A program made the position numbers and the translations under genes. Positions 1 to 64,000 of a stretch of 64,000 nt of DNA are shown one piece after another. The notes under the pieces were generated by a model. The model did not search any database and had not been told where the DNA came from. It saw nothing but the letters and a program-made list of their open reading frames with translations. Location of the stretch: contig NC_068979.1 of NCBI RefSeq assembly GCF_016808095.1, forward strand, positions 14,275,001 through 14,339,000, in the 5' to 3' direction. How positions within the stretch are numbered: position 1 is the first letter of the stretch; each line of letters starts with the position of its first letter. This stretch comes from Vigna angularis (lineage: Eukaryota > Streptophyta > Magnoliopsida > Fabales > Fabaceae).

Positions 1-2132
1 AGTCAAGTTTGGTAATGAAAGTTGGCTAAGTTGGTGCTTTGTGCCAAGTTTTCGGAAATTTTCAAAGTCTTGGTTTTAAGGGTTTGATGGTTGGAATGCA
101 CTCTTTATTCACCAAAAGGCTATTGTAAAAATCTTGGTGCATGAAATTATTCATTTTGGTTGGTTTTTCACCTAGCCAAGTTTGGTGCTGAAACTTGGCT
201 AAGTTTGTGGTGCATGGTGGCAAATTTTGGCAAATTTTCAAAGTTTTGGTTTTTGGGGTTTGATGGTTGGAAAGAAATCTTTATGTAATCAAAATGCTAC
301 TGTAAAAATCTTGGTGCATGGAATTTTTCATTTTGGTGGGTATTGAAGCTAGCCAAGATTGGTGGTGAAAGGTTGCTAAGTTGGTGCTTGGTGGAGAGTT
401 TTGGGAAATTTTAAATGTCTTGGTTTTTGGGGTTTGATGTTTGGAATGCCTTCTTTATATCTCCAAAATGCTACAGTAAAAATATTGGTGCAAGAAATTT
501 TTCATTTTGGTTTGTTTTGAAGCTAGCCAAGTTTGGTGGTGAAACTTGTCTAACTTTGTGGTACATGGTGGCAAGTTTTTGCAAATTTTCAAAGTACTGG
601 TTTTTGGGGTTTGATTGTTCGAATGCATTCTTTATATCACCAAAAGGCTACGGTTAAAATCTTGGTGCAAGAAAATTTTCATTTTTGCGGGTTTTGAAGC
701 TAGCCTAGTTTGGTGGTGAAAGGTTCCTAAGTTGGTGCTTCGCGCCAAGTCTTGGAAATTTTCAAAGTCTTGGTTTTTGGGGTTTCATGGTTGGAATGCA
801 TTCTTTATATCACCAAAAGGCTACTGTAAAAATCTTGGTGCAAGAAATTTTTAATTTGGGTGGGTTTCGAAGCTAGCCAAGTTTGGTGGTGAAACTCGGC
901 TAAGATTGTGGTGCATGGTGGCAAGTTTTGGCAAATTTTCAAAGTGTTGGTTTTTAGGGTTTGACGGTTGGAATGCACTCTTTTTATCACCAAAAGGCTA
1001 CTGTAAAAATCTTGGTGCAAGAAATTTTTCATTTTGGTGGGTTTTGAAGATAGCCAAGTTTGGTGTTGAAAGTTGGCTAAGTTGGTGCTTGGTGCCATGT
1101 TTTGGGAAATTTTTAAAGTTTTGGTTTTCGGGGTTTGATGGTTGGAATACACTCTTTATATCACCAAAATGATACTATAAAAATCTTGTTGCAAGAAATT
1201 TTCAATTTTTGTGAGTTATGAAGCTAGCCAAGTTTGGTGTTGAAAGTTGGCTAAATTGGTGTTTGGTGCCAAGTTTTGGGAAATTTTCAAAGTCTTGGTT
1301 TTTGGGGTTAGATGGTTGGAATTCCCTTTTTATATCACCAAAAGGATACTGTAAAAATCTTGGTGCAAGAAATTTTACATTTTTTTGGGCTTTGAAGCTA
1401 GCCAAGTTTGGTGGTGAAAGTGGGCTAAGTTGGTGCTTGGTGCCATGTTTTGGTAAATTTTCAAAGTCTTGGTTTTTGGGGTTTGATTGTTGGAATGCAC
1501 TCTTTATAACACCAAAAGGCTACTGTAAAAATCTTGGTGAAAGAAATTTTTCATTTTGGTTGGTTTTGAAGCTAGCCAAGTTTGGTAGTTATACTTGGCT
1601 AAGATTGTGGTGCATGGTGGCAAGTTTTGGCAAATTTTCAAGGTGTTGGTTTTTAGGGTTTGATTGTTGGAATGCACTCTTTTTATCACCAAAAGGCTAC
1701 TGTAAAAATCTTGGAGCAAGAAATTTTCATTTTGGTGGGTTTTTAAGCTAGCCAAGTTTGGTGTTGAAAGTTGCCTAAGTTGGTGCTTGGTGCCAAGTTT
1801 TGGGAAATTTTCAAAGTTTTGGTTTATGGGGTTAAATGGTTGGAATACACTCTTTATATAACCAAAATGCTATTGTAAATATCTTGGTGCAAGAAATTTT
1901 CAATTTTTGTGAGTGTTGAAGCTAGCCAAGTTTGGTGGTGAAAGTTGGCTAAGTTGGTGCTTGGTGCCAAGTTTTGGGAAATTTTAAAACTCTTGGTTTT
2001 TGGGGTTTAATGTTTGGAATGCCCTCTTTATATCACAAAAATGCTACAGTAAAAATCTTGGTTCAAGAAATTTTTCATTTTGGTTGGTTTTGAAGCTAGC
2101 CAAATTTGGTGGTGAAACTTGGCTAACTTTGT
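1..2132. repeat. Tandem satellite array, about 12 monomers of 174 and 177 bp
   Basis: The anchor GCTAGCCAAG recurs at about 171, 348, 522, 699, 872, 1049, 1223, 1397, 1571, 1747, 1921 and 2095. Two monomer types are visible. Type A has GTGGTGCATGGTGGCAA and is 176-177 bp long; type B has TTGGTGCTTGGTGCCAA and is 173-174 bp long. The order is B-A-B-A-B-A-B-B-B-A-B-B-A, so a dimer of about 351 bp is the higher-order unit in the left half. Because 174 and 177 are multiples of three, open frames run through several monomers on both strands; stops in other copies argue against coding. The monomer length is typical of plant (peri)centromeric satellites. The array runs off the left edge and stops abruptly at the CACTA-like end. 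I do not recognise the family. Confidence 0.93.
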
Positions 2133-2149
2133 CATTAGTGGAAAAATGA

Positions 2150-2480
2150 CATTTTATAATGTACAAAAATGATCTTTTATAACGTAGTTACTAGGGACAT
2201 AGTTCTGGGCGATATAGTAAGTCTACGCATTTTATAACGTAGCAGAAATTTACGTTATAATATGTTCAACATATTATAACGTAGTTTCTAAAGTACGTTA
2301 TAATATGCACAGTTTATTATGACAAATTTTCATTTGTCTGTTATAATAGGATGGAAGGTTTTGTGACGTAGAAGTTTTTGTATGTTATAATATGTGATAT
2401 ATTATTACGTATATATTGTTGTACGTTATAATATGTGATCAACTATCATAACGTACATTGCTTAGTACGTTATAATATAT
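2150..2480. repeat. Subterminal repeat field, TACGTTATAA / TTATAACGTA
   Basis: About ten copies or near-copies of the 10-mer TACGTTATAA occur in both orientations within 330 bp, for example near 2178, 2231, 2251, 2271, 2300, 2420 and 2460. Short motif clusters of this kind behind the terminus are where CACTA transposase accessory protein binds in characterised elements. They also form several inverted pairs that could fold into hairpins. Confidence 0.75.
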
Positions 2481-2763
2481 GTTTTTTATTCTAAAAAAAA
2501 TTGATTATTACATTTGACATCCAATAAAATTATAATAATATTCCTGTATTATGATTTCATTCAATCAATTTATAATCAATATAACTTCAAATAAACAAAT
2601 TTAATGAAATTAACAAAATAGAATTCATTTCAAATATTAAATAGTCTAATATTTAATACATCATTTATACATCAAACTATACATTAAATCCAAATATTAC
2701 ATTAGTATACATAAACTATTGAATTGTAGCCAAGTTTCTACTAACACTTAAAATAAAAGAAGC

Positions 2764-2823
2764 TCAGTTTCTTCTAATGTCTTCAATGTCTGCAACTTTC
2801 ATGGGAGATGAATCATTAAAGAT
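2764..2823 (-). pseudogene. Possible terminal exon of the transposon-borne gene (20 codons with stop)
   Basis: On the minus strand an acceptor-like TTATTTGTAG precedes an open 60-nt segment beginning IFNDSSPMK and ending DIRRN then TGA. It lies downstream of the LACS exons in the same sense. It does not match the C-terminus I would expect of LACS, so it may be the element's own last exon, spliced to captured exons. This is inference from splice-site appearance and frame only. Confidence 0.35.
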
Positions 2824-3086
2824 CTACAAATAAAATAATATAATTAAAAAAATATTCTAATGAATAGTTCAAGTTACAGTAGAGATGTTAAACTAAAACC
2901 ATTTGATACATCTGAATTTGATTATTAAATCTGAATGTAACAAAAATTTTACTATATCACAAAATTATGTAAGTTTGCATGTGAATAAATTTAGACAAAA
3001 ATATAAGTTAAAATAGATTGACAAAAGGTAAAATAAAAAAAATAAGTACAATTAGATATAAAAACAGTTTTAAAAGTTTATACTAC

Positions 3087-4056
3087 CATTATGCCTTCTA
3101 AAGCGGCCCATGCTTTCAAGACATCATGATCCACTGAGACAACAGCTACCAAAGAAGCATTTAGGCTATCACCTAAAAATGAAAAAAGAAGCATCAATAA
3201 ACTAGCAAGGAGTAAACTAAGAGAGAGGATACAAAGGTCACACACCAAATTTGTGTGTTGATTTATTTCCTTACCGTATACAAAGTATTGCGCCACAAAC
3301 TTGCATTTGGCATATACATTTTCAATCTTCTCAGGAGCAATATACTCGCCTTGAGCCAACTTAAATATATTTTTCTTCCTGTAACAAAATTTAAGCTTTC
3401 ATTCATATGCTTGACAATTTCAATCAATGTTGTAAAAACTGGGTCGGGTAAGTAGACAGGAATCTAGGGGTGTCAAGACTCAAAGCCCATCCAACACAAG
3501 TTAAATATATAAATTATAAAAGTTAAATAGAGGCAGTATGCAATTATAAGTCTCATAGCAACAGAACTCACTGACAAAATACAATGGCACATAGCAAGTT
3601 CACTCTGTAAAGTGCCATTCAAGTCTACTCATTGAACAGAGCATACTTGCAGCGTAAGGTTAAACAAAGATTCAATCTAATGCCAGGTGATATGTTAAGA
3701 AGCCGCGTGTATCATATTAATTATGGATTATAACTAGTAATTAGAATGATGCTATCTCACCTGTCAATAATTTTTAGTCTACCACCAGGTAACCACGTTC
3801 CAATATCTCCGGTATGAAGCCATCCATCTTCATCAATGACTTCTCTCCTGCACAATTGGATTGAAAATCAAGTAGTTTCAAATATGACAAGGTAAATTTC
3901 ATTCAGAAGCACATAGCGTGAAAGGTAGTTACGTCTGAGTTTCATATTTGTGATAACCTCGAAAAACAATGGGACCCCTGACACAAATTTCACCATGGGG
4001 ATTGGGTTGATCATCAGATGTATAGTTCATTTCTGGAACTTCCACAAGTTTTATCT
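3087..4056 (-). pseudogene. Long-chain acyl-CoA synthetase (LACS6/7-like) fragment, four exons
   Basis: Four minus-strand exons can be joined in frame: 3933-4056 ([20 protein letters not shown]... ending ETQ), 3761-3847 ([14 protein letters not shown]...), 3275-3378 ([20 protein letters not shown]) and 3087-3172 ([20 protein letters not shown]). All junctions have GT and AG in the right phase. The peptides match the C-terminal adenylate-forming region of peroxisomal plant LACS6/LACS7, which activates fatty acids to acyl-CoA for beta-oxidation: the [15 protein letters not shown] and [22 protein letters not shown] motifs are all present. The N-terminal two thirds, including the ATP-binding loop, and the normal C-terminus are missing, so the fragment cannot encode an enzyme. 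The reading frame is clean, which suggests recent capture. It is flanked by CACTA-like sequence. Confidence 0.85.
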
Positions 4057-4867
4057 CTGAAACAAAGAACAAAACTCTTGGCACTAGGCATAACAAAGCT
4101 TCAGCTGACATAAATTAAATATAATTTCATCTTTTAAGTTCTTCCATATAAGGAAAGGTAAGTAGAATACGTTTTTAGGATTATTAGACACAATGTCACT
4201 GCAAGAGAAAAATAAAATAATTAAAACAGTAAACCCCATTGCAACTAAATTTAAAAAAGAAAAAGAAGAAGAAGAAGCAGAGAATCATTATTTGTGGGAG
4301 AGAATTGGCTCAAAACTCAAGACGTGTAATCTTTCTGGGCAGATTTGATATATACTGAGGTTATTAACTTCCACACTGAGATTGAATTTCACTGAGAGTC
4401 CAAGTGAAATCCTATAAAAAGAACACCCTTCATCCCCAATAACACACTGATAAACCTAATCATTCATCAGGTGAATCAAAATCAATCAAGAATTTAACTT
4501 TGATGTTTACAAAACTACACACCATATAAAGAAAACAACCCATCCCTAAAATTCAGTACCAAGGAAAATAACATTTTGAATAACTACAAATGATGAGATG
4601 TTGCAACTACTTAATTTTTTAAATAGAAAAAAAATTAACTAGTTCATGAACAAGTTGATTGGTACGTCACATACTACCTAAAATATAATACCAAACAGGT
4701 TTTGAATCACGAATGTACTGCAAGCTATTAGCTATATGATGCAGAATTCATACTTAGTACTCACCACAGGCGGGATTAGTGAAATTAATAGAAGAAAAAC
4801 ATAACAAATTAGGGAAAAATAAATAGTAGAAGAAATTTCGGCAATTTCGAAGTATGAATCATAAAAC
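4057..4867. other. AT-rich non-coding stretch, probably intron or flank of the captured fragment
   Basis: No coding segment was recognised. A good acceptor-like tract (pyrimidines then TTGCAG) lies on the minus strand near 4204, but the sequence after it does not match LACS. Purine-rich stretches (GAAGAAGAAG near 4265) are present. Confidence 0.4.
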
Positions 4868-4988
4868 CTACTTGTCAGACTTCGGAGATTTCGACGAAGA
4901 GGCAGCGGAGGCAGAAGCAGTCTCCGAAGGTTCTATAACTACTTGGTCAGTCGTAGGAACAGTGCTTTCAGTTCGCTGGCCTTCGCCT
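4868..4988 (-). pseudogene. Unrecognised minus-strand coding-like segment, cut by the Ty3 fragment
   Basis: Read on the minus strand, this segment is open and has the composition of a low-complexity protein region: TESTVPTTDQVVIEPSE, then a Ser/Ala-rich run ending KSPKSDK. It ends either at a TAG (4868-4870) or at a GTAGGT donor at 4871/4870. It lies upstream of the LACS exons in the same sense, so it could be a first exon of the chimeric transcript. The start is lost where homology to the Ty3 element begins (about 4990). No family was recognised. Confidence 0.3.
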
Positions 4989-5096
4989 TCCCCTAACCGC
5001 CTGCCTATAGGACTAATCCCCAAGAAACCAAAGAGTTTGAGTCATAAGTCCAAGAGTTACTAGATAAGGGTTTGGTTCAAAAGAGCCTAAGCCCCT

Positions 5097-6638
5097 GTGT
5101 TGTTGGTGCCCAAAAAGGATAGGAAGTGGTGCATGTGTTGTGATTGTAGGGCTATCAACAACATCACAATAAAGTATAGACAGCCCATCCCTAGACTTGA
5201 TGATATGTTGGATGAATTACATGGGGCTCAAATTTTCTCAAAAATAGATCTTAAGAGCGGATATCACAAAATTCGAATCAAAGAAGGTGATGAGTGGAAA
5301 ACTGCTTTTAAGACTAAGTTTGGGTTATATGAGTGGCTGGTAATGCCTTTTGGTCTTACAAATGCCCCAGGTACATTCATGAGACTTATGAATCATGTTT
5401 TAAGAGATTGCATTGGGAAGTTTGTAGTTGTTTATTTTGATGACATATTGGTATATAGTCTAGATTTGCAAAATCATGAAAAACATTTGAGAGTTGTTCT
5501 AATAATTCTTAGAACCAATAAATTGTTTGCAAATCTTGACAAATGCACCTTTTGTGTTGATAGTGTCATCTTTCTAGGTTTTGTAGTCACTAAAAGAGGG
5601 GTCCATGTTGATCCTGAAAAAATAAAGGCCATCCAAGAGTGGCCAATTCCAAAGAATGTAGGAGAAGTTAGGAGTTTTCATGGATTAGCAAGCTTTTATA
5701 GAAGATTTGTGCCTAACTTCTCTAGTCTAGCTTCACCTCTCAATGAGTTGGTGAAAAAGAATGTTACATTCACTTGGGGAGAAAAACAACAAAAGGCTTT
5801 TGAGTTACTTAAAGAGAAGCTCTCTCAATCTCCCATTCTAGCTCGTCCAAATTTTGCCAAAACTTTTGAGTTAGAATGTGATGCTTCTGGACATGGAATA
5901 GGTGCTGTGTTATTACAAGAAGGCCACCCAATTGCTTATTTTAGTGAAAAACTTCATGGTGCTTCTTGTAATTACCCTACCTATGACAAAGATCTCTATG
6001 CTCTTGTGAGGGCTCTTCAAACTTGGGAACATTATCTTGTTTCCAAGGAGTTTATTATTCATACTGATCATGAATCACTAAAATATTTGAAGAGCCAACA
6101 CAAGTTGCAAAAGAGACATGCTAAGTGGCTTGAATTCATTGAACAATTCACTTATGTTATCAAATACAAGAAAGGGAAGTCTAATATAGTTGTGGATGCT
6201 TTGTCAAGGAGAAATATTTTACTAGCCACTTTAGGAGCTCAAATTCTAGGGTTTGATAACATAAAAGAATTATATACTCAAGATAGTGAGTTTGCTACTT
6301 TATATGAGGAATGTTTGCAAAAACCACAAGGAGGATTCTATGTGAGAGATGGGTATCTTTTTAAAGAGGGCAAAATTTGTATACCCCAAGGTTCACAAAG
6401 AAAACTCCTTGTCAAAGAGATGCATGAGGGAGGGTTGATGGGGCATTTTGGGGTTGATAAAACCTTAAGCATGCTAAAAGAAAAATTCTTTTGGCCCCAC
6501 ATGAGGGGAGAAGTCCAAAGGTATTGTTTTAAGTGCATTACTTGTTTAGAATCCAAATCTAGAGCAATGCCTCATGGTTTTTATACTCCCTTACCCATTG
6601 CTTCAACTCCTTGGGAAGAACCTTATGGTCTCGATTAG
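5097..6638 (+). pseudogene. CRM-like pol fragment: RT, RNase H and integrase zinc-binding domain
   Basis: The frame opens at [10 protein letters not shown] and carries the RT signature (YFDDILVYS), RNase H ([18 protein letters not shown], then [10 protein letters not shown] and VDALSRR) and the integrase HHCC region ([20 protein letters not shown], then CFKCITCLE). Reverse transcriptase copies element RNA, RNase H removes it, and integrase inserts the DNA. Compared with the intact relative on the minus strand at 53627-58255 the match is close, but the linker to protease is frameshifted around 5090-5097, so there is no proper start. At 6620 the frame jumps from the first integrase-core residues straight into sequence 80 codons further on and soon meets a stop. 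Confidence 0.88.
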
Positions 6639-7409
6639 GGACTAAGCTTTCTTTTTCTACTACTTGCCATCCTCAAACGGATGGTCAAACTGAAGTAGTA
6701 AATAGATCTCTATCCACTCTATTGAGAGTAGTCCTCAAGGGTAACCACAAATCTTGGGATGAGTATCTCCCACATGTGGAGTTTGCTTATAATAGGGTAG
6801 TTCATCGAACTACTAAAATCTCTCCTTTTGAAGCTGTATATGGTTTTAATTCCCTTACCTTCTTCACATGAGTTTGTTCATCAAGAGGGAATATCTAAAT
6901 CCAAATTTATTAAAACTATTCAAGAGAGGATTAGTAATCAAATACAACAACAAAGTGAGAGATATGCTAAGTATCATAATAAGGGTAAAAAGGAAGTCAT
7001 TTTCAATGAAGGTGACTTAGTTTGGCTTCACCTTCGAAAGGAAAGATTTCCTATTAAAAGGAAGTCCAAATTAAGTTGTAGAGGAGATGGTCCTTTTAAG
7101 ATCCTTAAGAAGGTCAACAATAATACTTATCAATTAGACCTTCCATCAGAGTATGGTGTCTATTCTACTTTTAATGTTACTGATCTTCGTCCTTTTGCAG
7201 GATTTGATACAGATGATGATTTGGATTTGAGGACAAATCCTCTTCAAGGGGGAGGAGATGATGACTTAGGGCATGGACCCATTACTAGAAGTATGGCTAG
7301 AAGAATCCAAGAAGAGCTTAAAGATATGGACACAACAGGGCAAGTTCTTTTCCTTCATTTTAAGTGGAATTTGGAGACACCGAGAGAAGGGGCAAATCTG
7401 TCCATATGA
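6621..7409 (+). pseudogene. Integrase core remainder and C-terminal tail of the CRM-like pol
   Basis: Two overlapping frames continue pol: 6621-6871 holds [20 protein letters not shown], the segment with the last catalytic glutamate, and 6828-7409 holds the integrase C-terminal region ([14 protein letters not shown]..., RGDGPFKILKKVNNNTYQLD) and the tail GPITRSMARRIQEE. The first two catalytic aspartates were removed by the deletion at 6620/6621. The frame change near 6853 comes from a deletion of about 26 bp between short CCCTTACC-like repeats. As in the intact copy, the last codons lie inside the 3' LTR. Confidence 0.85.
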
Positions 7410-7980
7410 CTATCAAAGTTGCTAGCTACACCACCACTCTTTGCTAAGCACACCATGGCAAGATCTTTCGTCCATCAACACCACCAGATCACGTGCTGAT
7501 TTGTTTTTAGCAAATTTTGAATTAGCCTTTCTAGAAGGCCTTCATATTTTACACATGGGTTACCACATGGCAACTGATCCACAATTCTCAGTCCATCACT
7601 TCCACGCTGTAGCTCCATGGATAGTCTATAAATTCATGGCAGCTATCTTTGTAAAAAACACTTTTGGATGAATGAAATTTCTGCTGAGAATTGCCTTTGC
7701 CAACTCTCCCTCCGAAAGTCTTTACTAGCTTAAATCTTTCCCTATAACTTCCTTCCTTGTATGGAAGGCTGCTTGAGTTGTAGTCATTCCCTAAGTACAG
7801 CCTCCATCTTCATCTATATCTAAACTACACTTCTTCCGCTGCCATGTCCATATTTTCCATCATTCTGCTGGAGTTACCGAGAAGCACTCCTAGTTGAATC
7901 TTGACGGTGCATCTTGAAGTCTAGCAACAGTTCAGTTTGAGAAAACTCTCTCGGTTCAGCAGATCCGTCTCCCTACCTCA
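7259..7980 (+). repeat. 3' LTR of the truncated CRM-like element
   Basis: Aligned with the intact copy, the purine tract CAAGGGGGAGGAGA is followed at 7259 by TGATGAC, the expected LTR start. A TATA box (TATAAAT, 7627-7633) lies mid-way. The likely end is the CA at 7979-7980, where the sequence meets the copia-associated ORF. The length of about 722 bp is close to the 762 bp of the intact relative. There is no partner LTR, so the right edge is an inference. Confidence 0.6.
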
Positions 7981-8294
7981 GTCATCATAACCCCATCTCG
8001 ATATCTCAGGTTGAAGTAGAAAACTCTTATGAGATCGGGATAAATGCAACCTTTTTGCTCCACCAGATTCGTGAGTCCTTGAACAGCAAAAATATCTGGA
8101 AATTGAAATCCATAGAAACGGAAAAAATCAAGGCGAATATACTTTACCGCCATGATTCTTCTTTCTTGCCAAGAATTAACATAGTCCGCATGTTTTCCTT
8201 GATCTGAAATCCACCCATCAATGGTTGCAGGACATGGTTGAGAGGAAGAGGATGCTCCAGCAGCTCTACCGCGATGTCTTCTTGAATCCGCCAT
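7956..8294 (-). CDS. N-terminal fragment of a plant-transposon-associated protein
   Basis: This 112-residue frame starts at an ATG with a Ser/Arg-rich head (MADSRRHRGRAAGASSSSQP) and continues with WQERRIMAVKYIRLDFFRFY and DLIRVFYFNLRYRDGVMM. The style resembles the 'putative plant transposon protein' family (PF20167-type) that accompanies many legume retroelements, the same broad group suggested for ORF2 at 32077-33300. The C-terminal part is missing because the LTR of the neighbouring Ty3 fragment begins at about 7980, so the last residues are LTR-encoded. A TATA box on the minus strand at 8417-8425 and a cluster of palindromes lie upstream. Function is unknown. Confidence 0.45.
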   Translation of the reverse strand: MADSRRHRGRAAGASSSSQPCPATIDGWISDQGKHADYVNSWQERRIMAVKYIRLDFFRFYGFQFPDIFAVQGLTNLVEQKGCIYPDLIRVFYFNLRYRDGVMMTEVGRRIC

Positions 8295-8398
8295 GGAGGA
8301 AGTTTGAGGTAGTGAGATTTTGAGAAAGTGAATAAAAATGGAGAGGTTTGGAGCTCAAGATTTGATTTCAGCAGTTTCTGGGTGCAAAGAAGTGTCTA

Positions 8399-8656
8399 AT
8401 AATCGATTATAGAAGGCTATTTATAAGAAGAATGGAAAAACTAGCCGTTTATGGCCGTTTATAGCCGTCATGGGATGCTCCAACGGCTTTATTTTTGAAA
8501 CTGTCAACGTGATAATCGATTATGGCTCAAGAATCACTGCCCAGAAATTGCATGATAATCGATTATGCCTGATGATAATCGATTATTCGTTCAAAATTTC
8601 CCAGATTTGAGTTTTAAGTTTGAATAATCGATTATTGCCTTGTGATAATCGATTAT
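8399..8656 (-). promoter_or_regulatory. Six copies of the palindrome ATAATCGATTAT around a TATA box
   Basis: Exact copies of the 12-bp palindrome start at 8399, 8512, 8555, 8575, 8624 and 8645; the 8555/8575 and 8624/8645 pairs are 20 and 21 bp apart, two helical turns. TATAAATAG lies on the minus strand at 8417-8425, upstream of the ORF starting at 8294. Five palindromes are therefore in the upstream promoter position. The TAAT/ATTA halves resemble homeodomain sites; that reading is inference. Confidence 0.7.
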
Positions 8657-8714
8657 GAAGCGTTAATTTTACGAAAAAGGTAAAATTTTCATAAGCGTTG
8701 ATCCTAAGACATGT

Positions 8715-9299
8715 CTATACTCCTAACTCTCTTCTAAGCTCAAAAAATCTATCCTTAGGTAGCGCCTTGGTGAAAATATCAGCTAATTGATGTAAGGTAT
8801 CAACATATTCAATTTGACAATCCCCCTTTTGAATATGGTCTATCAAGAAATGATGTCTAATCTCAATGTGCTTAGTTCTTGAGTGCATTATGGGATTCTT
8901 AGTTAAATTTATAGCACTAGTATTATCACATTTTAAAGGAATATTATCAAGGAAGATATCAAAGTCTTCCAGTTGATGTTTCATCCACAAAATTTGGGCA
9001 CAATAATTTCCAGCAGCAATATAATCAGCTTCAGTGGTAGACAAGGCTACACACACTTGTTTCTTTGAATTCCAGGATACCAAAGAACAGCCCAAAAAAT
9101 GACAAGTACCACTAGTACTTTTCCTATAAATTTTACAACCACCATAGTCTGCATCAGAATAACCTATTAAACTAAGTGAAGCATCAGATGGATACCAAAG
9201 TCCAAAAGAAGTGGTTCCCTTAAGGTATTTTAAGATTCTCTTGACAGTAGTCAAATGAGATTCTTTAGGATTTGCTTGGTACCTAGCACACACACATAC
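8715..9299 (-). pseudogene. Copia RNase H domain and end of pol
   Basis: The frame encodes the C-terminal copia segment: CARYQANPKESHLTTVKRIL, the RNase H aspartate in GYSDADYGG, the glutamate in CVALSTTEADY, CDNTSAINLTKNPI, and the terminal TKALPKDRFFELRRELGV before a stop. It is the downstream continuation of the RT frame at 11103-12792. The two are separated by a solo LTR, and the codons on each side (DIM and VCARY) join as in typical copia pol. RNase H degrades the RNA strand during reverse transcription. Confidence 0.9.
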
Positions 9300-9304
9300 A
9301 CTTT
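9300..9304. repeat. Target-site duplication ACTTT (left copy; right copy 11098-11102)
   Basis: ACTTT lies directly before TGATGAGTCA and directly after the terminal CTCTCAACA of the solo LTR. The duplication lies within the copia pol sequence. Confidence 0.85.
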
Positions 9305-11097
9305 TGATGAGTCAATATTTTCTCAATTTCACTTAGCTTATTGTACCGAATTTAATCAGGGAATTGTGCTTAAATGTCTAGTATTTTCCCATTTTTCTTA
9401 ATTGTGCTTAATTTGATCAGAAATTCTTATTTTAATTAATTTGAATTATTTGAGCTAATTATTTTTATTATTAATTGTAGTGAAATTATTGGACAATATT
9501 TGGGACATTTGGAGGTGAAAAGAAAATGCCACATCAATTATAATTTAAGTTAAAATGATTGAGCAGGTGTGGATTTAGTTTTTGGAGGTGCATGCGGTAA
9601 TTTATTCTTGAAGAAAGAGAGCATGTGGTGGCCCAACTGTGGAGGCGACATTCAACAATCCACACGGCCCACAAGGGGGAGCGTCCAGCATATGGCACGC
9701 ACGGCCTGGTTTGGGAGACAACGCACGTCCAGCAACTCTGAGAGAACGCACGTCCTGATTTGGCTTCTCGCGGATAGCACGAGCGTCCAGCTGGGGAAGC
9801 GAGAAGACCTTCATTTGGCGGTCTAGCACAACAGCTGCACGCGGAGACACGGCCCTGGAGTAAGCACACAGCCGCGCAGAGAGAATGGGAACCGGTCCAG
9901 CAAGCTGGGAGGTGCACACGGAGATTAGAAGACCACGGTCCAGCAAGCAAGTCCAGCCGCAACCTTGAGAAAAGGAGGGCTGTTCACGTTTCTTGCAGAG
10001 TTCCAGTAGGGTAGTGTAGGACAGTGAGAGGATGGGGGGCTACGGCTGAAGGAGGCCAGCCGCCACACTCTCATACTTTGTTTTCTTTTTCTCGGGCTTT
10101 TGAACACTTTCTCTTTGAATGGAATGAAAGGCTGGAATGTTTTATTCTTGAAGTTTATCATTGAATGAAGCTTTGGTTTAGCACTTTGAAGTTTTATTTT
10201 ATTCTAGCTCTCATTGTTTTTCCATTTGAACACTTGGAAGCAACAGCACGTTGGTGGAGGAAGTAGGTGGTGTGCGGAAACGGGGAGAAGGGAAGAAGCA
10301 ACAACACATGATTTCAAATGGAGAGAAGAAATGAATTTACTTTCTTTTAAAAGCCACGGTCAAGCTACTTGATGAAATTTTGCTGGGAGAAGTGAGGCAC
10401 GGTGCCCCTTGCCACATATTATATCATAGTATATTCACCCTTCATTTTGGAAAAAGGAGGCAATTGTTCAGGGAATGAAGAAGAAGTGCCCACGGCTGCA
10501 GCGTCTAGAGAATGGGTTTTCGTTCATATTTTTTATATATTATATATTATTAAAATTTTGCTTTATTGTGATGATATTCATTCTAAGCTGCTGCAACGTG
10601 CATTTCAAGTTAGCTAAGTTATGATTTTTTCATTTCCCACCACCGTGCAATTTACAAGCTTTATTTCAACGTGCATTTAATTTTTTAGCTCATCATTGCA
10701 TTTTAATAGTTTTGGATTGCTTTTTCTTATTTCTCTAATGCATTTAAATTAGCTTTGGCTTTAGGAATGTTTAACTTACTATTATCATGTTGTCTGTTCT
10801 GTTCAGTTTATTTATCTTCTTGCATTTCCAATTTCCTCACTTCTTTTAGAAACCGTTCGGTATTCACGCTTTGTTAATTTATTTCACTGTTTTCAATTAT
10901 GTTTGGTTGTATTTAATATCCAGTTTTAATTTAGTTCAATTGCATTCACAAACCTTTCGCAAACCCCCCCCCCACTACGTGTTTGATCTGAGACTGAACC
11001 AAAATTGGTCCTTGAGAGACGACCTAGGAGTCACTTCCTAGTACTATACTGCATTCTTTTATGCACAACTTTTGTGGGAGGTGCGACCCTCTCAACA
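9305..11097 (+). mobile_element. Solo LTR, 1793 bp, Tat/Ogre-like
   Basis: The unit begins TGATGAGTCAATATTTTC and ends CTCTCAACA, flanked by ACTTT on both sides, with no internal domain or primer-binding site. This is what recombination between two LTRs leaves behind. Sequences with the same start occur at 61334 and 63080, preceded there by internal tail sequence. The body contains scattered CGTCCAGCA and CACGGCCCA words (about 9650-9970) and a C10 run near 10966. Short open frames inside look incidental. The Tat/Ogre assignment is from general resemblance. Confidence 0.82.
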
Positions 11098-11102
11098 ACT
11101 TT

Positions 11103-12792
11103 GCATAATATCTGGTCTACTAGCAGTTAAGTACAGTAAAGATCCTGTCATGCCTCTAAACATAGTTTCATTTACTCCTTTTCCAGATTCATCCTTATCT
11201 AAATAGCATGAAGTACCCATAGGTGTACTAGCTTCTTTGCACGTATCCATACCAAATTTCCTAAGAATTTCTCTACAATATTTTGTTTGGGAAATAAGAG
11301 TACCTCCATTCATCTGTTTTATCTGTAGTCCCAAAAAGAAATTCAGCTTACCCATCATAGACATCAAAAACTCACCTTGCATTATTTTTTCAAATTCTTC
11401 ACATAAGGAGTCATCGGTTGACCCAAAGATAATATCATCTACATAAACTTGTATAATCAAGATGTGTTTTCCTACTTTCTTTATAAATAAGGTTGAATCA
11501 ACCTTACCTCTAGAAAAATCATTATCAAGTAAGAAGGTACTAAGTCTTTCATACCAAGACCTAGGTGCCTGTTTAAGACCATACAAGGCCTTTTTCAACT
11601 TATAAACATGATCAGGAAATTTGAAATCCTCAAAACCAGGAGGTTGACTAACATATACCTCTTCTTTTATGAAACCATTTAAAAACGCACTTTTCACATC
11701 CATTTGATACAATTTAAATTTCATCAAAGATGCATATGCAAGCAACAATCTAATTGCTTCTAACCTGGCCACTGGTGCATATGTTTCATCATAGTCTATA
11801 CCTTCCTCTTGACAGTAGCCCTTTGCAACTAGCCTTGCTTTGTTCTTTGTGATGTTTCCATCCTCATCAAGCTTGTTCCTGAATACCCATTTGGTTCCTA
11901 TGACTTGATAATTGTCTTGCTTTGGAATAAGTTCCCAGACTTCATTCCTTTCAAATTGGTTTAGCTCTTCTTGCATAGCAACGCACCACTTATCATCTTG
12001 AAGAGCTTCCTTTATATTCTTGGGTTCTATCTGAGACACAAAAGCTACAGTTAGACAAAAATTATTAAGATTATGTCTAGTAGTTACTCCTTTTGAAATG
12101 TCTCCAATGATGTTGTCCAAGGAGAGTCCTCTTGTTTGTTGATAGCTTTTAGAATCAACAGCTTGAGGTGTTTCTTGAAGTTCTGGAGGATAGTTCTCAT
12201 TTAGATACATCTCTTCAAGAGCTTCCCTCAAATAATCCTCATCACCTGCAATAGGTTTTTTTGACTCAAGAGGGTTTTCCTCAAGGTCCACAATCTCATC
12301 AAAGACAACATCCATTGATTCTTCAATTATCAAAGTTCTTCTATTAAATACTCTATATGCTTTACTGGTCAAAGAATATCCTAGGAAAATTGCTTCATCA
12401 GATTTTGCATCAAATTTACCTAGATTATCATTTCCATTATTCAAGACAAACCATTTGCACCCAAATATTTTGAAGTGAGATACATTTGGTTTTCTACCAT
12501 TCAACAGTACATATGGAGTTAATTTCAGAATTGGCCTAATAAGCATCCTGTTTAACACATAACAAGCAGTACTAACTGCATCAGCCCAAAAATATTTTGG
12601 CACATTAGATTCATTCATAAGGGTTCTAGCTAATTCTTCTAATGATATATTTTTCCTTTCAACAACAGCATTTTGTTGGGGAGTTCTAGGTGCAGAAAAG
12701 TTATGTGCTATGCCATATTCTTCACAAAATTTTTCAAAAGATTCATTTTCAAATTCTCCACCATGATCACTTCTTAATGTTTTGATTTTCAA
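11103..12792 (-). pseudogene. Copia integrase core and reverse transcriptase
   Basis: A long open segment encodes the integrase core ([16 protein letters not shown]..., [18 protein letters not shown]), the copia linker ([20 protein letters not shown]), and RT ([39 protein letters not shown]) to TASRPDIM. The YVDD catalytic box is intact. The frame is broken from the N-terminal integrase at about 12790 and from RNase H by the solo LTR at 11097. About 560 codons remain open, so decay is moderate. Confidence 0.9.
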
Positions 12793-13226
12793 GTCTTTTT
12801 CATTTTGAATACGTTTTGCAAAAGATTAAAGGCTTTGAAATCTTCACTTTTCAAATTTAAAAAGAAGGTCCAAGTGAATCTTGTGTAATCATCAACAATT
12901 AAAAGAGCATAGTAATTTCCACCAAAACTTTTAATTATAGATGGACCAAATAAGTGAATATGCAAAAGTTCTAAAGGTTTTGATGTTGAAATCATGCTTT
13001 TGGATGAAAATGAAGATTTGGTTTGTTTACCTTTTTGACATGCAGTGCATAATTTGTCTTTCTCAAATTTTAGTTTAGGCAAACCAATCACAAGATCTTT
13101 TGAAATCAATTTATTCAAATGTTGCATATGAATATGTGCAGCTCTTTTATGCCATAGCCAAGGATTTTCTTCTTTAGCAACTAAGCATGTTATACTATGA
13201 TTAGATGTACTTTCAATATCAATCAA
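12789..13226 (-). pseudogene. Copia GAG-pre-integrase and integrase N-terminal region
   Basis: The frame contains WHKRAAHIHMQHLNKLISKD and CTACQKGKQTKSSF, the HHCC zinc-binding motif that precedes the copia integrase core, then LLIVDDYTRFTWTFFL with the first catalytic aspartate. It is one frame away from both its neighbours, so small indels near 12790 and 13230 separate it from the integrase core and from protease. Confidence 0.87.
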
Positions 13227-13242
13227 ATAAATATTGTTATGC

Positions 13243-13551
13243 CTAACACCTTGTCAAATAAATATCAGCAGAATCTTTAAAGTAAACAGTGCATTTATCA
13301 CTTTCAAAAGTTACCTTGAGACCTTTGTCGCATAATTGACTTATGCTTAAGAGGTTATGCTTGAGGCCGTCAACATATAGCACATCTCTTATAGTCAATG
13401 TATTTCCTCCTCCAATGTCTCCGGTACCCATGATTCTACCTTTGTTGTTATCCCCATAAGTCACAAATCCTTGCTTTTTCTTCTCAAAAGAGATGAATCT
13501 TTCTTTGTCACTGGTCATGTGTCTTGAACATCCACTGTCAAGATACCACAA
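13243..13551 (-). pseudogene. Copia aspartic protease
   Basis: The frame opens with WYLDSGCSRHMTSDKERF, the catalytic DSG of copia protease, and continues through GRIMGTGDIGG and the conserved LLSISQLCDKG to the start of the pre-integrase region. The protease would cleave the polyprotein. Upstream sequence to 13720 contains stops and joins degenerate gag-pol linker. Confidence 0.87.
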
Positions 13552-13720
13552 TGACTTCTTTGACTTAGTAGATTCCTACAAAACAAATTAGCAAGAGTTT
13601 TAGGTCCCCAATCTAATTATGGGTCCTTGGGGTTAGTTCATGCGAGTATAAATTATTTCACAACTTTAACCCATGCATATTTACCATTTGGAACACCAAA
13701 ATGTTTAATGTTGCATTTTT

Positions 13721-14577
13721 TTATGTGTGTCCATGCTTCATACAGTAAAAACAACAAGCATTACTTACTTTGTTTTTAACAAAAGTCCCTTTTTCAACCC
13801 AAACTCTACAAGTTCTTCTTACTTTGGACTTATTTATTTGATGCATATTTCTATTTTCAACATTTCTTCTATTAAGGTTTGTCTTAGCATGTGAATTATT
13901 AGTCTTGGTTGCCTTTGCAAGTAACTTTTCAAGTATGTCAATATCAAACATATGACTCTTACAATACAAGCATTCAACAGGTTCAACAGTAGCATTTGCA
14001 TCAGATAATTTTGTTTCTAAAGTACTAACTTTATTTCTTAAGACAACTTCATCATCAAGCAACTTTTCATAATTCAATTTTAATTCATTGTGCTCTTTCT
14101 TAAGTTTTTTATGTGCAACATCAAGTTTTTCAGATTCAATCAACAATTCAAAGAAGGCCTTTTGCAGGTCTAATTCACTAGATTCAAAGCTGGAATCACT
14201 TACTTGGCTTGCAGTATCTTCTGAGTCAGCCATTAGACAAATATTGGCTTTTTCATCTGAATCACTTGAGCTTGTTGAGCTAGATGCATTGTCTTCCCAA
14301 GCTATGTAAGCTTTCTTCTTCTTTGGGAATTTCCTTTCTTTCTTTTATTCACTTTTCTTGTTCTTTGGACATTAAGTTTTCATGTGCCCTCTTTCTCCAC
14401 ATCCATAACATTTAACACTTGAAGGAGATTCTTGATTTTCACTCCTTTCTTTATGAAATTTGTCCTTTCCTTTTGCCTTCATAAACTTGGCAAATTTCTT
14501 TATCATAAGGCTCATGCTCTCCTCATCATCAGAATCATCATCTTCAATCCTTTTACAGTTCTTTCCTTTGGAGATCT
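13721..14577 (-). pseudogene. Copia gag: linker, zinc knuckle and coiled-coil segment, 5' end missing
   Basis: From 14577 leftwards the gag reads LKISKGKNCKRIEDDDSDDE, MIKKFAKFMKAKGKDKF and the zinc knuckle CYGCGERGHMKT. A stop codon replaces the residue just before the expected last cysteine. The Ser/Asp-rich and Lys/Glu-rich coiled-coil segment follows in another frame (LDLQKAFFELLIESEKLDVA, KKLKKEHNELKLNYEKLL). A second CX2CX4H-like remnant (CCFYCMKHGHT) closes it. The N-terminal gag is absent because an Athila-like LTR starts at 14578. Confidence 0.82.
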
Positions 14578-15880
14578 TGATGGACAAATTTATGAACACC
14601 GAAATACGGCGTCACAAACTTGTTTTACAATCGGCAAGTATGACCGAATCGTTTCAAGTAATAAACTTGGTAAGACCAAGTATCGTTCTCCCAAAGGACT
14701 CACGGCCTAGTTTAGTTATGTGATTCGTTGATTATTTAAGACTTAAGAACGAAATAATTTGAGTTTAATATGCAAAATAGAAAATAAACATGTATGCATG
14801 AATTTGATCAATGGCTAAAACAAAATAAAAATACTTCAATGGAATATATGGATGAGTATGTTGTTGGGGTTATCAATTTCATCTTATCCACTCTCATATA
14901 TTTTAGGAATTCAACATTCTTTTCATCATTGTTAATGCCACTCTCTAAATTACCTTTCAAGAAGGCTTCTCCCTAAGTACGAGTTCATACGATTCCTAGC
15001 ATTCCTAATAATTAGTTCATTTAGCGTAGGAGCTTAACGACAACAAATATACTATTGGGAGAAATTCCCCAGATCTAGAGTTCCCCGTATGTTTCTGTAT
15101 CGACAAAATCAATAATCATGCAGTGAATGAGTTAAACAAAGCAAGCATTGAGCAAAGAAGAAAAACCCTAATTAATGATGAAAGAAAGCATAGGTCTTAA
15201 ATATATGATGTAAAAACAAATTCCATATATGAGAGTTTCATAAGACTACATTGATTCCCCAAACCCAATACAAGGTTTAGTTCACCATATTCATGGTGAA
15301 ACTAGATGAACAATAATGAAATAAGGAAAGATAAAACCCTAAAAAGGTGAAGAGGTAGCCTGAGCATCCAAGATCCTCCTTCAAAGGGGTGGAAGAGAGA
15401 GTGTTTGCTTCGTTTCTGCCAAAGATACAAACCCTAGGACGTCCTAAAGCTTATATACTATTCTAAAATTACAGAAAATTTAGGCCCAAGCCCATAAGTG
15501 TGCCGCTCAGCGGGAAAGTACCGCTCAGCGGTAAGTGCGTGAGCTCGATTCTTCCCCTCAGCGGCCATTTTGCCCCTCAGCGGATCCAACGTGACTTCCT
15601 GAGTGCCGCTCAGCGGTAAACTGCCGCTGAGCGGTAGTTCCGGCTCCTCCTTTTGAACTTTTTGATGTCTTTTCTGATTCCCTTTCTCTCCTTCTTCACT
15701 TCTTTCACCAAATTCACCTTAAAACCTGCACAAAAACACTGAAATTAAGCATAAACCTGTCCAGCTCTCTTATTTCTGAAAATATGAATAAAAGCATGAT
15801 TTCAAGCTAGTTTCTAAGGATAAAGGTTGCTTTTAGTATCTATTTTAAGCATGAAAATAACAGTTTTTCAAATGTTATCA
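14578..15880 (-). repeat. Athila-like LTR 1 (3' LTR of internal unit A)
   Basis: On the minus strand the unit starts TGATAACA and ends GTCCATCA, the same ends as the LTRs at 19298, 48788, 27179 and 34577. It is 1303 bp long. It contains the CCGCT(C/G)AGCGG palindrome cluster (about 15503-15636) and a TATA region (CTTATATACTA on plus, near 15450). On its left is copia gag; the five bases before it are GATCT, with no matching copy found on the other side of the array. Confidence 0.88.
15500..15640 (-). promoter_or_regulatory. U3 palindrome cluster in LTR 1
   Basis: Six full or near copies of CCGCT(C/G)AGCGG or CCCCTCAGCGG occur in about 140 bp, upstream (minus-strand sense) of the TATA region. 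The same module recurs in LTR 2 (20222-20360), LTR 3 (49710-49850) and the young element's LTRs (27424-27554 and 34822-34952). Confidence 0.75.
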
Positions 15881-17088
15881 CAACCCCAAACTTAGAACTT
15901 TGCTTGTCCTCAAGCAAACAAGATGTAACTCAATCTTCCACCAATTCATATGATGGTTCACTCATTCAAAAATCTTCTTTTTAAGATAAGTAAAAACTTC
16001 AATCAAACTTATGACCAAGATTTCAATCAAGATGTGCACATGCTTTAGTGTTCACAAATTCATTTAATATTCAACAAATGCTATTTTTCATGAATGATCA
16101 ATCAATTAAGCATGGATGTTTATGTGCTCATGGAATACTTCCTCACCAGGTAAAGTGTTTCACTCACACTCAAGTGTATAAGAGGTAATCACTCATTCAC
16201 TCCACTATCACAATGTCACATGAATCAACTTTGCCTTTCATTTAACAACAATCAAAAACATTAACAAGCATGCATCATCACAAGGACTTTTCAATGGCTT
16301 AAAATATGGCTGGGCTAATAAGAAAATTGGTTTTTCCGGATCACAAAATCCTTGAGTTAAGAGAATCGTAACAACACAATTATTCTTATTTTTCCCAACT
16401 TTCTTTTGCATTGAGCTTTGCTTTTTCTTTTCTTTTCTTGTCTTTTTAATTTTCTTTTCATATTCTTAATTCTTAGCTCTTAGCTCAATGCTTTTCCTTT
16501 TTCATGCTTTCCCAACAACCCCAAACTTGAACATTTAACAATACCACACAAGATTTTCTACTTAACTCAAGGTAAATCTCTTCAACAAGGGTTTTCAATT
16601 TATGTTCAAGGCTAAGGGTTCAAAGGATAGAACACAAAGTGTTCTCTTTTAATGGCTAACTTTATGAATTTGGCTAATGAAAAGGGTTCCAACAAACGGC
16701 CTTGATCATATGATGCAAAACAAGCAATTGATTCAATCATAGAAAACCTGGGCAAAATCATTCATGCTTCCAAAGTAATAACATTCAATCAATAAAAACT
16801 CTGGAGCTTAAAACCTCACATATAAGCTCATTCACATTTGACATACACATCCTGCTTAATCTCACAATCACAATCATAATATCCTGCATTTGTTCACAAA
16901 GCTTGTGAATCACCTGTATAAGCATTTTATGTGCACATCTATCTCAACATCAATCATTCAATAATCATCAAGCATTACTTATCACACAATCACAGTCAAT
17001 AGCAAACCATCATAACAAACCAGGTTTCCAATAGAGTACATCAACCCTAATTTAAAACAAAAGTAAATAAGTTCAGAACACTAATTAT

Positions 17089-17114
17089 GATAGCATTCAT
17101 CAGTAAATGCTATC
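17089..17114 (-). ncRNA. Nine-base-pair hairpin after the mini-ORF stop, loop TACTGATG
   Basis: On the minus strand, stem GATAGCATT pairs fully with AATGCTATC around loop TACTGATG. It begins about 12 nt beyond the mini-ORF stop codon. The same element follows ORF2 in the full-length copies. Confidence 0.6.
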
Positions 17115-17126
17115 TCAATCTCCTCA

Positions 17127-17204
17127 TCAATCTGAGCTATCATCTGTATCCTCCTCTTCTTGGATCTTATAGTCTTGATTCTTTTTGCTCGATGAGGAGG
17201 CCAT
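17127..17204 (-). CDS. 25-codon mini-ORF, internally deleted ORF2
   Basis: The frame starts MASS and ends with EEEDT...SSD then TGA, matching the first few and last few codons of the 407-codon ORF2 at 32077-33300 with the middle removed; KKNQDYKIQ lies between. The start context and the spacing to the following hairpin are kept. Copies of exactly the same 78-nt length occur at 21883-21960 (minus) and 43869-43946 (plus), with a few substitutions and no frame loss. Whether the peptide is made is unknown; the acidic tail is the only feature to note. Confidence 0.45.
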   Translation of the reverse strand: MASSSSKKNQDYKIQEEEDTDDSSD

Positions 17205-17452
17205 CCCTGCATCAAACATAATTCACAAAACCAAAAGATACATTGTTAAGCATTAGTAAACCACAATGAAGAAATCAGCCCCTTCAATGATGCTCTCTCC
17301 CAACCCCAAACTTAGATGGAAAACTAGTGAGAAAGTGAGTGAAAGGGAGATTTTCTCAAGAGGGAAGAGGGAAAAGATGTGGAGAACCTCTGAAAAGGTA
17401 TGTAGGAGTGTGTGTGCAAAGAAGATTCTGAAAAGAAAACTAAAACGCAGCT

Positions 17453-17560
17453 TGGGGTATAAAAATACCCTAATGGGCTCGGGTTCCGCTAAGGGGCAAC
17501 CTAAGCCCAGTCTGCGATACTACCGCTCAACGGTAGTTTTCCGCTCAGCGGCACTTTCGG
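17453..17560 (-). promoter_or_regulatory. Internal promoter-like module of unit A
   Basis: In minus-strand sense, CCGCT(C/G)AGCGG palindromes (about 17522-17552) are followed by a GAGCCCATTAGGG box and TATTTTTATA (about 17458-17467), then a transcribed-looking leader to the mini-ORF. The layout matches 31771-31862 in the young element. Confidence 0.5.
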
Positions 17561-17703
17561 GAAGTTTTCTTGTTCTTTCTAGCTTAACCTAGGTGCCTCC
17601 TACTCATGCCCCTCACTGGTTCCCTGCAATTAAATTCTCAGATCACTCATGCAAATTCCTATCATGCAACTAAAGCAGAACAAACAAAAATATAATCAAT
17701 CAA

Positions 17704-17719
17704 CTGGGTTGCCTCCCAG
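17704..17719 (-). ncRNA. CTGGG/CCCAG hairpin, copy nearer ORF2 (unit A)
   Basis: Stem CTGGG and CCCAG enclose AGGCAA (minus strand). The flank TGACGTTAAACAAGCGCT is shared with copies at 31613-31628 and 43383-43398. A second copy is at 18010-18025. Confidence 0.6.
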
Positions 17720-17761
17720 GTAGCGCTTGTTTAACGTCACGAGCCTGACCCAAAATCCACC

Positions 17762-17934
17762 AACACCCATTAGTAGGTATTACAAATTTACCAACACCCA
17801 TCAGAAGGTGTTACAAACTTACCAACACCCATCAGTAGGTGCAAAATTTTCTCACCAACACCTATCAGTAGGTGTTACAAACTTAGTATCCTTCAGTGGA
17901 TACTTAACCACCTAGCATCCTTCAGTAGATGCTA
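17762..17934 (-). ncRNA. Array of TACTGA(A/T)G-loop hairpins (unit A)
   Basis: Six short inverted repeats share one loop (read on plus as CATCAGTA or CTTCAGTA) but differ in the stem: AACACC/GGTGTT, AGTATC/GATACT, TAGCATC/GATGCTA and variants. Two have lost a base pair. The array lies between the two CTGGG/CCCAG hairpins. Confidence 0.6.
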
Positions 17935-18007
17935 TATCCAACAAAGTATTTACAAAAATAATGTCCCCAAATTAAAAGTTACAAAACAAAATCAAAAGTT
18001 TTTAAAT

Positions 18008-18960
18008 CACTGGGTTGCCTCCCAGCAAGCGCTCTTTTAACGTCACTAGCTTGACCCAATAAAGCTCATGTTCCATCTTCTTTTTCTTCTTTCTACTGAA
18101 CTTCTTCAGAAATTTGATCAAACTAGGAACCTGTTGCAATGTCTCAATCATAGGAACTTTAATCTCCAATTTCTTGAAGATTTCCATCTAGCGCTCAAAT
18201 TCCTTCTTCCTATGATACTTCTTTGGATGGGGATGGGATTTTTCATATGATTTCTTCTTCTTTCCTCTCATCCTCCTAAATTTTCTCTTTTTCTTTTCTC
18301 TTATTTTTTCTTCCCTTTTCTTTTTCTTTTCAACTTCTTTATTTTCACACAAATCTTCTTTCTCTCTTCTCTCTCTACCACTTCTTTCTCTTTTTCTTCA
18401 TCTTTATTTTTCTCACTCAACTCTTCTTTCTCTTTTCTCTCTATCTTTTCCTCATCTCTTCCTATTTTTTCCTCAACAAAAATCTTGTCACTTTCAATGA
18501 CAATAGCTTGACCTTTCTCCTTAAGGTTAACTTCAGTATTAACCTTAACGTTCAATCTCTGACTAATGTAACGAAGGTGCATCTCCATCCTTTTACATGA
18601 TTCTTCAATGCTTTTCTGAGTAGAGTAAGAATTTTTCAAAAATCGTTGAAGGGTGTCATCCAAACTTTCTGATAGAGAGGGTTGTTGCTGCCATTGTTGT
18701 GGTGGCGTCCTATCAAATTCTTCGGCAGCTTGAGTGTGTTTTTGTGATGAAAATTAGGTATCTGTATGTACTGTTGAACTGCCTCCTCCAACGTTATCCT
18801 TCTTCCCGATAGAGAGGGTTTTTGCTGCCATTATTGTGGTGGTAGACTCTTAAATTGTTTGACAACTTGCCAAAATTGACTGTTATTCATGCTTGAGTGA
18901 GGTTCCCACCAGTGGTTGAAATTACCTTAGTAGAATTGAGTGCCCATATAGTTAAATTCT
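18008..18960 (-). pseudogene. Athila-like gag remnant with lysine-rich tail (unit A)
   Basis: Frames at 18301-18663 and 18002-18187 hold DETLQRF-like sequence (DDTLQRFLKNSYSTQKSIEE), a Glu/Lys-rich repeat region (KEKEVVEREERKKICVKIKK) and MEIFKKLEIKVPMIETLQQV. The latter matches the segment that precedes the protease in Athila-type polyproteins. Indels break the frame near 18190-18300 and beyond 18663. The gag core and protease are missing. The better-preserved copy is at 46907-48454. Confidence 0.75.
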
Positions 18961-19084
18961 TGACCAAATTGCATCCTGCAGACATTAGGCACAAAACCCT
19001 AAAAACAATTGTTAGCACAAAAAGATAGAGAAGATAGATAAAAACAAATCAAAGGATATAATTGAAAAGATAAGAAGATAGGAA

Positions 19085-19175
19085 ATAAAAACAAAAAATA
19101 AAATAAAATAAAATAAAAACAGAAAAATAAAATAAAATAAAATAAAATAAAATAAAATAAAATAAAAACTGAAAA
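19085..19175. repeat. (AAAAT)n microsatellite in the leader of unit A
   Basis: This is a run of AAAATA units beside the primer-binding site. Equivalent TTTTA-rich runs sit in the leaders of the other Athila-like elements (23690-23850, 28610-28790, 48545-48665), so the simple repeat is a fixed part of the leader that varies in length. Confidence 0.85.
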
Positions 19176-19274
19176 ATATAAACAGAAAATAAAAATTCGA
19201 AATTTAAATTAAAAATTCAAAAACAAGTCAAAGATAATCAATAATCACACAAATTAACTAGTTAAACCACGAGT

Positions 19275-19291
19275 CCTCGGCAACGACGCCA
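19275..19291 (-). other. Primer-binding site, tRNA-Asp type, two changes (unit A)
   Basis: On the minus strand this is TGGCGTCGTTGCCGAGG, next to LTR 2. It is complementary to the 3' end of plant tRNA-Asp apart from two positions; the intact version is at 28533-28549. Confidence 0.8.
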
Positions 19292-19297
19292 AAAACT

Positions 19298-20602
19298 TGA
19301 TGGACAAATTTATGAACACCGAAATACGGCGTCACAAACTTGTTTTACAATCGGCAAGTATGACCGAATCGTTTCAAGTAATAAACTGGGTAAGACCAAG
19401 TATCGTTCTCCCAAAGGACTCACGGCCTAGTTTAGTTATGTGATTTGTTGATTAGCTAAGACTTAAGAACGAAATAATTGGATTTTATATGCAAAAGACG
19501 AAAATAAACATGTATGCATAGGGTGATCAATGGCTAAAACAAAAATACAAATACTTTCAATGGAATATATGGATGAGTATGTTGTTGGGGTTTATCAATT
19601 TCATCTTATCCACTCTCATATATTTTAGGAATTCAACATTCAATTCATCATTGTTAATGCCACTCTCTAAATTACCTTTCAAGAAGGCTTCTCCCTAATT
19701 ACGAGTTCATACGATTCCTAGCATCTCTAATAATTAGTTCATTCAGCACAGGAGCTTAACGGCAACCAATATACTATTGGGAGAAATTCCCCAGATCTAG
19801 ACTTCCCCGTACGTTTCCGTATCGACAAAATCAATAATCATGCAGTGAATGAGTTAAACAAAGCAAGCATTGAGCAAAGAAGGAAAACCCTAACTAATGA
19901 TGAAAGAAAGCATAGGTCTTAAATGTAAGATGTAAAAACAAATTCCATATATGAGAGTTTCATAAGACTACATTGATTCCCCAACAACAATACAAGGTTT
20001 AGTTCACCATATTCATGGTGAAACTAGATGAACAATAATGAAGTAAGGAAAGATAAAACCCTAAAAAGGTGAAGAGGTAGCCTGAGCATCCAAGATCCTC
20101 CTTCAAAGGGGTGGAAGAGAGAGTATTTGCTTCGTCACAGCCAAAGATACAAACCCTAGGAAACCCTAAAGCTTATATACTATTCGTAAATTACAGAAAA
20201 ATTAGGCCCAAGCCCATAAGTGTGCCGCTCAACGGTAAAGTACCGCTCAGCAGTAAGTGCGCGAGCTCGATTCTTCCCCTAAGCGGCCATTTTTCCCCTC
20301 AGCGGATCCAACGTGACTTCCTGAGTGCCGCTCAGCGGTAAACTGCCGCTGAGCGGTAGTTGCGGCTCCTCCTTTTGCACTTTTTGATGTCTTTTTTGAT
20401 TCCCTTTCTCTCCTTCTTCACTTCTTTCACCAAATTCACCTTAAAACCTGCACAAAAACACTGAAATCAAGCATAAACCTGTCCAGCTCTCTTATTTCTG
20501 AAAATATGAATAAAAGCATGATTTCAAGCTAGTTTCTAAGGATAAAGGTTGCTTTTAGTATCAATTTTAAGCATGAAAATAACAGTTTTTCAACTGTTAT
20601 CA
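19298..20602 (-). repeat. Athila-like LTR 2, shared by units A and B
   Basis: This LTR is 1305 bp long, the same length as LTR 3 and very similar to it. On its left is the primer-binding site of unit A; on its right is the 3' end of unit B. It therefore acts as 5' LTR for A and 3' LTR for B, the signature of a tandem array formed through LTR recombination. Confidence 0.88.
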
Positions 20603-21882
20603 CAACCCCAAACTTAGAACTTTTCTTGTCCTCAAGCAAACAAGATGTAACTCAATCTTCCACCAATTCATATGATGGTTCACTCATTCAAAAATCATCT
20701 TTTTAAGATAAGTAACAACTTCAATCAAACTTATGACCAAAATTTCAATCAAGATGTGCACATGCTTTAGTGTTCACGAATTCATTTAAGATCCAACAAA
20801 TGCTATTTTTCATGAATGATCAATCAATTAGGCATGGATGTTTATGTGCTCATGGAATACTTCCTCACCAGGTAAAGTGTTTCACTCACACTCAAGTGTA
20901 TAAGAGGTAATCACTCATTCACTCTACTATCACAATGTCACATGAATTAACTTTGCCTTTCATTTAACCACAATCAAAAACATTAACAAGCATGCATCAT
21001 CACAAGGACTTTTCCATGGCTTATAACGTGGCTGGGCTAACAAGAAAATTGGTTTTTCTGGATCACAAAATCTTTGAGTTAAGAGAATCATAACAACACA
21101 ATTATTCTTATTTTTCCCAACTTTCGTTTGCATTGAGCTTTGCCTTTCTTTTCTTTTCTTTCTCTTTTTCTTTTCACATTCTTATTTCTTGGCTTCTTAG
21201 CTCAATGCTTTTCCCTTTTTCTTTTTCATGCTTTCCTAACAACCCCAAACTTGAACATTTATCAATACCACACAAGATTTTCTACTTAACTCAAGGTAAA
21301 GCTTTTCAACAATGGTTTTCAATTCATGTTCAAGGCTAAGGGTTCAAAGGATAGAACACAAAGCGTTCTCTTTTACTGGGCTACTTTATGAATTTGGCCA
21401 ATAACAAGGGTTCCAACAAACGACCTTGATCATATGATGCAAAACAAGCAATTGATTCAATCATAGAAAACCTGGGCAAAATCATTCATGCTCCCAAAGT
21501 AATAACATTCATTTAATAAAAACTCTGGAGCTTAAAACCTCACATATAAGCTCATTCACATTTGACATACACATCTTGCTTAATCTCACAATCACAATCA
21601 TAATATCCTGCATTTGTTCACAAAGCTTGTGAATCACCTGTATAAGCATTTTATGTGCACATCTATCTCAACATCAATCAATCAATAAACATCATCAAGC
21701 ATTACTTATCACATAATCACAGTCAATAGCAAACCATCATAACAAACCAAGTTTCCAATTGAGTACATCAACCTTATTCTAAAACAAAAGTAAATAAGTA
21801 CAGAACAATAAACCAAACAAAAGCATAAGTTCTCCTCTAATTATGATAGCATTCATCAGTAAATGCTGTCTCAATCTCCTCA

Positions 21883-21960
21883 TCAATCTGAGCTATCATC
21901 TGTATCCTCCTCTTCTTGGATCTTATAGTCTTGATTCTTTTTGCCCGATGAGGAGGCCAT
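21883..21960 (-). CDS. 25-codon mini-ORF, internally deleted ORF2 (unit B)
   Basis: This has the same 78-nt frame as at 17127-17204, with MASS at the start and EEEDTDDSSD before the stop, differing by about one base. Retention of frame and length in separate copies suggests either recent amplification of one deletion derivative or a selected short product; I cannot tell which. No function is known. Confidence 0.45.
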   Translation of the reverse strand: MASSSGKKNQDYKIQEEEDTDDSSD

Positions 21961-22303
21961 CCCTGCATCAAACATAATTCACAAAACCAAAAGATACATT
22001 GTTAAGCATTAGTAAACCACAATGAAGAAATCAGCCCCTTCAAAGATGCTCTCTCCCAACCCCAAACTTAGATGGAAAACTAGTGAAAAAGTGAGTGAAA
22101 GGGAGATTTTCTCAAGAGGGAAGAGGGAAAAGATGTGGAGAAACTTTGAAAAGGTATGTAGGAGTGTGTGTGCAAAGAAGATTCTGAAAAGAAAACTAAA
22201 ATGCAGCTTGGGGTATAAAAATACCCTAATGGGCTCGGGTTCCGCTAAGGGGAAACTAAACCCACTCTGCGATAGTATCGCTCAGCGGCACTTTCGTGAA
22301 GTT

Positions 22304-22308
22304 CTCTT
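22304..22308. repeat. Target-site duplication CTCTT (right copy 46497-46501)
   Basis: CTCTT precedes the 5' LTR at 22309 and follows the 3' LTR at 46496. Removing the insert rejoins unit B sequence that aligns with unit A (about 17570-17590). Confidence 0.9.
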
Positions 22309-23572
22309 TGATAACAGTTGAAAAATTGTTATTTTCATGCTTAAAATGACACAAAAAGCAACCTTTACACTTAGAAACTAGCTTGAAATCATGCTTTTAT
22401 CCATATTTTCAAAAATAAGAGAGCTGGACAGGTTTATGCTTGATTTCAGTGTTTTTGTGCAGGTTTTAAGGTGAATTTAGTGAACGAAGTGAAGAAGGAG
22501 AGAGATGGAATCAGAAAAGTCAACCAGAAACCAGAAAAGTCAATCAGTCAACCCGAAAAGTCAATCAGTCAACCAAAAAGTCAACCAGTCAACCAGAATA
22601 CGAAAAAAGTCAATCAGACGAGTTTTGGGCCAGTTTTATGCGATTTTATGATCTGTTTGGGCCTGGACCCGTTTTCTATTATTTTTATGTCCTATTTAAA
22701 GACCTAGATGTCTTAGGGTTGGTATATTTGGCACAAACAAAGCAAACACTCTCTCTTCCACCCCTTTGAAGGAGGATCTTGGATGCTCAGGCTACCTCTT
22801 CACCTTTCTAGGGTTTTATCTTTCATTCTTTCATTATTGTTCATCTAGGTTCACCATGAATATGGTGAACTAAACCGTGTATGTTTGTTGGGGAATCAAT
22901 GTAATCTTTTGAAGCTCTCATATATGGAATTTGTGCTTGCATCTTAATCTAAGATTTATGCTTTCTTTCATCATTAGTTAGGGTTTTTCCTCTTTGCTTA
23001 ATGCTTGCTTTGTTTAACTCATTCAATGCATGATTATTGATTTTGTCGATACGGGAACGTACGGGGAAGTCTAGATCCGGGGAATCTCTCCCAATATTAT
23101 ATTGGTTGTCGTTAAGCTCTTGTGCTAAGAGAACTAATTATTAGGAATGCTAGGAATCGTATGAACTCGTAATTAGGGATAGGCCTTCTTGACAAGGTAA
23201 TTTAGAGAGTGGCATTAACAATGATGATTTGAATGTTGAATTCCTAAAATATATGAGAGTGGATAAGATGAAATTGACCTCCAACAACATATTCATATAT
23301 ATATTTCATTGAAAGTGCTTGTCTTTTGCTTTTGCCATTGATCAAAACCTCATGCATACATGTTTAATTTCTGTTTTGCATATTAAACCTCAATTATTTC
23401 GTCCTTAAGTCTTAGCTAATCAACAAACCACACAACTAAACTAGGCCGTGAGTCCTTTGGGAGAACGATACTTGGTCTTACCAAGTTTATTACTTGAACG
23501 ATTCGGTCATACTTGCCGATTGTAAAACAAGTTTGTGACATCATATTTTGGTGATCATAAATTTGTCCATCA
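22309..23572 (+). repeat. 5' LTR of the W-box Athila-like element
   Basis: It runs from TGATAACAG to TCCATCA. The TATA-like TATTTAAAG is at 22693-22701, and a W-box cluster lies upstream at 22518-22613. Several substitutions and small indels separate it from the 3' LTR, so this insertion is older than the elements inside it. Confidence 0.92.
22518..22613 (-). promoter_or_regulatory. Cluster of eight W-boxes (TTGACT) in U3
   Basis: AGTCAA occurs eight times in 96 bp, each giving TTGACT on the minus strand, the core bound by WRKY factors. The units AGTCAACC and AGTCAATC repeat irregularly. The cluster ends about 80 bp before TATTTAAAG. The 3' LTR has an equivalent cluster at 45443-45537, also of eight. 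Palindromes occupy this position in the sister LTRs. Confidence 0.75.
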
Positions 23573-23578
23573 AGTTTT

Positions 23579-23595
23579 TAGCGCCGTTGCCGGGG
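23579..23595 (+). other. Primer-binding site, tRNA-Asp type (one change)
   Basis: TAGCGCCGTTGCCGGGG lies six bases after the 5' LTR. It matches the complement of the tRNA-Asp 3' end except for A in place of G at position two. Confidence 0.85.
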
Positions 23596-23689
23596 ACTCG
23601 TGGTTTAACTAGTTAATTTGTGTGATTATTGATTATCTTTGACTTTAATTTTGAATTTCTGTTTTTATTTTCGGTTTTTATTTGATTTG

Positions 23690-23850
23690 GTTTTATTTTA
23701 TTTGATTTGATTTTATTTGATTTGATTTTATTTTATTTTATTTTATCTTATTTGATTTGATTTTATTTGATTTTATTTTATTTTATCTTATTAGATTAGA
23801 TTAGATTTTATTTTATTTTATTTTATTTTATTCTATCTTATTTTATTTTA
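23690..23850. repeat. (TTTTA)n / TTTGATT simple repeat in the leader
   Basis: This is a tract of TTTTATTTGA and TTTTA units between the primer site and gag, with no coding content. Confidence 0.85.
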
Positions 23851-23945
23851 TCTTCTGAATCTTTTATCTTCTGAATATATATCTTCTCCTATATCTTTTT
23901 GTGCTAACAAATACTTTCTAGAGTTTTGTGCCTAATGTTTGCAGG

Positions 23946-24823
23946 ATGCAATTCGAACAAGAATTTAATAGGCACTCAATTCTACTAAGGTAATTTCAAT
24001 CACTAGTGGGATCTCACTCAAGCATGGATAATGATCAATTTTGGCAAGCTGTCGAACAATTTAAGAATCTACCACCACAACAAAGGCAGAAAAAACCCTC
24101 TCTATCGGGAAGAAGGATAATGTTGGAGGAGGCAGTTCAACAGTACATACAGATACCTGATTGTCATCACAAAACCACTCAAGCTGCCGAAGAATTTGAT
24201 AGGCCGCCACCACAACAATGGCAGCAACAACCCTCTCCATCAGTAAATTTGGATGACACCCTTCAACAATTTTTGAAAAATTCCGACTCTACTCAGAGAA
24301 GCATTGAAGAATCATGTAAAAGGATGGAGATGCACCTTCGTTTCATTAGTCAAAAATTGAATGTTAAGGTTAATACTGAAGTTAACCTTAAGGAGGAAGG
24401 TCAAGCCAGTGTCACTGAAAGTGACAAGATTTTTGCTGAGAAAAAAAATAGAGAGAGATGAGGAAAAGCTAGAGAGAGAAGAAAAAGAGGAGTTGAGTGA
24501 GAAAGATAAAGATGATGAAAAAGAAAAAGAAGTGGTTGAGAGAGAAGAGAGGAAGAAAATTTGTGTGAAAATAAAGAAGTTAAGAAGAAAAGGAGAAGGG
24601 AAGAAAAAAATAAGAGAAAAGAAAAAGAGAAAATTTGGGGAGAGGAAGCATAAGAAAAAGAAGATGAGAGGAAAGAAGAAGGAATCATATGAAAAATCCC
24701 ATCCTCATCTAAAGAAGAATCATAGGAAGGAAAAGAAATTTAAGTGCTTTATGGAAATCTTCAAGAAATTGGAGATTAAAGTTCCTATGATTGAGACACT
24801 GCAACAGGTTCCTGGTTTGATCA
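23946..24823 (+). pseudogene. Athila-like gag with lysine-rich tail, frameshifted and interrupted
   Basis: An ATG at 23946 begins MQFEQEFN, as in the unit B gag, then frames shift. 24006-24461 holds MDNDQFWQAVEQF and DDTLQQFLKNSDSTQRSIEE. An A8 run near 24440 shifts the frame into the Glu/Lys-rich part (KEKEVVEREERKKICVKIKK) and then MEIFKKLEIKVPMIETLQQV. The Tekay insertion at 24824 cuts it; 42988-43100 continues with KFLKKFSRKKKK and LKERLLGGNP. There is no protease. The gag core domain is largely deleted. Confidence 0.78.
24819..24823. repeat. Target-site duplication GATCA (right copy 42983-42987)
   Basis: GATCA flanks the Tekay LTRs at both outer edges, and the gag frame continues across it when the element is removed. 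Confidence 0.92.
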
Positions 24824-26971
24824 TGTCACTTCACATTTAATACACTGCTGAGTCACCTAGTTGCTTCCATAAATACCCCACGTCATTTGCTCAAAAACAT
24901 TAAACACCCACCCTGCACTCCATGCATGCACGCCACTTGTCAAAATGGAAGCTTCTGAAGTCAGTAGTGGGGTGCAGGTGTCGACAGGAGGGACGTTCGT
25001 TAGTTTGAAAGTGGGATTTGAACAAAAGTGATTTTTCTGGAAAACCTCCCACTCTCCTCTTAGAACGATCACTACTGATCCGGGTAAGGGAAGCTTATTA
25101 AATTTAATTTTTGAGTTATACTATGTTGTATGAATGTTCTGTGAATTATACTGTGTTGGATGAATGTTCTGTGAATTATATTAAGTATGATCTATGGTAT
25201 TTGATTTTGGTATATGATTATGAGGATGAGATGATGCATGATAAGTAGGAAATGTACTATTGTATGATTAAACTGAAATATGAAATATATGATAAGATGA
25301 GTATTTGAAAGTATATGATGAGAAATGTATAATGTAAATGAAACTGTGATTTTGAATTCTCTTATGATATTGAACGTTCGTCATCGAACGGTCTTTGACC
25401 GTTCGGTGTTATTACCAAATTCAATTGTAAAGGAATTCTTTCATTTGGAAAGAATTCTGTTTGAGGACGAACGCCCTCTTGTATTAGAGCTACGTTTGAG
25501 CGATCGGCCGAACGTAGATATCCTGAGTATTTTGTGAGAATTGAGAAACCTATAAAAGTAACTTTGAACTCTTAGTCATTTTGCGACACTCGTCCCAAAG
25601 CGTACGTTATAAGTAGCGCTCGGTCTTATACCGAACGCCAGTTCTTTCCGTAATTACCAAATGATTAGAAATAACGTTCGTCCTGAACTTTCATAGCGTT
25701 CGTCCTAAACTTAAATTACGTTCGTTCTAAATTTCAGTAAATTCGCGTACCGAGTTCGGTCATTTACTGGCAGTCGGTTTACTCTAACTAAATTGTCCTT
25801 GGTACATTTAATACTCGTCTTTTGTATCTCCATCCAGTTGGATTTGACTCTGAATCTTGGTACTTAATTTATTCTAAGTATAAATCGAATCGTTCTAGAG
25901 TCAGTTCATATAACTGATTCAAATTGTAATGACGTTCGTCATGTAAAATGCGTCAGCTTTATTCTTTTTGAAAAGAGGACCTCTCGGTCTCGCTTTTGAC
26001 GTTCGTCCTCGTTATGAAGAGGATTGAACGCTCGTCCTTTTATGAAAGTGGAACAAAGAATGAAAATGTTATTAAGAGGAAAAATTATAATGTGCGAACA
26101 GTATGAGAGCTGAAATTATGATTGTGGATTTTGAACGAGCGTTCCAGGGAGGAACGACTCTTGAATGGAATTGAAATGGTAAAGTATGAATGTGGTAAGC
26201 TTAGATGGTAGTTCATCTAGATATTCCGTGAGTGCTCGTTCTGAAGTAGAGAGGAGTATGTCATGTGTGGGAATGGCAGGAGGTCTTAGTCCATAACTGT
26301 AACTTGGACAGAACGGACTAACCTCAGGTGGCGACTGATGATTATTCAAGTTATCCCACCTGTGTGCACGAACGCCTTAGCTACACAGTATTCATACAGT
26401 CCGGACAGTTTGTCTAGTATCAGTAATTTGTTTGAGGGAATGAATTTATTTAAATACATGTTGTGATTATTTGATTTGTTGATATGTTATGAAATGTTGA
26501 TTTACTTAAATTAAATTCAATAAGCTTACCCTTCGTTTTCCATTGTGTTGTCTGTATCTGTACGTCCGTCTTGTCCTTGCAATGATCATCCGTGTAGATG
26601 TGAGCAGAGGGAGATGCATCTCCGGAAGAAACGCTTGAAGAAGGAATTCTGGCTGAAGAGAATTTAGTGGAAATTGAAGTGAAGGCCGAACAGTAGGACG
26701 TTCGATTATGTTTTAGTCTAGTTAGAATAGTGGGCCGTTAGAGCGAGTGCCCTTTTTGCTTTATGTTGAATATTTGAATGTTCGGTATTTATTTTTGTAA
26801 ACCGTTCGTTCTTATTACTTAGTGAACGCTCGTAAAATTTTATGCATGTATGTAAGGCCGTTCGGCCACCCGCGAGGTTTATCTCGTTATTTTGTAAGAC
26901 TATTTTGTTATATTAATACATGTGAATATTCTATTATATAGTTGATGACTGTATAATTTTGGGATGTTACA
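24824..26971 (+). repeat. 5' LTR of the Tekay element, carrying a 350-bp deletion
   Basis: Compared with the 3' LTR it lacks about 350 bp (corresponding to about 40719-41068) at CTCTCCTCTTAGAACG near 25055. CTCT-type microhomology is visible at the joint. The deletion begins about 180 bp after the CATAAATACC TATA-like box (near 24870). The rest matches with scattered substitutions. CGTTCG and ACGTTCGTC words are abundant. Confidence 0.9.
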
Positions 26972-26975
26972 TTAT

Positions 26976-26987
26976 TGGTATCAGAGC
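26976..26987 (+). other. Primer-binding site, initiator tRNA-Met (Tekay)
   Basis: TGGTATCAGAGC lies five bases after the 5' LTR. This is the usual primer site of chromoviruses. Confidence 0.92.
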
Positions 26988-27126
26988 AGTTTTGTTCTCT
27001 TAAAAGGACACTGTAGGTTATGAGTCCACTGTGTTTTTGTTGTGTGCTTGATATGTGTTTAATGAGTTATTTTTCAAACTCTTTGAACATGACTAACGCT
27101 CGTTTTTCTCTGTTTCTAGGGAACAA

Positions 27127-27178
27127 ATGGCTCCTAGACTTCCTCCTCCCCCACAACCTAACGAACCTGATGCGTCCA
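27127..27178 (+). CDS. Tekay gag-pol, first 17 codons (exact start)
   Basis: ATGGCTCCTAGACTTCC begins a Pro-rich head that runs to the GTCCA target duplication. The frame then continues at 35930 without shift: 52 nt plus 4520 nt is a multiple of three. The start is chosen because it is the first ATG after the leader and is in phase with the downstream frame. Confidence 0.85.
27174..27178. repeat. Target-site duplication GTCCA (right copy 35925-35929)
   Basis: GTCCA stands directly before TGATAACAG (27179) and directly after TCCATCA (35924), inside the Tekay gag. Confidence 0.94.
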
Positions 27179-27423
27179 TGATAACAGTTGAAAAACTGTT
27201 ATTTTCATGCTTAAAATTGATACTAAAAGCAACCTTTAGACTTAGAAACTAGCTTGAAATCAATGCTTTTATCTTTATTTTCAGAAATAAGAGAGCTGGA
27301 CAGGTTTATGCTTGATTTGAGTGTTTTTGTGCAGGTTTTAAGGTGAATTTAGTGAAAAGAGTGAAGAAGGAGAGAAGTGACATTAGAAAAGACAAGAAAG
27401 AGTGCAAAACGAGAAGTCGAAGG

Positions 27424-27554
27424 CACCGCTCAGCGGTAATTTACCGCTGAGCGGCACTCAGGAGATTGCGGGAGTCACGCTGAGGGGCAAACTGGCCGCT
27501 GAGGGGAAGAAAAGGGAAGCGCAGTCACCGCTGAGCGGTATTTACCGCTGAGCG
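27424..27554 (+). promoter_or_regulatory. U3 cluster of CCGCT(C/G)AGCGG palindromes
   Basis: ACCGCTCAGCGGT, two ACCGCTGAGCGG forms and three near-copies (CACGCTGAGGGG, GCCGCTGAGGGG, ACCGCTGAGCGC) lie within 131 bp, ending about 80 bp upstream of the TATA box. The same cluster is at 34822-34952 in the 3' LTR. Two further copies stand upstream of ORF2 (31771-31800). Confidence 0.75.
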
Positions 27555-27634
27555 CCAATCTTAATAATGGGCTTGGACTCGTTTTCTGGCACTTTTATGG
27601 GCTTGGGCTTAGATCTTTTGTAATTCTAAAATAG

Positions 27635-27643
27635 TATATAAGG
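27635..27643 (+). promoter_or_regulatory. LTR TATA box TATATAAGG
   Basis: TATATAAGG follows the palindrome cluster; the equivalent in the 3' LTR is at 35033-35041. Transcription of the element is expected to start about 30 bp downstream. Confidence 0.7.
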
Positions 27644-28532
27644 ACTTACACGTCCTAGAATTAGTATCTTTGGCAGAACGTAGGCAAACACTCTCTCTTC
27701 CACCCCTTTGAAGGAGGATCTTGGATGCTCAGGCTACCTCTTCACCTTTTTAGGGTTTATTCTTTCATTCTTTCATTATTGTTCATCTAGGTTCACCATG
27801 AATATGGTGAACTAAACCTTGTATGTTTGTTGGGGAATCAATGTAATCTCTTGAAGCTCTCATATATGGAATTTATGCTTGCATCTTAATTTAAGACTTA
27901 TGCTTTCATTCATCATTAGTTAGGGTTTTTCCTCTTTGCTCAATGCTTGCATTGTTTAACTCATTCTATTGCATGATTATTGGTTTTGTCGATACGGACA
28001 CGTACGGGGAAGTCTAGATCCGGGGAATTTCTCCCAATATTATACTGACAATATTATATTGGTTGTCGTTAAGCTCCTGCACTCATGAACTAATCATTAG
28101 GAATGCTAGGAATTGTATGAACTATTTGATTAGGGAGAAGCCATCTAGAATGGTACTTTAGAGAGTGGCATTAACAATGATGATTTGAATGTTGAATTCC
28201 TAAAATGTATGAGAGTGGATGAGATGAAATTGACCCCCAACAACATATTCATTCATATAATCCATTGAAAGTGTTTATCTTTTGTCTTTGCCATTGATCA
28301 ATTCATGCATACATGTTTAGTTTTCGTCTTGCATAATATAATCCAATTATTTCGTTTGTAAGTCTTAGCTAATCAACAAACCACACAACTAAACTAGGCC
28401 GTGAGTCCTTTGGGAAGAACGATACTTGGTCTTACCAAGTTTATTACTTGAACGATTCGGTCATACTTGCCGATTGTGAAACAAGTTTGTGACATCATAT
28501 TTTGGTGCTTACAAATTTGTCCATCAAGTTTT

Positions 28533-28549
28533 TGGCGCCGTTGCCGGGG
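28533..28549 (+). other. Primer-binding site, tRNA-Asp type, intact
   Basis: TGGCGCCGTTGCCGGGG begins six bases after the 5' LTR and is the exact complement of the 3' end of plant tRNA-Asp including CCA, the primer used by Athila-type elements. Confidence 0.92.
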
Positions 28550-28888
28550 ACTCGTGGTTTAACTGGTTAATTTGTGTGATTATTGATTATCTTTGACTTT
28601 TTGAATTTCTGTTTTTATTTATTTTTTTTTTTTGTTTTTATTTTATTTGATTTTATCTTTTAGGTTAGGTTAGATTTTATTTTATTTTATTTTATCTTTT
28701 TAGGTTAGGTTAGATTTTATTCTATCTTTTAGATTAGATTAGATTTTATATTTTTTTTTTTAGATTAGGTTTTATTTTATTTTATCTATCTGTTTCTATC
28801 TTCTAAATTTTTCTATCTTCTGAATTTATATCTTCTTCTATATCTTTTTGTGCTAACAAATCTTTTCTAGGGTTTTGTTTTCTTGTGT
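28550..28888 (+). other. Leader with TTTTA-rich simple repeat
   Basis: This is a 339-bp AT-rich leader with repeated TTTTATTTTA and AGGTTAGGTTAGATT units (about 28610-28790). No gene was seen. A TATGCAG just before 28892 could be a splice acceptor, but a donor was not identified. Confidence 0.7.
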
Positions 28889-31303
28889 ATGCAGGAAGCA
28901 ATTCGGACTAGAAGCAAGAAAACAACAGAACCACTCTTTGAAGGGCTAGACGAGAGTAGAAGGAGGAGAAGAATCAGAACGTCCAGAGAACTTTTCCCTT
29001 CTCCAGAAACTCTCCTCCAAACATCACCACAAGGTTCTGTTCACAGCACAAGAAGTATGGAGAATAACAATGCTAGAAGAACTCTTGCAGATTACACCAA
29101 TCTTGCTGGACCTCAACACTTTAACAGCATAGCTAGACCTAGAGTCAATGCAGCCAACATGGAGGTCAAGCCAGCATTAATTCAACTGGTGAAGAGTAAT
29201 CAATTTAATGGGTTATCTCATGAAAGCCCATATGAGCACCTTACAACTTTCAATGAGATCTGCAACACGGTCAAGATTAATGGGGTGCCAGACGAAGCTA
29301 TCAAACTTAGCTTGTTTCCCTTCTCATTGGGGGGCAATGCTAAGCTTTGGTTAAACTCTTTTCCAGAAGAAAGTTTCACAGAGTGGGAAGCAGTGGTCAC
29401 AAAATTTCTAAACAAGTACTTTCCACAATCAAAGGTGACCAAAGGAAAGCAAGAGATTTCGTCATTCAAGCAGGGCATGGAGGAGTCACTTGGACATGCA
29501 TGGGACAGGTATAAAAGCTTGTTACGCAAAACTCCCATGCATGGTTTCGAAGATCAAGAAGTAGTCCTAACTTTCCTTGGAGGGCTTGGTTCACAAACCA
29601 AGATGATGCTGGATGCCTCAGCTGGAGGCAATATCAAATGGAAGACTCCAGAGGAAGCAACTGACATTATTGAAAATATGGCTACAAGTGACAATGAGCT
29701 ACACAGTGAGAGAGGAGCCCCTACGCAACAAAGAGGGGTTCTGCAATTACAAACCCATGATGCCTTGCTAGCTCAGAACAAAATTTTAACTCAACAGCTG
29801 GAGACTCTGACTAAAACTCTTGCACAATTACCTAAAGAGTTGAAATCTGCTGCACAGGTACAAACCCAGTTATGCGAACTATGTGGAGGTGACCATATCA
29901 ATGGTCAATGTGCGTTGCCAGTGGAAGCCGTGGAGGATGTTAATTTCATGGCTAATCAGTTTCCATACCGCCAAGGGAATTACAATCAAGGGTGGAAACC
30001 ACATCCAAGCATTGGCCAAGGACAAACTGGGCAGTCGAATCAATATAACAAGCAGCAGCAGCAACCAACCTTGTGGCAACAATTATCTGCGCTTAATGAA
30101 AGGCAAACAAGGTTGGAAGAAACTCTTAATCAATTTATACAGAAAACTGAATCTTCTCAAAAGAGCACTGAAGCTGCGATAAAGAATTGGGAGATTCAAA
30201 TGGGTCAGATTATCAAGCGATTGGAAGAAAGACCCGACAGAAATTTTGGGGCTAATACTGAAGTTAACCCCAGAGAAGAGTGCAAAGTGGTTGAGAGTGT
30301 TGATGATGAGAAAGTTGAGTTAGATACAGAACAAAGAAAAGACGCAGAAGAGAGCAAAAGCACTTTTCCTTTCCATCAAGACTTCACAGAATTATTCAAA
30401 ATGGTGGATAATGATGCACCTTGGGAACAGATTTTACAACAGATTACGGTTTACACTAAATCTAATGAAGAAATCTCTACAAAGAAAAGACGTAGAGATG
30501 ATGAGGCAAAGGAGTGTATAACTGTTAAGCAAGAGTCATTTCCCCCTAAAGCACCAGATCCAGGTAGTTTTTCTATCCCTTGCACTATAGGGAAGAAACA
30601 GGTGAAGAAAGCTCTCCTTGATTTAGGTTCAAGTGTTAACTTGATACCTTATTCGTTACTGGAGCAAATTGGCAATGTTAAAGTGAAACCTGTAAAGGTT
30701 AATCTAGTAATGGCCGATGGATCTTCAAAGGAGCCATGTGGGATTGCTGAGGATATTATAGTTTGTGTTGGCAAACTCCAGTTTTTAGCAGACTTTGTAG
30801 TGATGAAGATGGAGACCGAGAAGATACCTATCATACTTGGAAGACCGTTTATGAAAACGGCCAGGGCCATCATTGATGTACATGAAGGTATAGTGGTGCT
30901 CCAAGACAGAGAGGAGAGAGTGGTGGTGGATGTCTTCAAAGATGAAACACAAGCAAAGGAGGAAGAGGCTAGTTATAAAGCTGCATTTCAAGATGCACCC
31001 ATGACTAGAAGTCAAGATGAAAATCTTGAGGTATCAGGTAACCATTGTTTGTTGTTTCAGGTACCCAAGGATGAAGAAGAAACTGGAAAAGGAGAAGAGA
31101 TTCCTAGGGACTGGAAGAAGAGAGAACTCCAACTTGGCACACCTGTGAGACTCAAGAACAAGTTGTGGGTTGTGAAGGGCTTCAAAGAAAAGGAGATGAT
31201 AGAGATAGAGTCTCCACATTCTAGGAGAACCAAAACAGTCCAAAGGAAGCAGTTGAGAAGTTGGTGGAAAGACTACATCAACTATACAGAAGATGGAACA
31301 TGA
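28889..31303 (+). CDS. Athila-type gag-protease polyprotein, 804 residues
   Basis: The gag packages element RNA into particles in the cytoplasm and the protease processes it. An Arg-rich head (about 1-50) precedes the gag core (about 90-240; MEVKPALIQLVKSNQFNGLS, LSLFPFSLGGNAKLWLNSFP, TKFLNKYFPQSK). A zinc knuckle CELCGGDHINGQC (CX2CX3HX4C) lies near residue 330, then a Gln-rich linker. The aspartic protease begins near 575 with ALLDLGSSVNLIPYSL; DLG in place of DSG is normal in Athila-type proteases. ILGRPF is near 650. The start is the ATG at 28889; the frame is open two codons further upstream. The ORF is intact but ends where RT would follow in an autonomous element. The C-terminal KRKQLRSWWKDYINY is not recognised. 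Confidence 0.93.
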   Translation: MQEAIRTRSKKTTEPLFEGLDESRRRRRIRTSRELFPSPETLLQTSPQGSVHSTRSMENNNARRTLADYTNLAGPQHFNSIARPRVNAANMEVKPALIQLVKSNQFNGLSHESPYEHLTTFNEICNTVKINGVPDEAIKLSLFPFSLGGNAKLWLNSFPEESFTEWEAVVTKFLNKYFPQSKVTKGKQEISSFKQGMEESLGHAWDRYKSLLRKTPMHGFEDQEVVLTFLGGLGSQTKMMLDASAGGNIKWKTPEEATDIIENMATSDNELHSERGAPTQQRGVLQLQTHDALLAQNKILTQQLETLTKTLAQLPKELKSAAQVQTQLCELCGGDHINGQCALPVEAVEDVNFMANQFPYRQGNYNQGWKPHPSIGQGQTGQSNQYNKQQQQPTLWQQLSALNERQTRLEETLNQFIQKTESSQKSTEAAIKNWEIQMGQIIKRLEERPDRNFGANTEVNPREECKVVESVDDEKVELDTEQRKDAEESKSTFPFHQDFTELFKMVDNDAPWEQILQQITVYTKSNEEISTKKRRRDDEAKECITVKQESFPPKAPDPGSFSIPCTIGKKQVKKALLDLGSSVNLIPYSLLEQIGNVKVKPVKVNLVMADGSSKEPCGIAEDIIVCVGKLQFLADFVVMKMETEKIPIILGRPFMKTARAIIDVHEGIVVLQDREERVVVDVFKDETQAKEEEASYKAAFQDAPMTRSQDENLEVSGNHCLLFQVPKDEEETGKGEEIPRDWKKRELQLGTPVRLKNKLWVVKGFKEKEMIEIESPHSRRTKTVQRKQLRSWWKDYINYTEDGT

Positions 31304-31343
31304 ACTTTATTGGGTCAAGCTAATGACGTTAAAAGAGCGCTTG

Positions 31344-31359
31344 CTGGGAGGCAACCCAG
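31344..31359 (+). ncRNA. CTGGG/CCCAG hairpin, first copy
   Basis: Stem CTGGG and CCCAG enclose AGGCAA, within the longer conserved stretch TGACGTTAAAAGAGCGCTTG. It lies 41 nt after the gag-protease stop. The sister copy at 31613-31628 has the same hairpin with a slightly different lead (AAACAAGCGCTA). Confidence 0.6.
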
Positions 31360-31430
31360 TTGATTGAAAAACTTTTAATTTTGATTTGGTTTAATTTGTG
31401 AACATTATTCTGTAAATATTTTGTTGAATT

Positions 31431-31570
31431 TAGCATCTACTGAAGGATGCTAGGTGGTTAAGTATCTACTGAAGGATACAATGTTGTAACACCTACTGAT
31501 GGGTGTTGGTAAGAAATTTTGCACCTACTGATGGGTGCTGGTAAGTTTGAAACACCTACTGATGGGTGTT
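31431..31570 (+). ncRNA. Array of five TACTGA(A/T)G-loop hairpins with compensated stems
   Basis: The stems are TAGCATC/GATGCTA (31431-31452), GTATC/GATAC (31462-31479), AACACC/GGTGTT (31488-31507), GCACC/GGTGC (31521-31538) and AACACC/GGTGTT (31551-31570). Every loop is TACTGAAG or TACTGATG. Both sides of each stem change together, so pairing is kept while sequence is not. The units are spaced irregularly and separated by unpaired spacers such as GGTAAGTTTG. The array lies between the two CTGGG/CCCAG hairpins. Confidence 0.7.
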
Positions 31571-31612
31571 GGTGGATTTTAGGTCAGGCTCGTGACGTTA
31601 AACAAGCGCTAC

Positions 31613-31628
31613 CTGGGAGGCAACCCAG
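31613..31628 (+). ncRNA. CTGGG/CCCAG hairpin, second copy
   Basis: It has the same stem and AGGCAA loop as 31344-31359, closing the hairpin block on its 3' side. Both are followed by TTGATTGA. Confidence 0.6.
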
Positions 31629-31770
31629 TTGATTGATTGTTTTTGTTTATTTATTTTTAGTTAGGATTTGCATAAGCATTTTTAACATTGAATTGCAGGG
31701 AACCTATGAGGGACATGTAGGGAAGGCACGTAGGTCAAGAAAAGAAGGAGAAGGGCACATCACGAAAGTG

Positions 31771-31862
31771 CCGCTGAGCGGCAATTACCGCTGAGCGGTA
31801 TTATCGCAGATGGGCTTAAGTTCCCCTTAGCGGAACCCGAGCCCATTGGGGTATTTTTAAAC
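31771..31862 (+). promoter_or_regulatory. Promoter-like module upstream of ORF2
   Basis: Two palindromes, GCCGCTGAGCGGC (31771-31783) and ACCGCTGAGCGGT (31788-31800), are followed by GAGCCCATTGGGG and a TATA-like TATTTTTAAA (31853-31862). This repeats the order of the LTR U3 (palindromes, then a GGGCTTGGGCTT-type box, then TATA). ORF2 begins 215 bp downstream. The equivalent TATTTTTATA is at 43605-43614, and on the minus strand near 17458-17467. Confidence 0.55.
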
Positions 31863-32076
31863 CCTAAGCTGCGCGTTTTTACATTCTTTCAAGCCCTTCT
31901 CTGCACAAACACTTCCACATATCTTCTCTTAGGTTTTGCACATCTTTTTACTCTTCCCTCTTTAGAAAATCTCTCTTTCACTCACTTTTTCACTAGTGTG
32001 CCATCAAAGTTTGGGGTTGGAAGAGAGCATTCTAGTTTGGAAGCATTCTCATATCATCTAGCATCTCCACCCAAGA

Positions 32077-33300
32077 ATGGCATCCTCTTCAGGAAAGAGA
32101 TTGAAAACCATGGCAACCAAGAGAAAGGAAAAGGAACCAGAGCAGCCCCATAATGGCAGGTTCCTTTCTAGGAAACATGAGAAGCACTTTAGGGTGGTTC
32201 AGGACAGGAGACTTCTAATGGAGAGAAAAGTTGGAATGATACCTAACTTTGCTCCTCAATTTGGAGAGCAAGTGTTAGGGAATGATTGGGGAAAGCTAGC
32301 CACTTATCCAGCACCTGCCAACATAGCTGTGGTCAAGGAATTCTACACCAATGCAAAGAAGATTGGTGGTCATCCAGCTGAGAATTATTTGGGCTATGTC
32401 AGAGGCCATGCTATCAGGTTTGATCCTGATTCTATCAACAACTTCCTGGATACTGTGTGGGCTGGTGAGCAATGTCAGTTTGCTCTTAGCATGGAGGAAG
32501 GTGCTGACTTTGAGGATGTTGAGAGAGTACTGTGTATACCTGGAGGACACTTCCAAAGGAATAGATCTGGCGCAGTGGTTAATATTAGGAGGACGGATTT
32601 GACTCCTCTTGCAAAATATTGGATGGCATTTTCTCATGCCAACATTCAGCCATGTTCACATGTGTCAGATATTACTCTCAGCAGGGCACTATTCATCTAC
32701 TGTGCTATCAGAAACTTGAATGTTAATATTGGGCAGGTAATAGCTGATGAAATCAGTGTATGTGCTAACACCTCAAACAACAAAGCACCACTGGGACATC
32801 CTTCTTTGATCACTCACCTTTGCAAACAAGCTGAGGTGGATACTTCTGTTCCACCATTTGAGAGGCCAAGAAAAGCTATAGATGAGGCCTATTACAGACA
32901 GTACTGTGGAGGTGAGGAGGCAGCTCAGCCAGTTCCACCACGCCAGGCTCGTAGAGGGCCAGCACAGAGCCGGACATCTGCGGATACACATGAAGCAGAA
33001 CCATTTCAGATGAGAGACATGTATATGTCTCTTATAGGTGCTCAGTTGCAGTCCATCCATAGAGGGCAGGTGGCCACGGCCGAGATGATAGTGGGGATGT
33101 ATGATACCCCTCCAGCACACAGGTGGACTATGGATGAATTCCATAATGTGGTAGCTTGGCCAGAAGAACCATTGCATGAAGGAGCTGAAGCAGCTGAAGC
33201 TTCAGCTAGAGATATGGAAGAAGATGAAGATGAGGAGGAGGATGCATTTGATGAAGATGAAGATGAGGAGGAAGAGGAAGATACAGAGAGCTCAGACTGA
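32077..33300 (+). CDS. ORF2, plant-transposon-associated protein, 407 residues, function unknown
   Basis: The protein starts with a Lys-rich head (KRLKTMATKRKEKEPEQ), has a globular middle (LLMERKVGMIPNFAPQFGEQ, YVRGHAIRFDPDSINNFLDT, LTPLAKYWMAFSHANIQPCS, LSRALFIYCAIRNLNVNIGQ) and ends in a strongly acidic tail of Glu/Asp. This is the type annotated as 'putative plant transposon protein' (PF20167-like), found in ORFs beside plant retroelement gag or pol. I see no signal peptide, membrane segment or catalytic motif, so an env role is not supported. It is uninterrupted and preceded by its own promoter-like module. Related copies are 51362-52456 (truncated) and the three mini-ORFs. Confidence 0.8.
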   Translation: MASSSGKRLKTMATKRKEKEPEQPHNGRFLSRKHEKHFRVVQDRRLLMERKVGMIPNFAPQFGEQVLGNDWGKLATYPAPANIAVVKEFYTNAKKIGGHPAENYLGYVRGHAIRFDPDSINNFLDTVWAGEQCQFALSMEEGADFEDVERVLCIPGGHFQRNRSGAVVNIRRTDLTPLAKYWMAFSHANIQPCSHVSDITLSRALFIYCAIRNLNVNIGQVIADEISVCANTSNNKAPLGHPSLITHLCKQAEVDTSVPPFERPRKAIDEAYYRQYCGGEEAAQPVPPRQARRGPAQSRTSADTHEAEPFQMRDMYMSLIGAQLQSIHRGQVATAEMIVGMYDTPPAHRWTMDEFHNVVAWPEEPLHEGAEAAEASARDMEEDEDEEEDAFDEDEDEEEEEDTESSD

Positions 33301-33311
33301 TGAGGAGCTGA

Positions 33312-33337
33312 GATAGCATTTACTGATGAATGCTATC
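33312..33337 (+). ncRNA. Nine-base-pair TACTGATG hairpin just after the ORF2 stop
   Basis: Stem GATAGCATT pairs with AATGCTATC around TACTGATG, starting 11 nt after the stop codon. In the W-box element (43958-43983) the stem is GATAACATT/AATGTTATC: a G-C pair has become A-T on both sides. The hairpin is also conserved at 17089 and 51325. Confidence 0.7.
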
Positions 33338-34576
33338 AAATGATTATGCTTTTGTGGTTTAAGTTTTCTGAACTCATTTGTTTTTGTTTTTAGATTAGGG
33401 TTTGATGTACTCTTTTGAAAACCTGGTTTGTGTGATGGTTTGCTATTAACTGTGATTGTTTGATAAGTAATGCTTGATGATGCTTATTGATTGATTGATG
33501 TTGAAATGATGTGCACATTAAATGCTTATACAGGTGATTCACAAGCTTTGTGAACAAATGCATGAAATTATGATTGTGGTTGTGAGATTAAGCAGGATGT
33601 GTATGTCAAATGTGAATGAGCTTATATGTGAGGTTTTGAGCTCCAGAGTTTTGGTATGATTGAATGCTATTACTTTGAAAGCATGAATGATTTTGCCCAG
33701 GTTTTCCATGATTGAATCAATTGCTTGTTTTCCATCATGTGATCAAGGCCGTTTTGTTGAAACCCTTTTTATTGGCCAAATTCATAAAGTTAGCCCACTA
33801 AAAGAGAACACGTTGTGTTCTATCCTTTGAACCCTTAGCCTTGAACATACACTTGAAACCTTTGATTGAAAATCTTTACCTTGAGTTAAGTAGAAGATCT
33901 TATGTGGTATTGTTAAATGTTCAAGTTTGGGGTTATTGGGAAAACATAAAAAGCATTGAGCTAAGAGCTAAAAAGTAAGAATATGCAAAGAAAAAGAAAA
34001 GAAAAGAAAAAGAAGTAAAGCTCAATGCAGTTGCAATTGTAAAAGGCAAGTTGGGAATGAATAAGATGATTGTGTTGTTATGATTCTCTTGACTCAAGGA
34101 TTTTGCGATCCAGAAAAACCAATTTTCTTGTTAGCCCAGCCACATTATAAGCCAGTGAAAAGTCCTTTTGATGATGCATGCTTGTGATTGTTTTGATTGT
34201 GGTAAAATGAAAGGCAAAGTTGATTCATGTGACATTGTGATAGTGGAGTGAATGAGCGAAACACTACACCTCTTATACACTTGTGTGTTTAGTGAAACAC
34301 TTTATCTAAGTGAGGAAATATTCCATAAGCACATGAACATCCATGCTTAATTGATTGATCATTCATGAAAAATAGCATTTGTTGGAATTTAAATGACTTT
34401 GTGAACACTAAAGCATGTGCACATCTTGATTGAACTCTTGGTCATAAGTTTGAGTGAAGTTGTTACTTATCTTGAAAAAGAGGATTTTTGAATGAGTGAA
34501 CTATCATATGAATTGGTTGGAGATTGAGTTACATCTTGTTTGCTTGAGGACAAGCAAAGTTCTAAGTTTGGGGTTG
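33338..34576 (+). other. Conserved 1.2-kb 3' non-coding region with further hairpins
   Basis: No ORF of note. The region is conserved in all Athila-like copies here. Perfect short stems include TTCACAA/TTGTGAA (about 33538-33554), AGAACAC/GTGTTCT around three bases (about 33805-33821) and TTTGCTTG/CAAGCAAA with loop AGGA (34539-34558), the last only 18 bp from the 3' LTR. The sequence just before the LTR, AAGTTTGGGGTTG, would be the plus-strand priming region, though it is not a clean purine tract. Confidence 0.7.
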
Positions 34577-35924
34577 TGATAACAGTTGAAAAACTGTTAT
34601 TTTCATGCTTAAAATTGATACTAAAAGCAACCTTTAGACTTAGAAACTAGCTTGAAATCAATGCTTTTATCTTTATTTTCAGAAATAAGAGAGCTGGACA
34701 GGTTTATGCTTGATTTGAGTGTTTTTGTGCAGGTTTTAAGGTGAATTTAGTGAAAAGAGTGAAGAAGGAGAGAAGTGACATTAGAAAAGACAAGAAAGAG
34801 TGCAAAACGAGAAGTCGAAGGCACCGCTCAGCGGTAATTTACCGCTGAGCGGTACTCAGGAGATTGCGGGAGTCACGCTGAGGGGCAAACTGGCCGCTGA
34901 GGGGAAGAAAAGGGAAGCGCAGTCACCGCTGAGCGGTATTTACCGCTGAGCGCCAATCTTAATAATGGGCTTGGACTCGTTTTCTGGCACTTTTATGGGC
35001 TTGGGCTTAGATCTTTTGTAATTCTAAAATAGTATATAAGGACTTACACGTCCTAGAATTAGTATCTTTGGCAGAACGTAGGCAAACACTCTCTCTTCCA
35101 CCCCTTTGAAGGAGGATCTTGGATGCTCAGGCTACCTCTTCACCTTTTTAGGGTTTATTCTTTCATTCTTTCATTATTGTTCATCTAGGTTCACCATGAA
35201 TATGGTGAACTAAACCTTGTATGTTTGTTGGGGAATCAATGTAATCTCTTGAAGCTCTCATATATGGAATTTATGCTTGCATCTTAATTTAAGACTTATG
35301 CTTTCATTCATCATTAGTTAGGGTTTTTCCTCTTTGCTCAATGCTTGCATTGTTTAACTCATTCTATTGCATGATTATTGGTTTTGTCGATACGGACACG
35401 TACGGGGAAGTCTAGATCCGGGGAATTTCTCCCAATATTATACTGACAATATTATATTGGTTGTCGTTAAGCTCCTGCACTCATGAACTAATCATTAGGA
35501 ATGCTAGGAATTGTATGAACTATTTGATTAGGGAGAAGCCATCTAGAATGGTACTTTAGAGAGTGGCATTAACAATGATGATTTGAATGTTGAATTCCTA
35601 AAATGTATGAGAGTGGATGAGATGAAATTGACCCCCAACAACATATTCATTCATATAATCCATTGAAAGTGTTTATCTTTTGTCTTTGCCATTGATCAAT
35701 TCATGCATACATGTTTAGTTTTCGTCTTGCATAATATAATCCAATTATTTCGTTTGTAAGTCTTAGCTAATCAACAAACCACACAACTAAACTAGGCCGT
35801 GAGTCCTTTGGGAAGAACGATACTTGGTCTTACCAAGTTTATTACTTGAACGATTCGGTCATACTTGCCGATTGTGAAACAAGTTTGTGACATCATATTT
35901 TGGTGCTTACAAATTTGTCCATCA
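34577..35924 (+). repeat. 3' LTR of the young Athila-like element
   Basis: It is 1348 bp, identical by eye to the 5' LTR except C/T at 34853. The palindrome cluster is at 34822-34952 and TATATAAGG at 35033-35041. Confidence 0.95.
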
Positions 35925-35929
35925 GTCCA

Positions 35930-38900
35930 CCAACGCTAGGTTGTTGGAAACAGTAATTGATAGATTGCAACAACAGAATGCCACTCTTATGGAGCAGAAT
36001 GCTACTCTGATGCAACAAAACCAGAACACTTTACAGAGTTTGGAGGCCGCTCGCGCCAACTCTGAGACTACACAGCGGCAGTTAATGGAAATTCTTGCTG
36101 CTACCAGGGGCACGCCAGGAGCGTCCTCTTCTACTGCTACACCACATGCTGAGTGGAGCTTGGAAAGCTTCCTTCAACATCACCCAGCCAAGTTTAGTGG
36201 AACGTGCCTTCCTGATGAGGCAGATCAATGGCTGCGTGACATGGAAAGGATTTTTAATGCAAAGAGGTGTCCGGATGAAAATCGTTTGGCTTTTACAGAA
36301 TATCTTCTGACTGGAGAAGCGAGCCACTGGTGGGCGAGCGTGAAGGCTATACCGACGGACGCTCACAGTCCTGTTAATTGGGAAGTTTTCAGAAGCAAAT
36401 TCTATGAGGAGTACTTTCCGGATAGCGTCCGTTTTGCTAAGGAAGTGGAATTTCTGCAACTGGTGCAAGGGGGAATGTCGGTTTCTGAATACACGAACAA
36501 GTTTAAGCACTTGGTTCGTTTCAATACAATGGCGACCAGTAAGGAGTGGCAGTGTAGAAAGTTTGAAAATGGGCTGAGAAGTGATCTGAAGGTGTTGATC
36601 TCTAGCCTGTGCATTCGGACGTTCCCTGCAATGGTTGAGAGGGCAAAAATGTTGGAGAAGAACATGGCTGAAGCCGAACAACGTAAGAAGCAACAAGCCT
36701 CCAGGGGACCGATTCTATCAAGACCAAATCTGAATCGGAATAGTACTCCATACGCTCGTCCAGTGCAGTCGAGTGGATCTCAAGCTATGGTGGTTGCTGG
36801 ACAATCAGGGCAGCAAGGGTCGGTCAGATGTTTCCAATGTGGAGGACCTCATTTTAGGACAGTGTGCCCTCAGTTGGTTGGAGGAAAATATTGCACTCGG
36901 TGTAGGAGAAACGGCCATCTGGAGAACGAGTGCAATATGGGCGGACGTGCTGTTATGAGACCACCGAACGCTGGAAGGAATCAAACAAGAGGTGGTGGAC
37001 GAGCCCAAGCTGTTGGGCGTGTGTATGCGATTACTGGTGCAGAAGCAGCAAGTTCAGGTACCCTTATCACCAGTACATGCTTGTTATATGGAATGCAATG
37101 TTGTGTTTTGTTTGATTCGGGGGCGACACACTCCTTCATCTCGAAGGCGTGCATTGATAAACTGGGTATATCCGAGAGTGAAATGCAGTTCGATTTGGTG
37201 GTTTCAACCCCAGCGGCTGGCGAGGTTAGGACGTCTACTATGTGCGTTAGATGTCCTATTGAGGTAGAAGGGCGTAGATATAAGGTGAACCTCATATGTT
37301 TGCCTCTCAAAGACTTAGAAGTAATTCTGGGAATGGATTGGCTGAATACCAATCGCATTCTTATAGATTGTGGAGCTAAGGAATTAATTTTTCCTGAAGA
37401 AGATGAAGAAGACTTGGGTGTGACACTCGGTCAATTGAAAGAAGATATCATGGAGGGTGCTAGCTGCTTTTTGATAATGACACACAAAGACAGGGAGGTT
37501 GGAGATATGAATTTTGAGCGATCGTCCAACAACAAGCACAGTGGAGGACGATCGGTTGTGGACGAATTCCTGGACGTCTTTCCGGATGAAGTGCCAGGAT
37601 TGCCTCCCGTTCGTGAAGTGGAATTCACGATTGATTTGGTAACTACAGCAGCGCCTATCTCCGTTCAACCTTACCGGATGGCACCAACTGAGTTGGCTGA
37701 ACTTAAGCAGAAAATTGAAGATTTGATGGACAAGAGATTTATTAGACCGAGCGTCTCACCTTGGGGAGCGCCCGTACTGTTAGTGAAGAAGAAGGATGGC
37801 AGCTCTCGCCTCTGCATTGACTATAGACAATTAAATAAGCTGACCATCAAGAACAAGTATCCTCTGCCACGGATTGATGATCTTCTGGACCAACTGCATG
37901 GAGCGAGCGTGTTCTCTAAGATAGACTTGAGATCAGGTTATCACCAAATTCGGGTTAAAGAAGGAGACATTCAGAAGACGACCTTCCGTTCACGTTATGG
38001 ACATTACGAATATGTGGTGATGCCGTTCGGTGTTACGAACGCTCCAGCTGTTTTTATGGATTATATGAACAGAATCTTCAGGCTGTATTTGGATAAGTTT
38101 GTGGTAGCGTTCATTGACGACATCCTTATTTATTCCAAGAGTTATGAAGAGCATGAAGAGCATTTAAGACTGGTACTTGGAGTTTTGAGGGAAAAAGAAC
38201 TGTACGCTAAGTTGTCTATGTGCGAATTTTGGATGAAAGAAGTGCAGTTCTTGGGTCACGTTGTATCCGCTGGTGGAATTTCAGTTGATCCGGCTAAGGT
38301 GCGAGCGGTATTGGATTGGGAGAGTCCGCGCTCGGTCACTGAAGTTAGAAGTTTTGTGGGATTGGCGGGCTACTACAGGCGTTTCATAGAAGGATTTTCG
38401 AAGATAGTGGCACCGTTGACACAGCTGACCAGGAAAGATCACCCGTTCGCTTGGACCGATCGGTGTGAATCCAGCTTCCAAGAATTGAAGCAGAAGTTGA
38501 CGAGCGCCCCAGTTTTGGTGATTCCGGACACGGCCAAACCATTTGAAGTCTATTGTGATGCATCTCACCAAGGTTTGGGCTGTGTATTGATGCAAGATAA
38601 ACGAGCGGTGGCATACGCTTCACGACAGCTGAAAATACATGAGAGGAATTATCCAACGCACGACCTGGAGTTGGCATCGGTCGTTTTTGCTCTGAAGATT
38701 TGGAGGCACTACTTGTATGAATCAGTTTTCCAAGTCTTCAGCGATCATAAGAGTCTCAAGTACCTCTTTGATCAGAAGGAGTTGAATATGAGGCAGCGGA
38801 GATGGCCTGAATTCTTGAAGGACTATGACTTCGAGCTACTTTATCATCCTGGCAAAGCAAACGTGGTAGCAGATGCGTTGAGCAGGAAGGTGGTGCATGT

Positions 38901-40449
38901 CTCTTCCATGATGGTTAGAGAATTAAGCTTGGTGGAGAGTTTCAGAGACCTAAGGTTGCAGTTCAATCTAGAACCGGACAACATCAAATGCTGTAACCTT
39001 AGGATATCTAGTGACGTGTTTGACCGGATCAGAATGAAGCAATTAGAAGATGAAGAATTAATGAAGATAAGAGGCGCGCTCGGTACAGATCAAGCAAAGG
39101 AGTTTGACGCTGGACCGGACGGTCTAGTACGCTATATGGGTAGGACGTGCGTTCCAAACGATGGGGATCTGAAGAGAATTATCCTGGAGGAAGGACATCA
39201 CAGCCGTCTTAGCATGCACCCTGGCATGACTAAGATGTATCAAGACCTCAGGAAGACGTTCTGGTGGCCTGGAATGAAGAGCGATGTCGCACGCTTTGTG
39301 ACGTCTTGTTTAACTTGCCAGCGTGCAAAAGCTGAACACCAAAGACCGGGCGGCCTACTGCAACCTCTGGAAATTCCCGAATGGAAGTGGGACAGCATTT
39401 CAATGGACTTCGTGACTCACTTACCTCGCACGGTCAAGAATCACGATTCCATTTGGGTGATAGTGGATCGTCTAACGAAGAGTGCTCACTTCCTAGCGGT
39501 TAACTTGAAGATGTCAATGACTAACTTGGCAAAGCTTTACATCAAGGAGATCGTTCGTCTACATGGAGTGCCGTCCAGCATTATCTCTGACCGAGACACG
39601 AGATTCACCTCTCAGTTTTGGCAATCCCTGCAAAGTGAACTGGGCAGCAAACTTCAAATGAGTTCAGCGTACCATCCTCAGACGGACGGTCAATCCGAGA
39701 GAACCATCCAGACGCTCGAAGATTTATTAAGGACGTGCGTGCTCGATCACATGGGCGTTTGGGATGAAGTCTTGCCGTTAGTGGAGTTCACCTACAACAA
39801 CAGCTTCCAGTCCAGCATTGGAATGGCTCCCTTCAAAGCTCTTTACGGACGTAAGTGCCGCACGCCACTTTGCTGGTTTCAAGAAGGAGAGAACGTATTG
39901 ACGGGACCGGAACTCATTCAACAAACGACTGAAAAGGTGAAGTTAATTCAAGAGAGGCTGAAGACGTCTAGAAGCAGGCAGAAATCATATGCAGATAAGA
40001 GAAGAAGGCCGTTAGAGTTCAAAGCTGGTGATCACGTATTCCTTAGACTGAATCCAACCACTGGAGTAGGCAAAGCTATGCGATCAAAGAAGTTGTCTCC
40101 CAAGTTCGTAGGGCCGTATCAGATCATAAGGAAGATTGGACCAGTAGCATACGAGCTAGCCTTGCCTCCCCAATTGTCCAACCTTCATCCGGTGTTTCAC
40201 GTTTCTCAACTCTGGAAATACATAGCGGATCCCTCGCACATATTGGAGCTAGATGACGTTCGTCTTCGTCAAGACCGAACGCTGGAAATGAAGCCGGTTC
40301 GAGTGGAAGACGTTCGCACCAAGTTATACAAGGGAAAGGACGTTCGGTTGGTGAAAGTTGTATGGGACGACAAGACGGGCGACTCTACATGGGAAGTGGA
40401 GGATGCCATGAAGGACTTATACCCTCATCTATTCCCTGGTAAGATTTAA
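35930..40449 (+). CDS. Tekay gag-pol, remainder (gag, protease, RT, RNase H, integrase, chromodomain)
   Basis: The frame is open throughout. It has a coiled-coil region of repeated [14 protein letters not shown], the gag core ([20 protein letters not shown]), two zinc knuckles ([13 protein letters not shown] and [14 protein letters not shown]), protease ([13 protein letters not shown]), RT (FIDDILIYS), RNase H ([20 protein letters not shown]), integrase HHCC ([19 protein letters not shown]), then the DDE core ([43 protein letters not shown]) and a C-terminal chromodomain ([18 protein letters not shown]). Chromodomains steer integration to marked heterochromatin. All catalytic residues are visible. 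The first 17 codons lie at 27127-27178, across the insertion, so the gene is disrupted but otherwise undamaged. Confidence 0.94.
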
Positions 40450-40484
40450 TTTTCGAGGACGAAAATTTTTGTAGTTAGGGGGAT

Positions 40485-42982
40485 TGTCACGTCACATTTA
40501 ATACACTGCTGAGTCACCTAGTTGCTTCCATAAATACCCCACGTCATTTGCTCAGAAACATTAAACACCCACCCTGAACTCCATGCATGCACGCCACTTG
40601 TCAAAATGGAAGCTTCTGAAGTCAGTAGTGGGGTGCAGGTGTCGACAGGAGGGATGTTCGTTAGTTTGAAAGTGGGATTTGAACAAAAGTGATTTTTCTG
40701 GAAAACCTCCCACTCTCCTGCGCGCACCTCCTCCCCTTCCAAACTCAGATTTTCCATTTCTCCTCCTTCTCTCTAGAACCCTTCTCCTTCTCTCTTCTGC
40801 AACTTAACATTCTCTTCTCCGATCACGTTTCAGAACCGTAGAAAACGTTCCCTACACCGTGAGCTCCATCTTGGACCGAACAACTTCCAACTCTGTAACC
40901 GGTAAGTTTCCCAACCTAGACGCTCGTTTCTGGATTTCCTGCAAACCCAGATTCAGCTGCATGCAAGGGTGTAAACTAAGTCCCTGCGTTTTCTTTTGGT
41001 TAGTTTTAGTTGAGGAGCTTAAGAGAAAAGTTGAGAATAGAAAGCCACATTTGGACGAGTCAAGATCTCTCTTAGAACGATCACTACTGATCCGGGTAAG
41101 GGAAGCTTATTAAATTTAATTTTTGAGTTATACTGTGTTGTATGAATGTTCTGTGAATTATACTGTGTTGGATGAATGTTCTGTGAATTATATTAAGTAT
41201 GATCTATGGTATTTGATTTTGGTATATGATTATGAGGATGAGATGATGCATGATAAGTAGGAAATGTACTATTGTATGATTAAACTGAAATATGAAATAT
41301 ATGATAAGATGAGTATTTGAAAGTATATGATGAGAAATGTATAATGTAAATGAAACTGTGATTTTGAATTCTCTTATGATATTGAACGTTCGTCATCGAA
41401 CGTTCTTTGACCGTTCGGTGTTATTACCAAATTCAATTGTAAAGGAATTCTTTCATTTGGAAAGAATTCTGTTTGAGGACGAACGCCCTCTTGTATTAGA
41501 GCTACGTTTGAGCGATCGGCCGAACGTAGATATCCTGAGTATTTTGTGAGAATTGAGAAACCTATAAAAGTAACTTTGAACTCTTAGTCATTTTGCGACG
41601 CTCGTCCCAAAGCATACGTTATAAGTAGCGCTCGGTCTTATACCGAACGCCAGTTCTTTCCGTAATTACCAAATGATTAGAAATAACGTTCGTCCTGAAC
41701 TTTCATAGCGTTCGTCTTAAACTTAAATTACGTTTGTTCTAAATTTCAGTAAATTCGCGTACCGAGTTCGGTCATTTACTGGCAGTCGGTTTACTCTAAC
41801 TAAATTGTCCTTTGTACATTTAATACTCGTCTTTTGTATCTCCATCCAGTTGGATTTGACTCTGAATCTTGGTACTTAATTTATTCTAAGTATAAATCAA
41901 ATCGTTCTAGAGTCAGTTCATATAACTGATTCAAATTGTAATGACGTTCGTCATGTAAAATGCGTCAGCTTTATTCTTTTGAAAAGAGGACCTCTCGGTC
42001 TCGCTTTTGACGTTCGTCCTCGTTATGAAGAGGATTGAACGCTCGTCCTTTTATGAAAGTGGAACAAAGAATGAAAATGTTATTAAGAGGAAAAATTATA
42101 ATGTGCGAACAGTATGAGAGCTGAAATTATGATTGTGGATTTTGAACGAGCGTTCCAGGGAAGAACGACTCTTGAATGGAATTGAAATGGTAAAGTATGA
42201 ATGTGGTAAGCTTAGATGGTAGTTCATCCTGATATTCCGTGAGTGCTCGTTCTCAAGTAGAGAGGAGTATGTCATGTGTGGGAATGGCAGGAGGTCATAG
42301 TCCATAACTGTAACTTGGACAGAACGGACTAACCTCAGGTGGCGACTGATGATTATTCCAGTTATCCCACATGTGTGCACGAACGCCTTAGCTACACAGT
42401 ATTCATACAGTCCGGACATTTTGTCTAGTATCAGTAATTGGTTTGAGGGAATGAATTTATTTAAATACATGTTGTGATTATTTGATTTGTTGATATGTTA
42501 TGAAATGTTGATTTACTTGAATTAAATTCAATAAGCTTACCCTTCGTTTTCCATTGTGTTGTCTGTATCTGTACGTCCGTCTTGTCCTTGCAATGATCAT
42601 CCGTGTGGATGTGAGCAGAGGGAGATGCATCTCTGGAAGAAACGCTTGAAGAAGGAATTCTGGCTGAAGAGAATTTAGTGGAAATTGAAGTGAAGGCCGA
42701 ACAGTAGGACGTTCGGTTATGTTTTAGTCTAGTTAGAATAGTGGGCCGTTAGAGCGAGTGCCCTTTTTGCTTTATGTTGAATATTTGAACGTTCGGTATT
42801 TATTTTTGTAAACCGTTCGTTCTTATTACTTAGTGAACGCTCGTAAAATTTTATGCATCTATGTAAGGCCGTTCGGCCACCTGCGAGGTTTATCTCGTTA
42901 TTTTGTAAGACTGTTTTGTTATATTAATACATGTGAATATTCTATTATATACTTGATGACTGTATAATTTTGGGATGTTACA
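40485..42982 (+). repeat. 3' LTR of the Tekay element, full length (2498 bp)
   Basis: It follows the purine tract GTAGTTAGGGGGA, begins TGTCACGTCAC and ends GATGTTACA before GATCA. It retains the 350-bp pyrimidine-rich segment lost from the 5' LTR. ACGTTCGTC and GAACGCTCGT words are dense throughout. Confidence 0.93.
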
Positions 42983-43167
42983 GATCAAATTTCTGAAGAA
43001 GTTCAGTAGAAAGAAGAAAAAGAAGAAGGAACTTGAGCTTTACTTGGTCAAGCTAATGACGTTAAAAGAGCGCTTGCTGGGAGGCAACCCAGTGGATTTA
43101 AAAACTTTTGATTTGGTTTTGTAACTTTTAATTTGTGGACATTATTTTGTAAATATTTTGTTGGATA

Positions 43168-43336
43168 CAGCATCTACTGAAGGATGCTAGGTGGTTAAGT
43201 ATCTACTGAAGGATACTAAGTTTGTAACACCTACTGATGGGTGTTAGTGAGAAAATTTTGCACCTACTGATGGGTGTTGGTAAGTCTGTAACACCTACTG
43301 ATGGGTGTTGGTAAGTTTGAAACACCTACTGATGGG
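43168..43336 (+). ncRNA. TACTGA(A/T)G-loop hairpin array in the W-box element
   Basis: Six units are present: AGCATC/GATGCT, AGTATC/GATACT, AACACC/GGTGTT, CACC/GGTG with a possible G-U pair, AACACC/GGTGTT, and a decayed AACACC/GGTCTT. The extra unit relative to 31431-31570 shows copy-number change. Confidence 0.65.
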
Positions 43337-43539
43337 TCTTGGTGGATTTTGGGTCAGGCTCGTGACGTTAAACAAGCGCTACCTGGGAGGCAACCCAGTT
43401 GATTGATTGTTTTTGTTTGTTTTATTTTAGTTAGGGTTTGCATAAGTATTTTAAACATTGAATTGTAGGGAACCAGTGAGGGGCATGTCTAGGAGGCACG
43501 TAGGTTAAGAAAAGAAGGAGAAGAGCACATCACGAAAGT

Positions 43540-43614
43540 GCCGCTGAGCGGTACTCTCGCAGATGGGCTTTAGTTCCCCTTAGCGGGACCCGAGCCCATT
43601 AGGGTATTTTTATA
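43540..43614 (+). promoter_or_regulatory. Promoter-like module upstream of the mini-ORF
   Basis: One palindrome GCCGCTGAGCGGT, a GAGCCCATTAGGG box and TATTTTTATA (43605-43614). This element keeps the internal palindrome even though its LTR has exchanged the U3 palindromes for W-boxes. Confidence 0.5.
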
Positions 43615-43868
43615 CCCTAAGTTGCGCATTTGCTCATACTTTCTGACTCTTCTCTGCACACACACTCCTACATACCTTTTCAAAGGTTCTCTACAACTTT
43701 TCCCTCATCCCTCTTTAGAAAATCTCCCTTCCACTCACTTGCTCACTAGTTTTCCATCTAAGTTTGGGGTTGGGAGAGAGCATCATTGAAGGGGCTGATT
43801 TCTTCATTGTGGTTTACTAATGCTTAATAATGTATCTTTTGGTTTTGTGAATTATGTTTGATGCAGGG

Positions 43869-43946
43869 ATGGCCTCCTCATTGGGCAAAAAGAATCAAGA
43901 CTATAAGATCCAAGAAGAGGAAGATACAGAGGACAACTCAGATTGA
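43869..43946 (+). CDS. 25-codon mini-ORF, internally deleted ORF2 (W-box element)
   Basis: The 78-nt frame MASSLGKKNQDYKIQ...EDNSD is the same deletion product as at 17127 and 21883, with three or four amino-acid changes and no frame loss. The hairpin 43958-43983 follows after 11 nt, the same spacing as after full ORF2. The deletion therefore predates the split between the W-box element and array units A and B. Confidence 0.5.
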   Translation: MASSLGKKNQDYKIQEEEDTEDNSD

Positions 43947-43957
43947 TGAGGAGCTGA

Positions 43958-43983
43958 GATAACATTTACGGATGAATGTTATC
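43958..43983 (+). ncRNA. Nine-base-pair hairpin after the mini-ORF, loop TACGGATG
   Basis: Stem GATAACATT/AATGTTATC shows a compensated change against GATAGCATT/AATGCTATC elsewhere. The loop differs at one base. Confidence 0.65.
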
Positions 43984-45233
43984 ATATGCTTATGCTTTTG
44001 TTGGTTTAAGTTTTCTAAACTTATTTATTTTTTGTTTTAGATTAGGCTTTGATGTACTCTATTGGAAACCTGTTTTGTTATGATGGTTTGCTATTAACTG
44101 TGATTGTGTGATAAGTAATGCTTGATGATGATTAGTGATTGATTGATGTTGAGATAGATGTGCACATTAAAATGCTTATACAGGTGATTCACAAGCTTTG
44201 TGAACAAATGCAGGATATCATGATTGTGATTGTGAAATTAAGCAGCATGTGTATGTCAAATGTGAATGAGCTTATATGTGAGGTTTTGAGCTCCAGAGTT
44301 TTTTGCATGATTGAATGCTATTACTTTGAAAGCATGAATGACTTTGCCCAGGTTTTCTATGATTGAATCAATTGCTTGTTTTGCATCATGTGATCAAGGT
44401 CGTTTGTTGGAACCCTTTTTATTGGCCAAATTCATAAAGTTAGCCTACTAAAAGAGAACACTTTGTGTTCTATCCTTTGAACCCTTAGCCTTGAACATAC
44501 ATTGAAAACCCTTGATTGAAAATCTTTACCTTGAGTTAAGTAGAAGATCTTGTGTGGTATTGTTAAATGTTCAAGTTTGGGGTTGTTGGGAAAACATGAA
44601 AAAGGAAAAGCATTGAGCTAAGAGCTAAAAAAGTAAGAATATGCAAAGAAGAAGAAAAAGAAAAGAAAAAAAAAAGTAGCAAAGCTCAATGCAAATGCAA
44701 AGGCAAGTTGGGAAGAATAAGAAAAATTGTGTTGTTATGATTCTCTTAACTCAAGGATTTTGTGATCCAAAAAAACCAATTTTCTCGTTAGCCCAGCCAC
44801 ATTATAAGCCATTGAAAAGTCCTTGTGATGATGCATGCTTGTGAATGTTTTTGATTGTGGTAAAATGAAAGGCAAAGTTGATTCATGTAACATTGTGATA
44901 GTGGAGCGAATGAGTGAAACACTTTACCTCTTATACACTTGTGTGTTGACTGAAACACTTTACCTAGTGAGGAAATATTCCATAAGCACATGAACATCCA
45001 TGCTTAATTGATTGATCATTCATGAAAAATAGCATTTGTTGGAATTTAAATGACTTTGTGAACACTAAAGCATGTGCACATCTTGATTGAACTCTTGGTC
45101 ATAAGTTTGAGTGAAGTTGTTACTTATCTTGAAAAAGAGGATTTTTGAATGAGTGAACCATCATATGAATTGGTTGAAGATTGAGTTACATCTTGTTTGC
45201 TTGAGGACAAGCAAAGTTCTAAGTTTGGGGTTG

Positions 45234-46496
45234 TGATAAAGTTGAAAAACTGTTATTTTCATGCTTAAAATTGACACAAAAAGCAACCTTTACACTTAGA
45301 AACTAGCTTGAAATCATGCTTTTATCCATATTTTCAGAAATAAGAGAGCTGGACAGGTTTATGCTTGATTTCAGTTTTTTTGTGCAGGTTTTAAGGTGAA
45401 TTTAGTGAAAGAAGTGAAGAAGGAGAGAGATGGAATCAGAACAGTCAACCAGAAACCAGAAAAGTCAACCAGTCAACCAGAAAAGTCAATCAGTCAACCA
45501 AAAAGTCAACCAATCAACCAAAAAGTCAACCAGTCAACCAGACGAGTTTTGGGCCAGTTGTATGCGATTTTATGATCTGTTTGGGCCTGGACCCGTTTTC
45601 TATTATTTTTATGTCCTATTTAAAGACCTAGATGTCTTAAGGTTGGTATCTTTGGCACAAACGAAGCAAACACTCTCTCTTCCACCCCTTTGAAGGAGGA
45701 TCTTGGATGCTCAGGCTACCTCTTCACCTTTCTAGGGTTTTATCTTTCATTCTTTCATTATTGTTCATCTAGGTTCACCATGAATATGGTGAACTAAACC
45801 TTGTATGTTTGTTGGGGAATCAATGTAATCTTTTGAAGCTCTCATATATGGAATTTGTGCTTGCATCTTAATCTAAGATTTATGCTTTCTTTCATCATTA
45901 GTTAGGGTTTTTCCTCTTTGCTTAATGCTTGCTTTGTTTAACTTATTCAATGCATGATTATTGATTTTGTCGATACGGGAACGTACGGGGAAGTCCAGAT
46001 CCGGGGAATCTCTCCCAATATTATATTGGTTGTCGTTAAGCTCCTGTGCTAAGAGAACTAATTATTAGGAATGCTAGAAATCGTATGAACTCGTAATTAG
46101 GGATAGGCCTTTTTGACAAGGTAATTTAGAGAGTGGCATTAACAATGATGATTTGAATGTTGAATTCCTAAAATATATGAGAGTAGATAAGATGAAATTG
46201 ACCCCCAACAACATATTCATATATATATTTCATTGAAAGTGCTTGTCTTTTGCTTTTGCCATTGATCAAAACCTCATGCATACATGTTTAATTTCTGTTT
46301 TGCATATTAAACCTCAATTATTTCGTCCTTAAGTCTTAGCTAATCAACAAACCACACAACTAAACTAGGCCGTGAGTCCTTTGGGAGAACGATACTTGGT
46401 CTTACCAAGTTTATTACTTGAACGATTCGGTCATACTTGCCGATTGTAAAACAAGTTTGTGACATCATATTTTGGTGATCATAAATTTGTCCATCA
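45234..46496 (+). repeat. 3' LTR of the W-box Athila-like element
   Basis: It is 1263 bp, from TGATAAAG to TCCATCA, then CTCTT. The eight W-boxes are at 45443-45537 and TATTTAAAG at 45617-45625. Confidence 0.92.
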
Positions 46497-46689
46497 CTCT
46501 TCTCCTTCTTTTCTTAACCTACGTGCCTCCTAAACATGCCCCTCACTGGTTCCCTGCAATTCAATTCTCAGGTTACTTATGCACAACCCTATTATACTAC
46601 TACAATGAAACAAACAGAAACAATCAATCAACTGGGTTGCCTCCTAGGTAGCGCTTGTTTAACATCACGAGCCTGACCCAAAATCCACC

Positions 46690-46833
46690 AACACCTATCA
46701 GTAGGTGTTACAATACTTACCAACACCCATCAGTAGGTGCAAAATTTTCTCACCAACACCCATCAGTAGGTCTTACACACTTAGCATCCTTTAGTAGATG
46801 CTATATCCAACTAGCATCCTTCAGTAGATGCTA
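46690..46833 (-). ncRNA. Hairpin array in unit B
   Basis: On the plus strand the loops read TATCAGTA, CATCAGTA, CTTTAGTA and CTTCAGTA. The stems AACACC/GGTGTT and TAGCATC/GATGCTA (twice) are intact; one unit is imperfect. Confidence 0.6.
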
Positions 46834-46906
46834 TGTCCAACAAAATATTTACAAAATAATGTCCACAAATTAAAAGTTACAAAAACAAAAATAAAATCAA
46901 AAGTTT

Positions 46907-48454
46907 TTAAATCACTGGGTTGCCTCCCAACAAGCGCTCTTTTAACGTCATTAGCTTGACCCAGTAAAGCTCAAGTTCCTTCTTCTTTTTCTTCTTCCTA
47001 CTAAACTTCTTCAGAAATTTGATCAAACCAGGAACCTGTTGCAGTGTCTCAATCATAGGAACTTTAATCTCCAATTTCTTGAAGATTTCCATAAAGCACT
47101 TAAATTTCTTTTCCTTCCTATGATTCTTCTTTAGATGAGGATGGGATTTTTCATATGATTTCTTCTTCTTTCCTCTCATCTTCTTTTTCTTCCTTTTTCT
47201 TTCCCTAAATTTTCTCTTTTTCTTTTCTTTTATTTTTTTCTTCCCTTTTCTTTTTCTTTTCAACTTCTTTATTTTCACACAAATTTTCTTTCTCTCTTCT
47301 CTCTCAACCACTTCTTTTTCTTTTTCTTCATCTTTATTTTTCTCACTCAACTCTTCTTTTTCTTTTCTCTCTATCTTTTCCTCATCTCCCCCTATTTTTT
47401 TATCATCAAGAATCTTTTCACTTTGAGTGACAATGGCTTGCCCTTCTTCCTTAAGGTTAACTTCAGTATTAACCTCCTCATTCAATCTCTGACTAATGTA
47501 ATGAAGGTGCATCTTCATCCTTTTACATGATTCTTCAATGCTTTTCTGAGTAGCGTCAGAATTTTTCAAAAATCGCTGAAGGGTTTCATCCAAACTATCC
47601 AAACTTCCTGATAGAACAAGTTGTTGTTGTTGCTTGCTAAATTGCCCTGATTGTCCAGCTTGCCCACTTTGTTCTTGACCAATACTTGGGTGTGGTTTCC
47701 ACCCTTCATTGAAGTTTCCCTGACAGTATGGAAATTGATTGGCCGTGAAGTTAACATCCTCTAAAGCTTCCACTGGAAAGGCGCATTGACCATTGATATG
47801 GTCACCCCCACATAATTCACACATCAATTCACACATCTGTGGTTGAACCTGTGCAACAGTCTATAACTCTTTTGGCAATTGTTCAAGTATCTTTGTGAGA
47901 TTCTCCAATTGTTGAGTTATTAACTTGTTCTGAGCTATCAAGGCATCATTGGATTGCAACTGTAGAACTCCTTTTTGTTGAATAGGAGCTCCTCTTTCAC
48001 TGTTCCACTTATTGTCATTCGTAGTCATGTTTTCAATTATTTCTGTGGCTTCCTCTGGAGTTTTCCATTTGATATTGCCTCCAGCTGAGGCGTCAAGCAT
48101 CATCATGGTTTGTGAACCAAGACCTCCAAGGAAGATTAGGACTACTTCTCCTTCGTTAAATCCATGCGTGGGAGGCTTTCTTAATAGACTTTTGTACCTG
48201 TCCCATGCGTGACCTAGTGTTTCCTCCATGCCTTGTGCAAATGAAGAGATCTCTTGCTTCCCTTTGTTGATTTTAAAGCTTTGTTGTTGCCATTGTTGTT
48301 GTGGTTGGTTCTCAAATTGTCCAGCAGCTTGCCAAAATTGGCTTTGATCCATGCTTGAGTGAGGTTCCCACCAGTGGTTGAGATTACTTTGATAGAATTG
48401 AGTGTCCATATAGTTAAATTCTTGATCAAATTGCATTCTGCAGACATTAGGCAC
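46907..48454 (-). pseudogene. Athila-like gag with zinc knuckle and lysine-rich tail, no protease (unit B)
   Basis: This is one frame broken by a single TAG near 47860. The N-terminal part (47861-48454) holds a Gln-rich head, a shortened gag core (QEISSFAQGMEETLGHAWDR, FLGGLGSQTMMMLDASAGGN) and the QLENLTKILEQLPKEL helix. The C-terminal part (46907-47836) holds the knuckle CELCGGDHINGQC, a Gln-rich stretch, then about 110 residues very rich in Lys and Glu, then MEIFKKLEIKVPMIETLQQV and LKERLLGGNP. The IFKKLEI segment is what precedes protease in Athila polyproteins; here the frame ends instead. It is the best-preserved copy of this gag type in the window. Confidence 0.8.
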
Positions 48455-48544
48455 AAAACTCTAGAAAATATTTGTTAGCACAAAAAGATAGAGAAGATAG
48501 ATAAAAACAAATCAAAGGATATAATTGAAAAGATAAGAAGATAG

Positions 48545-48665
48545 GAAATAAAAACAGAAAAATAAAATAAAATAAAATAAAAACAGAAAATAAAATAAAA
48601 TAAAATAAAATAAAATAAAATAAAAACCAAAAAATAAAATAAAATAAAATAAAAACTGAAAAATA
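48545..48665. repeat. (AAAAT)n microsatellite, leader of unit B
   Basis: AAAATA runs with short interruptions lie beside the primer site, equivalent to 19085-19175. Confidence 0.85.
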
Positions 48666-48764
48666 TAAACAGAAAAAATAAAAAATTCGAAATTTAAATT
48701 AAAAATTCAAAAACAAGTCAAAGATAATCAATAATCAAACAAATAAACTAGTTAAACCACGAGT

Positions 48765-48781
48765 CCCCGGCAACGGCGCCA
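48765..48781 (-). other. Primer-binding site, tRNA-Asp type, intact (unit B)
   Basis: On the minus strand this is TGGCGCCGTTGCCGGGG, six bases from LTR 3. Confidence 0.9.
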
Positions 48782-48787
48782 AAAACT

Positions 48788-50092
48788 TGATGGACAAATT
48801 TATGAACACCGAAATACGGCGTCACAAACTTGTTTTACAATCGGCAAGTATGACCGAATCGTTTCAAGTAATAAACTTGGTAAGACCAAGTATCGTTCTC
48901 CCAAAGGACTCACGACCTAGTTTAGTTATGTGATTTGTTGATTAGCTAAGACTTAAGAACGAAATAATTGGATTTTATATGCAAAAGACGAAAATAAACA
49001 TGTATGCATGAGGGTGATCAATGGCTAAAACAAAAATACAAATACTTTCAATGGAATATATGGATGAGTATGTTGTGGGGTTTATCAATTTCATCTTATC
49101 CACTCTCATATATTTTAGGAATTCAACATTCAATTCATCATTGTTAATGCCACTCTCTAAATTACCTTTCAAGAAGGCTTCTCCCTAATTACGAGTTCAT
49201 ACGATTCCTAGCATCCCTAATAATTAGTTCATTCAGCGCAGGAGCTTAACGACAACCAATATACTATTGGGAGAAATTCCCCAGATCTAGACTTCCCCGT
49301 ACGTTTCCGTATCGACAAAATCAATAATCATGCAGTGAATGAGTTAAACAAAGCAAGCATTGAGCAAAGAAGGAAAACCCTAACTAATGATGAAAGAAAG
49401 CATAGGTCTTAAATGTAAGATGTAAAAACAAATTCCATATATGAGAGTTTCATAAGACTACATTGATTCCCCAACAACAATACAAGGTTTAGTTCACCAT
49501 ATTCATGGTGAAACTAGATGAACAATAATGAAGTAAGGAAAGATAAAACCCTAAAAAGGTGAAGAGGTAGCCTGAGCATCCAAGATCCTCCTTCAAAGGG
49601 GTGGAAGAGAGAGTATTTGCTTCGTCACAGCCAAAGATACAAACCCTAGGAAACCCTAAAGCTTATATACTATTCGTAAATTACAGAAAAATTAGGCCCA
49701 AGCCCATAAGTGTGCCGCTCAGCGGTAAAGTACCGCTAAGCAGTAAGTGCGCGAGCTCGATTCTTCCCCTCAGCTGCCATTTTGCCCCTCAGCGGATCCA
49801 ACGTGACTTCCTGAGTGCCGCTCAGCGGTAAACTGCCGCTGAGCGGTAGTTCCGGCTCCTCCTTTTGCACTTTTTGATGTCTTTTCTGATTCCCTTTCTC
49901 TCCTTCTTCACTTCTTTCACCAAATTCACCTTAAAACCTGCACAAAAACATTGAAATTAAGCATAAACCTGTCCAGCTCTCTTATTTCTGAAAATATGAA
50001 TAAAAGCATGATTTCAAGCTAGTTTCTAAGGATAAAGGTTGCTTTTAGTATCTATTTTAAGCATGAAAATAACAGTTTTTCAACTGTTATCA
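48788..50092 (-). repeat. Athila-like LTR 3, shared by units B and C
   Basis: It is 1305 bp and nearly identical to LTR 2, with a handful of substitutions in the palindrome cluster. It is 5' LTR for unit B and adjoins the 3' end of unit C. Confidence 0.9.
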
Positions 50093-52456
50093 CAACCCTA
50101 AACTTAGAACTTTGCTTGTCCTCAAGCAAACAAGATGTAACTCAATCTTCCACCAATGCATATGATGGTTCACTCATTCAAAAATCTTCTTTTTAAGATA
50201 AGTAACAACTTCAATCAAACTTATGACCAAAATTTCAATCAAGATGTGCACATGCTTTAGTGTTCACGAATTCATTTAATATCCAACAAATGCTATTTTT
50301 CATGAATGATCAATCAATTAGGCATGGATGTTTATGTGCTCATGGAATACTTCCTCACCAGGTAAAGTGTTTCACTCACACTCAAGTGTATAAGAGGTAA
50401 TCACTCATTCACTCTACTATCACAATGTCACATGAATTAACTTTGCCTTTCATTTAACCACAATCAAAAACATTAACAAGCATGCATCATCACAAGGACT
50501 TTTCCATGGCTTATAACGTGGCTGGGCTAACAAGAAAATTGGTTTTTCTGGATCACAAAATCCTTGAGTTAAGAGAATCATAACAACACAATTATTCTTA
50601 TTTTTCCCAACTTTCGTTTGCATTGAGCTTTGCCTTTCTTTTCTTTTCTTTCTCTTTTTCTTTTAACATTCTTATTTCTTGGCTTCTTAGCTCAATGCTT
50701 TTCCCTTTTTCTTTTTCATGCTTTCCTAACAATCCCAAACTTGAACATTTATCAATACCACACAAGATTTTCTACTTAACTCAAGGTAAAGCTTTTCAAG
50801 AATGGTTTTCAATTCATGTTCAAGGCTAAGGGTTCAAAGGATAGAACACAAAGCGTTCTCTTTTACTGGGCTACTTTATGAATTTGGCCAATAACAAGGG
50901 TTCCAACAAACGGCCTTGATCATATGATGCAAAACAAGCAATTGATTCAATCATAGAAAACCTGGGCAAAATCATTCATGTTTCCAAAGCAATAGCATTC
51001 AATTAATAAAAACTCTGGAGCTCAAAACCTCACATATAAGCTCATTCACATTTGACATACACATCCTGCTTAATCTCACAATCACAATCCATATATTCTG
51101 CATTTGTTCACAAAGCTTATGAATCACCTGTATAAGCATTTTATGTGCACATCTATCTCAACATCAATCAATCAATAATCATCATCAAACATTACTTATC
51201 ACACAATCACAGTCAATAGCAAACCATCATAACAAACCAGGTTTCCAATAGAGTACATCAAACCTAATCTAAAACAAAAGTAAATAAGTTCAGAACACTT
51301 AAACCAACAAAAGCATAAGTTCATGATAGCATTCATCAGTAAATGCTATCTTAGCTCCTCATCAATCTAAGCTGTCCTCTGTATCTTCCTCTTCTTCCTC
51401 ATCTTCATCATCTTCAAACGCATCATCATCATCAGCTTCATCTTCTTCCATCTCCCTAACTGAAGCTTCAGCTGCTTCAGCTCCTCCTCCTTGCACCGGC
51501 TCCTCTGGCCAAGCTACCACATTATGGAATTCCTCCATAGTCCACCTGTGAGCGGGAGGTGTATCATACATCCCCACAATCATCTCAGCATTAGCCACCT
51601 GCCCTCTATGAATGGACTGTAACTGAGCACCTATAAGAGACATGTACATGTCCCTCATCTGGAATGGTTCTGCTTCATGTGTATCAGCAGATGTCTGGCT
51701 CTGTGCTTGCCCTCTTTCTCTGCGAGCACGGCGTGGTGGAACTGGCTGAGCTGCCTCCTCACCTCCATAGTACTGTCTGTAATATGCCTCATCAATAGCT
51801 TTTCTTGGCCTTTCAAATGGTGGAGCAGAAGTGTCCACCCCAGCTATCTTACAAAGGTGAGTGATTAAGGAGGGATGTCCGAGGGGTGCTTTGTTATTTG
51901 AGGTATTAGCACATACACTAATTTCATCAGCTATCACCTGCCCAATGTTAACATTCAAGTTCCTGATAGCACAGTAGATGAAGAGTGCCCGGCTGAGAGT
52001 AATATCTGACACATGTGAACATGGTTGAATGTTGGCATGAGAAAATGCCATCCAATACTTTGCAAGAGGAGTCAGATCAACCCTCCTAATGTTTACCACT
52101 GAGCCAGATCTATTCCTTTGGAAGTGTCCTCCAAGTATACATAGTACTCTTTCTACATCCTCAAAATCAGCCCCTTCCTCCAGGCAAAGAGCAAACTGGC
52201 ACTGCTCACCAGCCCAGACAGTATCCAGGAAGTTATTAATAGAATCAGGATCATACCTGATAGCATGGCCTCTGACATAGCCCAGATAATTTTCAGCTGG
52301 ATAATCACCAATTTTCTTTGCATTGGTGTAGAATTCTTTTACCACAGCTATGTTGGCAGGTGCAGGATATGTGGCTAGCTTTCCCCAGTCATTCCCTAAC
52401 AATTGCTCTCTAAATTGAGGAGCAAAGTTAGGTATCATTCCAACTTTTCTTTCCAT
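50093..52456 (-). mobile_element. Athila-like internal unit C, 3' part only
   Basis: It contains the 3' non-coding region (50093-51324), a perfect TACTGATG hairpin (51325-51350) and a 5'-truncated ORF2. It ends abruptly at 52456, where Tat/Ogre-like sequence begins. Confidence 0.85.
51362..52456 (-). pseudogene. ORF2 copy lacking its first 43 codons, 364 residues open
   Basis: It matches the 407-residue ORF2 at 32077-33300 from MERKVGMIPNFAPQF to the acidic tail, with conserved YVRGHAIR, LTPLAKYWMAFSHANIQPCS and MYDTPPAHRWTMEEFHNVVA. The frame is intact although the head is lost: homology stops exactly at the internal ATG (52456). Substitutions between the copies are scattered. Long survival of the frame in a truncated copy suggests either youth or past constraint. 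Function is unknown. Confidence 0.8.
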
Positions 52457-53027
52457 GAGGATTGAATAATGGAGTCAAGAAGAGGATTGAATTAGAGGTT
52501 TTGGGTGTGATTTGATTGTGTTTTCACTTGTTCCCCATTGCTCCTCTATTCTTTTTGGTTTGTAGCTTCTCATCCATATTTATCCTCCCTTGTCCTTGAC
52601 CCCATTTCACCCATAAAAGACCTTTTGATTTGAACATGCATATGTTTTGAGTGTTGATATTAGAGGGTTGTCAAGTTTGTTGTTGCTTGTTCTCTTGAGT
52701 GCATTGAGTTGAAATTCTTTACCTTAGACACTTGAGAGAAACACTGATAGTGCATCTGTGAGGTTTTGTTACTTTTGATTCACCTCTTAAGCTGATTGAT
52801 CATTTTTCCATGTCTCGAATTGCTTGGATGATTTCTGTGAGTATCTGCTTTCTTTGATTTTGTGTTGGATATTGTCTACTGCCTTTCTTGGTCCAGCTGC
52901 CTTGAGAACTGTGTAATTTAGTTTCTTTCCTCGTGAGTCTTTGTTTTCTGTGTGCTGAGTTTGTGTCACTTCCCTGATGTCCTTTGAACTATTCCTTGAT
53001 TTGCGTCTTGATTTTGCCTAGGAGTGG
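52457..53027 (+). mobile_element. Tat/Ogre-like internal tail fragment (continues at 61306-61333)
   Basis: No ORF. The segment 52690-53027 (TTGAGTGCATTGAGTTG..., ending TTTTGCCTAGGAGTG) is homologous to 62707-63058. It joins, across the CRM-like insertion, to AGTGCAAAAGACTTAGTG and then an LTR beginning TGATGAGTC at 61334. The region 52457-52690 has nothing recognisable. Confidence 0.6.
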
Positions 53028-53789
53028 TGATGCATCAAGGAGGATGCATAGGAGCAGATCCGTGAGACTGGAGGAAGCAACCAGCTCTGCTGCAACTGAA
53101 GAATCAATGGAACAATCAAGAAAAGCTTGGTGCAGTGCTGGATCAGTTGTAGCCGAGAAGGCTCTCTGTTTTGGCTGGACTGAATGGAATGTATGCAGCG
53201 GATTGAATTGATTATGGTGAGGTGAAATGGAAGTTTGCTTGAGGGAATGGTAGACTATCTCAGGCGGCTTCCACAATGGAAGAAGATAGCAATGGAAAAG
53301 CAAGCAAGTAGAGATGACTTTCGGATGAGAGAAAATTGCAAAGTGCAGAATTCATCTTTTATATATTTCCAAAAGTGAAATACATGCTTAGCCCAGGAGA
53401 TTATATAGCTAGATCTCAAGTCCAGGCCATGCTTATGCATGTGAGGTAAGTAGATCCATAAAATACGGATCAAATGCCACCTCACCCACATGTGCAAAGT
53501 GTGATGGATTTCTAGAAGCCATATTATTCACGTGGCTTATTACATAGGCACATAAGGGGAATTAAAATAAGCTAATACTACCCCTTAGGCTACTATGCAC
53601 ACCCCCCCATGTGCCAAAGTCCACTTTTACCCTTCTCCATGTTTTGGCATCTTAAAAGCATCTTCTAGATCTCTAATCTTCCATCCAAAGATAGCAAAAA
53701 GGGTTTGGTCTTTGGGAGAGTACTCATCTTGTAGTTTCTTAATCATCCCTCTTGTGATAGGCCCAATGGTGCTAGGCCTTCTTGTATCA
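53028..53789 (-). repeat. 3' LTR of the CRM-like element (left)
   Basis: In minus-strand sense it begins TGATACAAGAAGGCC after the purine tract AGAGGGAGGGGA and ends TTGATGCATCA. The last 163 bases of the gag-pol frame lie inside it. Confidence 0.93.
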
Positions 53790-56700
53790 TCCCCTCCCTC
53801 TTGAGAGGGATTTGCCCTCAAATCCATAGGGTCGTCATCTTCACTTGCATAACCTGCAAAAGGTTTAAGGTCAGATATATTGAAGGTAGCATGAACACCA
53901 TATTCAGGGGGAAGATCAATTTGATATGCATTGTTATTTATCCTCCTGATCACTCTAAAAGGTCCATCTCCTCTAGGATTGAGTTTGGATTTTCTTAGTT
54001 GAGGAAATCTTTCCTTTCTAAGATGAACCCAAACAAGATCACCTTCATTGAAGATTAACTCTTTCTTGCCCTTGTTGTGTTGCTTGGCATATTTCTCATT
54101 TTGTTGTTGAATTTGGTTTTTAACCTTGTGATGTAATTCTTTGATAAACTTAGATTTAGATACCCCCTCTTGATGAACAAAATCAATAGAATTTGGAAGG
54201 GGTATTAAATCCATGGGTGTCAAAGGATTAAAACCATAAACAACTTCAAAAGGAGACAATTTAGTAGTTCCATGAACTACTCTATTGTAGGCAAACTCGA
54301 CATGAGGAAGAGACTCATCCCAAGATTTGTGATTGCCTTTTAGAACTACCCTTAGTAAAGTGGAAAGAGATCTATTTACTACCTCAGTTTGACCATCTGT
54401 TTGAGGATGGCAAGTAGTAGAAAAAGATAACTTAGTCCCTAATCTAGACCATAAGGTCCTCCAAAAGTGACTAAGAAATTTTGTATCTCTATCCGAAACT
54501 ATTACCTTAGGTAGACCATGAAGTTTAACCACATCTCTAAAGAATAACTTTGCAATGTTGCTTGCATCATCTACTTTGTGGCAAGGTATAAAATGAGCCA
54601 TTTTGCTAAATCTATCTACCACCACAAAGATAGAATCAAAACCCCTAGAAGTTTTGGGAAGACCTAACACAAAATCCATACTTATTTCTTCCCAAGGGGT
54701 GGAAGCAACATTCAAAGGAGTATAAAGTCCATGAGGCATTGATTTAGATTTAGCTTCTAAACAAGTTATACACTTAAAGCAATGCCTTTGAACATCCCTT
54801 CTCATGTGAGGCCAAAAGAATTTTTCTTTCAACATGCCAAGGGTCTTTTCTACCCCAAAATGCCCCATTAATCCTCCCTCATGTGTCTCTTTAACAAGGA
54901 GTTTTCTATGTGAACCTTGGGGAATGCAAATTTTTCCTTCTTTAAAAAGATACCCCTCTTTCACATAGAATCCTCCTTGAGGCTTATTGAGACATTCCTC
55001 ATAGATATGAGCAAAATCAAGATCTTGTGAATATAATTCAAGAATGTTATTAAATCCAAGAATTTGAGCTCCCAATGTGGCTAATAGATTAATTTTTCTT
55101 GACAAAACATCAGCCACCACATTGGATTTTCCTTTCTTGTATTTAATAACATAAGTGAATTGTTCAATGAATTCCAACCACTTAGCATGCCTCTTTTGTA
55201 ACTTGTGTTGGCTCTTCAAATACTTAAGTGATTCATGATCACTATGAATGATAAACTCCTTGCCAACAAGGTAATGTGCCCAAGTTTGAAGAGCCCTCAC
55301 AAGTGCATATAGTTCTTTGTCATAGGTGGGGTAGTTACAAGAGGCACCATGAAGTTTTTCACTAAAGTATGCAATTGGATGTCCTTCTTGTAATAATACT
55401 GCACCTATGCCAAATCCTGAAGCATCACATTCTAGCTCAAAAGTTTTGGAAAAATTTGGCAAAGCTAGAATGGGTGCTTGTGTGAGCTTCTCTTTGAGTA
55501 GCTCAAAAGCTTTTTGTTGTTTATCCCCCCAATGGAATGTAACATCTTTTTTCACCAACTCATTGAGGGGTGAAGCAAGACTAGAGAAGTTAGGAACAAA
55601 TCTTCTGTAAAAGCTTGCCAACCCATGGAAGCTCCTTACTTCTCCTACATTCTTTGGAGGAGGCCAATCTTGGATAGCCTTTATTTTTTCTGGGTCCACA
55701 TGAACCCCATTTTTGGTGACCACAAATCTAAGAAATATGACACTATCAACACAAAAGGTACACTTGTCAAAGTTTGCAAACAATTTGTGTGTTCTAAGAA
55801 TTGTTAAAACAACTCTCAAATGATTTTCATGAGTTTGCAAATTTTGACTATATACCAAGATGTCATCAAAGTAAACAACTACAAACTTCCCAATGCAATC
55901 CCTAAGGACATGATTCATAAGTCTCATGAATGTGCTTGGAGCATTTGTAAGACCAAAAGGCATAACTAGCCATTCATATAATCCAAACTTGGTCTTAAAG
56001 GCAGTTTTCCATTCATCACCTTCTTTAATTCTTATTTGGTGATAGCCACTTTTTAAATCTACCTTTGAAAATATTTGTGCTCCATGCAATTCATCCAACA
56101 TATCATCAAGCCTAGGAATGGGATGTCTATACTTGATTGTGATGTTGTTGATAGCTCTACAATCACAACACATGCGCCACTTACCATCTTTTTTTGGGAC
56201 AAGCAACACTGGTACAGCACATGGACTTAGACTCTTTTGAACTAAGCCTTTATCTAGCAACCCTTGGACTTGTGTCTCAATCTCCTTAGTTTCTTGGGGG
56301 TTTGTCCTATAGGCTGGCCTATTAGGAAGAATTGCCCCTGGAATGAAATCAATTTGATGTTCAATTCCTCTTATGGGTGGAAGCCCTTTTGGAATTTCTT
56401 GTGGGAATAGATCATCAAATTCTTTCAAAAGTTTTTGAATGGAAGGAGAAGGAGTTGAAGTCTTTGAATCACTAGATGTGCATGTAAGTGTCCCTTGACA
56501 AAGAAGAAGATATGAAGGTTGCTCAACTTGAAGTATATTGATTAAAGTCTTTTTGTTTAAAAGGACTTCATGTTGAGTGACCTTAGGTGGCACATTTGTT
56601 GCTATACCTTCCTTTCTTTTTGACTTTTTCTTTTGATCATGTTCTTGCTTTCTTAAAGACTTCATTTGTGCTTGATCCTTAGCCACTTGGGTAGGAGTCA

Positions 56701-58255
56701 AAGGATGAAGCACAAATTTCTTGTCCTTTTGATGGATAGTGATGGTATTGGTTAGACCATGATGGATAGTTTGATGATCAAATTGCCATGGTCTCCCCAA
56801 TAACACATGACATGCTTCCATGGGAACTATATCACACAAAACTTCATCTTTGAAGTTCCCAATGGAAAATGCCAACTTCACTTGATTCTTGACTATTATA
56901 TCCCCATCTTCATTTAGCCAATGAAGTTTATAAGGTTTTGGATGGGGTATAATATCAAGTTTCAACTTCTCAACCAACCTTGTGCTACAACAATTGCAAC
57001 AAGATCCACTATCAACAATGAGAGAACAATGATTTTCTTGAATTTTACATCTTGTGTGAAAGATGTTCTCTCTTTGTGATATGTGTTCAAGACTTGGTTG
57101 GTTGCTAAGTATTCTTCTCACCATGAGCAGTTGCCCATCATCAGCATATATTTCCTCTTCCCTCTCTTCTTCCTCACTCTCACTTGTGCTAGTTGGGGTG
57201 CCACTTTCACTACTATAAATGTCCTTGCCTTTCAAAATAATGTTTCTTTTTGTAGGACATTGAGTAGCTACATGACCCCTTCCTAGACATTTGAAGCATT
57301 TGATTTCACTGGTTCTGGTGTGTGAGGGTGTTTCTTTCTTGGGTCTCTCTTCTATTTTGGCTAGAGGTTTAAATGGCTCTTTTTCTTTAAAAATTTTCTT
57401 TTCAAAAGTAGGTTGAACTTGAATTCTTTTAGAAGAAGATTTTCTCAAGTTTTGTTGTTCTACCTTTATACATATTTGAACAAGATCATTCAAATCTCTA
57501 TAAGGTAGAAGTTCAACCCTATCTCTTATGTCAAAATTGAGCCCACTTAAAAATCTAGCTAAAGTAATTTCTGGACCCTCCACTATACCTGCCCTCATCA
57601 TATACAACTCCATCTTTTGTCTATATTCCTCAACTGTCATAGACCTTTGTTGTAACCTTTGGAGTTTATCCATGAGTTCTCTATTGTAGTAGGAGGGAAT
57701 GTGTCTCCTCCTAAGGGCAGACTTGAGATCATTCCAATAGTGGATGGGAGGGGCTTGATGTCTAAGCCTCTCTTTGACCAAAGCAGTCCACCAGTACATT
57801 GCATACCCTTGAAAACTTAGGGTAGCTAGAGAGACCTTCCTCTCTTCACTCACTTGGTGGCATTCAAATAATTGTTCCACCTTCATCTCCCAATCAAGAT
57901 AAGCCTCTACATTGTCCTTCCCATGGAAGTGAGGCAACACAACATTGACTTCTTTAGGGGGTGGAGGTGCATGTGAGTTTCTCCTATGTCTTCTAGAAGT
58001 AGAAGGCTGATGAGGGTAATAATCACCCAGACTCATAGACAGCCCTCCCTCTTGAGAGTTTTCACTCTGACTTCCCCTAGACTTACTTTTCCTTATCATT
58101 CTCAACTCGTCTTGAATAACAGCATTTTGAAGCTCTCTATTGACTTTCTCTTCATTCATTTCTCTTCTTATTTCCTTGAATTCATTAACTAAAGTTTGAA
58201 GAGAAAAATGTTCTTTTTCACTATCACTAATCCTAGGAGAATGCCTTCTAGACAT
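53627..58255 (-). CDS. CRM-like gag-pol polyprotein, 1542 residues, intact
   Basis: A single frame encodes gag ([20 protein letters not shown]; zinc knuckle [14 protein letters not shown] near residue 320), protease ([20 protein letters not shown], about 410), RT ([29 protein letters not shown]), RNase H ([18 protein letters not shown]), integrase HHCC ([31 protein letters not shown]), the DDE core ([45 protein letters not shown]) and a C-terminal tail. The last 54 codons run into the 3' LTR and the purine tract is coding, a layout known for CRM elements, where the targeting tail overlaps the LTR. No chromodomain was recognised in the tail ([14 protein letters not shown]). All catalytic residues are visible. 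The start [10 protein letters not shown] is the first ATG after the leader. The truncated relative is at 4990-7980. Confidence 0.94.
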
Positions 58256-60529
58256 TATGATGGACTTAAATGTTATTCTTGAAGTAAAGACTAGAGATTT
58301 TCACTTGAAGCAATATTCCAGGTAAGGGAGGTGATTCACTAGGAATGCTTAAGTACCAAGCCTTATCCTTGCCAAATATGCTTCTTGCTACTTACTAGAG
58401 TCCTTAGATCAAAATCACTCTTAAATCCACTTAAGTCTTAAAGACAACAAAGAAAACACAAAGCAAAGAAAGAACACAACCTAACTCTAAATTCGGACCC
58501 CTAAGAGAGCTTCCTATTTGCACAAGATATATGTTATCTAGTCGAAGATTGGAAAAACCATTAAAGTGAGGTCTCCTAGGTGAGGCTTAGACTTTGGATC
58601 TAAGACACACTCACCGTCTACTCAATTTTATGTTGTGAGACTTCTTTGAGTCTAGTTACAAATGAGGGAAGAGCACTTGTGAACTCTAGCACCTCACTTG
58701 CTTGGATTTGGAACTTACAACCAAAGAAAACAATGGAAATTACAAAGAAAATTTGGTAACTTGGAAAAGGAAAGTTAGAATAGGCTAAGGAGCAATGTGT
58801 GCAGCTTTGGTTACTCTCAAAGAACTTGAATCTACTGGATTCTAAACAATTCTCTCAGCTGCAAAGTGATCACTCAAGAACACAACTCTGCAGCAACAAT
58901 TCTGCTGGCTGCTGTTTCAGCACTTGCTGCCAGCACATTTTGGAAGTGCAGAATTGTCACTGTTTTTCCATCCCAAGTACCATCTTCTTGTCTTTGCTCC
59001 TCTTCATTGAACCTTCTTTGATGCTTCCAATTGTGATACACCTCCTGAGGTATAAACCACCTACCCAACAAGCCAATTAATCACTGAAAATATCACCTCA
59101 AGTGCTGTAATTTTTCACAACCAAAAGACAGCAACACCAGGAAATTTTTTCAAACAGTTGGTGTGCAGAATGTAGAAAAATTCGAAAATCAAGCAATGAA
59201 AGTGTTTTCAAACACGGTGGCACCTCAAATAGATCCTAAGAAGGGTTCTAGATCAGATTTAAACACAAGAAAAGACTTTAAATCAGAATCACACACGAAT
59301 TGGTTATGTATTGAAAATTGACAAAACTGTTTGATGAAATGCCTGCATGAGTTGCACCAGATTTCTGCACCAGATTTTAACAGCAACAATACTATACACT
59401 TCACTTTCGAAACTAATGATGCAATGGTCCTAAGTGCCTTTTAAATATGTAATATCTCTTTTGAATTGTTATCTTGATATTCTAAATGGACCATGGCTTT
59501 TACTGCATCTAAATGTGATGAATCAAGCAAAGTAATACAGTGCAGAAATTGACAAAAAACCAGCAGCAGAGTCAATTTTTCAATGCAGTAAAATATACCA
59601 AATGAACAGTACTGCACCTAGTTATTTTCCAATGATTCAAACATGTTTTGATGATGAATTATGACTTGTTGGAACTAATTGGATGCATCAAAACTATATA
59701 AAACAGAAAATTACTACTGCAGTACCAAATTTCAGCTAAATTTAACAACTAGCATGGTCAAATTCTGATTCAAAAGTAATTCTGATTTGAAAACAGCAAA
59801 GAGGAGTTAGAAATGGTATTTGAAAGTTGCACAAATGCAGAAATTCAGTGTTGAGGATGGTTAGCAATGATCTAATACTAACCACACACAATTAGGCAGA
59901 ATTCACTCAAGGAAAACACATGCATCTCGGCTAAATGCTTGGACACTCTTGCCATATGACAAACTATTTGGAATCAACTCATTTCATGTTCCAAATGGTT
60001 CAGACAATGGATCACTCAACTGCTGTTCAATAGAACAGTAAATGACCATAAGACCAGTGGCAATGCAGCACAAAAGAAAACAGAAACTGAAATGCTGTCA
60101 GATTTGAACAACCTGCACAGATTTGAGTTTCAATGGTAGATCTAAACACCTGAGCTCATTTCTGAAGTATTCATAGCTCTTAATTGGTGTAGTCACATTC
60201 AAACAACTCATATTTTTGGTAAAACTTGGTTGAAAACCAGATTTGATAACAAAAACAGCAAAGTAACTAACAAGACTTAAGACAAAACCAGAAATGATGT
60301 TTAAATAGTAAAATAGACTCAAACAACCAATAACAGCCGAATAAAATGAAGGAACACTCAAGCAAAGACAACTAGTATCCAATGAAAGTAAGAGTAGATC
60401 CTAGACACAGCAATGATTGATGAAAACAGTGCAGAATTTTCAGAAAACATCAAGAACAACCAGGAAATTTTTGACAGCAAAGAAATGAAAGAAATCTGGA
60501 CTTATCTCACGGTTCTAACTTGAACCTAG
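58256..60529 (-). other. Long untranslated leader of the CRM-like element (2.27 kb)
   Basis: Between primer site and gag there is no ORF of note on the sense strand. The sequence is A-rich on the plus strand, with repeated GTGCAGAA-type words. A leader this long could hold packaging or translation signals; none was recognised. Confidence 0.7.
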
Positions 60530-60541
60530 GCTCTGATACCA
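60530..60541 (-). other. Primer-binding site, initiator tRNA-Met (CRM-like element)
   Basis: On the minus strand this is TGGTATCAGAGC, two bases from the 5' LTR. Confidence 0.92.
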
Positions 60542-60543
60542 CT

Positions 60544-61305
60544 TGATGCATCAAGGAGGATGCATAGGAGCAGATCCGTGAGACTGGAGGAAGCAACCAG
60601 CTCTGCTGCAACTGAAGAATCAATGGAACAATCAAGAAAAGCTTGGTGCAGTGCTGGATCAGTTGTAGCCGAGAAGGCTCTCTGTTTTGGCTGGACTGAA
60701 TGGAATGTATGCAGCGGATTGAAGTGATTATGGTGAGGTGAAATGGAAGTTTGCTTGAGGGAATGGTAGACTATCTCAGGCGGCTTCCACAATGGAAGAA
60801 GATAGCAATGGAAAAGCAAGCAAGTAGAGATGACTTTCGGATGAGAGAAAATTGCAAAGTGCAGAATTCATCTTTTATATATTTCCAAAAGTGAAATACA
60901 TGCTTAGCCCAGGAGATTATATAGCTAGATCTCAAGTCCAGGCCATGCTTATGCATGTGAGGTAAGTAGATCCATAAAATACGGATCAAATGCCACCTCA
61001 CCCACATGTGCAAAGTGTGATGGATTTCTAGAAGCCATATTATTCACGTGGCTTATTACATAGGCACATAAGGGGAATTAAAATAAGCTAATACTACCCC
61101 TTAGGCTACTATGCACACCCCCCCATGTGCCAAAGTCCACTTTTACCCTTCTCCATGTTTTGGCATCTTAAAAGCATCTTCTAGATCTCCAATCTTCCAT
61201 CCAAAGATAGCAAAAAGGGTTTGGTCTTTGGGAGAGTACTCATCTTGTAGTTTCTTAATCATCCCTCTTGTGATAGGCCCAATGGTGCTAGGCCTTCTTG
61301 TATCA
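60544..61305 (-). repeat. 5' LTR of the CRM-like element (right)
   Basis: It is 762 bp, the same length as the left LTR, with about two substitutions. It is followed on the plus strand by AGTGC, the target duplication. Confidence 0.93.
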
Positions 61306-61333
61306 AGTGCAAAAGACTTAGTGTGGTCTATTT

Positions 61334-62460
61334 TGATGAGTCAATATTTTCTTGATTTCACTTAGCTTATTGTGCTAGATTTAATTAGGGAATCGTGCTT
61401 AAATGTTCGGTATTTTTCCGGTTTTGCTAATTGTTCTTAAATTGACAAAAAATTCTTATTTTAATTAATTTGAATTATTTGAGCTAATTATTTGCATTAT
61501 TAATTGTAGGGAAATTGTTGGATAATATTTGGGACATTTGGAGGTGAAAAGAAATGCCACATCAATTATATTTTAAAATAAAATGAAAGAGAGGTGTGAA
61601 TTTCATTTTTAGAAGTGAATGAAGAAGAGGATGGTTATTGAATGAAGGGAGCCCACGTAAATTTGGTGCGTCCAGCAAAATTGGGGTTGTGTCCAGCAAC
61701 ACTTGGGCTTCATGCGGAGAATGGGAAGCAGCAAGGGTGCACATCCAGCTTTCAAGTGCAGAAACACGCACACATTGTGGTGCATTCAGCAACTTGGAGA
61801 GCTTCAAACGTCCAGTGTTGGTCCAGCAAGCAGCAACATCCAAGGAGTCCACCACGCGTCCAAGAAGCAGCAGCACGAGAATGGGAGAAAAGGTGTGTTG
61901 TCCAGCACGGCCCACACTTGGAAGCAGCACATCAATGGACTCACGACCTTGGTCCAGCAGCCTCCACGTCCCACATTTGTCTAGCATCCAGGAAGAGATT
62001 TGGACATTAGCAGCAGAAGAGGGGTGCACGGTAATTTAATTTTGGCAGCAGCAACACGGCCCACACCTTCTTCCATTCAGCAGCACGCGTCCACGAGAAA
62101 AGAAGAGGAATACACGGCCCAGCAGCCACTTCACGGTCCAGCCAGCAACAACACTTGGAAACGCCCAGCAACAGCCACATCCAACAGCAGTGAAGAGGGG
62201 TGCACTTGGTCCAACAACAGTGAAGCTACGTCCAGCAATTTGCAGCACACGACCCACATTCGGAGCATCAACACTCATGTTGGTCCAACATCCAGCCTTT
62301 ACGGAAGCCTTAAAAGCTCCAGCCGCAACCTAGGAGAGAGGGGGGATTAGGATTTTGGCTTAAGTATGTAGCAGATTGAGAGCAAAAATATGGAGGTGTC
62401 TCGGCCTGGATCTAAAGAACACGCGGGAGACACACGGCCTGGAACTAGCCGCCACCCTCA
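61334..62460 (+). repeat. Tat/Ogre-like LTR, 3'-truncated
   Basis: It begins TGATGAGTCAATATTTTC like the complete solo LTR at 9305 and is preceded by internal tail AGTGCAAAAGACTTAGTG. The body carries many GTCCAGCA, CATCCAGC and CACGGCCCA words (61665-62300). The terminal CTCTCAACA is not found, so it is truncated near 62460. Confidence 0.7.
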
Positions 62461-62464
62461 TTTA

Positions 62465-62660
62465 GTTTTTTTGGCTGGAACGTTTTTTTTTATAGGTTTA
62501 GTCCTTTTCGACATCCCTATTTATGTACGAATGTCTCAGATGGGTCCTCGTTTTCTAAAGTGTATCAAAATGGTCCTTAATTTTCAAAATTGATATCAAT
62601 TGAGTCCTTTCCGTTAAGTTGGCTGGACGGCGTTAAAAAAATTGATGAGTTGATGCTAAG
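62465..62660. mobile_element. Possible DNA-transposon or other repeat fragment
   Basis: After a T10 run there is TTTAGTCCTTTT, ATGGGTCCTCG, ATGGTCCTTAATTTTC and TGAGTCCTTTCCGTTAAG, the style of terminal regions of some plant MULE-like repeats. It lies between two Tat/Ogre-like pieces. There is no transposase and no certain terminus. Confidence 0.3.
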
Positions 62661-62665
62661 ATGAC

Positions 62666-62709
62666 GAACGAACGCTCGTCCACCAGCGAACGAACGCTCG
62701 TCCACCAGC
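62666..62709. repeat. Exact 22-bp tandem duplication
   Basis: The unit GAACGAACGCTCGTCCACCA plus GC is present twice in direct succession (62666-62687 and 62688-62709). GAACGCTCGTCC also recurs in the Tekay LTRs, for example near 42030. Confidence 0.85.
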
Positions 62710-63079
62710 GTCTATTTGTGTTTGCTTTCTTGAGTGCATTGAGTGACATTGATTTACCTTAAACACTTGAGAGAAACACTGATTGTGTGCATCTGTGAGG
62801 CTCTGTTGCTTTTGATTCATCTCTTGAACTGATTGACTATTTTCCTTGTTCTGAACTGTTTGGATGATTCTTTGAGTATCTGCTTCCATGGACTCTGTGT
62901 GGGATTCTGCCTTTACCTTTTACTGTCCAGATTTTGTGAGAATTGTGCAATTGTGTTCCTGTTTTGGAGTCTTTGGTGTTTGTCTGTCAAGTCTGTGTCA
63001 CCTCCCTGATGTTTGAGTAGTTCCCTGGTTTTCGTCTTGGTTTTGCCCAAGAGTGCAAAAGACTAAGTGTAGTCTATTT
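62707..63079 (+). mobile_element. Second Tat/Ogre-like internal tail
   Basis: It is homologous to 52690-53027 plus 61306-61333, ending AGTGCAAAAGACTAAGTG and then TGATGAGTC. It is non-coding. Confidence 0.65.
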
Positions 63080-64000
63080 TGATGAGTCATTATTTCTTGA
63101 ATTATATTTAGTTTATTGCACTTAAATAAACCAGGGAATTGTGTTTAATTGTCTGTTATTTCCCCGTTTTCCGAATTCTGCTTAATTTGGTCGGAAATTC
63201 GTAATTGTGCTAATTTGGGTTTTCTGAGCTGATTAAGTGCATTTCTGGTTGCAGGGAAGTTGTGGAAACATCATCTGGAGCATTGGGATATGGGGTGACA
63301 CACTCAAAGGCTCAACATTTAGTCATTTAGATTCTAATTAAAGTTGTAATTTCGTTTTCTAGAAGCCCTTAATTAGAATTAGGTGTTTTGGACCCTTTTA
63401 GGGGAAATTTTGTAAAAAGACCCATTTGTAGGACATGTGCCTTTTTGGTTAGGGTTTTTAATTGATTGTGGACCCCATTTGGAAGAAAACTCTCGGCATT
63501 TTAGAGAGCCTTAGCCAACCACACAAAGGAGACTCTTACACACTTCATTTTTTTCATGTTTGGAGCTTTTCTCTCTTAGGGTTGCTTGTATGAACACTCT
63601 TATGGAGAGCTTGACTTGGGTGTCTCGTTTTTGGCCATTTCAATGAGCAAGATGCAGATATTCTTCTTCTCTTAATTTACTCTTGGTTGTCTTAGCTTAT
63701 TGGTGGTGAAAAACTATTCATTTCCACTTCCATTTGCTTGTTCTTGATGCTTGGAGTTTGAGTTTTGGACCTTGTCTTTGCATTTTGATGGTGGATGTTG
63801 GGTTTGAGTAACTTTATATTTCGTTTTCCTCTCCCTTTGCTGCTGTTCCTCTTGGTTTTTATCTCATTCTATATGGTTGGATGATAAAAATGAAGTTCTA
63901 TGTAGTTTTAGGTTGAAGAGAGCTTAAGATGGTGTGTGGGTGTTGTGGGTTTAACTCTTTTCTTGCATTTTTCGGTTTTGATGCTAGAGACTAGGTTGGG
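63080..64000 (+). repeat. Second Tat/Ogre-like LTR, runs off the window
   Basis: It starts TGATGAGTCATTATTTC at 63080. It is more diverged from the solo LTR at 9305 than the one at 61334 is. No gene was seen to the end of the window. Confidence 0.65.

What the first reader, a model, noticed from the sequence alone, without database searches (positions are those of the whole stretch)
31431..33337. A family of covarying hairpins with a fixed TACTGA(A/T)G loop in Athila-like elements
Five hairpins in a row (31431-31570) and one after ORF2 (33312-33337) share the loop but have different, fully paired stems: TAGCATC/GATGCTA, GTATC/GATAC, AACACC/GGTGTT, GCACC/GGTGC and GATAGCATT/AATGCTATC. The same set recurs at 17089, 17762-17934, 43168-43336, 43958 and 46690-46833. 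At 43958 the stem is GATAACATT/AATGTTATC, so both sides changed together. A conserved loop on variable but paired stems is what a structured RNA bound by a protein at its loop would show. Gag binding for RNA packaging, or control of ORF2 expression, are candidate roles. I do not know of a described motif of this kind.
Basis: partly seen in the sequence, partly recalled or inferred. Interest (0 to 1): 0.87.

Follow-up and report, generated by a model that had tools for sequence, protein, structure and literature searches.

The report
Fixed-loop RNA hairpins in plant retrotransposons
A family of jumping genes in a bean genome carries several small RNA hairpins that keep the same loop while their stems change in matched pairs, which suggests that some protein must recognise them; what they do is not yet known.

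Summary
The hairpins are real and far beyond chance. In the young element at 27179-35924 (LTRs 99.93% identical) five lie between the gag-protease ORF and ORF2, and one starts 11 nt after the ORF2 stop. The window has three further clusters and four further post-ORF2 copies. I aligned 28 intergenic regions (24 of 40 fetched loci, 4 in the window): 108 of 109 hairpins, picked by loop alone, have at least 4 of the 5 loop-proximal pairs. On 72 distinct sequences covariation exceeds all 500 shuffles and vanishes when the partner is slid. Three loci of another family carry arrays of 10 to 13. The function is inferred: I favour repeated binding sites for an element protein (Gag/NC) marking unspliced RNA for packaging; nothing here tests binding, and no other species could be searched. 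Ten full-text searches listed no description.

The parts
27179..35924 (+).
   Evidence: LTRs 99.926% identical over 1348 nt
28883..31303 (+). ORF1: gag + aspartic protease, 806 aa, no RT/RNase H/integrase match
   Evidence: Pfam Retrotrans_gag 3e-16, Asp_protease_2 8.2e-5 (just under its cut-off), nothing else at E 0.001
30248..30271 (+). H0 candidate: GGGGCTAA-TACTGAAG-TTAACCCC inside ORF1 (codes NTEVN); one C.A mismatch
   Evidence: loop also fixed by the coding sequence; not among the matches of model R1
31313..31359 (+). Flanking block copy 1: hp1 GTCA-N6-TGAC, GTTAAA spacer, hp2 CTGGG-AGGCAA-CCCAG
   Evidence: mean column conservation 95%
31431..31452 (+). H1 TAGCATC-TACTGAAG-GATGCTA
31462..31479 (+). 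H2 GTATC-TACTGAAG-GATAC
31488..31507 (+). H3 AACACC-TACTGATG-GGTGTT
31521..31538 (+). H4 GCACC-TACTGATG-GGTGC
31551..31570 (+). H5 AACACC-TACTGATG-GGTGTT
31582..31628 (+). Flanking block copy 2: hp1 GTCA-GGCTCG-TGAC, GTTAAAC spacer, hp2
   Evidence: mean column conservation 97%
32077..33300 (+). ORF2, 407 aa, PF20167 'putative plant transposon protein'
   Evidence: Pfam 5.4e-66
33312..33337 (+). H7 GATAGCATT-TACTGATG-AATGCTATC, 11 nt after the ORF2 stop
   Evidence: same 11-nt spacing in the 7 of 37 loci where the script picked the ORF2 frame
43168..43341 (+). Hairpin cluster of a second + element (six, last stem broken)
43958..43983 (+). H7 of that element, stem GATAACATT/AATGTTATC, loop TACGGATG
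46689..46833 (-). Hairpin cluster of a minus-strand element (five, one stem broken)
17761..17934 (-). Hairpin cluster of a minus-strand element (six)
17089..17114 (-). H7 on the minus strand
21847..21868 (-). H7 of another minus-strand copy
51327..51348 (-). H7 of another minus-strand copy (ORF2 51362-52456)
24364..24391 (+). H0-type hairpin TTAAGGTTAA-TACTGAAG-TTAACCTTAA
18521..18548 (-). H0-type hairpin, 10 bp
47453..47476 (-). H0-type hairpin, 8 bp

Best explanation
These are repeated cis-acting RNA hairpins of an Athila-type retrotransposon lineage: an 8-nt loop UACUGA(A/U)G presented on a stem of 4 or more base pairs whose sequence is free. Shown: the hairpins, their positions, their covariation, their spread in this genome. 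Inferred: the loop is read by a protein; the likeliest reader is an element protein (Gag/NC of the helper element, or an ORF1/ORF2 product); and the likeliest purpose is to mark full-length unspliced RNA for packaging, because five of the six hairpins of the young element lie upstream of acceptor-like sequences before ORF2, and because elements without reverse transcriptase and integrase keep them.
For: Distinct stems, one loop, in one element: 30 of 30 cells paired, reached by 2 of 720 permutations of the 3' arms (the true order and the swap of the identical H3 and H5). 109 intergenic hairpins from 28 regions, picked by loop: 96 all five pairs, 108 at least four; H7: 24 of 37 and 36 of 37. 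Covariation on 72 distinct 22-mers, 0 of 500 shuffles. H7 pair 1 is C-G in 5, U.G in 8, U-A in 23 and A.G in 1 of 37 loci, never C.A; U-A fills one clade nested among U.G and C-G lineages on the ORF2 tree of 34 loci. H1, H2, H3 and H5 are 93-96% conserved per column, the 68-nt linker before them 79%. 130 sense against 12 antisense exact loops in 40 loci. Another family in the genome carries arrays of the loop. In 16 of 40 loci similarity to ORF1 runs through the protease to the C-terminal part just before the intergenic region, leaving no place for RT/IN, and all 16 are among the 28 aligned regions.
Against: No binding, packaging or expression datum. Model R1 finds no such hairpin in the 5' leader or LTRs of the young element, where retroviral packaging signals usually sit (recalled). 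H7 lies after ORF2 and would be on spliced RNA too. In whole-region folds 66 of 109 hairpins appear in the minimum-energy structure, and stability is only mildly above 60 shuffles each (28 regions: z +0.5 in one, -0.1 to -2.8 in 25, -3.9 and -5.3 in two). Among single cells G.U does not clearly exceed A.C (IGR 18:8, H7 10:10, third family 3:8), so change within copies looks like neutral decay; A.C is frequent at pair 5 (10 of 37 H7). Loop constancy is partly by choice, since hairpins were picked with at most one loop mismatch. All sequence comes from one genome; the helper element was not found.
Confidence: 0.42

Rival explanations
1. The hairpins regulate ORF2 expression: they control splicing or nuclear export of the unspliced RNA, or translation of ORF2, with the protein bound at the loop acting as the switch.
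For: The cluster sits directly upstream of ORF2, before acceptor-like sequences (U-rich tract then TTTAG, and TTGCAG) visible in the alignment of 28 regions (by eye, not counted); one hairpin starts 11 nt after the ORF2 stop. Splicing to make the extra ORF is reported for barley Bagy2 (PMC7264820, passage seen). The TACTGATG loop contains CTGAT, which fits the plant branch-site consensus as I recall it.
Against: The arrays in L055, L057 and L060 lie after an acceptor-like TTGTAG/TTGCAG, not before, and no ORF2 match lies within 1.5 kb beyond their block; 35 of 109 loops are TACTGAAG, a poorer branch site; the last hairpin is about 90 nt from the first acceptor-like AG.
Confidence: 0.25
2. The hairpins are accessory to the flanking coremin-like blocks: the blocks stall a 5'-3' exonuclease or scanning ribosomes, giving a protected RNA that starts before ORF2; the hairpins stabilise or mark it.
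For: Two copies flank the cluster, conserved 95% and 97%; hp1 + GACGUUAAA + hp2 architecture; the usual copy 1 loops AGCUAA and AGCUAG fit NGNNAD, and one locus (L018, UGCUAA) fits YGNNAD; coremin motifs stall Xrn1 and scanning ribosomes in vitro (PMC10520033, parts 1-3 of 6 read).
Against: The first loop base is A in 27 of 28 copy 1 and G in 28 of 28 copy 2 blocks, not Y; copy 2 has C or U at loop position 5; the spacer lacks CUAC, whose C and U were needed. hp1 of copy 1 never varies in 28 regions (which were found by a pattern of this sequence with up to 3 mismatches), so its pairing is untested.
Confidence: 0.12
3. No RNA function: inverted repeats made or perfected by template switching and spread by tandem duplication, kept only by descent.
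For: Copy number varies 2 to 6 per region; H3-H6 and the third-family arrays look like duplicates; quasi-palindrome correction can give paired changes without selection (recalled). G.U does not clearly exceed A.C within copies.
Against: It does not explain a kept loop next to drifting linkers; stems differ in sequence but not in pairing; post-ORF2 and intergenic hairpins sit in unrelated flanks; C-G, U.G and U-A but no C.A at H7 pair 1.
Confidence: 0.1
4. DNA-level cis-regulatory palindrome, as proposed for the Sirevirus repeated motif upstream of ENV.
For: Repeated palindromes upstream of an extra ORF are known in Sireviruses (PMC2829016, section 9).
Against: There the arms are much alike within an element; here the arms vary within an element and the asymmetric centre is kept, which does not suit a dyad-symmetric DNA site.
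Confidence: 0.06

Closest known systems
Sirevirus repeated motif (RM, CGG-CCG palindromes; Bousios 2010, PMC2829016, passages and section 9)
   Same: Multi-copy inverted repeats in a plant LTR retrotransposon; 77 of 79 linker copies lie upstream of the ENV-like gene
   Different: Ty1/copia; copies within an element mostly above 85% identical, arms included; also in LTRs; read as DNA regulatory sites
Multiple stem-loop packaging signals of RNA viruses (alphavirus capsid sites, PMC8402798, start of abstract in a search listing only; satellite virus and parechovirus signals, recalled)
   Same: Several hairpins, in some systems sharing a short loop motif on unrelated stems
   Different: Here a retrotransposon; binding protein unknown; hairpins clustered between ORFs
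Coremin Xrn1-resistant RNA (PMC10520033, parts 1-3 of 6)
   Same: The flanking blocks: 4-bp hp1, GACGUUAAA, hp2
   Different: First loop base and spacer CUAC not met; it is not the hairpins of the finding themselves
Retroviral packaging signal (Psi), recalled and search listings only
   Same: Would mark unspliced RNA
   Different: Not in the 5' leader; repeated fixed-loop hairpins between ORFs
Athila/Calypso lineage elements with an ORF between pol and 3' LTR (PMC1142308, passages)
   Same: LTR element with gag and an extra ORF before the 3' LTR
   Different: Here RT/integrase are missing; the words hairpin, stem-loop and inverted repeat do not occur in that paper's main text

Membership tests
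Structured RNA with covarying helix | Compensatory changes beyond shuffled control | tested here: met
   (three of five measures beyond all shuffles, two not); related sequences can exceed shuffles without structure, so
Structured RNA with covarying helix | Pairing lost when partner is slid | tested here: met
   slides -3 to +3 give 28-56% paired
Structured RNA with covarying helix | Single changes favour G.U over A.C | tested here: inconclusive
   IGR 18:8, H7 10:10, third family 3:8 cells
Structured RNA with covarying helix | Recurs in other species | not testable with these tools
   no other plant genome on hand; viral contigs gave no relative of the two proteins
Rfam families | Match at gathering threshold | tested here: not met
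   0 matches in window
Coremin xrRNA (flanking blocks) | hp1 loop YGAD or YGNNAD | tested here: not met
   1 of 28 copy 1 loops (L018) and 0 of 28 copy 2 loops fit
Coremin xrRNA (flanking blocks) | spacer GUUAAACUAC | tested here: not met
   typically GUUAAAAGAG / GUUAAACAAG
Coremin xrRNA (flanking blocks) | second hairpin after the spacer | tested here: met
   CTGGG-AGGCAA-CCCAG in most; CTGGA-AGGCAT-TCCAG in L020, L021 (by eye)
Coremin xrRNA (flanking blocks) | stalls Xrn1 | not tested
   needs bench assay
Retroviral/retrotransposon packaging signal | Bound by Gag/NC and needed for packaging | not tested
   no such data here
Retroviral/retrotransposon packaging signal | Kept in non-autonomous elements | tested here: met
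   young window element and 16 of 40 loci have no room for RT/IN between protease and intergenic region; all 16 have both blocks and 3 or more loops, L021 and L030 with changed ones
Sirevirus RM | palindrome with CGG-CCG core (12 of 13 Sirevirus motifs) | tested here: not met
   no CGG-CCG in the 72 distinct 22-mers

The most novel reading that the evidence does not exclude
A loop code for trans-mobilisation: a lineage of plant LTR elements uses many small hairpins with one kept loop as a dispersed packaging label, so that gag-only and even coding-poor relatives that carry the label are packaged by a helper's Gag, and the copy number of hairpins (1 to about 13) is what these parasites compete on.
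Probability: 0.22. Interest if true: 0.85.

Novelty: new variant of a known kind. Interest (0 to 1): 0.7.

Why it matters
How plant LTR retrotransposons choose their own RNA, and how non-autonomous ones borrow another's proteins, is to my knowledge poorly known. A short motif with a kept loop (one 11-base form of it occurs 2835 times in this genome, 114 for the reversed control) is a concrete handle: it can be synthesised, probed, used as bait, and searched for by covariance model in other legumes.

Tried and rejected
Relatives outside the genome: the search for related loci with ORF2 and with ORF1 in viral contigs found none; the block pattern found none; CACCTACTGATGGGTG hit two IMG/VR contigs, which have 1 and 3 TACTGAWG and no GGGAGGCAACCC, taken as chance.

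ORF2 fold: the model from 40 sequences was poor (mean pLDDT 42.6); no fold search was made.

H0 as a full member: loop and arms lie in a conserved Gag coding motif (NTEVN), so its loop is not independent evidence; kept as a candidate only.

Anticodon-loop or branch-site reading of the loop: noticed, no support found.

Autonomous helper: not found. Pieces beside three of the block loci (L063-L066) gave no sense ORF above 170 aa, and these ORFs were not run against Pfam; the frames upstream of the block in L051-L062 were read by eye and showed no pol.

Genome-wide counts of paired against mispaired stem combinations: planned, never answered.

Rows dropped: the intergenic set uses 28 of 46 sequences (40 loci and 6 window pieces); the other 18 lack two flanking blocks 150-400 nt apart, some of them with hairpins (L014, L016, L022, L024, L036). 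H7 uses 37 of 46, chosen by a 5'-arm pattern and loop, not by the 3' arm; L012 and L040 have H7-like hairpins that the pattern missed. In the third family I quote both the exact-loop set (23) and the wider set with one loop mismatch (41, which includes at least four out-of-register TGCTGATG).

Full report
What is there. The window lies in a 448-Mb genome held as G000; the 120 ORF2 relatives listed, of 376 found, are named Vigna angularis, so it is adzuki bean or very near it (inference). A young LTR element spans 27179-35924: its LTRs are 99.926% identical over 1348 nt. It encodes a gag-protease ORF (28883-31303) and ORF2 (32077-33300, PF20167), with no reverse transcriptase, RNase H or integrase match in either. 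It is therefore non-autonomous. Between the two ORFs lie five hairpins, and a sixth begins 11 nt after the ORF2 stop.

Chance. TACTGAWG is found 25 times against 4.4 expected. An 8-nt loop has five flanking pairs at about 1% of positions (670 of 63,970). In the 40 fetched ORF2 neighbourhoods (224 kb) there are 130 sense and 12 antisense exact loops; 96 of the 130 have all first five pairs. CTACTGATGGG occurs 2835 times in the genome against 114 for the reversed control.

Homologues. The 40 neighbourhoods were chosen by hand from the 150 scored of 3032 candidate PF20167 places, so they lean to intact copies. Both flanking blocks at a spacing of 150-400 nt are present in 24 of the 40 and in four of six window pieces; these 28 were aligned. 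H1 is GCATC/GATGC (ACATC/GATGT in L017, L018, L023, L044), H2 GTATC/GATAC, H3 onward ACACC/GGTGT, GCACC/GGTGC or ATACC/GGTAT (L013, L025). Loops found per region range from 2 to 6. Mean column conservation is 93-96% in H1, H2, H3 and H5, 79% in the 68-nt linker before them, 59% in five alignable columns between H4 and H5, and 83-95% in four other short linkers (H4 is a gap in most regions and was not scored).

Covariation. Intergenic hairpins were picked by loop (at most one mismatch) without asking for pairing: 109, of which 108 have four or more of five pairs and 96 all five. Of 37 post-ORF2 hairpins, picked by loop and 5' arm, 36 have four or more and 24 all five. On the 72 distinct 22-mers 93.6% of 360 cells pair (shuffled 82.1%), 74 cells changed on both sides (29.2), score 0.557 (0.324), none reached in 500 shuffles; two further measures, number of pairs with both-side change (4 against 3.6) and further pair types (8 against 8.0), do not exceed the shuffles. 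Pair 3 is nearly constant and says nothing. Because shuffling ignores relatedness, two more looks: in the single window element, 2 of 720 permutations of the 3' arms reach full pairing; and on the ORF2 tree of 34 loci, H7 pair 1 is U-A in one clade nested among U.G and C-G lineages, four changes in all, one of them to A.G and none to C.A. Against this, pair 5 of H7 is A.C in 10 of 37 and changes ten times on the tree, so the constrained stem may be four pairs plus a tolerant fifth. Among cells, G.U does not clearly exceed A.C, as expected if genomic copies decay neutrally after insertion, but also as expected without RNA selection on single copies.

A covariance model (R1) finds 27 window sites of 26 bits or more and nothing else above 15.3 bits; the model was built partly from these sites, so this shows only that it sees no further ones, in particular none in LTRs or 5' leader of the young element. 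It does not see the H0 type either.

Other families. An alternative form of the flanking hairpin, TTGGGAGGCAACCCAA, occurs 243 times (control 1). Of the 12 loci given, three (L055, L057, L060) have arrays, 12, 13 and 10 R1 matches at E up to 1, starting about 45-70 nt after the block, with stems GCATC/GATGC, ACATC/GATGT and a 9-bp ATCAGCATC/GATGCTGAT. Of 23 exact-loop hairpins there 22 have four or more pairs and 10 all five; with one loop mismatch allowed, 33 and 15 of 41; A.C at pair 5 is common. Stops in all three frames show that these arrays are not coding in these copies. Six loci (L051-L054, L058, L062) have one TACTGATG with a CCCC/GGGG stem of only 4 bp, 841-1416 nt beyond the hp2 start; R1 does not score these, so they are weak. 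In L056, L059 and L061 I found none within 1.5 kb. Five of those six have no sense ORF above 120 aa in the 3 kb held.

Flanking blocks. Both sides of the cluster carry GGTCA-N6-TGACGTTAAA-...-GGGAGGCAACCC. hp1 of copy 1 is identical in 28 of 28 regions, which were found by a tolerant pattern of the same sequence. It recalls the coremin motif, whose rules I took from PMC10520033 (parts 1-3 of 6): 4-bp hp1, GUUAAA spacer start and hp2 are met; first loop base Y (1 of 56 blocks) and spacer CUAC are not. I therefore do not file it as coremin. It may act like one, which the paper's in vitro assay could test.

Mechanism. Shown: hairpins kept in loop and pairing across lineages. Inferred: a protein reads the loop; element-encoded because the signal travels with the element; packaging because elements without RT and integrase keep it (young element and 16 of 40 loci) and because the cluster lies upstream of acceptor-like sequences before ORF2 (by eye). 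Against packaging: H7 would lie on both RNAs, and R1 sees none in the 5' leader. Control of ORF2 is the main rival.

Literature. Ten full-text searches listed no paper whose title or abstract start describes the loop, the block or hairpin arrays in Athila elements; only PMC10520033, PMC2829016, PMC1142308 and PMC7264820 were opened, in part. The two founding papers (Wright and Voytas 2002; Vicient 2001) are not held, so a mention there is not excluded. The nearest described thing seen is the Sirevirus repeated motif (PMC2829016, section 9).

Noticed in passing
31313-31359 and 31582-31628 (+), and 24 of the loci L009-L048: Two copies of a very conserved hairpin-spacer-hairpin block (GGTCA-N6-TGACGTTAAA...GGGAGGCAACCC) flank the cluster; one form of its second hairpin occurs 243 times in the genome. 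Resembles coremin but fails two features.
   Followed up: partly
28883-31303: The family is an abundant gag-protease + ORF2 element without RT or integrase; the ORF1 tail looks like an integrase C-terminus remnant (by eye only).
   Followed up: partly
L055 1568-1927, L057 1590-1996, L060 1590-1918 (positions in the sense orientation): Arrays of 10-13 hairpins with the same loop, non-coding in these copies, after an acceptor-like sequence.
   Followed up: partly
30248-30271, 24364-24391, 18521-18548, 47453-47476: A Gag-coding segment (NTEVN) forms an 8-10 bp hairpin with the same loop; its stem differs between lineages partly in matched pairs.
   Followed up: partly
1-2142: Tandem repeat with period about 175 nt by self-match offsets, 83-88% identity, satellite-like (no tandem-repeat program was run).
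   Followed up: no
about 43005 (+), 18095 (-) and loci L013, L017, L023, L025, L026, L043, just before block copy 1: TTCAGTAG (8 of 28 regions) is complementary to CTACTGAA of H1/H2; absent in the young element, probably chance.
   Followed up: no
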